DNA from: a bacterium
Lineage (GTDB): Bacteria; Patescibacteriota; Patescibacteriia; Patescibacteriales; GWC2-42-12
NCBI GenBank assembly: GCA_030650415.1
Contig: JAUSEG010000016.1
Span: 1 to 40,445 of the forward strand
Reading direction: 5' to 3'
Length of the DNA stretch: 40,445 nt
The position numbers were made by a program, and so were the translations under genes. How positions within the stretch are numbered: position 1 is the first letter of the stretch; each line of letters starts with the position of its first letter. Shown piece after piece: positions 1 through 40,445 of this stretch. The notes under the pieces were generated by a model, which did no database searches, was not told where the DNA came from, and saw only the letters and a program-made list of their open reading frames with translations.

Positions 1-11
1 CAGGCCCAAGT

Positions 12-350
12 TCACCGCTTGTCGCCGGACCCGTTGATTTTATCTCGCTCGAGGCGGGAGAACAACTTGTCGAGGTTAGATTTTCCGACCTCCTCGAGCG
101 TCAATCCGAGTTCAGTACAGACCTGGGTAAAATACCATAAGACGTCTCCGAGCTCATCCCGGAGACTTTCTTTGTCTCTTTCGGTGAATTTCCCTTTTTG
201 ATCACGAAAAATCTTTTTTAGTTTTCCCAAGAACTCTCCAACTTCGTTTGATAACCCCATGGCCGGATAGACGATGGGGTGGTCCATATTGACCAGCTGT
301 CGAGTTTTCCGAGATGCTTTTTGGTAGTCGCCGTAGTGAGGTATATTCAT
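12..350 (-). CDS. MazG-like nucleotide pyrophosphohydrolase
   Basis: Small (112 aa) all-helical NTP pyrophosphohydrolase of the MazG-like type, expected to hydrolyse nucleoside triphosphates to monophosphates and PPi (house-cleaning or nucleotide pool control). The sequence shows the family's acidic metal-binding pattern, NEVGEFLGK early and then DELGDVLWYF some 28 residues later. The frame stays open upstream to 470, but that extension is only the translated tRNA-Ala gene, so I choose the ATG at 350 (MNIPHYGDYQ). It lies 38 bp downstream of the tRNA-Ala 3' end on the same strand. The exact substrate cannot be told from sequence. Confidence 0.8.
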   Translation of the reverse strand: MNIPHYGDYQKASRKTRQLVNMDHPIVYPAMGLSNEVGEFLGKLKKIFRDQKGKFTERDKESLRDELGDVLWYFTQVCTELGLTLEEVGKSNLDKLFSRLERDKINGSGDKR

Positions 351-388
351 TGGGTGGTGGACCACGTAAAGCTCGCCGACTCGCCACG

Positions 389-464
389 TGGTGGACCGTG
401 CCGGGATCGAACCGGCGACCTCCTCGATGCCATCGAGGCGCGCTACCAGCTGCGCTAACGGCCC
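389..464 (-). tRNA. tRNA-Ala(GGC)
   Basis: Full cloverleaf on the minus strand. The acceptor stem GGGCCGU/ACGGUCC includes the G3:U70 pair that identifies alanine tRNAs. The D stem is GCGC/GCGC. The anticodon stem CCUCG/CGAGG encloses loop AUGGCAU (anticodon GGC), and there is a normal T arm. The 3' CCA is encoded (positions 389-391). Its first ten bases overlap the 3' end of the upstream ORF at 455-1132. Confidence 0.95.
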
Positions 465-1132
465 ATACATATTAATTTTGCTATATTTACTAATTCAAGA
501 TACACTTTTGCCGAAAAATAATTTATTCTGCAGACACCTTTATAATTTTTTTTCTTCGTTGGCTTATTAATAGTTCTGGGGTCAATTCTGGCTTTATAAA
601 ATCTATCTGGAAAAATTCCTGTAATATTAGACCAAAAACTCTCTAATTCCTTAATATTCTGATCGGCTCGGCATTGTAAAGTGCAGCGAAATTTGCTTTC
701 ATCAATAATATAACAAAATCTTAATAAGTTTAAAAATAACCCAACAATTGATGGATCTGAATTACCAAAAGTAATTGATCCATTGCCATTTCTGGTTCCC
801 TCCGTCATATAAAGTACTGTCAAAACAATTTTAGCAATATCTTTATTTTTTAAATTACCAGCCAAATGTGAATTTTCCTGAACTATCCTTTTAATGTTAT
901 CTTCCCGATAAATCCTCTTTGAAATTAACGCTGCCTCCCTAGCCTTAATTAGATTATACTTATTATATTCCTGTACTTTGCGACCATACCCTAATGGCAA
1001 AGCCAAGTCATTACACCAATATGAGAGTGTGCTTTTAGGGATATGAACATTAAGCAATCCGTTAATCTCTGTGTATGTTTTGCCTAATTTTCGCAAATTT
1101 ATTATTTTTTCTTTTAGCTCTTGGCTAATCAT
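455..1132 (-). CDS. HTH plus LAGLIDADG-like endonuclease-type protein (putative)
   Basis: 225 aa. The N-terminus (residues about 1-40) reads as a helix-turn-helix: ELKEKIINLRKLGKTYTEI followed by KSTLSYWC. The middle has LYMTEGTRNG and then GNSDPSIVGLFLNLLR. I associate this arrangement with LAGLIDADG-related homing-endonuclease-like proteins of small-genome bacteria and archaea, an inference from memory of the motif and not a search. The stop codon (TAG, 455-457) lies inside the acceptor stem and following bases of tRNA-Ala, so gene and tRNA overlap by 10 bp. That arrangement suits an element that settled beside a tRNA gene. The DNA is more AT-rich than its neighbours. It could instead be a plain DNA-binding protein. 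Confidence 0.5.
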   Translation of the reverse strand: MISQELKEKIINLRKLGKTYTEINGLLNVHIPKSTLSYWCNDLALPLGYGRKVQEYNKYNLIKAREAALISKRIYREDNIKRIVQENSHLAGNLKNKDIAKIVLTVLYMTEGTRNGNGSITFGNSDPSIVGLFLNLLRFCYIIDESKFRCTLQCRADQNIKELESFWSNITGIFPDRFYKARIDPRTINKPTKKKNYKGVCRINYFSAKVYLELVNIAKLICMGR

Positions 1133-1224
1133 TATTTAATTGTACCACAGAGCCTATCCATGTGCAATAGGTGTACGAAAATACTAATATTTAACCTAGT
1201 ACTAGCCAAAATTTCAACTTATTT

Positions 1225-1608
1225 TTATAATTGTTTGATCAATTCTTCTGGTGTTCTAATGATCTTGCGGAATAGAACATGACGACATAATTCCTCGTCG
1301 GCCGATAAGGCATATATAGGTTTATTAGCTCCTACAGCATAACCAATCTCCATGGTAACGCTATTACCACTATAGCCATCTTTATTATATATGAACACCA
1401 CATCAGCCAGTTTAATCTTATGAAAATGCTCATGGGTTAGGCCAAGCGCGATAAATTTCTTGTGGTCATCGGACAAGTCCTGCCAATCGTCCTGGCCTGA
1501 ATGAAGATATGGCTCAAAAACCACCACGCCAAGCTGCTTAAGCTTTTCCCCGAACTCCCTGATTTCCGGCTTGAAGCGGCGGCTGCCGCACAATACTACT
1601 GATTTCAT
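1225..1608 (-). CDS. nucleoside 2-deoxyribosyltransferase-like protein
   Basis: 127 aa with a Rossmann-like start (MKSVVLCGSRRF) and the segment DVVFIYNKDGYSGNSVTMEI, then GYAVGANKPIYALS. An aspartate strand, glycine loop and catalytic-type glutamate before GYA is the pattern of the nucleoside 2-deoxyribosyltransferase superfamily, which exchanges or hydrolyses the N-glycosidic bond of nucleosides and nucleotides. A role in nucleotide salvage, alongside the MazG-like gene at the start of the window, is inference. The family also contains TIR/SLOG-like sensor proteins, so the reaction is uncertain. Confidence 0.6.
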   Translation of the reverse strand: MKSVVLCGSRRFKPEIREFGEKLKQLGVVVFEPYLHSGQDDWQDLSDDHKKFIALGLTHEHFHKIKLADVVFIYNKDGYSGNSVTMEIGYAVGANKPIYALSADEELCRHVLFRKIIRTPEELIKQL

Positions 1609-1660
1609 ATTATATATATTAACACAAATTAACGCAAATATTTTTGTAACTGCTTCTAAC

Positions 1661-1844
1661 TGGTGCCCTCGAGAAGAATCGAACTTCTGTCTAGGGCTTA
1701 GGAGTCCCTTGTTCCCCGCCTGCCATCGCCTGTGCCCCCGAGAAGAGTCGAACTTCTATCTAGGGCTTAGGAGTCCCTTGTTCTATCCGTTAAACTACAG
1801 GGGCTCAGGCATTGGCGGGCAGGTATCCACTGAACTACGAGGGC
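1661..1844 (-). pseudogene. tRNA-Arg(CCU) gene interrupted in its D loop by a second tRNA-Arg
   Basis: The 5' part (1844-1824: acceptor GCCCUCG, D stem GUUC, D loop AGUGGAUA) and the 3' part (1714-1661: GAAC, anticodon loop CUCCUAA, T arm, CGAGGGC, A, encoded CCA) join into a perfect 75-nt tRNA-Arg(CCU): the 7-bp acceptor and 4-bp D stem match exactly. Between them sit 109 bp (1823-1715) holding a complete second tRNA-Arg(CCU) at 1804-1733, flanked by CCTGCC/GGCAGG-type inverted arms. Unless the insert is removed from the RNA, the outer gene cannot fold. I call it disrupted; an RNA-processing scenario remains open. Confidence 0.75.
1733..1804 (-). tRNA. tRNA-Arg(CCU), inner copy
   Basis: 72-nt cloverleaf. 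The acceptor is GCCCCUG/CGGGGGC (one U-G pair), the D stem GUUU/GAAC, the anticodon loop CUCCUAA (anticodon CCU), and the T arm AGAAG-UUCGACU-CUUCU, with discriminator A. CCA is not encoded, unlike the outer copy. Position 31-39 of the anticodon stem is an A-G mismatch in both copies. It lies wholly inside the D loop of the interrupted tRNA-Arg. This is the copy expected to be functional. Confidence 0.88.
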
Positions 1845-1938
1845 AAAAAAATATTTACCGCCACCTTAGCCGCGGTTAAAGACCAATATTAAATCGCATT
1901 AAACTAGGTTAAATTTATAATAACTTAATTATTTTGTT

Positions 1939-1967
1939 TTGACAAACCCCAGAGACTCGCCTAAGAT
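1939..1967 (+). promoter_or_regulatory. sigma70-type promoter for bactofilin gene
   Basis: TTGACA (1939-1944), a 17-bp spacer and TAAGAT (1962-1967), about 50 bp before the bactofilin ATG. A second TATAAT-like run lies at about 1981. Confidence 0.65.
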
Positions 1968-2018
1968 TAAGTCTATGGTTATATAATTTTAATCTAATAA
2001 CACTTAACTATACATTCT

Positions 2019-2411
2019 ATGTTCAACAAGCAAGCTCAAGGAGGAACATCAAGCGAATTTGAAACCGTCATCGGTCCTTCGGTTAAAGTAAAGGGCGATT
2101 TTAATGCTCAGGGCAATATTATTGTCGAGGGAATGGTTGAGGGCAGTCTAAAAACCGCCGGCAGTTTAGAGGTAGGGGAAAAAGCCAAGGTGACCGCCAA
2201 CGTAGAAGCTAGAGAAGCAAAAATCGGCGGCGAGATCAGAGGCAATATTAAAATTAAAGGTTTTTTAGAAATAACCGCCGCGGCTAAAATTTTTGGCGAC
2301 ATCGAAGCGGCCTTTATTTCAATCGAACGCGGGGCGACTTTCAACGGCAAATGCGCTATGCCAACCGGAGTTGAGGACATTAAAAAAATCAATAAAGATA
2401 AAGCTAATTAA
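2019..2411 (+). CDS. bactofilin (polymer-forming cytoskeletal protein)
   Basis: 130 aa. Bactofilins polymerise without nucleotide into filaments through a right-handed beta helix and place cell-wall or morphogenesis factors at the membrane. The core from about residue 20 to 110 shows the expected short glycine-rich beta repeats: VKGDFNAQGNIIVEG, GSLKTAGSLEVG, AKIGGEIRGNIKIKG, AAKIFGDIEA. The flexible tails (N-terminal FNKQAQGG, C-terminal lysine-rich) fit the family. It has its own promoter upstream and is followed by a MITE, so it is probably monocistronic. Confidence 0.9.
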   Translation: MFNKQAQGGTSSEFETVIGPSVKVKGDFNAQGNIIVEGMVEGSLKTAGSLEVGEKAKVTANVEAREAKIGGEIRGNIKIKGFLEITAAAKIFGDIEAAFISIERGATFNGKCAMPTGVEDIKKINKDKAN

Positions 2412-2437
2412 TATTAAAGGCAATAGAAAACCGTCGA

Positions 2438-2568
2438 ACAAAGATTTCGGTTTTGAGCCTGCCTGCCGGCAGGCAGGCGCATACAAAATTGTTGTGTTTT
2501 TTCTTAAAATTTTTAATTTTAAGAAAAAACACCCAAATTTCGTCTAAGTGAAAAATTAAAATCTTTGT
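2438..2568. repeat. MITE-like hairpin repeat, family A, copy 1
   Basis: Imperfect terminal inverted repeats (left ACAAAGATTTCGGTTTT, right ending AAAATCTTTGT) around inner inverted arms CGCATACAAAATTG and CCCAAATTTCGTC. It matches the better-preserved copy at 5060-5230 and carries an extra 20-bp palindrome at 2458-2477. Confidence 0.6.
2458..2477. repeat. 20-bp perfect palindrome inserted in a MITE
   Basis: CCTGCCTGCCGGCAGGCAGG sits between TTTTGAG and CGCATACAAAATTGT. The other MITE copy (5081-5102) has those two flanks directly joined, so this is a clean insertion. Confidence 0.8.
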
Positions 2569-2601
2569 CTGGCGGCCATCAACCGTTAACTGCGCAAAAA
2601 C

Positions 2602-3357
2602 ATGAACATTTTTATCTACGATTCATTTTTGAATCAAAAAAAATACGATCGCCTGCTGGCGCGGATAGAAACCAGAATTACCGATTTAGGTTTAAACGGA
2701 AAAATTTCTCGTTCAAGCTTAATGAGAAATATCGGTGAAACGGTTAAAAACGAACTCAAGCGAGGCGCTAAAACTATTATTGCGGTAGGCAATAATAAAA
2801 CCATTAGCCAGATAATCGGTTTGTTGGTCGGCAGCTCTGTACCTTTAGCCATCATACCGATTGGCGAAGAAAATAACGATATCGCTCGCGGACTGGGCAT
2901 TGAATCGGTTGATCAGGCCTGCGATATCCTATCGGCTCGACTCCTTGCCAGGCTAGATTTAGGATTAGCCAACCAAAATTACTTTTTAAGCGACGCTACT
3001 ATAGAAAATCAAGGCACGGTTGTTGATATGAGCGATAATTATACGATAGAAGCCACTAAGACCGGCCTGATTCATGTGCTGAATTTAGCCAACGCGAAAA
3101 TCAAGCTGCCGCCGAAGGTTAAAATTTTGCCTGATGATGGAGTTTTAGAATTAGTCATCAGCGCCCAAAGCAAAAAAAATCTTTTCTCTAAGTCCGCGCG
3201 GGGCGATCAGTCAATTTTTAAAATTAAAAAAGTCATTATCAATAATCCTAAAGCTCAATTAATTTTAGATGGTTCCATCTCCATGCCCACGCCGGCGACC
3301 ATCACGGTAGTTAAACAAGGCTTAAACGTCATCGTGGGAAAAAGTAGAAATTTTTAA
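2602..3357 (+). CDS. diacylglycerol kinase-like (DAGK catalytic domain) protein
   Basis: 251 aa. The N-terminal half resembles the catalytic domain of diacylglycerol/sphingosine kinases (YegS/DgkB family): a nucleotide-site region AKTIIAVGNNKTIS stands where the family has GGDGT, then VPLAIIPIGEENNDIARGLGI stands where it has the GTGNDFAR loop. The C-terminal half is beta-rich. The GGD triad is replaced by VGNN, so kinase activity is doubtful. The protein may be a diverged or inactive lipid-kinase relative. It ends at a bidirectional terminator facing yidC. Confidence 0.6.
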   Translation: MNIFIYDSFLNQKKYDRLLARIETRITDLGLNGKISRSSLMRNIGETVKNELKRGAKTIIAVGNNKTISQIIGLLVGSSVPLAIIPIGEENNDIARGLGIESVDQACDILSARLLARLDLGLANQNYFLSDATIENQGTVVDMSDNYTIEATKTGLIHVLNLANAKIKLPPKVKILPDDGVLELVISAQSKKNLFSKSARGDQSIFKIKKVIINNPKAQLILDGSISMPTPATITVVKQGLNVIVGKSRNF

Positions 3358-3368
3358 AAAGCCAAAAT

Positions 3369-3404
3369 AAAAAATCGCCCCAACTTTTACGAAGCGATTT
3401 TTTT
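3369..3404. terminator. bidirectional Rho-independent terminator
   Basis: AAAAATCGC and GCGATTTTTTT arms with A and T tracts on both sides, between the converging DAGK-like gene and yidC. Confidence 0.75.
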
Positions 3405-3414
3405 ATCTAACATT

Positions 3415-4152
3415 TTAATTTACGACAATTGCATCTGCCGGCTTATCTTTCTGCTTAAACAGATACAACTGCTGCAGAGCGGTTAAAACGGTGGTCACGA
3501 ACCAATAGAGCGCCAAACCCCCGGGGAAGGTCATACCGATAACCACGGTTAGAATCGGCATCATATAGAGCATCTGCTTGTTCATTATGGCCATCATGTT
3601 TTCATCCTTGGCGCCCGGACTTTTAATTTCCGGCCGCTTAGTAACCATCATTTTAGCTTGCCAGAATTGCGCCGCGCCGGCTAAAACCGCTAAGACTATA
3701 TTGGATTTTGATAAATCAACCAAGCCCAAAGAAATTGGGTTAATCACGCCCGGATTGCTGACAAAAGAATAAATATTGTTCAACGCCTGATTGCTTAAAC
3801 CATCTTTAAAAACGATAAAAACCGCCCAAAGAAAGGGAAGTTGGATTAAGAGGGGCAGACAGGAAGAAAACGGATTAACCTTTTCCTGCTTGTATAGTTC
3901 CATCATCGCTTTGCCTTGCTCCTGCTTGTTATCAGCGTATTTTTTCTTAAGTTCATCGATTTTTGGCTGTAGGCCTTGCAACGACTTCTGTGATTTTATG
4001 GACTGCTTCGATAAAGGCAGGAGTATCAATTTGATAATCACAGTCATTACGATAATCGCTAGGCCAATATCGTGGCCGGGGATGACATTATACAAAAAAA
4101 CCAATAAATTCAAAATCGGTTCGTAAAAAATTACATGAAAAAGTTGGGACAT
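3415..4152 (-). CDS. yidC: membrane protein insertase YidC/Oxa1
   Basis: 245 aa, the short Oxa1-type form without the large periplasmic domain of proteobacterial YidC. It inserts and folds inner-membrane proteins with or without SecYEG. The sequence shows the first core helix (DIGLAIIVMTVIIKLILLPL), the charged coiled region (QPKIDELKKKYADNKQEQGK), NPFSSCLPLLIQLPFLWAVF, and the last hydrophobic pair near FPGGLALYWFVTTVLTALQQ. It is last in the order rpmH-rnpA-yidD-yidC, the usual bacterial arrangement next to dnaA, but a 230-bp MITE separates it from yidD. Confidence 0.95.
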   Translation of the reverse strand: MSQLFHVIFYEPILNLLVFLYNVIPGHDIGLAIIVMTVIIKLILLPLSKQSIKSQKSLQGLQPKIDELKKKYADNKQEQGKAMMELYKQEKVNPFSSCLPLLIQLPFLWAVFIVFKDGLSNQALNNIYSFVSNPGVINPISLGLVDLSKSNIVLAVLAGAAQFWQAKMMVTKRPEIKSPGAKDENMMAIMNKQMLYMMPILTVVIGMTFPGGLALYWFVTTVLTALQQLYLFKQKDKPADAIVVN

Positions 4153-4160
4153 ATTCTTTT

Positions 4161-4390
4161 TGTCATTCCCGCGGCTTGCCCCGTGAAATGCATCACATAT
4201 TTCACCGGGGAGGCGGGAATCCAGGGGTTAATAGTTAAAACGTGCATTCTCTTCTAAGCTCTGCACGGTATAAAGATTTTAAAATAAAGATCAATTAATG
4301 AAATTGTTTTTACCTCTCCCTCCTGGATTCTCATGGCTTCGCCAGATCTCGCGTAGCGATGACCGACAGCCTTCGGCTTCGGGAATGACA
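4161..4390. mobile_element. MITE-like element, family B, copy 1
   Basis: 230 bp with ends TGTCATTCCCG and CGGGAATGACA and subterminal GGGAATCCAGGGG / CCTGGATTC arms. The right arm contains the twin-hairpin motif (GGCTTCGCC then CTCGCGTAGCGA). Related copies are at 8490-8684 and 35170-35330. No ORF inside. Confidence 0.75.
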
Positions 4391-4419
4391 AGAGAAAAGG
4401 GAATGGTAAAATAATAATG

Positions 4420-4668
4420 TCATTTTAATGGATCAAAACCACCCGAATTAAATGGATTACAGCGCAAGACTCGCCAAACCGCTTTAATTCCGCCCTTAAT
4501 AAATCCGTATTTTTCTACTGATTGAATCGCATATTCGGAGCAGGTGGGATGAAAACGGCAAAAACCATGGGGATAGAAAACTTTAAAGATACCATGATCG
4601 AAAGACAGCGTTTTTTGATAAACTTTTAAAATTTTTACCGCTATATATCGCGGGTAAAATTTAAACAT
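4420..4668 (-). CDS. yidD: membrane protein insertion efficiency factor YidD
   Basis: 82 aa, the usual size. An N-terminal amphipathic segment (YIAVKILKVYQKTLS) is followed by the family signature: FCRFHPTCSEYAIQSVEKYG, then GIKAVWRVLRCNPFNSGGFDP. YidD assists YidC-mediated insertion at the inner face of the membrane. It lies between rnpA (26 bp upstream) and yidC. Confidence 0.95.
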   Translation of the reverse strand: MFKFYPRYIAVKILKVYQKTLSFDHGIFKVFYPHGFCRFHPTCSEYAIQSVEKYGFIKGGIKAVWRVLRCNPFNSGGFDPLK

Positions 4669-4693
4669 AGTATTTCAATCAATCCGAAAACGG

Positions 4694-5035
4694 TTATTTT
4701 AAGAGCTTTAGCGCCTTAAAAATCTTTTCCAGTTCACCTTTTACAGTTTTATATTCCTGGTTTAAAAAACCTGGCAAAGCCATAACAACTAAGTCTAACC
4801 CCGACCTTAACTCTTCATTTAACTCTCTGATTGCTTGTCTAATCTGCCTTTTTAATCTATTTCTTTCTGTGGCTTTTTTGCTAATTTTAGTGCTAATTAC
4901 TATACCAAACCGATTAAACTTTAGTTCGCTCGTTAAAGCTTTCGCGCCAAGTAATTTAGTATAAAAAGATTTACCTCGTTTAAAAACTTTTTCAAAATCT
5001 TTCTGTTTAAGTAAACGATGCTGTTTAGCTAGCAT
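4694..5035 (-). CDS. rnpA: ribonuclease P protein component
   Basis: 113 aa. Protein subunit of RNase P, which helps the catalytic RNA bind and cleave pre-tRNA 5' leaders. It shows the start LAKQHRLLKQKDFEKVFKRG, FGIVISTKISKKATERNRLK, and the RNR-type signature ERNRLKRQIRQAIRE. It is followed by yidD and preceded by rpmH, with a 171-bp MITE between rpmH and rnpA. No RNase P RNA is recognisable in this window. Confidence 0.95.
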   Translation of the reverse strand: MLAKQHRLLKQKDFEKVFKRGKSFYTKLLGAKALTSELKFNRFGIVISTKISKKATERNRLKRQIRQAIRELNEELRSGLDLVVMALPGFLNQEYKTVKGELEKIFKALKLLK

Positions 5036-5059
5036 ATTATTTAAAAGCTGAAATAATCA

Positions 5060-5230
5060 GTTGCCGGATAAAGATTTTAGTTTTGAGCGCATACAAAATT
5101 GTATTATTTTTTCTCAAAATTATTCAATTTGCCTTTAGTATAAAATAATTTTGATAAAAAATACTCAAATTTTGTCGGCCTTTAGCACTCGCGAAAGCGG
5201 GTGGAAAAACTAAAATCTTTATCCGGCAAC
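5060..5230. mobile_element. MITE-like hairpin element, family A, copy 2
   Basis: 171 bp with perfect 25-bp terminal inverted repeats (5060-5084 and 5206-5230, starting GTTGCCGGATAAAG). Inside these, a second pair of arms (ACAAAATTGTATTATTTTTT against AAAAAATACTCAAATTTTGT) lets almost the whole element fold into one hairpin. No ORF. It lies between rpmH and rnpA. Confidence 0.8.
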
Positions 5231-5312
5231 TTAGCTGCGAAAATTATTAATTTCATCTTAAGTCCAAAATTGCCTGCCTGCCCCAATGAATTGCCCGTGC
5301 TTATAATACGGC

Positions 5313-5450
5313 CTATTTACTCAGCTTTTTTCTGCCCTTGGCCATTCTTCTCTTTATAACCGCGCGGCCATTTTTAGACAACATTCGTTTTCTAAAACCA
5401 TGTTTTCTCTTGGCTCTTTTTTTATTTGGCTGATAAGTTCTCTTTGGCAT
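5313..5450 (-). CDS. rpmH: 50S ribosomal protein L34
   Basis: 45 aa, highly basic: [19 protein letters not shown] followed by [20 protein letters not shown]. This is the typical L34 sequence and length. It is the first gene of the rpmH-rnpA-yidD-yidC block, diverging from dnaA. The start at 5450 is the only Met that gives the canonical N-terminus. Confidence 0.97.
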
Positions 5451-5495
5451 AAATAAATTATAAAAAAATTAAAAAATAAATTTTTATCTTTAATC

Positions 5496-5524
5496 AACAT
5501 AACATTTAAACCCGTCTAAGTCAA
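5496..5524 (-). promoter_or_regulatory. promoter for rpmH operon
   Basis: On the minus strand TTGACT (5524-5519), a 17-bp spacer, then TATGTT (5501-5496), 45 bp upstream of the rpmH ATG. Confidence 0.6.
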
Positions 5525-5544
5525 CAAAAAGTCTTTTCCACTGC

Positions 5545-5553
5545 TTATTCACA
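5545..5553 (+). promoter_or_regulatory. DnaA box (one mismatch)
   Basis: TTATTCACA between the divergent rpmH and dnaA promoters. It could serve DnaA autoregulation. Confidence 0.45.
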
Positions 5554-5634
5554 GTTTGTAAACCTTTTCATCTGTTTTATATTTATTTTTTTACTGTTAT
5601 AATTCTCTCAGCCGCCAAATCAAAATAAATTTAT

Positions 5635-5662
5635 TTGACTTTAATAAAGAATGTTATATTAT
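5635..5662 (+). promoter_or_regulatory. promoter for dnaA
   Basis: TTGACT (5635-5640), 16-bp spacer, TATTAT (5657-5662), about 50 bp upstream of the dnaA start. Confidence 0.5.
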
Positions 5663-5712
5663 TAAAATAATTATCCTCTCGGAAATATTTTAAATTATAA
5701 CTGCTCCATGCT

Positions 5713-7059
5713 ATGAATAATGAACAGCTCTGGCAAGCAATTTTAGGAGAAATCGAATTAAGTTTATCAAAAGCCAACTTTACCACTTGGTTTAAAAATA
5801 CTTTTATCTCCTCTTTCGAGAATAGCCGGGTAATTATTTGCGTACCCAATACCTTCACCAAGGCCTGGCTGGAAAAAAAATACCACCAAGAGATTTCCAA
5901 CGCCTTTAAAAACGTTGGTTCGGCGGAAATTAAAGAAATCCTATATAAAGTTGAGGCTAGAAAAGAATCGCCGGTCGACAGCTTGTTTAAAAAACCAAGA
6001 ACTGAAAATATCGTTGAGAATAAGCCAAAAACTGTTAATCGCTTTGGCCTGAATAATCGCTATAGCTTTGATACTTTCATTGTCGGAAAAAACAATGAGC
6101 TGGCGCACGCGGCCTGTCAGGCGGTGGCGGCCAATCCCGGCTATGCTTATAATCCGCTCTTCATTTATGGCGGAGTCGGCTTGGGAAAAACTCACCTATT
6201 GCAAGCCATCGGCCACGAACTATCTAAAAAAAGTGAAAAAATCCTCTACGTTTCGTCGGAAAAATTCACTAACGACTATGTCCAGGCGGTTAGAAACGGC
6301 CAAGCCAAAAGCTTTAAAGATCTTTATCGCAACGTTGATTTGTTATTAATTGATGATATTCAATTTATGGGCGGAAAAGATGGCACGCAAGAAGAATTCT
6401 TCCACACCTTTAATGATTTACATCAAACTAACCGACAAATTGTTATTTCCTCGGATCGCCCGCCCAAAGCCATCCCGGCGCTGGAAAAAAGACTCCTCTC
6501 GCGCTTTGAGTGGGGAATGATCGCCGATATTAGTTCTCCGGACGTTGAAACCAGAATCGCTATTTTAGAAACCAAGTGCCGAGAAAAAAACTATAAACTT
6601 GATAAAGAAATTTTGGCTTACATTGCAAACAATATTACCTCTAACATTCGTGAGTTGGAGGGAGCCTTAAATCGCTTAATCGCTTATTATGAATTTAATA
6701 ATTCCTTGCCATCAATTCAATCAACTAAGAATATCTTAGCCGGCATTATTTCCAACTTTCAATCTAAATCCACTACCGCCAAAACCATTATTGAAGCTGT
6801 CTCAAAATTTTTTGACATCAACTTAAAAGATATAACCGGCCAAAGCCGCAAGAAAGAATTGGTCGTGCCAAGACAAATCGCTATGTTCTTAATGCGCAAG
6901 GAAATTAATTCTTCTTACCCCTCAATCGGTCAAGAGCTGGGCGGCCGCGACCACACGACAGCTATGCATGCCTGCAATAAGGTGGCAAAAGAGTATCAAG
7001 AAGACGAGCGAACCAAACAAAACATTGATTCAATCAAGCAATTAATTTATAACAGTTAA
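5713..7059 (+). CDS. dnaA: chromosomal replication initiator DnaA
   Basis: 448 aa, full length. AAA+ ATPase that binds DnaA boxes, melts the origin and loads the helicase. Domain I begins NNEQLWQAILGEIELSLSK. A short linker follows. The AAA+ domain begins near residue 110 (RYSFDTFIVGKNNELAHAAC) with Walker A GGVGLGKTHLL near 155, Walker B LLLIDDIQF near 212, and sensor and arginine-finger region around LEKRLLSRFEWG. The C-terminal DNA-binding domain carries the signature GGRDHTTAMHACNKV. It diverges from rpmH and is followed by dnaN. No clear Shine-Dalgarno precedes the ATG at 5713; an upstream ATG at 5708 is out of frame. Confidence 0.98.
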   Translation: MNNEQLWQAILGEIELSLSKANFTTWFKNTFISSFENSRVIICVPNTFTKAWLEKKYHQEISNAFKNVGSAEIKEILYKVEARKESPVDSLFKKPRTENIVENKPKTVNRFGLNNRYSFDTFIVGKNNELAHAACQAVAANPGYAYNPLFIYGGVGLGKTHLLQAIGHELSKKSEKILYVSSEKFTNDYVQAVRNGQAKSFKDLYRNVDLLLIDDIQFMGGKDGTQEEFFHTFNDLHQTNRQIVISSDRPPKAIPALEKRLLSRFEWGMIADISSPDVETRIAILETKCREKNYKLDKEILAYIANNITSNIRELEGALNRLIAYYEFNNSLPSIQSTKNILAGIISNFQSKSTTAKTIIEAVSKFFDINLKDITGQSRKKELVVPRQIAMFLMRKEINSSYPSIGQELGGRDHTTAMHACNKVAKEYQEDERTKQNIDSIKQLIYNS

Positions 7060-7310
7060 TAATTTGGTGAAAAGCCGCGGCTAGGGCGTTAATAAGTTTT
7101 AGAAATTATTTAAACCTCATTTTTTATACACAGACAACAGTTGAAATCGTCTAATTTATCAACACCATAAACACCTTTTAAAAAGCCAAATTTGACCTAG
7201 TCTTAAATAAACCTCAGTAAAGATAGCACTTATCAACCCGCATTTTATTATTATTATTTTATTATATATTATAGTTATTAATTAATAATCCGGCCGGTAA
7301 GGATAATTTT
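7060..7310. other. dnaA-dnaN intergenic region, candidate oriC with weak DnaA boxes
   Basis: Contains TTATACACA (7124-7132), TTATCAACA (7156-7164) and a looser TTATCAACC (7230-7238), each imperfect against TTATCCACA. An almost pure AT stretch at about 7242-7292 could be the unwinding element. This is the usual position of oriC, but the boxes are weak; two perfect boxes lie instead at 29229-29257. Confidence 0.45.
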
Positions 7311-8438
7311 ATGAAAATATTTAGCCTGCAAGAAAATTTAAAACAGGGGTTGGCATTAGTCAGTCATGTGGCCGGAAAAAATGTAAATTTGCCAATTCTT
7401 AATAACGTTTTAGTTAGAGCCGAGGAGGGAAAAATAAGACTGATAGCGACTAATTTAGAAATCGGCATAATTAGCACGGTTAGGGGAAAAATTGAAACCG
7501 AGGGGTCGTTTACAGTTAATGCCAAAATAATTTCCGACTGTGTGGGGCTCTTAGCCAACAAAAAGATTGAGTTAAGTCAAAAAGAAAACGACCTCTTGGT
7601 GAGCTGCGAAAATTATCAAGCAAAAGTTAAGGGTCAATCCGCCGAAGAGTTTCCTTTAATACCCGAAGTTGATAAGAAAAACTACTTTAGCGCCGATGCC
7701 AATGCGGTTAAAAATGCGATTTCTCAGGTAATCTTCGCAACTCCATCGAGTGAAACCCGCCTAGAATTATCCGGGGTGCTCTTTATCTTTTCCGGCAATT
7801 CTTTAATTGTGGCCGCTACCGATAGTTATCGTCTGGCTGAAAAGAAGATTCAAATTAAATCTAATAATGAGGAAGAAAAAAAGATTATTGTGCCGGCCAA
7901 GACCTTGCAGGAGTTATTAAGAGTTTTATCAGTGAACTTAGACGCTGAAGTTGATGAAAACAACAAAGAAATAAAATTTTATATTTCCGACAATCAAATT
8001 TTGTTTACTTATGGATCGACAGAGCTGGTCTCTAGGTTGATTGAAGGCCAGTATCCTGACTATCAGCAAATTATCCCGACCACCAGCAAGACTAAGGTTA
8101 TAATCGATCGGCAAGAATTAATCCGCGCCGTAAAGATGGCTTCTTTATTTTCTAAGGCTGGTATTAATGATGTGAATTTGGATTTTCCTCTAGGTAAGAA
8201 TCAGGTAGTGGTTTCTTCGGTTTCCGGCCAGACCGGAGAAAATATAAATAATTTAGAAGCCAAAGTAACCGGCGACGAAAACAGCATTGTAGTAAATTAT
8301 CGCTATCTCTTAGAGGGCTTAAGCAATATTGAAAAGGAAACCGTTAAAATCGAGCTGATAGACGGCAACACGCCGTGTCTTTTGAGGCCGGAGCAGGACG
8401 ATAGCTATTTATATATAATCATGCCGATAAAACAATAG
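7311..8438 (+). CDS. dnaN: DNA polymerase III beta subunit (sliding clamp)
   Basis: 375 aa, usual length for the three-domain clamp that encircles DNA and tethers the replicative polymerase. Landmarks are the start MKIFSLQENLKQGLALVSHV, LPILNNVLVRAEEGKIRLIA in domain 1, RLELSGVLF and ATDSYRLAEKKI in domain 2, and the C-terminus SYLYIIMPIKQ. The end matches the family's MPMR-type terminus that forms the binding pocket. An AAGGA ribosome site precedes the ATG at 7311. It ends at a strong terminator. Confidence 0.97.
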   Translation: MKIFSLQENLKQGLALVSHVAGKNVNLPILNNVLVRAEEGKIRLIATNLEIGIISTVRGKIETEGSFTVNAKIISDCVGLLANKKIELSQKENDLLVSCENYQAKVKGQSAEEFPLIPEVDKKNYFSADANAVKNAISQVIFATPSSETRLELSGVLFIFSGNSLIVAATDSYRLAEKKIQIKSNNEEEKKIIVPAKTLQELLRVLSVNLDAEVDENNKEIKFYISDNQILFTYGSTELVSRLIEGQYPDYQQIIPTTSKTKVIIDRQELIRAVKMASLFSKAGINDVNLDFPLGKNQVVVSSVSGQTGENINNLEAKVTGDENSIVVNYRYLLEGLSNIEKETVKIELIDGNTPCLLRPEQDDSYLYIIMPIKQ

Positions 8439-8448
8439 AGTAATAATA

Positions 8449-8486
8449 AAAAAGCGGGAAACAAAAATTTTGTTTCCCGCTTTTTT
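8449..8486 (+). terminator. Rho-independent terminator of dnaN
   Basis: GCGGGAAACAAAA and TTTTGTTTCCCGC arms followed by a T run, just after dnaN. Confidence 0.85.
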
Positions 8487-8489
8487 ATT

Positions 8490-8684
8490 TGTCATTCCCG
8501 CGCAGGCGGGAATCCAGGGGGTAAACAGTAGGAATATTAAAAAATAAAAAAATAAGTTGAAATAATAATTATCTGGGGGAAATGTATGCTATAAATAGTG
8601 ATTGTATATTTTCCTCCTGGATTCTCATGGCTACGCCAGATCTCGCATAGCGATGACCGACAGCCTTCGGCTTCGGGAATGACA
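8490..8684. mobile_element. MITE-like element, family B, copy 2
   Basis: 195 bp with ends TGTCATTCCCG and CGGGAATGACA and the same subterminal arms as the copy at 4161-4390. The right arm again contains the twin-hairpin motif. It lies between the converging dnaN and PBP genes. No ORF. Confidence 0.75.
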
Positions 8685-8690
8685 GGTTAA

Positions 8691-11633
8691 CTATTGGGTA
8701 ACGGTGGGTGTGGTCGTTGCATTAGCCGACATTTCCTTAATTGTAATGCTAACTTCGTCGCTCTTGGCGGTTTGGCCTTGCCAGCTATAAGCTTCGGCGT
8801 AAATTTTATAAGAACCTGGGCTGAGAATTTCGGTGAGCGATCCGAAGGCGGTTTTTTCTCTGACCGGGCTCTGGGCAATGGACTTAATATTATTCGCGGC
8901 GTCTTTCAGAAAGAAGTTAACCCCCGCGACTTGCTCTTGGCTATTAACCGCAGCTTTTAGGGTTAGAGGAAAATCATCTTTAATAAAGTTAGAGTTGGGC
9001 GCTGGCTGGGCAAGAGAAATTTTAATTTTTACGTCGCCGGTTTCAGAATTTCCGGTTAAATTAAATTCAAGTTTTTGTTCGCTGCAATTATCAACGGCGT
9101 CGCAAACCCTAACGGTTAGCCCGTGAAAGCCGTTCTTTAAGAAGCTAATCGACTGATTAAGATTAAACGGGCTGGCGGCTGCAGTTTCAAACAAGTAGCC
9201 GTCAATATAATATTCCGCTCGGTTAACGCCATTAGTAGCGGTGGCGCTAATTCTAACTTCCAGGTTTTGACTAGTGAAGGTCTGGTTGTTGGTTGGGTAA
9301 TCAATCGACATAACGGGCTGATAAGCCGGCCGATGGATATTATCAAACTCGGTCGGCGGCAAAGAATTAACGATGCCTTGTTTTTTAGCCCAAGCCGCGA
9401 CCGCGTCTTCCCAGGCTTTAAATTGCCGGTCGTTTTCCGGATTGGTCGGCGTTGGACCGGTTGGATCATCTTTATTAACATAATAGAGGATGTCATGCAT
9501 TTGCCTAAAGCGTTTTTCTATTATGGCGCTGGCCGGCGTAAATTCGTTGGCTAGATAGCCGGAAAATTTATCAATTTTTACTACGGTTTCGCTGTCGGTC
9601 GCGCCGTCTAAGACCGGTTTACCGGTTGGTTTTGCGTCAGGCGCGTTAAAATATTCAATCGGCGTATTGCCAAGCACTCGATCCATATAGTCATGCCAAA
9701 TTGGCGCGGCCACGACCGAACCGTCGGCGCCGCGCTTCATTTCTTGGTTATCGTTATTTCCCACCCAGACGCCGGTAACGATTGACGGGGTGTAGCCGAT
9801 AGTCCAGGCGTCCTTGTAGTCGTTGGTAGTGCCGGTTTTAGCGGCTACCGGCCTTGAGCCGAGGGTTAGGTAGTTGCTCTGACCGAAGACGTAAGCCCGA
9901 GCCGAATTGTCCGATAAGATGCTATTAATCTGGCGCGCGACGTTTGAGCTCAAAACTTTTTGTTCTTCATCTTTAAACTCTTCCAAGATTTTCCCATCCT
10001 TATCTTCGATTTTTAAAATAAAGGCCGGCGGCCGCTTTAAGCCTTCGCGCGCGAAGGCGCTAAAAGCGTTGGCGTGCTCCAGGAGCTTAATTTCGCCGCC
10101 GCCCAAGACCAAGGAGAGGCCGAAACGATCCTTATCATTAAGCGTGGTATAGCCGAGATTTTGCGCCAAGCCGATTACGTTATTAATGCCGGCTAAATAG
10201 ATAGTTTTAACTGCCGGGATATTTAATGAACCGGCCAGAGATTGCCTAATAGTAACCGGGCCATGCTCTTTTAAATCATAGTTATGAGGTTCATAAGGTT
10301 TAGCCGGGTCGGTGGAAAAATTAGTTACCACATCATAAAGCACGGTCTCGGGTGTATAGCCCTTAATAAATGAGGCCGCGTAAACGACGGGTTTAAAAGA
10401 TGAGCCCGGCTGCCTGGGCTGAAGCGTAACGTTGACTTGCCCGTCGATGGCTTCATTAAAATAGTCTCGCGAACCCACCATGGCTAGAACTTGCCCGGTT
10501 TTTGGATCAATTGAAATTAAAGCCGCGTTGGTAGCCTGATAATTTTTTTCATTAAGCGCGGTTTTTTCTTTAATGACTTCTTCGGCGATTTTTTGCTTAT
10601 ACAAATCCAAGGTGGTATAGATTTTTAAGCCGCCTTGCTCAATGGTTTTTTCCCCATATTTGTCGGACAGCAATTCTTTAATATACATGACGAAATGGGG
10701 CGCCAGCATATTATCGGATGGCGCTTTAAAAACCAGCGGGGTATTTTTCGCTTCGTTCGCCTGATCTTTAGTGATATAGCCGTATTTTGCCATTAAATCT
10801 AAAATGTATTTCTGCCTGGCGATAAGCAGATCTTTATTCGGCCCATAAGGCGAATAACGGCTGGGCGCTTGCGGGATAGCGGCCAAAGCCGCGGACTCGG
10901 CTAGGTTTAAATCGCGCGCGCTCTTGCCGAAGTATCTCTGGCTGGCTGCCTCTACGCCATAAGCGGTTGAGCCATAAGGAATTTCATTAAAGTACATCTG
11001 CAAAATTTCATCCTTAGAAAACTTTTTTTCTACCCGGTAAGCCAAAATTAATTCTTTAATTTTTCTGGTGTAGGTTTTTTCGCTGGTTAGGACCGCGTTT
11101 TTAATAAATTGCTGGGTCAGAGTCGAGCCGCCGGCCGTTTTACCGAATAAAACGTTGGTCACGACGGTTCTGAAAATCGCCCAAAGGCTGAAGCCGCCAT
11201 GCTTATAAAAATCTTTGTCTTCGATGGAAATCGTGGCGTTTTTTAAATTATCCGGCACGTCTGTTAAACTGATCATGGTGCGTTTCTCCGCGCCATGGAT
11301 ATCGTAAAGAATCGTTTTTCCGGTTCGATCATAAATTTTTGTGCTTTGGGCAATCTGGCGCTCAATCAGGCGGTTCGGATCAGGCAAATCATGGGTAAGC
11401 CGCAGATAGAAGAAAAAACCAAGCAGCAAAAAAACCAAGAAACCGTAAAAAACAACCTTAGTTAGCTTGGCTTTAGAAAATGGTTTTCTGGATTTACCGG
11501 AGTATTCTTTATTTTTCCCCGGAACGCTAAAACCGGCCGAAGTTTTCCTCCCTTTATTTATGAAGTATTTTTTTTTGGCGTGGCGCCATTCTTGAGGCGA
11601 CTTAATATTGCGAGATGAATAGGAAAATGTCAT
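8691..11633 (-). CDS. class A penicillin-binding protein (PBP1A-type)
   Basis: 980 aa from the ATG at 11633 (MTFSYSSRN); upstream residues in the open frame look like non-coding AT-rich DNA, and a paralogous remnant at 13288 starts at the same Met. It polymerises glycan and cross-links peptidoglycan. After a basic N-tail and one membrane helix (VVFYGFLVFLLLGFFFYL), the GT51 domain has EDKDFYKHGG and GGSTLTQQFIKNAVL. The transpeptidase has SSFK (active serine), SLN and KTGTTNDYKDAW. The last 200 residues hold two beta-sandwich-like repeats probably facing the wall. No partner gene lies in the operon. Confidence 0.95.
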   Translation of the reverse strand: MTFSYSSRNIKSPQEWRHAKKKYFINKGRKTSAGFSVPGKNKEYSGKSRKPFSKAKLTKVVFYGFLVFLLLGFFFYLRLTHDLPDPNRLIERQIAQSTKIYDRTGKTILYDIHGAEKRTMISLTDVPDNLKNATISIEDKDFYKHGGFSLWAIFRTVVTNVLFGKTAGGSTLTQQFIKNAVLTSEKTYTRKIKELILAYRVEKKFSKDEILQMYFNEIPYGSTAYGVEAASQRYFGKSARDLNLAESAALAAIPQAPSRYSPYGPNKDLLIARQKYILDLMAKYGYITKDQANEAKNTPLVFKAPSDNMLAPHFVMYIKELLSDKYGEKTIEQGGLKIYTTLDLYKQKIAEEVIKEKTALNEKNYQATNAALISIDPKTGQVLAMVGSRDYFNEAIDGQVNVTLQPRQPGSSFKPVVYAASFIKGYTPETVLYDVVTNFSTDPAKPYEPHNYDLKEHGPVTIRQSLAGSLNIPAVKTIYLAGINNVIGLAQNLGYTTLNDKDRFGLSLVLGGGEIKLLEHANAFSAFAREGLKRPPAFILKIEDKDGKILEEFKDEEQKVLSSNVARQINSILSDNSARAYVFGQSNYLTLGSRPVAAKTGTTNDYKDAWTIGYTPSIVTGVWVGNNDNQEMKRGADGSVVAAPIWHDYMDRVLGNTPIEYFNAPDAKPTGKPVLDGATDSETVVKIDKFSGYLANEFTPASAIIEKRFRQMHDILYYVNKDDPTGPTPTNPENDRQFKAWEDAVAAWAKKQGIVNSLPPTEFDNIHRPAYQPVMSIDYPTNNQTFTSQNLEVRISATATNGVNRAEYYIDGYLFETAAASPFNLNQSISFLKNGFHGLTVRVCDAVDNCSEQKLEFNLTGNSETGDVKIKISLAQPAPNSNFIKDDFPLTLKAAVNSQEQVAGVNFFLKDAANNIKSIAQSPVREKTAFGSLTEILSPGSYKIYAEAYSWQGQTAKSDEVSITIKEMSANATTTPTVTQ

Positions 11634-11711
11634 AAAGATAAAAAAATTATAACAATAATTGAAGGAAAAATCAATTTTTATCGCCGGAACAATATCCAAG
11701 GCAGTAAAAAT

Positions 11712-11738
11712 AAAAATCCAGACTTAGCCTGGATTTTT
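11712..11738 (-). terminator. terminator downstream of DUF4143 ATPase
   Basis: AAAAATCCAG and CTGGATTTTT arms with a 7-nt loop, between the ATPase gene and the PBP gene. Confidence 0.65.
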
Positions 11739-11751
11739 AAAAATGAAGACG

Positions 11752-11769
11752 ATTGATTTATGAGATGAA
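11752..11769. repeat. DUF4143-associated 3' repeat, copy 1
   Basis: ATTGATTTATGAGATGAA lies 13 bp from the ATPase stop codon. The same 18 bp are part of the 26-bp repeats at 18032-18057 and 19665-19690. Confidence 0.6.
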
Positions 11770-11782
11770 GCAGACGGTTCGT

Positions 11783-12955
11783 TTAAGCCAGACCGCTTAA
11801 AAATTTATCAGCGCTCATGACCCTTATTTCATTATTCCTGTAATCAACATTTTCAGCCCCAACCACCTGATAAAGATAAGGAATGTTTAGTTTTTTTCCA
11901 AAATAATTTAAATTTTTTGAGGGCGATTCGTCCGCCGATTTTACTTCAACCGCGAACCAGGGCTTTTTGTCCACGACAATCAAAAAATCAACTTCCCGGC
12001 CCCCGCGGTCTCGCAAGAAAAATAACTCGGCCCGATAACCAAAAGCGTCATGCAAAAAATGAACGGTTTTTAAAAGATGGCTGGCCACGATATTTTCCAT
12101 TTTTGAGGCGGGGTTGTCTAATTGCGACCAATCCCAAAGATAAAGCTTGGGTTCTTTGCGCAAAGACTTAAAAACGGTTGAGGCTAACGGATAAATTCTA
12201 AAATGATAATAGAACCTTTCAAGGATTAAAACCCATAAGGCGATAGTCTTATGGGCCACTCCCAAATCTTCCCGCAAAGCGTTTAAAGAAAAAAGCGAGC
12301 CGACTTTGGACGGCAGAATTTCGGCTAAAACCTGTAAAGCGGAAATGTCCTTAACCAATTCAATGTCGCGGATATCTTCTTTAATTAATCGGTCAATTCG
12401 TTCATTGTGGAAACGGCGCAAAACTGTCGCGTCTTTTTCCAGGAACGGCTCGGGAAAACCGCCAAAATTCCATAAATCGTTAAAGACGCTTTGGTTTTTG
12501 CCGGTTGTTAAAAAATTTAATTCTTGGCCGATCGGCAAATTCGGGGTCGCGCCTAAAATTTCCCTTAGCGAAAAAGGATGCAGTCGATAATAGTGGTATC
12601 TGCCCAAAAGAGAGTCGCCGCCGCGTCGATATAAATCCAAGCGCGCGCTGCCGGTTATAAGATAGTGATATTTTTCTTGGTATTTATCAAACTCGCCCTT
12701 GATGTAATTTTTCCAGGGCCGATATTTATGCAGTTCGTCAAAAATAATCAGCTCGGCTTCAGACTCAAATTTGCCGTCAATAATTTTTTTTCGGTCTTCG
12801 CGATTATCCCAGTTAAGATAAAGAAACTTTTTATATTCTTGGCCGCCGATGATCTTAGACAAAGTTGTCTTGCCGACTTGCCTGGGGCCGCCGATGAAGA
12901 CCATTTTTTTCTTTAAATCTTTGGCTATATAAGGGTGCAGATATCTTATTTGCAT
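11783..12955 (-). CDS. AAA ATPase with DUF4143 C-terminal domain
   Basis: 390 aa. The family combines an AAA_14 P-loop ATPase, a winged-helix region and a C-terminal DUF4143 part with a nuclease-like fold. Its cellular role is poorly known, and many copies occur in small and archaeal genomes. Visible motifs are Walker A GGPRQVGKTT (residues about 22-31), Walker B ELIIFDELHK, sensor YLITGSARLDLYRRGGDSL, and the C-terminal GREVDFLIV...AVEVKSA resembling PD-(D/E)XK. It sits between the PBP gene and a broken copy of that gene's 5' end, so it may have arrived with the duplication. A related ATPase is at 18065-19273. Confidence 0.85.
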   Translation of the reverse strand: MQIRYLHPYIAKDLKKKMVFIGGPRQVGKTTLSKIIGGQEYKKFLYLNWDNREDRKKIIDGKFESEAELIIFDELHKYRPWKNYIKGEFDKYQEKYHYLITGSARLDLYRRGGDSLLGRYHYYRLHPFSLREILGATPNLPIGQELNFLTTGKNQSVFNDLWNFGGFPEPFLEKDATVLRRFHNERIDRLIKEDIRDIELVKDISALQVLAEILPSKVGSLFSLNALREDLGVAHKTIALWVLILERFYYHFRIYPLASTVFKSLRKEPKLYLWDWSQLDNPASKMENIVASHLLKTVHFLHDAFGYRAELFFLRDRGGREVDFLIVVDKKPWFAVEVKSADESPSKNLNYFGKKLNIPYLYQVVGAENVDYRNNEIRVMSADKFLSGLA

Positions 12956-13022
12956 AAAAATTATTATGAGAGTTTATTCCTAATTATGGCTAAATTATAC
13001 CATAGTCTAATAAAGTGTCAAC

Positions 13023-13288
13023 TTATTTATACTTGGGTAGAAAATGTTGGTTAGCATTTTTAGGAGAAGATTGCTTATTTGAGCCTGCTGGCCTCATTTT
13101 GCCCGCCTCGGCTCGCGCCGCGGGCGAGACGGGCACGGGTCGGCGAAGCGGGCCGGTATAGCCGCTTGATTTTCCTTGAGCGCTAAAACCGGCCGAAGTT
13201 TTCCGTCTTTTATTTAAGAAATATTTTTTTTGGCGTGACGCCAATTTTGCGGCGATTTTATATTGCGAGAAGAATACGAAATAGTCAT
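13023..13288 (-). pseudogene. frameshifted duplicate of the PBP N-terminus
   Basis: From ATG 13288 the DNA encodes MTISYSSRNIKSPQNWRHAK, nearly identical to the intact PBP start (MTFSYSSRNIKSPQEWRHAK). It loses one A in the following poly-A run and hits a stop. In the next frame homology continues (KKYFLNKRRKTSAGFSAQGK). After that comes a GC-rich palindromic stretch (about 13098-13150) and unrelated residues to a stop at 13023. Upstream non-coding DNA is also duplicated, ending with AAATCAATT. No membrane helix or catalytic domain remains. Confidence 0.8.
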
Positions 13289-13472
13289 AAAAGCTTTAAA
13301 TATAGGAAAATTATAACAATAATCAGCGGAAAAATCAATTATTATTTTTAAGCTAAGCCGTAAGTAGTAAAATAAATTGTTTAATGATAAAATTAAGGAA
13401 AGTTTATTTAAAGTATTGTAGTGGAAAATAAGCCGCAGTACTAATTTAAAAATATTTTTTAAACATAAAACC

Positions 13473-15101
13473 GTGAATAAGATGATTAAGAATAAATTTA
13501 CATTGATATTTTGGATTTGTTTTTATTTCGCCGTGTTTTCCATTTTAATAAACAACTCTTTCAATTATTTAGACAATGATTTTGGCTGGCACTTAAAAGT
13601 TGGCGAACAGATTGTTAAAGAAAGAGCGGTTCCGAGTTTTGATTATTATGATTATACTTTGGCAGGCCGAACTTGGGTGGATCATGAATGGCTGGCCAAT
13701 GCGGCTGTTTACTTAATTTATCAAAAAGCAGGCTATATCGCCGTAAATATTTTATTCGCCCTGGTTGTCACGGGCGTCTTGATTATTTTAAATTACTACA
13801 TTAGCCGGTACTTTACGAAGAAGGGTGCATTTTTTATAGCCGCTTTTGGGTTTTTGGGATTAGTCGCTTCTTTGCCTCATTTCGGTGTTCGCGTTCAAGA
13901 GTTATCAGTTATAAATCTTTTGCTGCTTTTTTTAATTATGGAACACTACACTAAGAGCAAGAGCCTTAGGACGCTTTTTTTTATCCCGCCGCTTTTTTAT
14001 TTTTGGTCAACCATTCATGGGGGATTTTTAATTGGAATATTCGTGATGTTTTTTTGGCTGCTGGTTAAAGCGGTTGAAATATTTTTAAATCGTTTTAGCT
14101 TTTTTTCTTTTTTGGACTACGAAAAAAAAATGTCGTTTAAAAATTTATTTAACTTTTTAATTTTTTCTTTTGCCGGAGTCGGCGCCACGCTGCTAACTCC
14201 TTATGGCTTGAAACTCTATTCTTTTTTAATTGATTATCGAAGCGCTTTCTATTTAACAAGGATAAACGAATGGGTGCCATTTTACTATCTGCCGCTGAAC
14301 TATTGGCAGATATTTTTTGAGGCCTTTTTGGTTTCGGCGGTTATTTTGGCATTCTATTTATCCCTAAAAAAGAAAAATTATAAAATTTCAATCTGGGAAA
14401 TGGCAGTTTCTTTGTTCTTTCTTGCCTTGGCTTTTAAGTCAAGAAGACACTTCCCTCTTTTATTTATCGCCGCTTTCCCTTTTTTGATAAAATTTTTTAC
14501 CGCTTACATTGATTTTTCTTTTGAGGATTATGGCAAAAAATGGATTCGACCGTTTTTCATCATAAAGTTTTTTTTGATTTCGGGGATTTTGTGTTCGATC
14601 GTTTTTGTGCTGCTGGGTGTGAAGTTTACTAACGATCCACTGGCTTTTTTTAAAAAAAGTTTTCCTTATGCAGCGGCTAATTTTTTAAAAGAACATCCAG
14701 AATATAATGACTTTAAAATATTCAATAATTATGGCTGGGGCGGCTATCTGATTTGGATTTTGCCGGAAAGAAAATTATTTATAGACGGCCGCCTGCCCCA
14801 GCTGCCTTTCGCCGGCCATACTTTTCTTGAAGAATATTATGAATTTTGGCAAGCCGGAAAAGCCGAAGAAAAACTTAATCAATACGAGATAAGGCTGGTT
14901 TTTATAAATAATAAAGAAAGGTATCTAAAAATAAATTGGTTTGAGAAGTATTTTCTCGGGTATAATGAAGAAAAGCTGAATAATATAAAAAATAATTTAA
15001 AAAACTATTTAAATGGTTCGGAAAGATGGCAGACGGCTTATCAGGACGACCTAAGCACTATTTATGTAAAAAATGATGAAAATAAATTTTTCAAAAAATA
15101 A
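13473..15101 (+). CDS. multi-pass membrane protein, GT-C glycosyltransferase-like
   Basis: 542 aa with about ten hydrophobic segments and a soluble C-terminal part. An early loop has NDFGWHLKVGEQIVKERAVP, the acidic first extracytoplasmic loop seen in GT-C-type and O-antigen-transfer-like membrane proteins. The C-terminus has FNNYGWGGYLIW and LFIDGRLPQLPF. A role in moving or modifying lipid-linked sugars for the envelope is inferred from this loop and the neighbouring LTA-synthase-like and glycosyltransferase genes. The start is uncertain: GTG at 13473 or ATG at 13482. It overlaps the next gene by 29 bp, so the two are probably translationally coupled. Confidence 0.6.
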   Translation: MNKMIKNKFTLIFWICFYFAVFSILINNSFNYLDNDFGWHLKVGEQIVKERAVPSFDYYDYTLAGRTWVDHEWLANAAVYLIYQKAGYIAVNILFALVVTGVLIILNYYISRYFTKKGAFFIAAFGFLGLVASLPHFGVRVQELSVINLLLLFLIMEHYTKSKSLRTLFFIPPLFYFWSTIHGGFLIGIFVMFFWLLVKAVEIFLNRFSFFSFLDYEKKMSFKNLFNFLIFSFAGVGATLLTPYGLKLYSFLIDYRSAFYLTRINEWVPFYYLPLNYWQIFFEAFLVSAVILAFYLSLKKKNYKISIWEMAVSLFFLALAFKSRRHFPLLFIAAFPFLIKFFTAYIDFSFEDYGKKWIRPFFIIKFFLISGILCSIVFVLLGVKFTNDPLAFFKKSFPYAAANFLKEHPEYNDFKIFNNYGWGGYLIWILPERKLFIDGRLPQLPFAGHTFLEEYYEFWQAGKAEEKLNQYEIRLVFINNKERYLKINWFEKYFLGYNEEKLNNIKNNLKNYLNGSERWQTAYQDDLSTIYVKNDENKFFKK

Positions 15102-16839
15102 ATTAATAATAAACATCTCGGCCGGCTTTTTATTTTGCGTTATCAATATAATTTATATAGCCTATCTTTTTGCTTTTTCCAATAATATATTTTTGGAAGT
15201 TTATAAATGGTCGCAACTGCTGGCAATAATAATTTTATGCCTATTTTTTATAAAGAATAGCGCGGCCTCCTTTTTTACGGCATTATTTATATATTGTTTT
15301 TATTTAATTCTGGTAACATATTTTATTTTTACCGGATCCGAGCTGGATTATCCTTTTTTAGCAAGAAATTTTAAAGATATCCCCGCTATTTTGCCGCAAT
15401 TCTTGCTACCCGCAATAGTAACTTTAATCGCCGGTGCTTTAAGCTCCTTTTCCATTCATAGATTTAAAAATATATTTAAAAAAAATTTTCCGTTCATCTT
15501 GCCCGCGCTAATTTTAGTGGGCATGCCTTTTATAACCCGGGCGGATAAACTTAATAATGAATTTATTTATTTTATAAAAACCGTCGGCAAAAAAGATAAA
15601 GCCATAGACTATTACCAAGACAATATCTATAATAATTTAATTGAGCAGTCAATTGATAACAAAAAAACTTTAGAAGAAATAAGAGCGGATAAAGCCAAAC
15701 TGCCAAAATATCTGGACAACATAATTATTTTGCAGCTGGAAAGCTTAAATGCCTTTTTAGTTAGCGAAAAAAATACGCCGAATTTTTTAGAAATCGCTAA
15801 GGCCGGAATTTTTTTTCCTAAATTTTACGGCAACGGCGTCCAAACTATACTGGCTCAAGAAAATATTTTATGTTCTCTGCCGAACTCATTTGATTTTAAT
15901 CTGGTTAAAAGCGGCGGCGACAAAAAAGTATTATGCCTCCCCGAAGCATTAAAATTTCTTGGCTACAAAAATATTTTTATAAAAAGCTATGATTTAAAAT
16001 TTACCCGAACCGGCGCTTTTATGGAAAATATCGGTTTTGGCGAGATTCATGCTGACGACATAATGAAAAAGGACGATCCGAAATATCTTTGGGGCTGGCG
16101 CGAAGACATTTTTTACAAAAGAGCTTTTGATTATCTGGGAAAAAATCGGCAAGACAAATTTAACTTTTTTTATATAGAGACTGGGCCGACCAACCACTGG
16201 CAGTTTAAAACACCGGCCGGCATGGAAGAAACCGTACCGTTCAAAAATCCTAAAAATCATCAGGAGAGATTAACAAACACCACGCACCTCCAAGACCAAT
16301 ATTTAAAAATTGCCTGGGATGAATTAAACGAAATGTTCCCGGAGAAAAACTACACCCTGCTTATTTTGGGCGACCATAGCTGGCCGGCGGAGATTCACCC
16401 CGATAATACTTTTAACCAAAAGGGGAATTTTGAAGAAAATTTTTTGACATCAATGATAATTGTTTTAGGCGATGAAAAAAAATTTAAGGGGAAAATAATC
16501 AACAGTCGGCGCAGTGAAATGGATATAATGCCCAGTATTTTGGAATTATTAGGCGCGCCAGCGCGCCATAATAAATTTTCAAGTTCATTTATTGATGAGT
16601 TAAATAACGAAGAGCCGGATAACAAAGAAGTTAATAAAAATAAAATTTTATTAATCCAGCCATATTCTGATAAATACTTTAGTATTATAGATTACCCGGC
16701 TAAATATCAATATAATAGCGAGCAAAAAATAATGTCTATCTATGATTTATTGGCGGACCCGGAAGAGAAAAGCGGCCGGGTTATAAAAGATAAAAATCAG
16801 ATTTTAGATTTGATAAAAGAATTAATATCGGTAGAATAG
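15073..16839 (+). CDS. LTA synthase/sulfatase-family membrane phosphotransferase
   Basis: 588 aa. Five N-terminal membrane helices (to about residue 155) are followed by an extracytoplasmic alkaline-phosphatase-fold domain. Motifs of the family: NIIILQLESLNAF (first metal ligand), GNGVQTILAQENIL with the candidate nucleophile Thr, ETGPTNHWQF, and ILGDHSWPAE (metal-binding DH). Members transfer glycerol-phosphate or phosphoethanolamine to envelope glycolipids. The substrate here is unknown, and lipoteichoic acid is not established for these organisms. The start is one of two adjacent ATGs (15073 or 15076), inside the upstream gene. Confidence 0.8.
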   Translation: MMKINFSKNKLIINISAGFLFCVINIIYIAYLFAFSNNIFLEVYKWSQLLAIIILCLFFIKNSAASFFTALFIYCFYLILVTYFIFTGSELDYPFLARNFKDIPAILPQFLLPAIVTLIAGALSSFSIHRFKNIFKKNFPFILPALILVGMPFITRADKLNNEFIYFIKTVGKKDKAIDYYQDNIYNNLIEQSIDNKKTLEEIRADKAKLPKYLDNIIILQLESLNAFLVSEKNTPNFLEIAKAGIFFPKFYGNGVQTILAQENILCSLPNSFDFNLVKSGGDKKVLCLPEALKFLGYKNIFIKSYDLKFTRTGAFMENIGFGEIHADDIMKKDDPKYLWGWREDIFYKRAFDYLGKNRQDKFNFFYIETGPTNHWQFKTPAGMEETVPFKNPKNHQERLTNTTHLQDQYLKIAWDELNEMFPEKNYTLLILGDHSWPAEIHPDNTFNQKGNFEENFLTSMIIVLGDEKKFKGKIINSRRSEMDIMPSILELLGAPARHNKFSSSFIDELNNEEPDNKEVNKNKILLIQPYSDKYFSIIDYPAKYQYNSEQKIMSIYDLLADPEEKSGRVIKDKNQILDLIKELISVE

Positions 16840-16842
16840 TCT

Positions 16843-17001
16843 ATGCGCTTATCAATCGTCGTTCCCGCCTATAACGAGGAAGAAAAAAATTTATATTTAA
16901 AAATTTTGCAAAAAACTGAATTTAATTCAGACGCAAAATCGACCAACTCATTAATCAACAAAGTTTTTCCCTATATTAAATTTAGAAGATATTTTAATTA
17001 A
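16843..17001 (+). pseudogene. truncated family 2 glycosyltransferase start
   Basis: 52 codons beginning MRLSIVVPAYNEEEKN, a classic GT2 N-terminus, then a short low-complexity tail to a stop. Only the first strand and loop of the nucleotide-sugar domain is present. It lies just downstream of the LTA-synthase-like gene and before an intact GT2, so it is probably a deletion remnant. Confidence 0.6.
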
Positions 17002-17036
17002 CCGGGGAATAAAATTCCCTTTTGGTTTAACCATCT

Positions 17037-17807
17037 ATGGCGTTGCCAGAAAAAATATTAGTTGAATTTTGCTTGCCAATTTATAATGAAGAAAAAATCA
17101 TAGAATCAAACGTCGAACGCTTAATTAAACATCTCCGCCAATATGATTCCGGCTGGTTTTGGAAAATCGTTTTAATAACTAACGGCTGCACCGATAATTC
17201 TTGGACAGTGGCAAATAAGCTGACTCGTCTCTATCCTGGACTAATTAGCGCCGTGAATTTCCCCTTGGCCGGCCGCGGCCGAGCGCTTCGACAATATTAC
17301 ATTACCAGCCAGGCCGATGTTCTGGCTTATATGGATATTGATTTGGCCGTCTCGCTTGACAATATACCGCCCCTAATTAATCCAATTATTAACAATCAAG
17401 CCGATTTAACCATCGGCTCTCGTTTATTGCACGAATCTAAAATCGAGAGGTCTTTTTTGCGCGAGCTTAGTTCGCAGAGCTATAATTTTTTATCCCGCCT
17501 GATTTTACGACATCATCTTTCTGACCTGCAATGCGGTTTCAAAGCGATCCGAACCGATGTTTTTAAAAAAATCTCCAGCTATATACAAGACGATCGATGG
17601 TTCTTTGATACAGAAATGATTGCCTATTGCTTGCATCTTGGCTACTGCGTTAAGGAGCTCCCGGTAGATTGGTCTGAAAATCGCTGGAACCAAAGGAAGA
17701 GCAAGGTTAACCTAATTAAAGATAGTTTAAAGTTTATTTATAAGCTGATTGAACTAAAAATTAGGCTAACCAAAAAACCTCTGAATAAACAACCGGTCGA
17801 AAAATGA
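17037..17807 (+). CDS. family 2 glycosyltransferase (polyprenyl-phosphate sugar transferase-like)
   Basis: 256 aa, single GT-A domain without membrane anchor. Motifs: FCLPIYNEEKIIESNVERL (nucleotide-sugar strand), ITNGCTDNSW, LAYMDIDLAVSLDNIPPL (DXD-type metal site), TIGSRLL, SDLQCGFKAIRTDVF and the C-terminal DTEMIAYCLHLGYCVKELPV. This pattern is that of dolichyl/undecaprenyl-phosphate glucosyl- or mannosyltransferases, which charge the lipid carrier with one sugar. With the upstream membrane protein, it could feed an envelope glycosylation step. Donor and acceptor are not shown by the sequence. Confidence 0.8.
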   Translation: MALPEKILVEFCLPIYNEEKIIESNVERLIKHLRQYDSGWFWKIVLITNGCTDNSWTVANKLTRLYPGLISAVNFPLAGRGRALRQYYITSQADVLAYMDIDLAVSLDNIPPLINPIINNQADLTIGSRLLHESKIERSFLRELSSQSYNFLSRLILRHHLSDLQCGFKAIRTDVFKKISSYIQDDRWFFDTEMIAYCLHLGYCVKELPVDWSENRWNQRKSKVNLIKDSLKFIYKLIELKIRLTKKPLNKQPVEK

Positions 17808-18031
17808 AAGAGATGTTTTCCGGCAAAAAAATTAAGCGATTGCATATTTAGGTTGCCGTAAAATTATAAATAATCTTTCTGAACATTGCTCCCGCGGCCG
17901 ATTACAAAATAGCATGTGCTTTCTTAATGAAATTTTAAATACGCGATAGTGCAGAATTATAAAGAGAGTAATTTAATTAGGACTTTAAATAATCTTCGAA
18001 CATAGGCTAAGCTGGTTTTTAAAAACCCGGA
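17808..18031. other. intergenic stretch
   Basis: AT-rich DNA between the glycosyltransferase and the second ATPase. I see no gene, RNA or clear promoter in it. Confidence 0.5.
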
Positions 18032-18057
18032 TTTATTGATTTATGAGATGAAATAGC
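18032..18057. repeat. DUF4143-associated repeat, copy 2
   Basis: 26 bp (starting TTTATTGATTTATGAGATGA), identical to 19665-19690. It lies 7 bp past the ATPase stop codon. Together with copy 3 it brackets the ATPase gene as direct repeats. Confidence 0.75.
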
Positions 18058-18064
18058 ATTGTTT

Positions 18065-19273
18065 TTATACTTCCCACGGATAAATTTGTCCGGTTTTCAG
18101 CTCATAGCCGTCCAGCCCGATTATCCGATATTCGCTAAGCTGGTAGTTTTCTAAAAAATACCTGATGGCCGACAAGCCGGCTTTATTGAAATTTATCTTA
18201 ACCTCGGCCGGAATAATCCGGTTTTTATCTTTAATTATAAAATCAATCTCTTTTTTATCCTTAGTCCGCCAATAATAAATATTTTCCCGTCCGTATTTTT
18301 TAACAAGTTCGCTGAAAACGCTAGTTTCAAAAACCTGACCGATAATTTCTTTCGGCAAGCCCTTAAGCCAGAGCATTTGCATTAATCCGGAATCGTAAAA
18401 AAATATTTTTGGCGTTTTGGATAATTCGCTTCGGATGTTTTTGCTATACGGTCTGACTAATTTAATAATATAGGTCTGCTCAAGAATAAATAAATATTTT
18501 TCAACCGTTGGCGCTGATAGATTGCAGGTATTGGATAATTCTTTTACATTAACTAATTGACCGCTCTGCGAGGCTAAAATTTCCAGCAATTTATTAAAAC
18601 TTTCAATGTTATCAATGTTGGCCAGTTCTTTAATATCTTTTTTAACATAAGTATCAATAATCTGCTGCAATCTTTTCTCTTTTAGCTCAATTTCGTTAAT
18701 CAAGGCCACTTTCGGGTAACCGCCGCATAAAATATATTCTTTAAAAATTGATTTTAATTCGGCCTGCTTTTTTTCGTTCGCCTTCGCGCCCGGGTCATAA
18801 TAATATTCTTTGAACAATAAATATTCTGCAAAAGATAAATTAAAAATTTCAAAGTTAATCGTCCGGCCGACTAATGAATCTTTAAATTTGGTTTTTATTT
18901 CAAAGCTGGATGAGCCGGAGATGATCAATTTAATATTTTTATGATGATCGGCAATCAGTTTTAAAAATTCCGATGGATTTTTTAAATACTGAATTTCATC
19001 AATAAAGACATAGGTCTTTCTGTCGGTTTGCGGAGCATGCCCTTCGGCGCGCAAATGGCCAATGAATTCATCGACCCCGGCATCTAAGATTTTTTTATTT
19101 CTTGAATCTTCCAAATCTATATAGTAAACATCTTCTTTTTTATTTTTTAAATAATTTTCCAGCCAGAGCATTATATGAGTCTTGCCGACTTGTCTGGCGC
19201 CATGTAAAACAATGATTTCTTCTAACGCAATAAATTTTAATATCTCATCAACTATTTTCCTTTTGTATAGCAT
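18065..19273 (-). CDS. AAA ATPase with DUF4143 C-terminal domain
   Basis: 402 aa, distant paralogue of the ATPase at 11783-12955. Walker A HGARQVGKTHIM (residues about 24-35), Walker B YVFIDEIQYLKN, sensor IISGSSSFEIKTKFKDSLVG, a winged-helix region (VKELSNTCNLSAPTVEKYL) and a nuclease-like end DKKEIDFIIKDKNRIIPAEV. Function of the family is not settled; solitary copies are often mobile or toxin/defence-like, which is inference. The gene lies between two identical 26-bp direct repeats (18032 and 19665), as a mobile cassette would. Start chosen at the ATG at 19273 (MLYKRKIVDE). Confidence 0.85.
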   Translation of the reverse strand: MLYKRKIVDEILKFIALEEIIVLHGARQVGKTHIMLWLENYLKNKKEDVYYIDLEDSRNKKILDAGVDEFIGHLRAEGHAPQTDRKTYVFIDEIQYLKNPSEFLKLIADHHKNIKLIISGSSSFEIKTKFKDSLVGRTINFEIFNLSFAEYLLFKEYYYDPGAKANEKKQAELKSIFKEYILCGGYPKVALINEIELKEKRLQQIIDTYVKKDIKELANIDNIESFNKLLEILASQSGQLVNVKELSNTCNLSAPTVEKYLFILEQTYIIKLVRPYSKNIRSELSKTPKIFFYDSGLMQMLWLKGLPKEIIGQVFETSVFSELVKKYGRENIYYWRTKDKKEIDFIIKDKNRIIPAEVKINFNKAGLSAIRYFLENYQLSEYRIIGLDGYELKTGQIYPWEV

Positions 19274-19664
19274 ATAGATATATTAATTACAGATTATATT
19301 AAATTTTAGCTAATATTACTATTATTCAACAATTTTCACCACTTAATATCATTATATATCAAACTAAAATTAATGTCAAGTTATATTAAAGTTTGATTAA
19401 AGACAAAGGATAAATTATATTATAGTAATAAATAATCTGTGAACTGGGGTTAAGCCGATTTAGACGAGAGGCGCCGATCTATAAAAATGTTTTGATTTTT
19501 TGTTTTTTAAACAATTTGCTGTAATTTTAGGAGAATAAAACCTTTGTTTTATAATGGTTTTATGACTATTTTTACAATTTGCTTGTTTAGTAGCAATTTG
19601 TTATACAAGGTTTTTGTTAAATAGTTTTAAAAATCAAGTTAGATTAATTTTTTAAAAGCCAGGG
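19274..19664. other. AT-rich non-coding stretch
   Basis: No ORF with family features. It contains the probable promoter side of the ATPase and a run GTTTTATAATGG, but nothing I can assign firmly. Confidence 0.4.
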
Positions 19665-19690
19665 TTTATTGATTTATGAGATGAAATAGC
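19665..19690. repeat. DUF4143-associated repeat, copy 3
   Basis: 26 bp identical to 18032-18057, here without an adjacent ATPase gene. It is followed by the promoter of the secreted protein. Confidence 0.75.
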
Positions 19691-19729
19691 TGGTTTTGGC
19701 ATGAGTTCCCTTTTATAAAAGATTAATTA

Positions 19730-19758
19730 TTGGTTATTTTTTCCGTTTATGCTAAAAT
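19730..19758 (+). promoter_or_regulatory. promoter of the secreted-protein gene
   Basis: TTGGTT, 17-bp spacer, TAAAAT. Spacer and flank (CCGTTTATG before the -10) match the promoter at 21093-21121 almost base for base. Confidence 0.6.
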
Positions 19759-19841
19759 ATAATCAAGACTTATAAATTTTAATAATTTTTGTTAACTAAC
19801 GTAAAGACTCGGTTAAAATCCCGGGCTTTGCAGCGAAATTT

Positions 19842-21017
19842 ATGAAAAAAATTCTGTTATTTTTTTCGGCGGTCTTCTTCGTTTTTATCATGGCTAGTAG
19901 CGCTCAAGCGGCAATTGATGTTACGGTTACTTTTCCCGCCGATGGCGAATTGAATTACCAGACAACCAAATCTATTACTTGGACATATCCAGCAGGTAAT
20001 TTGATTGCGCCTAAATTTAATATTTCTATGTTCACTGGCGCGGAAACCAGACCCATTGCCACGCAAGTTTTGTGCAGAGCGGCTGCCGATGGTTCTTGCG
20101 CTTACTCTTGGAAGGTCGGCAAAATTACGAGCGGCCGTTTTTTAATGGGGGTAAACTATAAAATTAAAGTTTGTCTTGCAGTTGTAGGTGAATCGTTAGA
20201 TTGTGACGAAAGCGCAGATTTCAAAATCATACCGTCGGCCATAACAACTCAACAGCAAGTTTTTAATTTATTTAAAACAGCTATGGGCAACCGTTATAAT
20301 AATTTAAACGCCTATAATCCCACTGTTCAGAACTATTACACCGGCGAGGCCGGTGTTCGGGACTTTTTAACGGTAAACACTGCAGCTACTGGTTTCCCTA
20401 CTTATAGAATTAGCACGACTACGGTTAATGCCGTTGATACTGTTACGAATACGAATAAAAAAATATACGCAATGACTCTTTTTGAACAGTTAGACTGGTT
20501 TAAATATAAGTTTAATCAACTTAAGGGTGATTTTTTAAACGCAAGAGATAGGGATGGGATAAAATATGCCATGTCAAATCGATATAGTGATCTTTGCGCC
20601 GCTCCATGGAATACAGCTAAAGATATTGCTACTCGGGCATATAATACAGCCGTAGCTGATGCGGAAAAAGCTAGGAAAGGCGCAAGAGCAAAATTTGCTG
20701 CAGATGGAACGGTAATAGCTGGCCAAGAGGCAACGGGGCAAGAGCTGTGTAATTTTAATTATAATAGAGACATGAAGATCACAACCATAGTTCCTGCAAA
20801 AAATAGCGATTATAATAACGCCACTTTAAGATTTATTGCTTTGCAAAAACTGCAGAACGCAAAAGATCTGTGTCTTACAGCTGAGTATAAAAAATTATAT
20901 GATGCTAAAGAGACTGCTTTAGGTACAACAGGTATAAGCGGTTTTGAGGATGCGATGGTTGCGCCAACCAACGCATACGGTACCTGCCTTGGAGACAGAA
21001 AAAGTAATTGGTGGTAA
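19842..21017 (+). CDS. secreted protein with N-terminal Ig-like (KNH-type) domain
   Basis: 391 aa. A clear signal peptide (MKKILLFFSAVFFVFIMASS, cleavage after AQA) is followed by a beta-rich domain to about residue 130. The pattern ITWTYPAGNLIAPKFNISMF with paired cysteines resembles Kre9/Knh1-type Ig-like domains found in bacterial surface proteins. The remainder is mainly helical with no family I recognise (YAMSNRYSDLCAAPW, EQLDWFKYKFNQLKGDF). Conserved-looking Cys suggest disulfides outside the cell. Its promoter is nearly a copy of that of the pilin array directly downstream, so it is probably co-regulated and may be a surface partner of the pili. That is inference. Confidence 0.6.
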   Translation: MKKILLFFSAVFFVFIMASSAQAAIDVTVTFPADGELNYQTTKSITWTYPAGNLIAPKFNISMFTGAETRPIATQVLCRAAADGSCAYSWKVGKITSGRFLMGVNYKIKVCLAVVGESLDCDESADFKIIPSAITTQQQVFNLFKTAMGNRYNNLNAYNPTVQNYYTGEAGVRDFLTVNTAATGFPTYRISTTTVNAVDTVTNTNKKIYAMTLFEQLDWFKYKFNQLKGDFLNARDRDGIKYAMSNRYSDLCAAPWNTAKDIATRAYNTAVADAEKARKGARAKFAADGTVIAGQEATGQELCNFNYNRDMKITTIVPAKNSDYNNATLRFIALQKLQNAKDLCLTAEYKKLYDAKETALGTTGISGFEDAMVAPTNAYGTCLGDRKSNWW

Positions 21018-21064
21018 AATCAAGCCAGTATTATATTGTTAGTTTAAAGTTGACACAACAAGAT

Positions 21065-21094
21065 AACAGGGGCGAACAACAGTTCGCCCCTGTT
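21065..21094 (+). terminator. hairpin after secreted-protein gene
   Basis: Perfect 13-bp stem AACAGGGGCGAAC/GTTCGCCCCTGTT with a 4-nt loop. The following T-rich run is weak. It overlaps the -35 of the pilin promoter by two bases. Confidence 0.6.
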
Positions 21095-21121
21095 GGTAAT
21101 TTTTGCCGTTTATGGTAAAAT
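21093..21121 (+). promoter_or_regulatory. promoter of the pilin array
   Basis: TTGGTA, 17-bp spacer, TAAAAT; near-duplicate of the promoter at 19730-19758. Confidence 0.6.
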
Positions 21122-21235
21122 ATAATTAATGTTGATAAGTTAAATTACATAATTAACACCAATAATAATGAAACGGATTTGTTAAGCTCGTTTCCGTTCA
21201 TTCATATTAGTGTTTAGATGGATTGGAGGTGAAAC

Positions 21236-21646
21236 ATGATAAAAAAAATAATGAGAAAAACAGCGGTTCTAGCTTTTTCCTTATTGATTTTAACCTCGGT
21301 TTTTGCTTTTTCTCTACCAGCCTTAGCCGCAACTGAATTTTTTGGAAATAACGATATAAATGGAACGGGGTTTGCTAACAGAGCCGGCTTGCCGGGATCG
21401 GGTATGGATTTGCGCGCTACGATAGAAAGGGTTATAAAATTAGTAATGGGCTTCTTAGGCATAATCGCGGTGGTGGTTATTCTAATCGGCGGTTTTAAAT
21501 GGATGACTGCCGGAGGCAATGAAGACAAGGTAGGCGAGGCCAAAAAATTATTAATTTCCGGTTTGATCGGTTTAATAATCGTTGTCTTAGCTTACGCTAT
21601 CGCCGTCTTCGTTATTACACAGCTGCTTGAAGTTACCAAAGTTTAA
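21236..21646 (+). CDS. VirB2/TrbC-like pilin 1
   Basis: 136 aa. Signal peptide (RKTAVLAFSLLILTSVFAFS, cleavage after ALA), a short variable segment, then two hydrophobic helices joined by a charged turn: VVVILIGGFKWMTAGGNEDK, then LISGLIGLIIVVLAYAIAVF. This is the T4SS pilin layout of VirB2/TrbC: two-helix subunits that assemble into a conjugative-type pilus in the membrane. A strong GGAGGTGA ribosome site (21225-21232) is unusual for this window. Its core is almost identical in DNA to pilin 2. First of nine tandem paralogues; no VirB4 or other secretion gene is in the window. Confidence 0.85.
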   Translation: MIKKIMRKTAVLAFSLLILTSVFAFSLPALAATEFFGNNDINGTGFANRAGLPGSGMDLRATIERVIKLVMGFLGIIAVVVILIGGFKWMTAGGNEDKVGEAKKLLISGLIGLIIVVLAYAIAVFVITQLLEVTKV

Positions 21647-21676
21647 TATTATTAATACCGGTATTAAGAAAAGCTT

Positions 21677-21709
21677 GTCCAGCCCCAGTTTAAGAAACTG
21701 GGGCTGGAC
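21677..21709 (+). other. perfect 15-bp RNA hairpin between pilins 1 and 2
   Basis: GTCCAGCCCCAGTTT/AAACTGGGGCTGGAC with a 3-nt loop and no U tract. It is more likely an mRNA stabiliser or processing site than a terminator. Confidence 0.6.
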
Positions 21710-21749
21710 GTTGCTCTGGACGAGAGCTTGGGTTCGCGGATAGAGCAGC
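21710..21749 (+). promoter_or_regulatory. conserved intercistronic hairpin, copy 1
   Basis: Outer stem GTTGCTCT/AGAGCAGC and inner stem CGAG/TTCG. Matches 22332-22375, with base changes that keep pairing. Confidence 0.55.
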
Positions 21750-21827
21750 GAATAATTAAATTTAATCAGCGCTGAGATAATAAATTAAAGTTTATTAGCT
21801 TAGCGTTAATTAGATCGGAGGTGAAAT

Positions 21828-22253
21828 ATGATAAAAAAAATAATGAGAAAAACAGTGGTTTTAGCCTTATCCCTATTAATTATAATCCCGGTTTTTGCTG
21901 TTTCTTTACCGGTCTTAGCTGCTATCGATACCAATAGTTTTTTTAGGGGCGGTAATGATACTGGTACTGCGAATGAGTTTGCTAATAAATCTGGCTTACC
22001 GGGGCAAGGCCTTGAATTTCGCGATTTAATAGAAAGTATTATCGCCTGGGTAATGGGCTTCTTAGGCATAATCGCGGTGGTGGTTATTCTAATCGGCGGT
22101 TTTAAATGGATGACTGCCGGAGGCAATGAAGATAAAGTTGGCGAGGCCAAAAAATTATTAATTGCCGGTTTGATCGGCTTAATAATCGTGGTTTTAGCTT
22201 ACGCTATCGCCGTCTTTGTCCTTGCTCAGTTGATTGATATTACCAATAATTAA
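21828..22253 (+). CDS. VirB2/TrbC-like pilin 2
   Basis: 141 aa. Same layout as pilin 1: signal peptide with cleavage near VLA, a variable segment about 35 residues long, then the two core helices (GFKWMTAGGNEDKVGEAKKL turn). About 80 bp of core DNA are identical to pilin 1, showing recent duplication or gene conversion, while the exposed segment (DTNSFFRGGNDTGTANEF) differs. Own GGAGGTGA ribosome site at 21817-21824. Followed by a 29-bp palindromic insertion and the second copy of the intercistronic hairpin. Confidence 0.85.
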   Translation: MIKKIMRKTVVLALSLLIIIPVFAVSLPVLAAIDTNSFFRGGNDTGTANEFANKSGLPGQGLEFRDLIESIIAWVMGFLGIIAVVVILIGGFKWMTAGGNEDKVGEAKKLLIAGLIGLIIVVLAYAIAVFVLAQLIDITNN

Positions 22254-22271
22254 TATTCTTAATACCGGTAT

Positions 22272-22300
22272 CCTGCCTGTCCGGTAGGCAGGTAGGCAGG
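22272..22300. repeat. 29-bp palindromic insertion
   Basis: Begins CCTGCCTGTCCGGTAGGCAG. The flanks TAATACCGGTAT and TAAGAAAAGC are directly joined after pilin 1 (21653-21674), so this is a clean insertion of a relative of the palindrome at 2458. Confidence 0.8.
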
Positions 22301-22331
22301 TAAGAAAAGCGCGCTCTCAATTCTTTGGGGG

Positions 22332-22375
22332 CCGCTGCTCTGGACGAGAGCTCTGGCTCGCGGATAGAGCAGCGG
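22332..22375 (+). promoter_or_regulatory. conserved intercistronic hairpin, copy 2
   Basis: Outer stem CCGCTGCTCT/AGAGCAGCGG, inner stem CGAG/CTCG. Pairing-preserving differences from copy 1. Confidence 0.55.
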
Positions 22376-22381
22376 AAAGAG

Positions 22382-22500
22382 AATTTTCAATTTTCAATTT
22401 TTAAACAATGATTTAATGTTTCAATTTTTAATGGCTAATTTTTTGCTAATTGAAAAATTAGGTCATTAAAAATTGTTTAGAAATTAGAAATTGAAAATTT
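22382..22500. repeat. palindromic MITE-like repeat, family C
   Basis: Very AT-rich, with long imperfect terminal arms (AATTTTCAATTTTCAATTTT against AAATTAGAAATTGAAAATT). Ends 5 bp before the pilin 3 ATG, so it probably forms that gene's leader. Confidence 0.6.
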
Positions 22501-22504
22501 ATCT

Positions 22505-22927
22505 ATGTCTTTAACTAAAATATATAAATTTATATTACCCTGTTTAATGGTGGTTTTGGCGTTTTTATTTTCAGCTCAATTGGTTTTTGCCCAGACCGGA
22601 GTCGATAAAGCTAAGGAAGGCTTGAAAACTACCGGTACGGGCGGCTTTGGCGTAAGCGGCGAAGCTAAACTATATCCGGCCGGCGGCTTGGCGCAAATCA
22701 TCGGTAATGTAATCGGCGCGATTTTAGCCTTCGTGGGCGTGATATTTTTCTGTTTGATTCTCTGGGCCGGTTTCGGCTGGATGACAGCCAGAGGCAAGGA
22801 AGAAGAAATTAGTAAAGCTAAGGATACGATTTTCGGCGCGGTTTTAGGTTTAATGGTAGTTTTAGGCGCTTATGCCGTGACCCGGCTGATCGCGGTGATT
22901 TTTAGCAACGCGCTGACCGGAACGTAA
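22505..22927 (+). CDS. VirB2/TrbC-like pilin 3
   Basis: 140 aa. Signal peptide (FILPCLMVVLAFLFSAQLVF, cleavage after VFA), a 45-residue variable segment rich in glycine, then helix 1 (GVIFFCLILWAGFGWMTARG), charged turn KEEEISKAKDT and helix 2 (VLGLMVVLGAYAVTRLIAVI). Same WMTA-G-E-KAK signature as the other pilins but clearly divergent from pilins 1 and 2, so an older paralogue. A MITE-like repeat lies immediately upstream, where a ribosome site would be expected; none is evident. Confidence 0.85.
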   Translation: MSLTKIYKFILPCLMVVLAFLFSAQLVFAQTGVDKAKEGLKTTGTGGFGVSGEAKLYPAGGLAQIIGNVIGAILAFVGVIFFCLILWAGFGWMTARGKEEEISKAKDTIFGAVLGLMVVLGAYAVTRLIAVIFSNALTGT

Positions 22928-22950
22928 TTTTTTGAAATCTTGTTTATTTA

Positions 22951-23028
22951 CCCCGTTAGATTTTTTAAATTAATTTATTAAATTCAGCTAAGTTTGTATG
23001 CGTGCATATAAAAGAAAATCTAACGGGG
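22951..23028 (+). promoter_or_regulatory. 14-bp inverted repeat at the pilin 4 start
   Basis: CCCCGTTAGATTTT (22951-22964) and AAAATCTAACGGGG (23015-23028). The right arm abuts an in-frame GTG (23028) that is the better pilin 4 start, so the stem could mask initiation. Confidence 0.5.
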
Positions 23029-23417
23029 TGAAGAAGCTCTATATATTTTTTATACCAATAATATTCTTGCTTTTTGTAAACTTTAGTTTAACCGCGGAGG
23101 CGTCCGGCACAAAATTTAATGAAGGATTAAAAGTAACCGGCCAAGGCGCCGGCTATCCGGTTGAGGCGGCGAATAATCCAGGGAATTTTTTAGCCAAAAT
23201 GTTTGGCAGTGTCTTAACGCCGATGTTCATGGGCGTGATTGCTATGTTAATATTGGGTTATGCCGGCTATACCTGGATGACGGCGCGAGGCGAAGAACAG
23301 AAGATCGAAAAAGCCAAGGACATGATAAAAAATACCATTTTTGCTTTAGTCGTAGCTTTTTCCGCTTATGCGATTTTAAAATTAATTATACCTCTATGGG
23401 AATTCGTTACAAAATAA
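22998..23417 (+). CDS. VirB2/TrbC-like pilin 4
   Basis: 139 aa as drawn from ATG 22998; the GTG at 23028 would give KKLYIFFIPIIFLLF directly after the start, more like the MKK starts of its paralogues. Hydrophobic signal peptide, variable segment, then MGVIAMLILGYAGYTWMTAR, turn GEEQKIEKAKDM and helix FALVVAFSAYAILKLIIPL. It ends inside the start of pilin 5 (22-bp overlap), so the two are coupled. The most divergent second helix of the nine. Confidence 0.8.
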   Translation: MRAYKRKSNGVKKLYIFFIPIIFLLFVNFSLTAEASGTKFNEGLKVTGQGAGYPVEAANNPGNFLAKMFGSVLTPMFMGVIAMLILGYAGYTWMTARGEEQKIEKAKDMIKNTIFALVVAFSAYAILKLIIPLWEFVTK

Positions 23418-23884
23418 TCAGAGTTAGATCAATTTGCATCTTGTTTTTTCTGTCCATTTTTTTGGCATTTTTTATGGTTGCTCCGGCATTGGCTCAAGAC
23501 CGGCCAAATGACGGGGAGTCGTATGAAGATTTTATTAATCGAGTTGGTGGATCTACTGGTTTAGGTAAGGCTTTTGACAGTAAGGAAGGCACGCCTTTAA
23601 ACGCGGTGGCGGGAAAAGGAGGCGCGGGCTTTAATGATACCGCGACTTTTGAAGGTATAGTCGGCTTGGTTATAACTACGGTCATGGGTCTCTTAGGCGT
23701 GATTTTCTTGGTTCTGGCGGTTTATGCCGGCTTTAAATGGATGACGGCCGCGGGCAATGAAGAAGCGGTGGAAAAAGCTAAGAGTACTTTAACCAGCGCG
23801 ATCATTGGTTTAATTGTGGTTTTAGCCGCTTATACTATCAGCCGGTTTGTTATTAGCATACTGGGCAATACAGTTTTTAAATAG
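23396..23884 (+). CDS. VirB2/TrbC-like pilin 5
   Basis: 162 aa, the longest of the set because of a 60-residue segment between the signal peptide (cleavage after ALA) and helix 1, rich in Gly, Asp and Asn (EDFINRVGGSTGLGKAFDSK). Core: GVIFLVLAVYAGFKWMTAAG, turn NEEAVEKAKST, helix IIGLIVVLAAYTISRFVISI. The start overlaps the 3' end of pilin 4 by 22 bp. The long segment would be the surface-exposed part if the usual VirB2 topology applies. Confidence 0.85.
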   Translation: MGIRYKIIRVRSICILFFLSIFLAFFMVAPALAQDRPNDGESYEDFINRVGGSTGLGKAFDSKEGTPLNAVAGKGGAGFNDTATFEGIVGLVITTVMGLLGVIFLVLAVYAGFKWMTAAGNEEAVEKAKSTLTSAIIGLIVVLAAYTISRFVISILGNTVFK

Positions 23885-23934
23885 AGCTAGCTTAGAAATT
23901 AAAATTTGTGTAGGATTAAAAATATAGATTCCGG

Positions 23935-23955
23935 TCTGCCTACCGGACAGGCAGA
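23935..23955. repeat. CTGCC-type palindrome
   Basis: CTGCCTACCGGACAGGCAG, relative of the palindromes at 2458 and 22272, here inside a degenerate MITE B end (GATTCC / GGAATGAC) between pilins 5 and 6. Confidence 0.6.
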
Positions 23956-23984
23956 TTTAAGGGTCGGAATGACGAAAAATTGCA

Positions 23985-24362
23985 ATGAAAAAAATTTATA
24001 AAAAAATATTAATTTCTGTCGGTTCGGCCGTTACGGCGGCTTTTCCGTTATTGGTTTTGGCCGCCAATCCGGCTCTGGAAAAATTGGACAATGTTGCGAC
24101 GGTTGGAGGGCCTTACAAAACGGTAATTGGCGAAATAGCCCTGACGGAAATTATAGGCACTGTAGTTGGAGCCGCGCTGGGTTTAATAGGAGTAATTTTT
24201 TTACTATTAATGATTTACGCCGGCTATAATTGGATGACGGCTCAAGGCGAAGAAGAAAAAGTGACTAAGGCTAAGGACACGATTATTCGAGCCGTTATTG
24301 GCATAATTATCGTGGTTGGAGCTTACGCGATCTGGGCGTTTGTTTTTAGTAAATTATTTTAA
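23985..24362 (+). CDS. VirB2/TrbC-like pilin 6
   Basis: 125 aa, the shortest pilin. Signal peptide (VGSAVTAAFPLLVLA), short variable segment, then GLIGVIFLLLMIYAGYNWMT, turn AQGEEEKVTKAKDT and helix AVIGIIIVVGAYAIWAFVF. With pilins 7, 8 and 9 it forms a subgroup sharing the turn GEEEKVT. No extra C-terminal tail. Pilin 7 begins 9 bp after its stop. Confidence 0.85.
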   Translation: MKKIYKKILISVGSAVTAAFPLLVLAANPALEKLDNVATVGGPYKTVIGEIALTEIIGTVVGAALGLIGVIFLLLMIYAGYNWMTAQGEEEKVTKAKDTIIRAVIGIIIVVGAYAIWAFVFSKLF

Positions 24363-24371
24363 TTTTTTTAT

Positions 24372-24839
24372 ATGCATATAAGATTTATTAGAACAGGCGC
24401 CCTGGCAACGATTATTTTTTTAATTATGATAGCGGGGGTTAATTTGACCAGCGCTAGCTTTTTAAAGCCCAGCGTGAAAAATAATATTGATTTGGACGCG
24501 GGAATAGTGGGCGAAGTTGCCGGCTATGAAGTCGGCGGAGGCGATAGCGCGCTGATCTTAGTCCAGACCGTGATTAATGCTTTTTTAAGCATAATCGGCG
24601 TTTTACTCTTAATTTATATAATCTATGCCGGCTATAATTGGCTAACCGCCCAGGGCGAAGAAGAAAAAGTTACCAGAGCCAAAGAAACTATCCAGCGGGC
24701 GATTATCGGCGTGATTATTATCGTGGCCGCTTACGCGATAAGTATTTTTGTTATGACGAAAATAGAAAGCGGAACATTAAAGGGTGGCGATGCAACACCA
24801 AAAGGGGGAACGGCAGACCCATATGGATTGACAGACTAA
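24372..24839 (+). CDS. VirB2/TrbC-like pilin 7
   Basis: 155 aa. Signal peptide, variable segment with VVGEVAGYEVGGGDS-like composition, core IIGVLLLIYIIYAGYNWLTA, turn QGEEEKVTRAKET and helix AIIGVIIIVAAYAISIFVM. Unlike the others it has a 27-residue hydrophilic C-terminal tail (GGDATPKGGTADPYGLTD). The tail might project from the pilus or aid localisation, which is inference. A MITE of family D follows before pilin 8. Confidence 0.85.
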   Translation: MHIRFIRTGALATIIFLIMIAGVNLTSASFLKPSVKNNIDLDAGIVGEVAGYEVGGGDSALILVQTVINAFLSIIGVLLLIYIIYAGYNWLTAQGEEEKVTRAKETIQRAIIGVIIIVAAYAISIFVMTKIESGTLKGGDATPKGGTADPYGLTD

Positions 24840-24852
24840 TAATAAATGTAAT

Positions 24853-24970
24853 TTGTTATTGCGAACGACTGAAAGAAGTGAAGTAATCTCATAAATATGG
24901 TTTTGGAAAAAAATTTGTTGTTCGTGAGATTGCTTTGTCTCCGCCGGCTGGCGAATCCTCGCAATGACAA
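24853..24970. mobile_element. MITE-like element, family D, copy 1
   Basis: Ends TTGTTATTGCGA and TCGCAATGACAA with subterminal TAATCTC/GAGATTGC. Related full copy at 34131-34271. It lies between pilins 7 and 8. Confidence 0.65.
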
Positions 24971-24982
24971 GGATGTGAATGT

Positions 24983-25390
24983 ATGAAAAAAACTTTTAAG
25001 TACATTTTATCATCGGTTTTTTTAATAGCTTTTTTAATTTTACCGATTTTAACTTTAGCCGGCAGTTCGGCCAGCGATAATTTAAATAAGGTTGGATCGG
25101 GTTTGACTAGCGACGCGCCTTACGCCAAGGCCGATGAGTATAAGCTTTCGGATATTATCGGCGTGGTGATTCAGACTTTTTTAGGGCTCTTAGGCGTTTT
25201 ATTCTTAGTCTATATGCTTTATGCCGGTTATAACTGGATGATCGCGCAAGGCGATGAGGAAAAAGTTACTAAGGCTAAAGATACCATTCAGCGGGCGGTT
25301 ATCGGGTTGATTATTGTTATCGCCGCTTATGCCATGAGCTTTTGGGTGTTTGATAAATTGCTAACGAGAACAGGCATCGTAAGCCAATAA
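24983..25390 (+). CDS. VirB2/TrbC-like pilin 8
   Basis: 135 aa. Signal peptide (SSVFLIAFLILPILTLA), segment with SDNLNKVGSGLTSDAP, core LLGVLFLVYMLYAGYNWMIA, turn QGDEEKVTKAKDT and helix AVIGLIIVIAAYAMSFWVF. One substitution in the signature (WMIA for WMTA). Pilin 9 starts 7 bp after its stop, so the two are co-translated. Confidence 0.85.
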   Translation: MKKTFKYILSSVFLIAFLILPILTLAGSSASDNLNKVGSGLTSDAPYAKADEYKLSDIIGVVIQTFLGLLGVLFLVYMLYAGYNWMIAQGDEEKVTKAKDTIQRAVIGLIIVIAAYAMSFWVFDKLLTRTGIVSQ

Positions 25391-25397
25391 TTTAAAT

Positions 25398-25865
25398 ATG
25401 CTAAAAAAGAATATAAAATTTCCCCCTGACTCCGCCAGCTGGCGGATACGGAGGACAAGTATTTTTAACGGATTAATAATAGCAGTGATTTTTTTAAATT
25501 TTTTATTTTTTTCTTCGCCCAGCCTGGCCGGAACAAAAGCGGAAATAGACAAACAGATGCAAGCGGTCAGTAATAGGCCGTGGGGCGGCGGCGTGCCAAC
25601 CCCAGAAAATAGTTTGGCCGGGATTATTCAGGTTGCGATCAGCGCTTTTCTCGGCTTGCTTGGCATAATTTTTATAGTTTTAATAATTTACGCCGGTTTT
25701 AACTGGATGACGGCTCGGGGCGAAGAAGAAAAAGTGACTTTAGCGAAAGAGACTTTAGTCAGAGCGGTCATCGGTTTAATTATAATTATTGGCGCTTACT
25801 CAATTACCTATTTTGTGTTTAGTAATTTGCCGGGTGGCGGAGGAAACCCTCTTAAAGCTGGTTGA
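25398..25865 (+). CDS. VirB2/TrbC-like pilin 9
   Basis: 155 aa. The N-terminal 25 residues before the signal helix include PDSASWRIRRTS, encoded by a palindromic repeat (TCCGCCAGCTGGCGGA, about 25430-25445) that reads through in frame; the paralogues lack it. Then signal helix (LIIAVIFLNFLFFSSPSLAG), variable segment, core LLGIIFIVLIIYAGFNWMTA, turn RGEEEKVTLAKET and helix AVIGLIIIIGAYSITYFVF, with a glycine-rich tail. Last of the array, followed by a bidirectional terminator. Confidence 0.8.
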   Translation: MLKKNIKFPPDSASWRIRRTSIFNGLIIAVIFLNFLFFSSPSLAGTKAEIDKQMQAVSNRPWGGGVPTPENSLAGIIQVAISAFLGLLGIIFIVLIIYAGFNWMTARGEEEKVTLAKETLVRAVIGLIIIIGAYSITYFVFSNLPGGGGNPLKAG

Positions 25866-25911
25866 AAATGAGGCAGGAGCAAATAAATAATAAATTTTAG
25901 TTTAAAAAAAT

Positions 25912-25944
25912 AAAGGCATGTCCAGTTTTGGATCATGCCTTTTT
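25912..25944. terminator. bidirectional terminator after the pilin array
   Basis: AAAGGCATG/CATGCCTTTTT arms with 13-nt loop; A run on the left, T run on the right. It serves both the pilin array and the converging lipoprotein gene. Confidence 0.8.
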
Positions 25945-25959
25945 GTTTGCCATTTCATG

Positions 25960-26484
25960 TCACCATTCGGCGACGACATACCAATGGCATGGCCCTTGAA
26001 AGAACTTCTCTTGTACCCCCACGGTGAAGGCGTCAGGTCGTCCTACCAGGGAGCCGCCATAGTAGATACTAGCGATATATCTGCCGGGCAACAGGTAGGA
26101 GGCCGAGTCTGGCGCTCTTTCGCCAGGCCCTAGGTAAAAAGATTTGTTTTCCGGCCCTTGGATCAGAAAAGTATAGCGGCGATATGAGCTCATATTCACA
26201 ACTATGCCTTTGTAGCCGGCTGGCGCGGTTTTTCCTATTGCGGACGCGGGCGTGGCGTTGGCCACTACTCCGGTGGCCGTCATTGTGCCGGTCATTACCG
26301 GTTGCGCTTTCAGCTTCTCGATGGCCAGGCGGTTTACCTCGGCTTGCGAGGCTGACCCGGATCCAAATAGGCCAAATCCATGGCCTTTTGGGTGCTGACT
26401 TTCCTTAGTGTACAGCGGGCCGACGCAGCCGGTAAAGACGAGCAGTCCGAGAGCTGCCGCTAGGATGTTAATTTTATTTCTCAT
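25960..26484 (-). CDS. putative lipoprotein, unknown function
   Basis: 174 aa from the ATG at 26484 (MRNKINILAAALGLL). Signal ends in the lipobox LVFTGC, so it is likely lipid-anchored. The middle is Ala/Thr/Pro rich. The C-terminal 80 residues (NMSSYRRYTFLIQGPENKSF, then LGPGERAPDSASYLLPGRYI) form a beta-type domain similar in layout to the C-terminus of the neighbouring lipoprotein. Base composition and codon choice are more GC-rich than the rest of the window, suggesting transfer. I do not recognise the family. Confidence 0.6.
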   Translation of the reverse strand: MRNKINILAAALGLLVFTGCVGPLYTKESQHPKGHGFGLFGSGSASQAEVNRLAIEKLKAQPVMTGTMTATGVVANATPASAIGKTAPAGYKGIVVNMSSYRRYTFLIQGPENKSFYLGPGERAPDSASYLLPGRYIASIYYGGSLVGRPDAFTVGVQEKFFQGPCHWYVVAEW

Positions 26485-26520
26485 AATTCTGTTTTTGTTT
26501 GAGTTTTTGGTTTGTTTAGA

Positions 26521-26554
26521 AAAAAGAGAGGGTGCCAAGCGTTGTTGGCACCCC
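26521..26554 (-). terminator. terminator between the two lipoprotein genes
   Basis: On the minus strand GGGTGCCAA/TTGGCACCC arms followed by TCTCTTTTTT. Confidence 0.85.
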
Positions 26555-26576
26555 TGTGAACTTGTTTTGAAGGAGA

Positions 26577-27494
26577 TTACTGTTCTCCTCTGAACTTCAA
26601 TCCCCCGTGAAAAGTTTTTCCTAGGGTTCTGAAGGCGTGGACGGGCTTACTGTCCACTGAAAAAGTTACTTCTTGACCGGTGGTAGGGTATGTGGCAGGA
26701 TCTTTCCCTATTGTCCAGTTGTAGCTATACTTGCCGGGCAGGAGATTGATGGTTTCCATCATACTTCCCGCCACGGTGAATGTGTATTTGTATCCTTCGG
26801 AGTTGGCTACAGTAACAGTTCTGTCCACAGTACTTTCATTGTTGAATAGGCATGGGACTCCTCCGACCATGCCATTTGTCCCGAACTGCACCACTGTTCC
26901 TGATCCTGGTGTGGCGATTCTGGCATTGTTGTCCACCGTCACTATGCCACTCGTGGCTGGGATATTTATTCCGACGGCCGGAGTTGTCACCGAAGCTTGA
27001 GCAGTCGCCGTGACGAATGTGGCTGGCGCAGGCTGATTTGCGGTGGAGGCGATTTTTTCCTCCATCAGTTTCGCGAACACGGAGTTGCTAGCCTGCAACG
27101 CCGCCAACTGCGAGGCGAACATCGTGCTTTGCAGGGTAGCCGCGGCCTTGATGGAAGAATTCTCGATCTGGAGCGCCGCCAACTGGGCTGCGAATTGCTT
27201 GTTCTGCAAATTGGCTGCGTCCTTGGTGGCTGAATTTTCAATTTGGAGTGCCACCAGATTGGTGGCGAGGTTTGTGTTTTCGACTAAAATCGCCATTTTT
27301 TCCTGCTCCAAGGCGTTGGCCTTCTCTCTGTATTTGGCGGTTTCCGCGACTGCCGCTGCCTCTCGAGGAGTTATTAGTTTGTTTGTTGTCGCAGGGACGA
27401 TCATCCGGGAAAATATCTTGTCGTCTTTTGAGCAACCGGCTCCGATGATAACCGCTACGGCCGCGATGATTACGAGGGTGATGTTTGTTTTCAT
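26577..27494 (-). CDS. coiled-coil lipoprotein, unknown function
   Basis: 305 aa. Signal and lipobox (VAVIIGAGC), then a helical coiled coil (residues about 45-150) containing tandem repeats of roughly 26-28 residues built on AAQLAALQIENSSIKAAATL. A Thr/Val-rich linker and a beta-type C-terminal domain follow (SEGYKYTFTVAGSMMETINL, LPGKYSYNW). The C-terminal pattern recalls the downstream lipoprotein; the terminator between them allows partial read-through at most. GC-rich codon use sets both genes apart from the AT-rich host genes. Possibly a trimeric or stalk-like envelope protein, which is inference; the family is not recognised. Confidence 0.6.
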   Translation of the reverse strand: MKTNITLVIIAAVAVIIGAGCSKDDKIFSRMIVPATTNKLITPREAAAVAETAKYREKANALEQEKMAILVENTNLATNLVALQIENSATKDAANLQNKQFAAQLAALQIENSSIKAAATLQSTMFASQLAALQASNSVFAKLMEEKIASTANQPAPATFVTATAQASVTTPAVGINIPATSGIVTVDNNARIATPGSGTVVQFGTNGMVGGVPCLFNNESTVDRTVTVANSEGYKYTFTVAGSMMETINLLPGKYSYNWTIGKDPATYPTTGQEVTFSVDSKPVHAFRTLGKTFHGGLKFRGEQ

Positions 27495-27610
27495 GATTTC
27501 TGTCTTTCCGTTTGTTTGTTCTGGTTGTTGTTTTTGTTGTGTTACGAAAGGGATTCAAAATTACCCCAAGAAGAAGACTATGGAGCGGTAAAATGATAAA
27601 CACTTATAGA

Positions 27611-27633
27611 TTCCCGCCTGCGCGGGAATGACA
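27611..27633. repeat. MITE B terminal fragment
   Basis: TTCCCGCCTGCGCGGGAATG then ACA: only one end-hairpin of the family. The surrounding 27495-27807 otherwise shows no gene. Confidence 0.55.
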
Positions 27634-27807
27634 AGGTTTCATAATAATCCTCTATTTGGGATAATTTTGAGCTAAATTGTCAAAGAACTGATTTAATATC
27701 ATAGCATAAAGCTCAAAAAAAAGCAAGACTTTTCGGGTTTGGAGATGTTAATTAATCTATGCTAGAGAGAAAATTGTTTAATATTAGGTAAAATTTAATG
27801 ACCTAGC

Positions 27808-27836
27808 TTGACCTTTATCTGTCTATGTGATAAGAT
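27808..27836 (+). promoter_or_regulatory. promoter of the 3D-domain gene
   Basis: TTGACC, 17-bp spacer, TAAGAT. It places the transcript start near 27843, downstream of the first in-frame ATG (27827). Confidence 0.65.
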
Positions 27837-27853
27837 TATATTATCAAGACAAG

Positions 27854-27896
27854 AAAATCCCTATCATCATTCTTAAGAAGAAAGATAGGGATTTTT
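27854..27896 (+). terminator. leader terminator/attenuator hairpin
   Basis: AAAATCCCTATC/GATAGGGATTTTT in the 5' leader between promoter and ATG 27926. It has terminator form, so it could attenuate the gene. Confidence 0.6.
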
Positions 27897-27925
27897 GTAT
27901 AGCGAATTGTTTAAAATTAAATAAT

Positions 27926-28492
27926 ATGGAGCCGTTAAAGAGAAATCATAAAAAAATTATCTCACTTAGACAAGCCAAAAAGATCGTTGCGATCTTAATC
28001 TTTGTGTTATTCTTTGATTTTTTGCTATTTCCCATACCGACCATGGCTAATCAAGCGGTGGAAATTTTAAATTTAAGTCAAGATAATCAAGGAAGCATTG
28101 TTAATGGAGAAAGCGAAATTAACTCGGAGATGTTGATTGATATGGCTGAATTTAAGGGAAAGTTGCCGAAGAATGATAATGCTGATATAGAATGGTCAGA
28201 GCATTTTACCATTACCGCCTACAATTCAGAGGCTGGCCAGACCGACAACTCGCCTTGCATTACGGCCAATAATTTCAATCTTTGCGAAAGAGGCGTGGAA
28301 GATACAATCGCGGCTAACTTCTTGCCTTTTGGCGCTAAAGTTAAGATTCCCGAGTTGTTTGGCGACAGAGTCTTCGTGGTGCGAGATAGAATGAATAGAC
28401 GATTTTCTCATCGAGTTGATGTTTGGATGATAGAGAGGCCGGATGCTATTAAATTCGGCGTTAAAGTTGCTAAAATTGAAGTTTTGAAATAA
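27926..28492 (+). CDS. secreted or anchored 3D-domain protein
   Basis: 188 aa from ATG 27926; the frame is open to 27827 but that part spans the promoter and a terminator hairpin. A basic N-terminus and one hydrophobic helix (KIVAILIFVLFFDFLLFPI) lead to an extracytoplasmic segment and a C-terminal 3D domain: FTITAYNSEAGQTDNSPCIT, then FLPFGAKVKIPELFGDRVFV and VRDRMNRRFSHRVDVWM. 3D domains (three conserved Asp, MltA-like double-psi barrel) occur in lytic transglycosylase-type and cell-wall-binding proteins. A role in wall remodelling is inferred. Confidence 0.75.
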   Translation: MEPLKRNHKKIISLRQAKKIVAILIFVLFFDFLLFPIPTMANQAVEILNLSQDNQGSIVNGESEINSEMLIDMAEFKGKLPKNDNADIEWSEHFTITAYNSEAGQTDNSPCITANNFNLCERGVEDTIAANFLPFGAKVKIPELFGDRVFVVRDRMNRRFSHRVDVWMIERPDAIKFGVKVAKIEVLK

Positions 28493-28522
28493 TCAGGCTT
28501 TAGGCTAGTTATCTATAGAATG

Positions 28523-28544
28523 CACCTCTTCGTCGGGGTGTTTT
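28523..28544 (+). terminator. terminator after the 3D-domain gene
   Basis: CACCTC/GGGGTG arms followed by TTTTATT. Confidence 0.55.
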
Positions 28545-28591
28545 ATTATACCTTGTTTTAAGTAATAGCATTTGGTATATTTAAAGCTGTT

Positions 28592-28840
28592 ATGATCTAT
28601 TTTACGTATGTTTTAAAGAGTCAAAAAAATAAAGATATTTATATTGGTAGCTGTGAAAATGTCTTAATTAGATTGCAACGCCATAATACCGGCAAAGTTA
28701 AATCAACAAAGGGCTATAAGCCATGGGATTTGCTGGAATATAAGGAGTTTAGTATTAGAGGGGAGGCGGTAAAGCATGAAAGATTTTTAAAAACTCATCA
28801 GCAAAAAGAAATAATAAAAAATAAATATAATAAGGCCTGA
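28592..28840 (+). CDS. GIY-YIG nuclease family protein
   Basis: 82 aa, the whole single-domain form. GIY-YIG motif as FTYVLKSQKNKDIYIGSCEN, catalytic-type Arg and His in LIRLQRHNTGKVKSTKGYKP, and the conserved Glu region RGEAVKHERFLKTHQQKEII. Such stand-alone proteins (YhbQ/UvrC-N-like) are probable DNA nucleases. The last 7 bp, including the stop TGA, are the acceptor stem of a broken tRNA-Cys, a placement reminiscent of homing endonucleases that use tRNA genes as sites. Confidence 0.85.
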   Translation: MIYFTYVLKSQKNKDIYIGSCENVLIRLQRHNTGKVKSTKGYKPWDLLEYKEFSIRGEAVKHERFLKTHQQKEIIKNKYNKA

Positions 28841-28866
28841 TAGCCAAGTGGTAAGGCGAGAGTCTG

Positions 28867-28896
28867 TCTCGCTTTGCGAGATCTCGCGTAGCGAGA
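28867..28896. repeat. twin-hairpin element, tRNA left junction
   Basis: 30 bp made of TCTCGCTTTGCGAGA plus TCTCGCGTAGCGAGA, inserted between G34 and C35 of the tRNA-Cys anticodon loop. Confidence 0.75.
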
Positions 28897-28920
28897 CAAA
28901 ATAAAAATATATATAATTAT

Positions 28921-28992
28921 GGCCTGGTAGCCAAGCGGTAAGGCAGTTCTCTGCAAAAGAACTACGCGGGAGTTCGATTCTCCCCCAGGCCT
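28921..28992 (+). tRNA. tRNA-Cys(GCA), inner intact copy
   Basis: Complete cloverleaf: acceptor GGCCUGG/CCAGGCC, D stem GCC/GGC, anticodon stem GUUCU/AGAAC with loop CUGCAAA (GCA), T arm GGGAG-UUCGAUU-CUCCC, discriminator U typical of cysteine. CCA not encoded. It lies within the disrupted tRNA-Cys. Confidence 0.93.
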
Positions 28993-29019
28993 CAATATAC
29001 TAAAACAAGCATAAGTCTG

Positions 29020-29049
29020 TCTGGCTTCGCCAGATCTCGCAAAGCGAGA
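29020..29049. repeat. twin-hairpin element, tRNA right junction
   Basis: 30 bp made of TCTGGCTTCGCCAGA plus TCTCGCAAAGCGAGA, flanked by AGTCTG and CAAAACTCT, the same flanks as at the left junction. Confidence 0.75.
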
Positions 29050-29126
29050 CAAAACTCTTATACATGGGTTCAATTCCCATCCTGGCCTCTAAGATAGAAT
29101 ATGGCGCAGTAAGTTGCAGTATTTAT

Positions 29127-29295
29127 GTCTAGGATACTGTGGACTTTACTTTTTTGAGTAAATTTTATAATAGTTGCATCAGTAATAACTTAAGTCTACG
29201 ATGCTGTGGACTTAAGTTTTATAAGATGTGTGGATAACTAGTGGATTGTGTGGATAAAGTCAGGACTTAAGTCTAGAGATATGTGGACTTAAGTT
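29127..29295. other. DnaA-box cluster with three hairpin repeats (origin-like or titration site)
   Basis: Two perfect DnaA boxes TGTGGATAA at 29229-29237 and 29249-29257, 20 bp apart in the same orientation. Around them are three repeats with arms ACTTAAGTC/GACTTAAGT and 12-nt loops TAGGATACTGTG, TACGATGCTGTG and TAGAGATATGTG. The first repeat keeps only short arms. Each repeat ends in TGTGGACTT (29138, 29205, 29282), a box-like variant. AT-rich DNA follows. Function is inferred from these sites only. Confidence 0.6.
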
Positions 29296-29362
29296 TTATT
29301 TTACCAGGTTATTAAAATAAATTTGTTTAATATTAGTAGTTTATATAAATTAGTTAGGATTA

Positions 29363-29391
29363 TTGACTTTTTGAATTTTTGGTGGTATATT
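29363..29391 (+). promoter_or_regulatory. promoter of the structured RNA
   Basis: TTGACT, 17-bp spacer, TATATT; no ORF follows it. Confidence 0.65.
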
Positions 29392-29397
29392 TATATT

Positions 29398-29734
29398 AGG
29401 ACGTTAACAATATATTGATGAAAATATTTCCGAAACCAGGTTTGGGGAATAATTTCAATTTTCTACCAGCTTAACTGCCAAAGTTCACATGGCAATTGAA
29501 AACAAAAATAAAATAAAGGTAGATTTCCATAAAACAAAAAAATAATTGGAGATTTACCAATAGCCAGTAGAAAATCGCTTTTTTCAAGTGAACAATAAAA
29601 GCCATAACCTCGAGGACTAGGGATTTTCTTATCTATCCATCGGATGGAGAAGAAATGAATCTTTGGGGATGCGGCTCAGTTTACGGCCTATATATTAATT
29701 TTATATTATAAGGGGCCCGTTCTGGGCCGCTTTT
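29398..29734 (+). ncRNA. candidate structured non-coding RNA, about 337 nt
   Basis: No credible ORF, yet strong structure. Stem TTTCAATT/AATTGAAA carries an inner TGCCA/TGGCA hairpin. A 12-bp stem runs GGTAGATTTCCA (29518-29529) to TGGAGATTTACC (29547-29558). The loop GTTCAC (29483-29488) complements GTGAAC (29587-29592), a possible pseudoknot. TCCAT/ATGGA forms a small hairpin near 29635. A 3' stem GCGGCTCAG/CTGGGCCGC is followed by TTTT. With promoter and terminator it is a complete RNA gene. I do not see tmRNA, RNase P or 6S hallmarks. Class unknown. Confidence 0.6.
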
Positions 29735-29751
29735 AAATTTGGAGAAAAACT

Positions 29752-29889
29752 GTAGATTGGATTATTGATCTCGGACCCGAAGGCGGAGATAAGGGCGGCC
29801 AGATCGTCGCCACCGGCACGCCTAAAGAAGTGGCGAAGAATAAAAAAAGCTATACCGGGCAATATTTAAGCAAGCTATTGAAAAAATAA
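29752..29889 (+). pseudogene. uvrA: uvrA C-terminal fragment
   Basis: 46 codons in frame to [23 protein letters not shown], then [20 protein letters not shown]. This is the conserved last segment of UvrA, the damage-recognition ATPase of nucleotide excision repair. There is no start, no ABC core and no zinc module nearby; upstream DNA is the structured RNA. GC content is higher than around it. It is a relic from rearrangement, with its terminator still attached. Confidence 0.8.
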
Positions 29890-29904
29890 AGATATTTACT
29901 AAAC

Positions 29905-29933
29905 AAAAACCCTCCTTGCTAAAGAGGGTTTTT
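29905..29933 (+). terminator. terminator after the uvrA fragment
   Basis: AAAAACCCTC/GAGGGTTTTT arms, 9-nt loop. Confidence 0.8.
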
Positions 29934-29940
29934 GTTATTC

Positions 29941-29969
29941 TTGACATATTAGCCAAGCAACGCTATAGT
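29941..29969 (+). promoter_or_regulatory. promoter of the HTH gene
   Basis: Consensus TTGACA, 17-bp spacer, TATAGT. The leader runs to the AAAAGGAG ribosome site at about 30015-30022. Confidence 0.75.
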
Positions 29970-30028
29970 CGACCCAAGACTAGGTAAAACGCCTGGATAA
30001 ACGACTCGACCTTTTAAAAGGAGTGGAT

Positions 30029-30373
30029 ATGACAGCCATCACCAAAACCACCAGACAGAAACTTGAAATAGCCCTAGATCAATTCGGCACCTACGCAGCT
30101 GTCGTTGAGGAGCTTCGGCGCCACAAACCGTTCGACAGAGTCTATCGCTCAACTATTTACCGGTGGCTAAATTCCACCAAGAGAAGCCGCCACGCCGGGC
30201 TGGCCATCGCCATCCTTGAAAAAGGAGCGAAGAAACGGCTGGAGCCTGCCGCAAGAACCGGCCGTTTCCACCAGCTCCGAAGCCTCAAGAGAATTTACGC
30301 TGATCTCACCCGGCTTCGCACCCAAGTCAAAAGGTTGATCAAGGAGAACCTTCGAATCGAAAATATTGACTGA
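30029..30373 (+). CDS. small basic protein with helix-turn-helix, unknown
   Basis: 114 aa from ATG 30029, six bases after AGGAG; an upstream in-frame GTG abuts the ribosome site and is less likely. The segment TYAAVVEELRRHKPFDRVYR then STIYRWLN resembles a helix-turn-helix, and the C-terminus (LKRIYADLTRLRTQVKRLIK) a basic helix. Probably binds DNA or RNA. Gene, consensus promoter and terminator form a self-contained cassette with GC-rich codon use unlike the host genes, as on a phage or plasmid. No family recognised. Confidence 0.6.
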   Translation: MTAITKTTRQKLEIALDQFGTYAAVVEELRRHKPFDRVYRSTIYRWLNSTKRSRHAGLAIAILEKGAKKRLEPAARTGRFHQLRSLKRIYADLTRLRTQVKRLIKENLRIENID

Positions 30374-30395
30374 AGGCAAACTTCAGCTCCCTACC

Positions 30396-30429
30396 CCGCC
30401 AAGCGCTTCCCAGGTTTGGCGGTTTTTTT
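30396..30429 (+). terminator. terminator of the HTH gene
   Basis: CCGCCAA/TTGGCGG arms followed by a seven-T run. Confidence 0.85.
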
Positions 30430-30520
30430 ATTTTTTAAAGAATACTTTATATTAAAATTACCCCGCCTTCCGGACAGCGGGGTAATTTATATTATACAAA
30501 TTTATAGTTACACAAAATTA

Positions 30521-30892
30521 TTACTCATGATCGATGTGAGCAGATACCCAATCGTTACTAACGCAAATATCAAATAATTGTTCGGATGATAAATTATTGT
30601 TTATTAGCCCATTTTCATGATTAACTATGCCAAAAAGTGTTTGTCTGGCAGATTCAAACCGAGCTGTTGCATCCGCCGGGAAATATGCATTTGAGTCCGG
30701 ATTATAGAGAGATTGATCATCTAGGACCTTGCTTAAAGGTAGTCCTACTCTTGTAAAACGCGCCAACTTAACCACTAGAGCCACGTCCCTCTGCAGGCCG
30801 TCTTCTAAGCTGGCCATGGCATCGGTAAAATATTCTCTAACCTGTTGATCGGGCGTCTTGACCATCTCCGGAGAGTTAATTGCGTTTGACAT
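30521..30892 (-). CDS. hypothetical protein
   Basis: 123 aa, acidic, no signal peptide or membrane helix. Visible features: REYFTDAMASLEDGLQRDVA and LVVKLARFTRVGLPLSKVLD, helical, then NPDSNAYFPADATARFESAR. It starts 27 bp after glyS and is probably transcribed with it. Not recognised. The start at 30892 (MSNAINSPEM) is the first Met in the frame. Confidence 0.6.
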   Translation of the reverse strand: MSNAINSPEMVKTPDQQVREYFTDAMASLEDGLQRDVALVVKLARFTRVGLPLSKVLDDQSLYNPDSNAYFPADATARFESARQTLFGIVNHENGLINNNLSSEQLFDICVSNDWVSAHIDHE

Positions 30893-30919
30893 AATTTTTA
30901 TATTTTAATAATTAATGTA

Positions 30920-32242
30920 TTATCTCAGTCTTTCCTCAAAATACTCCCCCAACTCTTCAATCTTAATTCTCTCCTGCTTCATGGTATCTCGGTCGCGCAC
31001 GGTCACATCGCCTTTTTCCAGAGTGTCAAAATCAATAGTTAAGCAGTAAGGCGTGCCGATTTCGTCTTGCGCGCGATAACGCTTGCCGATATTGCCGCGT
31101 TCGTCCCAGGCGCAATTATAATTTTTCTTGAGAGCTTGAAATACTTCTCTGGCTTTTTCCACTAGCTGCGGCTTATTTTTTAATAATGGGAAAACCGCGA
31201 TTTTAAACGGCGCTAAAGCGGGTTTTAACTTTAAAACCGCGCGAGTTTCTCCGGGCTTAACTTCTTCTTCAACGTAGGCCTGGCTTAAAACCGCCAGCAA
31301 TGTCCGGTCAACGCCGAAAGTCGGCTCGATAACATGAGGAATAAATTTGGCTTTTTTCTCTTCATCAAAATATTCTAAGCTCTTACCCGAGCCTTCCTGA
31401 TGGCGGGATAGATCATAGTTGGTGCGGTAAGCGATGGCCCAGAGTTCGTCCTGACCGAAGGGAAATTGGTATTCTATATCAATAGTGCGTTTGGAATAAA
31501 AAGCTCTTTCCGTGTCAGGAATTTCATGATTAAAAAATTGGCCCCGCGGCAAGCCGATTAAATCCGCGTAGCCGTAAATATATTCGAGCCACCCTTCAAA
31601 AATTTTATTCCAATCCGCATTCGGCGCGATAAAATACTCTATCTCCATCTGCTCGAATTCATAAGTGCGAAAAATAAAATTGCCGGTGGTGATCTCATTT
31701 CTAAAAGCCTTGCCGATTTGCCCGATGCCGAAAGGAATTTTATTCGTGCCCGAGTCTAAAACGTTTTTAAAATTGACGAAAATCGCCTGAGCGGTTTCCG
31801 GCCTTAAATACGCGGTTAAACCGTCTTCCTCAATCGGACCGATGATGGTTTTAAATAGGCCTGAAAACATTTTTACATCGGTAAATTCGCCGTTGCAATC
31901 CGGGCACTTGCTAGCGTCTTTCAATTTATCCGGGCGAAAACGATGGTGGCATTTCTTGCATTCCGCTAGCGGATCCTTAAAATTTTTAACATGCCCGGAA
32001 ACTTCCCAGATCTTCGGGCTTAAAATTATCCCGCCGTCGAGCCCAACCATATCTTCCCGATCCTGCACGAAGTATTTCCACCAAATTTTCTTAAGATTAT
32101 TTTTTAACTCCACGCCTAACGGTCCGTAATCATAAGTATTGGCCAGCCCGCCGTAAATTTCCGAACCCGGAAAAATAAAGCCGCGCCTTTTGCAAAGCGA
32201 GACAATTTTATCCATTGTCACTTCATTTTTTTTATTTGGCAT
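30920..32242 (-). CDS. glyS: glycyl-tRNA synthetase, alpha2 type
   Basis: 440 aa. Class II synthetase that attaches glycine to tRNA-Gly; this is the single-chain dimeric type (archaeal, eukaryotic, Thermus-like), not the alpha2beta2 type. Evidence: start VSLCKRRGFIFPGSEIYGGL, motif 1 region GPLGVELKNNLKKIWW, a zinc-ribbon insertion with four cysteines (CKKCHHRF and CPDCNGEF), motif 2 GKAFRNEI and FRTYEFEQMEIEYF, motif 3 near EPTFGVDRTLLAVL, and a C-terminal anticodon-binding domain. The anticodon domain ends normally. An upstream partial MITE separates it from argS. Confidence 0.97.
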   Translation of the reverse strand: MPNKKNEVTMDKIVSLCKRRGFIFPGSEIYGGLANTYDYGPLGVELKNNLKKIWWKYFVQDREDMVGLDGGIILSPKIWEVSGHVKNFKDPLAECKKCHHRFRPDKLKDASKCPDCNGEFTDVKMFSGLFKTIIGPIEEDGLTAYLRPETAQAIFVNFKNVLDSGTNKIPFGIGQIGKAFRNEITTGNFIFRTYEFEQMEIEYFIAPNADWNKIFEGWLEYIYGYADLIGLPRGQFFNHEIPDTERAFYSKRTIDIEYQFPFGQDELWAIAYRTNYDLSRHQEGSGKSLEYFDEEKKAKFIPHVIEPTFGVDRTLLAVLSQAYVEEEVKPGETRAVLKLKPALAPFKIAVFPLLKNKPQLVEKAREVFQALKKNYNCAWDERGNIGKRYRAQDEIGTPYCLTIDFDTLEKGDVTVRDRDTMKQERIKIEELGEYFEERLR

Positions 32243-32252
32243 ATATGGTTTT

Positions 32253-32292
32253 TGTCATTGCGAGCCCTATAATCAGGGCGCGGCAATCTCAG
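32253..32292. repeat. MITE D end fragment
   Basis: TGTCATTGCGAG followed, after a short GC hairpin, by GCAATCTC. Single end only. Confidence 0.55.
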
Positions 32293-32388
32293 GTTAAATA
32301 GCTATAATCTAATTAATAATAAATGCTAATAAGAAAAATATCTTCTGTTAATTAAGCATTTCTCATAATTCTTAATTCGTAATTCTTC

Positions 32389-34122
32389 TTACATCTCCTC
32401 AATCGTCTCAATCCCCAAGAGTTTCAAGCCGTTAGCCAGCGTCTGCTTAACCGCCATGATTAAAGCCAATCTAGCCTGCCTGATTTCAGCTTTGACTTTT
32501 AAGACTTGCACACTATGATAATAATCATTTAATTCCTGCGCCAACTCGAATAAATACTTGGCAATCTCTCCCGGATCATAATTCTTTCCGGCCAATTTCA
32601 CAATCTCCGAATATTTCGCCAGTTTATTTACCAAATTATTTTCTTTCGGCTCGGTTAAATTGCCAAAATTAACTTTTTGCTCTTTAGCTTTGGAAATTTT
32701 GGCTTTTTTTAAAATACTCTCAATTCTCGCTCCGGTATATTGCAAATACGCCGCCGTATAGCCGTCAAAACGCAGAGCCTGATCAATGTCAAAAGTAATA
32801 ACCTTGCCGGCGCCGACCTTAAGCATTTCGAATTTTATTGCGCCATTAACCAGCTTGTCCGCCACTTCAATAATTTTTTTGCTATTCCAGTTTTTATGCC
32901 GCTTCTTGGTTTCCTGGGCGGCCTTTTCCATAGCCTCGCGGCGCAAATCTTCATAAGTGATTACCTTGCCGGTACGGGACGACATCATGCCTTCGGGTAA
33001 CTTAACAAATTCATAGCTTAAATGCAACATCTCCTTCTTGCCTGTGCCGAGCTTTGTCGAGGCATAGCCCAAGAGCTCTAAAATTTTAAATAACTGCTTA
33101 AAGTATAGACTCTGTCTGGCGTCAACGACATAGATTGACCGATCAATTTTATACTTCTTAAATTTTTCCTCGGCTAAGGGCAGGTCGGCGACCGGGTAGA
33201 GGGCCGTGCCGTCGCTTCTTAAAACCACGAGCACGCCTAAATTATATTTTTCCAAATCGGCGATAACCGCGCCCTGGCTCTTAATTAAAAAATTCTTGGC
33301 GTAGAGCCTTGAGACTATATCCAGGCCTTTATCAATATATTCGTTTTCATAAAATACCTGATCAAATTTAACGCCCAATTCTTTATAGATTTTGCTGAAG
33401 CCGTCAATACTCCACTTTCTGGTTCTCTGCCAGAGTTTATAATCGGCGCCCTGGCGACTCTCAATATTTTTCATAACCTGGCCGGTTTCAATTTTACCCG
33501 CTTCGTTATTCTCGAGCTCCTGGCAGGCTCGAACATAAACCTTACCCAGAAAATAACCTTTATTTAAGGGCAATTTTTCTTTTTTATAAAATTTATTAAA
33601 AGCCCAGAGTGTTTTCGCCACATGAATGCCAAAATCATTAATATAGGAAACCGGCAGGGCTTTATAGCCGTTAGCGGCTAAAATTTTCGTTACCGCGTCG
33701 CCGTAGCAGATATTTCTTAAATGGCCGACATGATATTCCTTATGAGTATTGGCATTGGAAAATTCAATCATGACTTTTTTATTCTTACCCGTCTTATTAA
33801 GGCCATATTGATCCTTAGTTTTTAAAATTTCTTCGATTATGCCTTGAGCGAATTTTTGCTTATTAAAAGTAAAATTGATAAACGGCCCGATCGCCTTAGA
33901 CCCCACTACTACCTCATTCAAAGCCACCCGGCCAACCAAGAACTCGCCCATCTCCACCGCGGTTTTTTTGAACTCCTTGGCTAGAGCGAAGCAAGGCAGG
34001 CTTAAATCGCCGAATTCCGGCCTGGGCGGATAGACTAAATCACTCGGCTTAACCAAGTCTTTTTTTAACGCCCGGTTGATCATCTCCGCGATATTTTGTT
34101 TGATGTTATCCAAAGTATTCAT
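32389..34122 (-). CDS. argS: arginyl-tRNA synthetase
   Basis: 577 aa, normal length. Class I enzyme charging tRNA-Arg; needs the tRNA for activation of arginine. N-terminal Add1 domain, then the HIGH-type motif in SNANTHKEYHVGHLRNICYG (about residue 110-128), the class I region VADLPLAEEKFKKYKID, KMSKS-like site GMMSSRTGKVITYEDL, and the C-terminal DALR anticodon domain ending near TLANGLKLLGIETIEEM. It lies between glyS and murI on the same strand, separated from each by MITE sequences. Confidence 0.97.
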   Translation of the reverse strand: MNTLDNIKQNIAEMINRALKKDLVKPSDLVYPPRPEFGDLSLPCFALAKEFKKTAVEMGEFLVGRVALNEVVVGSKAIGPFINFTFNKQKFAQGIIEEILKTKDQYGLNKTGKNKKVMIEFSNANTHKEYHVGHLRNICYGDAVTKILAANGYKALPVSYINDFGIHVAKTLWAFNKFYKKEKLPLNKGYFLGKVYVRACQELENNEAGKIETGQVMKNIESRQGADYKLWQRTRKWSIDGFSKIYKELGVKFDQVFYENEYIDKGLDIVSRLYAKNFLIKSQGAVIADLEKYNLGVLVVLRSDGTALYPVADLPLAEEKFKKYKIDRSIYVVDARQSLYFKQLFKILELLGYASTKLGTGKKEMLHLSYEFVKLPEGMMSSRTGKVITYEDLRREAMEKAAQETKKRHKNWNSKKIIEVADKLVNGAIKFEMLKVGAGKVITFDIDQALRFDGYTAAYLQYTGARIESILKKAKISKAKEQKVNFGNLTEPKENNLVNKLAKYSEIVKLAGKNYDPGEIAKYLFELAQELNDYYHSVQVLKVKAEIRQARLALIMAVKQTLANGLKLLGIETIEEM

Positions 34123-34130
34123 AAACTAAT

Positions 34131-34271
34131 TGTCATTGCGAGCGACCGCAGGGAGCGCGGCAATCTCACGTATAATTATATTCCAATAAATTTTTCCATT
34201 ATTGTATAATGACTATTTTCGCCGTCCGTGAGATTGCTTCGTCGTCCGAGTACGGACTTCTCGCAATGACG
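34131..34271. mobile_element. MITE-like element, family D, copy 2
   Basis: Ends GTCATTGCGAG and CTCGCAATGAC with subterminal GCAATCTCACG/CGTGAGATTGC. It sits between murI and argS. No ORF. Confidence 0.75.
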
Positions 34272-34273
34272 GT

Positions 34274-35107
34274 CTACAAACTAGCCTTTTTTACTTCCCT
34301 GATATCTCGGCCTAAAAACCTCTGCCCCAGCTCTTTAAACTTAGCCGGGTTATCGGTAGTATAAAAAACCAGCTGGCCTTTTTTATTTAATTTTTTCTCC
34401 AGGTCTTGATGCTTATTTAAATATATCACCAGTTTCTCCGCCGCCACTTCGGCCGGATTAACAATGTTTACATTCTTCCCCATGATCCTGGAGATATCCT
34501 TAATTAATAGAGGATAATGCGTACAGCCTAAAATCAAAGTATCAATCTCCTTAACTTTTAAAGGCCTTAAATATTTTTTTAGAATCATCTTGGCTTCCGG
34601 CTTGTCTGTCCAGCCTTCTTCAACTAACGGCACGAGTAGCGGACAGGCCTGCTCGAAAATTTCTCTGGCTTCGCCAGATCTCGCGGAGCGAGACAAATTC
34701 CAACGCTTTTCCAATTCTTTTTTATAAACTCCGGAGTTGATAGTAGCAGTAGTACCAATAACGCCTAAGCGATGATAACGGCTTAGTTTAACCGCCTCTT
34801 CCACGATCGGTACGACTACGCCTAAGACGCGCCTATTCGGATAATTCTTCGGTAAATATTCCTCTTGAATTTTTCTTAAAGCCTTGCTCGAAGCCGTGTG
34901 GCAAGCGATAATTACCAGTTCGCAACCGCTCTTAAATAAAAAATCAACCGCTTGCTCGGTATATTTATAAATTACTTCGTCGGATTTATTGCCATAGGGC
35001 GCTCGGGCGTTGTCCCCCAAATATATATAATCATAATCAGGCAGTAAGCGCAAAAATTCTTTTAAAACCGTCAGTCCGCCAAAGCCCGAATCAAATACTC
35101 CAATCAT
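34274..35107 (-). CDS. murI: glutamate racemase with a ten-codon palindromic insertion
   Basis: 277 aa. Makes D-glutamate for peptidoglycan. Both catalytic cysteines are visible, in ELVIIACHTASSKALRK (about residue 70) and TLILGCTHYPLLI, with the N-terminal IGVFDSGFGGLTVLKEF and DNARAPYGNKS. Between YKKELEKRWNL and EIFEQACPLLVPLVEEGW lies SRSARSGEAR (residues 139-148), which is exactly the 30-bp twin-hairpin element at 34664-34693 in frame. The position is away from the catalytic cysteines, so the enzyme may still work, which fits an intact frame. Start chosen at MIGVFDSG. Confidence 0.95.
   Translation of the reverse strand: MIGVFDSGFGGLTVLKEFLRLLPDYDYIYLGDNARAPYGNKSDEVIYKYTEQAVDFLFKSGCELVIIACHTASSKALRKIQEEYLPKNYPNRRVLGVVVPIVEEAVKLSRYHRLGVIGTTATINSGVYKKELEKRWNLSRSARSGEAREIFEQACPLLVPLVEEGWTDKPEAKMILKKYLRPLKVKEIDTLILGCTHYPLLIKDISRIMGKNVNIVNPAEVAAEKLVIYLNKHQDLEKKLNKKGQLVFYTTDNPAKFKELGQRFLGRDIREVKKASL
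34664..34693. repeat. twin-hairpin element inside murI
   Basis: TCTGGCTTCGCCAGA plus TCTCGCGGAGCGAGA. Thirty bases, exactly ten codons on the minus strand (SRSARSGEAR). Confidence 0.85.
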
Positions 35108-35117
35108 AGTTGTTTCC

Positions 35118-35162
35118 TGTCATTGCGAGAATCCGCCAGCTGGCGGAGACGAAGCAATCTCT
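35118..35162. repeat. MITE D end fragment with CCAGCTGG palindrome
   Basis: TGTCATTGCGAGAATCCGCC then AGCTGGCGGA and GAAGCAATCTC. Just upstream of murI. Confidence 0.6.
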
Positions 35163-35169
35163 TTTCATC

Positions 35170-35330
35170 TGTCATTCCCGCGCAGGCGGGAATCCAGGAG
35201 TAAACAGTAAAAACTAATTTTTTTCCCCCGCTCTTTAAAATATAAAAACTTTAAATAAGTGAGAGAATAATAAAAAATTTTCTACTTCTCCCCCCTGGAT
35301 TCCCGATAGCCTTCGGCTTCGGGAATGACA
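35170..35330. mobile_element. MITE-like element, family B, copy 3
   Basis: 161 bp, perfect ends TGTCATTCCCG/CGGGAATGACA. The right arm has CCTGGATTCCCG directly joined to ATAGCCTTCGG, without the twin-hairpin that copies 1 and 2 carry there. The rest of 35331-35465 shows no gene. Confidence 0.75.
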
Positions 35331-35465
35331 ATAAAAAAATTGCTTCGCTCCTTACAGTTGCCCGCAATGACATACAATATTTATTTTTTAATTACTCTAA
35401 CAAACCCTCTCTTGCCTCTCTGCAACTGCATTTACCCCCTTTAATAAAGGGGGATTAAGGGGGAT

Positions 35466-36680
35466 TTAACCTTTTAAACTTATTCTGATGAATTGTCTCT
35501 TCCCTCTTTGTACTAAGACGCCGTCCTTAGTTATGGCAACAACTCTATTAATATCTTTTACCGCATCTCCAGCTATTTTTATACCGCCCTGCTCGATCAA
35601 CCGCCTGGCCTCGCCCTTGCTCTCCGCCAATTTCACTTCCACCAATAGATCAATCAGCCTCCATTCTCCTTTCTCTGTCCTCCATTCTCTAATTTCCTCC
35701 GGCGCCTCCTTCTTCTGCACAGTTTTTATAAAATATTCCTGCGCAATCGCTGCCTTTTTCTCGCCGTGGTAAATTTTAGTTATTTCTAAAGCCAGGCCCA
35801 TTTTTATGTCGCGCGGATTGGTTTTACCGCCGTCCAATTCTTGTCTAATGGCGGCAATTTTATCTAGAGACAAATAAGTGGCTAAGGTAAAATATCTTAT
35901 AATCAAATCGTCGGCTAAGGACATAACTTTACCATACATTTCTTCCGGTTTTTCCTCTAAGGCGATATAATTATTAAGGCTCTTACTCATTTTATCGCCG
36001 CCGGACAAACCTTCTAAGAGCGGGCAAGTAATAATTTCCTGCGGTTCCTGGTCATATCTTTTTTGCAATTGCCGACCCATTAACAAATTAAATTTCTGAT
36101 CCGTACCGCCGATTTCCACGTCGGCCTTTAGCGCTACCGAATCATAGCCTTGCATAACCGGATACAAAAATTCCTGCAGGCTTAAATCCTGATCATTCTT
36201 TATTCTTTCCTTAAAGTCCGCCCGTTGCGCTATTTGCGCGTAGGTAACTTTTGACGATAATATTACCAACTCCTTAAAATCAAGTTTATTGAGCCACTCC
36301 GAATTATATCTGATCTCAACTTTTTTCATATCTAAAATCAGGCTGGCCTGCTTGGTATAACTCTTCATATTGGCGGCTATTTCTTTATCGGTCAGCGGCT
36401 TTCTCAAAGCCGAGCGGCCGGTCGGATCGCCGATGCGCGCGGTAAAATCACCGATTAAAAAAATCACCGGATGGCCCAAATCCTGGAAATCTTTAAGTTT
36501 GCGCAAAACCACGGCATGCCCCAAGTGCAAAACCGATCCGGTCGGGTCAATCCCCAGCTTAATTCTTAATTTTTTGCCTGACTCCAGCCGTTTCTTAAGA
36601 TTTTCTTTTACAATAACTTCTTCCACCCCCTTGCTTAAAACCTCGTCAATTTTATCTTTGTCAATTATTATTTTAGCCAT
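35466..36680 (-). CDS. tyrS: tyrosyl-tRNA synthetase
   Basis: 404 aa. Class I enzyme charging tRNA-Tyr. HIGH-type motif in LGIDPTGSVLHLGHAVVLRK (about residue 42-61), the tyrosine pocket MQGYDSVALKADVEIGGTDQ, KMSKS in GGDKMSKSLNNYIA, and a C-terminal S4 RNA-binding domain (ARRLIEQGGIKIAGDAVKDI). Transcribed with ridA-like gene upstream (start 7 bp after its stop), so the two form an operon. The class of TyrRS looks like the TyrZ/bacterial long form. Confidence 0.96.
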   Translation of the reverse strand: MAKIIIDKDKIDEVLSKGVEEVIVKENLKKRLESGKKLRIKLGIDPTGSVLHLGHAVVLRKLKDFQDLGHPVIFLIGDFTARIGDPTGRSALRKPLTDKEIAANMKSYTKQASLILDMKKVEIRYNSEWLNKLDFKELVILSSKVTYAQIAQRADFKERIKNDQDLSLQEFLYPVMQGYDSVALKADVEIGGTDQKFNLLMGRQLQKRYDQEPQEIITCPLLEGLSGGDKMSKSLNNYIALEEKPEEMYGKVMSLADDLIIRYFTLATYLSLDKIAAIRQELDGGKTNPRDIKMGLALEITKIYHGEKKAAIAQEYFIKTVQKKEAPEEIREWRTEKGEWRLIDLLVEVKLAESKGEARRLIEQGGIKIAGDAVKDINRVVAITKDGVLVQRGKRQFIRISLKG

Positions 36681-36687
36681 AAATATT

Positions 36688-37086
36688 CTATTTATTTATT
36701 ATAGCGATCACTTCTATTTCAATATCACAGCCATCTTTTACTGTTTTATTGATTTCAACAAGCGTGCTAACCGGTTTAGAGTTAGAGAAATATTTGTTTC
36801 TGACGGCTGAAATATCTTTAAATCTTGTAATATCGGTTACATAGATAACCGCCTTGACAACATCATCCAGCGACGCGCTACCCTCTTGCAAAATTTTTTG
36901 AATATTCTCGAATATAAATTCAGCTTGCTTAACAATATTGTCAGGCGCAACCGCCTGGCCATCTTTGTCCATGGCAATTTGACCAGTAACAAAGATTATT
37001 TCGGCGTTACCAATATTAACTTTAATGCCGTGAGAATAGGCTCCCATAATTTGGGTAAAATTTTTCGGGTTAAGATATTTTTTCAT
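36688..37086 (-). CDS. RidA/YjgF family protein lacking the catalytic arginine
   Basis: 132 aa. Rid proteins are trimeric; RidA itself hydrolyses reactive enamines and imines. Family features: GAYSHGIKVNIGNAEIIFVT, GQIAMDKDGQ, VIYVTDITRF and the C-terminal DIEIEVIAII. Where active members have PAR(S/T), this one has KPVSTLVEI, so the arginine needed for imine deamination is absent; it probably belongs to another Rid subgroup with unknown job. Just upstream of tyrS and likely co-transcribed. Confidence 0.85.
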   Translation of the reverse strand: MKKYLNPKNFTQIMGAYSHGIKVNIGNAEIIFVTGQIAMDKDGQAVAPDNIVKQAEFIFENIQKILQEGSASLDDVVKAVIYVTDITRFKDISAVRNKYFSNSKPVSTLVEINKTVKDGCDIEIEVIAIINK

Positions 37087-37238
37087 AATATTTATTTAAA
37101 AACCGACCAAATTCAATGAATTTAGCTTATAATTCATTCTAACATATATTGAAATTAGAGCAAATTTGACGGTTGCCAGTTTCTGACGCTTTGTTATAAT
37201 AAAATTTAAGCGAATTGAAGTAAACCAAATCATATATT

Positions 37239-40200
37239 ATGCCAAAAACCAACTTAATTATCATCGACGCCGGCATGGAGCATATCCATATTGGTTTTTG
37301 CCATGATAAAAAAATAAAGAGCCTTATTATCCAAAATAACGACAAAATCGAAACTTTATTTAAAAATCATAAAGTTTTAGAACTTCTGGAAGACCCAAAC
37401 AACGAAATATATCTGACCGGAAAATTGGCTGAAATAGTTAGAACAACGATTAAACGAGGAATCATAATAATCCCCGGCGCCGCGCTTTGGGCTAGCGCTC
37501 AATTTTTATTGGAAAAATCTAAAACCATAAGCTCTCTGGGCATCATTGATTTGTCGGCTTCCGGCTACCTGCTGGTGGCTGTCGATAAAAATGGCGGCCT
37601 AAAGGACGACCTCCTGATCGCCAACCCCCATTGCGGCGCCGGCAGCGGCATAAATCTTAATCGAATTTTAGAAAAATTGGCGATTAAAAAAACCGCGGTC
37701 GATGACATCTTAAAAGATTACCTCGGAGAAGCCGGTAAAGCTAAGAGGCAAAGTGTCAGCGTTCGCGCCGATCGCTGCGGAGTTTTTAGTTCTTCGGCCA
37801 CGATTTCCGACAAAAACCAAGGCATTCCCCTAGATTTCGCCTTGGCCGTTACTATGAAATCGGAAGCGCTTAAGCCTCTAAAAAAAATGCTCCCGAAAGT
37901 TGAGACGGTCTATCTAACCGGCCGAGTTTTCGCCTGGCAGTATCTGCGCGACTGCGCCGCCGATTATTTAAAATCAATCGGGGTTAAAGAAATATTTTAT
38001 GACGAAGAGCAAACAATCATGATTCAAGGCGTTAAATATTTAACTGAAAATATCGGCCTGGAAAATTTTAAGGAGCAATCGGAAAAAAAACTAAGCAAGC
38101 CGGAAAAATTGTCCACCTATCCTTCATTTCCTGAATTAAAAGAAAAATATCTGTCTGCCGGCTTATTTATGAGACTGGACGAGCCGGAAATTAAAATGAT
38201 GGAACCGAAGAATTTTCAGTCTGCGCCGATAAATATCGGCCTGGACGTCGGCTCAACCATGGCAAAAATGCTGATTACGGACGCTACGACCAATGAAATC
38301 ATTTTTAAAAGTTCTTGCGATAATCACGGCGACACGATCGAAACCATCAGGCATATTTTTTTGGATCTGAAATCGGCCGGCATCAATAGCTTAAATATCC
38401 AGCACCTTGGACTGACCGGCAGCGGCCGCTACCAAGTGCAAAAAATCTTGCAAAAAGTTTATCCGGCTCTGGCCGAAAGAATTTTTGTCTTGGTGGAAAA
38501 TTACGCTCACGCGCGAGGTTCTTTAGAGTGCGCGAAAGATCATATTAAAAATTTGAAAAAACAGGGCCGAGAGGTTAACGCCGACTTTTGCGCCTTGGTA
38601 GATATTGGCGGAGAAGACACTAAGGTCTCAATAATTTCACTAAAAAAAGCCGAACTTTTTGATAATGCCATGAATACCAAGTGCTCGGCCGGCACCGGCA
38701 GTTTAATGGATACTCTAAAATCCTTATTCGGCATTAAAGAAATCAGCGAAGCCTGCCGGAGAGCTTATGAAGCGCCAAAAGCTTATGAAATTAATGCCAC
38801 CTGCGCGGTATTTTTGATGGAGAACGCTAAAAAAATGCAGGCTCTTGGTTATGCTAAGGACGAAATTTTAGCTTCCGCCAACTACGCGATCGTGGAAAAT
38901 ATGGCCAGAACTCTTTGGCAGCAAATCGAATTCCCAAAAAATGCGGTTGTGCTCCTGCACGGCCAAACCATGCTTTCCGACCCCCTGCCTTTAGCGGTAA
39001 CCCATCGGCTCGAGGCAAACGGAAAAATGTATTGCTTGGTCCCGCCCCTGCCCGGACATCGCGCCTGCCTCGGGTTAATTAATTCCATCCGCCAGCTGAC
39101 GGACAAAGGTCTGAAAGAAAATATTTGCGTTCTTGATAATTTTATCAATCTTGAATTTACAAAAAAAATTATCACTTGCCGAGGCGCTGTTTGCGGCGAC
39201 CGAGAAGCTTCTTGCTCTCGAACCCAGCTTACCTCTAAAAATCTGGAAGAAAAGATGTCGTTGATTTTAGGCGGCTGCTCGGCGATCAATGAACTCACGG
39301 CTCATAAATCAGCCTTGAGCGACGCTCCGGATGCTTACAAAGAAATCTGGCAATTAATTGATTCTGCCATGCCAAAATCCAAGGCCACCAATCGGCTGGT
39401 GATCCCGCGAAGCTTCGCGATTTCCGAACAGGCTTTCTTTTTGGCAAAAATCTTTGAAAAACTCGGTCTGCCGGTTCAGGTGGATAATGTCCAAGAAAAC
39501 GACGTCCTGGAAGCCCAGGCCTTATTTAATATTGATGTTTGCGCGCCCCTAATCGGCGCGGCCGGACAATTTATGAGATTGGCCGGAGAAGAACACGGCG
39601 TTATTTTAACGCCCCAAATTGATTTTCTGCCAACGTCAGAAGGCGGCTTAGGCAGAACCTGCACGACCAACCAGGGCGGAGTGATGATTGCCCAGCACTT
39701 AGCCAAGCTAAAATATCCAAAAGCAAATTTTATTTCTTTTGTCTTAAGCCTAAAAAAAATTGACCCTGAATATCTGGCCGATCAACTCTACGAAAAATTA
39801 ACCGACATCTTTAAATATTATAATTTAAATATTGCCAAACCGGAGCTTAAACAGGCGATTGCTTACGCTATCGAAGAAAATCAAAACCTAAAAGAACGAG
39901 TCGCTCTAAAAACGTCCGAATATATAGAAGAGGCCATCCGCCAAAGAAAGAATATCACCATCGTCTGCGGCCGGGAATATATTTTAAATTCGGGAATTTA
40001 TGACAGCCATATCGGCAAGCTCTTAAAAGATAAGGGCGTCTTGGCTCTACCTTCATATGCTTTTATGAGCCGGCTGGATAAAGATTTTTCTTATATCTAT
40101 TGGCGCAATCCGCATGACTTGCTGACAAAAATTAATGCCATCACTAACAAAAACCTCCATACTTTTTTAGAGCATCCTCGGTTAAGAGAATTGATTAAAA

Positions 40201-40445
40201 ACATTGAAACCGGACTAACCGATTCATTAATTTCCACTATCCAAATTTCCACTTTCAGATGCGGTCCTGATACGGTCATTTCGCCGGTTCTGGCTGAAAT
40301 TACAAAAAAAACACCGAGCCTCTTAATTCAATCGGATGCCATGATAAAAGAATTGGCGCACCTGGAAAATCGGGTTAATACTTATATCAACCAGTTAAAT
40401 AAAAAATTGCACGAAGAATTTTCTCAAGAGCATTTTTCCATCGGT
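37239..40445 (+). CDS. large acyl-CoA dehydratase activase (BadF/HgdC-type duplicated), partial
   Basis: 1069 codons without a stop, running off the window. Domain 1 (to about 320) and domain 2 (about 325-590) are both BadF/BadG/HgdC-like ASKHA ATPases. Domain 2 has INIGLDVGSTMAKMLITD, the iron-sulfur cysteines in CSAGTGS and NATCAVF, and LVDIGGEDTKVSII. Domain 1 retains HCGAGSG and RCGVF. A Cys-rich link (CRGAVCGDREASC, about 647-659) follows, then the DUF2229-type region. Such proteins use ATP to inject an electron into 2-hydroxyacyl-CoA dehydratases. No dehydratase is in view, so its target is unknown. Confidence 0.85.
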   Translation, partial: MPKTNLIIIDAGMEHIHIGFCHDKKIKSLIIQNNDKIETLFKNHKVLELLEDPNNEIYLTGKLAEIVRTTIKRGIIIIPGAALWASAQFLLEKSKTISSLGIIDLSASGYLLVAVDKNGGLKDDLLIANPHCGAGSGINLNRILEKLAIKKTAVDDILKDYLGEAGKAKRQSVSVRADRCGVFSSSATISDKNQGIPLDFALAVTMKSEALKPLKKMLPKVETVYLTGRVFAWQYLRDCAADYLKSIGVKEIFYDEEQTIMIQGVKYLTENIGLENFKEQSEKKLSKPEKLSTYPSFPELKEKYLSAGLFMRLDEPEIKMMEPKNFQSAPINIGLDVGSTMAKMLITDATTNEIIFKSSCDNHGDTIETIRHIFLDLKSAGINSLNIQHLGLTGSGRYQVQKILQKVYPALAERIFVLVENYAHARGSLECAKDHIKNLKKQGREVNADFCALVDIGGEDTKVSIISLKKAELFDNAMNTKCSAGTGSLMDTLKSLFGIKEISEACRRAYEAPKAYEINATCAVFLMENAKKMQALGYAKDEILASANYAIVENMARTLWQQIEFPKNAVVLLHGQTMLSDPLPLAVTHRLEANGKMYCLVPPLPGHRACLGLINSIRQLTDKGLKENICVLDNFINLEFTKKIITCRGAVCGDREASCSRTQLTSKNLEEKMSLILGGCSAINELTAHKSALSDAPDAYKEIWQLIDSAMPKSKATNRLVIPRSFAISEQAFFLAKIFEKLGLPVQVDNVQENDVLEAQALFNIDVCAPLIGAAGQFMRLAGEEHGVILTPQIDFLPTSEGGLGRTCTTNQGGVMIAQHLAKLKYPKANFISFVLSLKKIDPEYLADQLYEKLTDIFKYYNLNIAKPELKQAIAYAIEENQNLKERVALKTSEYIEEAIRQRKNITIVCGREYILNSGIYDSHIGKLLKDKGVLALPSYAFMSRLDKDFSYIYWRNPHDLLTKINAITNKNLHTFLEHPRLRELIKNIETGLTDSLISTIQISTFRCGPDTVISPVLAEITKKTPSLLIQSDAMIKELAHLENRVNTYINQLNKKLHEEFSQEHFSIG

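Follow-up and report, generated by a model that had tools for sequence, protein, structure and literature searches.

The window, the whole 40,445-nucleotide stretch of DNA analysed here, is contig 45 of a 1.29-Mb MAG that is 98.7% complete; all genomes used throughout are MAGs. It contains a locus at which an intact tRNA-Cys gene lies inside a broken one, behind a small endonuclease gene, with the following features:

28592..28840, + strand: GIY-YIG endonuclease gene, 82 aa (Pfam PF01541, E = 2.5e-12)
28834..28866, + strand: displaced 5' half of the outer tRNA-Cys, last base G34 (GAGAGTCTG), identified from sequence
28867..28896, no strand: twin hairpin E1, 30 bp, identified from sequence and pair covariation
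28897..28920, + strand: CAAAA and the A+T-rich leader of the inner tRNA, identified from sequence
28921..28993, + strand: inner intact tRNA-Cys(GCA), found by ARAGORN and Rfam
28994..29019, + strand: spacer with 3' end AAGTCTG (GTCTG at 29015-29019), colinear with the junction in genome G007
29020..29049, no strand: twin hairpin E2, 30 bp, identified from sequence and pair covariation
29050..29088, + strand: displaced 3' half of the outer tRNA-Cys, first base C35 (CAAAACTCTT), identified from sequence

Joined together, the outer halves make up a tRNA-Cys (anticodon GCA) that is split between G34 and C35, as the first-pass annotation of the window had claimed and as the adjacent bases in relatives confirm. 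The 183-bp insert (28867-29049) consists, in order, of a twin hairpin (E), the leader, the intact tRNA-Cys, the spacer, and a second twin hairpin. The composite-like unit proposed in that annotation is supported. The GTCTG and CAAAA flanks that it described as identical are present at both junctions but are partly the anticodon loop itself; the combined pattern GTCTG-E-CAAAA has two matches in the window and none in 100 shuffles. The annotation missed the upstream GIY-YIG gene, the stop codon of which falls 7 nt into the outer 5' half, and the link between such genes and the anticodon across isoacceptors. The inner gene is the sole intact tRNA-Cys found in the 98.7% complete genome. Its sequence clearly differs from that of the outer halves, as is also the case at loci L094 and L097, and in the window the two differ beside the anticodon (CTCTGCAAAAG in the inner versus GTCTGCAAAAC in the outer tRNA).

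Among close relatives, the site is occupied in the window genome (G000), G007, and G012 and empty in G002 and G003, which belong to the same genus; such presence and absence at one defined site is the pattern of a homing element. G002 and G003 carry the uninterrupted tRNA-Cys that the first-pass annotation had proposed to look for, at the syntenic place and with no base gained or lost. Positions 28866 and 29050 align with blastn to adjacent bases (1540|1539 in G002 and 1541|1540 in G003), and the window therefore contains exactly 183 bp of extra sequence; neither alignment shows a duplication at the junction, and the GIY-YIG gene at 28592-28840 is likewise absent from the syntenic place in both genomes. 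From the inner tRNA to the last base of the outer 3' half, the window and G007 (locus L099) are colinear. An inner-type tRNA-Cys, around 95% identical to that of the window, is found unbroken at the same place in G011, a member of the same family, which argues that relatives have exchanged the tRNA gene that occupies this locus. The outer acceptor stem has two mismatches between its 5' and 3' halves. These had been taken as a sign of decay and are real, but the outer 5' half is identical at 32 of 33 positions to the G012 tRNA-Cys located after a GIY-YIG remnant, whereas the outer 3' half is identical at 39 of 39 positions to the uninterrupted tRNA-Cys of G002. Each side of the mismatches thus has its counterpart in a different relative, and a chimera with halves of two tRNA-Cys lineages appears to explain the outer tRNA better than decay by itself.

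The locus could also be read as an RNA intron, the outer halves and hairpins forming an extended anticodon arm and the tRNA being restored by splicing or by processing that frees both tRNAs. In the predicted fold of 28834-29088 (z = -9.3), an E1:E2 helix does extend the outer anticodon stem and the inner cloverleaf sits at its tip. Since E is self-complementary, however, E1:E2 pairing is automatic, and Rfam at gathering threshold recovered three tRNAs only from the whole window, with no intron family or intron RNA core. Besides the two acceptor mismatches in the window, the outer halves in relatives have further breaks in the D and T loops or are missing the acceptor end (L091, L094, L146, L148, L154, L164, and L185), and we consider an intron very improbable.

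The twin hairpin is a conserved structure. Across 15 junction copies of E, 97.8% of the cells are paired, and both-sided changes are seen at 6 of 12 pairs, a level reached in 0 of 500 shuffles; two adjacent short hairpins are kept by compensatory change, as defines double-hairpin elements. The double-hairpin or repetitive hairpin-forming elements of mitochondrial DNA are dispersed twin hairpins that have been reported in Allomyces with no flanking duplications (PMC2800124). E resembles them in its twin hairpins and its dispersal in the genome but differs in that, besides its dispersed copies, it bounds both ends of an enzyme and tRNA unit at a fixed tRNA position. A search of the genome yielded eight further copies outside tRNA-Cys, in other contexts and some with short repeats on both sides. 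The twin hairpin as such is therefore not confined to tRNAs, and tRNA specificity belongs only to the form with GTCTG and CAAAA flanks. We rejected a composite transposon built from E, as E is widespread outside tRNAs and fuller copies of the unit contain a nuclease gene; no transposase was found in the unit.

An exact scan for GTCTG-twin hairpin-CAAAA over 84,980 species genomes returned 10 places. Each is a broken tRNA-Cys gene in a candidate-phyla (CPR) bacterium, and at each a small GIY-YIG gene immediately precedes an intact tRNA-Cys. CPR bacteria are tiny and mostly uncultured; the relatives whose records bear names are Moranbacteria, Yanofskybacteria, Howlettbacteria, and other genomes of Parcubacteria type. 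The pattern forms the left junction in six (5' half, hairpins, GIY-YIG, intact tRNA-Cys) and the right junction in four (intact tRNA-Cys, hairpins, displaced 3' half). The best preserved case, L094, retains both junctions and runs from the 5' half through hairpins, GIY-YIG, the intact tRNA-Cys, and a second set of hairpins to the 3' half, which gives the full order 5' half-E-CAAAA-GIY-YIG-intact tRNA-spacer-GTCTG-E-CAAAA-3' half. The window copy corresponds to this design minus the internal GIY-YIG gene, which in L092-L095, L097, and L098 occupies the position of the window leader (28897..28920), and the role of the enzyme within the window copy is consequently read from the relatives.

Known integrases do recombine within the anticodon loops of tRNAs, leaving a restored tRNA, and G007, with its intact tRNA and displaced 3' half, resembles the outcome. 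A remnant of a classical integrase island, with the anticodon loop as its attachment site, is nevertheless hard to credit: the units are a few hundred bp long, both displaced halves are present and have hairpin ends, and the protein that recurs is GIY-YIG rather than an integrase. No integrase gene was found within the unit, the 183-bp insert encoding the tRNA only and fuller copies GIY-YIG only.

The window GIY-YIG protein scores 47.4 bits against PF01541, above the cut-off of 22.6, and thus belongs to the family; the Y..Y-(I/V)G motif and the Arg and Glu columns are conserved in the tRNA-Cys-linked enzymes. Using it as the query against 381 genomes of the class, we found homologues in 73 genomes and read 91 loci. 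In 62 of the 91, a tRNA starts at most 120 bp downstream on the same strand; these tRNAs represent 14 amino acids, and the GIY-YIG stop codon often lies inside the downstream tRNA. In a less biased set, consisting of all small GIY-YIG genes of four genomes (n = 40), 18 lie directly upstream of a tRNA, the chance expectation being roughly 0.4% (about 45 tRNAs per Mb). About a third of the homologues, and 22 of the 40 genes in the unbiased set, have no tRNA directly downstream. A displaced half of the same tRNA, recognised by comparison with loci of other isoacceptors, stands beside 41 of the 62 units (a 5' half before the gene in 34 and a 3' half after it in 14). The breakpoints cluster in the anticodon: among 40 clear 5' halves, 17 end at positions 34-36, and among 21 3' halves, 6 have position 36 as their first base. 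Some breakpoints fall in the D loop or T arm. No other feature accompanies the broken tRNAs as consistently as GIY-YIG; the 12 genomes checked contain 3-17 matches each. In a GIY-YIG tree based on 85 alignment columns and with few strong forks, isoacceptor changes number 23, in comparison with 47.1 +/- 1.8 for shuffled labels (minimum 42 of 300), and host family changes number 58. The enzyme phylogeny thus follows the tRNA type and not the host, as would be the case for homing elements.

The ends of the units are isoacceptor-specific: tRNA-Cys units have TCTSGC twin hairpins, tRNA-Gln units have other twin hairpins of their own at both junctions, and tRNA-Ala units, inserted between positions 35 and 36, have the ends TCCCGAT and ATCGGGA. 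Four tRNA-Ala loci (L150, L154, L159, and L187) show the same arrangement as L094, with a displaced 5' half, GIY-YIG, an intact tRNA, and a displaced 3' half, and in all five an endonuclease gene comes with a replacement gene and the native part is displaced, as in the mobile-ORF (mORF) hybrids of fungal mitochondria. The tRNA-Ala right-end pattern gave one chance-like, single-mismatch match in a further draw of 380 genomes of the phylum, and the Ala subfamily therefore seems narrow. Stems between leader and trailer surround the intact tRNA in 11 of 61 element tRNAs (six Ala, three Gln, and two Ser) and in 3 of 46 controls; with such numbers, and none in the window, we rejected them as a general feature. 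In all six tRNA-Ala units (L150, L154, L159, L164, L187, and L211), the leader and trailer repeats vary by locus with the pairing kept. Extra hairpins are frequent in the D or T loops of displaced halves, as at L091, L094, L146, L148, L154, L185, L131, and L213, which suggests that these halves are dead. The tRNA-Ser loci L203, L205, L226, and L232 have GIY-YIG genes directly downstream of the tRNA, and in the first three a copy of the tRNA-Ser 3' sequence lies behind the enzyme gene, possibly a mirrored arrangement.

The first-pass annotation had counted a second nested isoacceptor in the window and judged the process recurrent. The recurrence is supported by relatives, by other tRNAs of the genome, and by other lineages of the radiation. 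The second case exists as well:

1732..1804, - strand: intact tRNA-Arg(CCT), nested in a D-loop-split tRNA-Arg(CCT) with outer parts at 1824-1845 and 1663-1714

It is, however, split in the D loop and has different inverted repeats at its junctions (CCTGCCCGCC.../...GGCAGGCGGG), and the segment (1663-1845) contains no GIY-YIG gene. The same CCTGCCCGCC and GGCAGGCGGG recur at L022 (G000:C6), where a tRNA-Arg(CCG) is nested in a D-loop-split tRNA-Arg, again with no GIY-YIG. At L024 (G000:C8), a tRNA-Gln(TTG) enclosed by a leader/trailer stem is nested in a T-arm-broken tRNA-Gln with terminal inverted repeats CCCCGTCAAATA and CTATTTGACGGGG. Overall, the tRNA-Arg(CCT), Arg(CCG), Gln(TTG), and Ala(GGC) genes of the window genome are nested or fragment-flanked and have no GIY-YIG gene, and tRNA-Pro(GGG) and tRNA-Leu(CAA) are further cases with one; at L131 (G000:C2:3650-3954), GIY-YIG lies between a hairpin-interrupted tRNA-Pro 5' half and an intact tRNA-Pro(GGG), which makes this a second unit in the window genome.

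A rival account is local duplication, in which tRNA genes duplicate in tandem, dispersed hairpins interrupt the spare copies, and the GIY-YIG genes are unrelated neighbours. The nested Arg, Gln, and Ala cases with no GIY-YIG and the eight dispersed copies of E speak for such a history, and the inner and outer 5' halves are identical in L154, L164, L172, L179, L182, and L198, loci for which local duplication is an alternative. As an account of the window locus, duplication is unlikely: every match to GTCTG-E-CAAAA adjoins a GIY-YIG gene, breakpoints fall in the anticodon in many isoacceptors, the GIY-YIG tree tracks the isoacceptor, and the window, L094, and L097 each have a foreign inner tRNA.

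We favour, with a probability of about three in four, the reading that the locus holds one copy of a small mobile element for which tRNA genes are the homing targets and which both destroys and replaces the resident tRNA. A full element would consist of hairpin or inverted-repeat ends, a single-domain GIY-YIG gene, and a complete tRNA of the same isoacceptor. The enzyme would cleave the resident gene within its anticodon (in tRNA-Cys, between G34 and C35), and the element would be installed at the cut when element DNA is used for repair; the resident tRNA would be destroyed and the tRNA of the element would assume its function. An essential single-copy gene could be invaded with no death of the host because the element's tRNA replaces the destroyed resident. 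Judging from the sequences compared, the simplest history of the window locus has two rounds. An earlier element would have left the GIY-YIG gene and its tRNA beside the native 3' half behind a twin hairpin, the outer 5' half being the 5' half of that element's tRNA. A later element would then have inserted into that tRNA, placing the inner tRNA-Cys between two twin hairpins, and its middle part, including GIY-YIG, may have been lost by recombination between the like hairpins. The main weakness of the homing model is immunity: where the inner tRNA matches the outer halves exactly, the target would persist in the intact gene, and these loci contradict a recoded, cut-resistant inner tRNA as a rule. 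The enzyme is a single domain of about 82 residues and lacks the DNA-binding domain of the well-studied GIY-YIG homing enzymes.

The closest parallel is found in fungal mitochondria, where mobile ORFs form gene hybrids in Allomyces atp6 and in Glomus atp6, atp9, cox2, and nad3, the atp9 case with a GIY-YIG enzyme (PMC3630166). These hybrids and the tRNA elements share an endonuclease gene in an essential gene, a supplied replacement, and a native part that is displaced and divergent (PMC3630166); the tRNA elements differ in their bacterial hosts, in targeting the tRNA anticodon in many isoacceptors, in supplying a complete gene and not a 3' end, and in their hairpin or short inverted-repeat ends. 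The rRNA genes of CPR bacteria contain GIY-YIG and LAGLIDADG insertions; those with GIY-YIG showed no match to introns of group I or group II and were judged to be outside spread by homing (PMC11270868). The tRNA elements similarly place homing-type endonuclease genes in structural RNA genes of the same bacteria, but they differ from the insertions of that rRNA-only study in their tRNA targets, their replacement tRNA, and the lack of an intron. The synthetic cleave-and-rescue and homing-rescue drives share the logic of breaking an essential gene and carrying a working copy; the likeness is an analogy only, as the tRNA elements are natural and bacterial and use no guide RNA. In the open-access papers searched, we found no prior description of GIY-YIG units at tRNA genes, and there is a fair chance that these elements deserve a class of their own. 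We lean slightly towards an undescribed class of selfish element, with an isoacceptor-specific GIY-YIG enzyme, a cut in the anticodon, and a replacement tRNA, that would act as a natural home-and-rescue drive and turn over essential tRNAs across Patescibacteria, sometimes with a foreign tRNA.

If correct, this would explain the many tiny GIY-YIG genes in the reduced genomes of the radiation as well as the broken tRNA copies beside intact ones. It would also be a route by which essential tRNA genes are replaced horizontally and a natural counterpart of engineered rescue drives, and it may offer a set of small enzymes that each target a single tRNA gene. Annotators should be alert to nested tRNAs, and tree-builders to the fact that tRNA genes in Patescibacteria can be foreign.

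Three further features of the window deserve mention. A 225-residue protein (455-1132, - strand) has its C-terminal end inside the 5' end of the tRNA-Ala(GGC) gene (389-464, - strand), beside which no displaced tRNA half was found in the window; with a weak HTH_SB match (E = 9.4e-5) that is below the cut-off, it is possibly another enzyme family using the same tRNA trick as GIY-YIG. At 21214-25804, eight repeats of about 155 nt with 62-74% identity extend across several ORFs and are probably tandem paralogues. Beside the tRNA-Cys locus, at 29114-29300, palindromes (TTAAGTCTAC...GTGGACTTAAG) and TTATCCACA-like boxes are conserved in relatives and possibly mark a replication origin.
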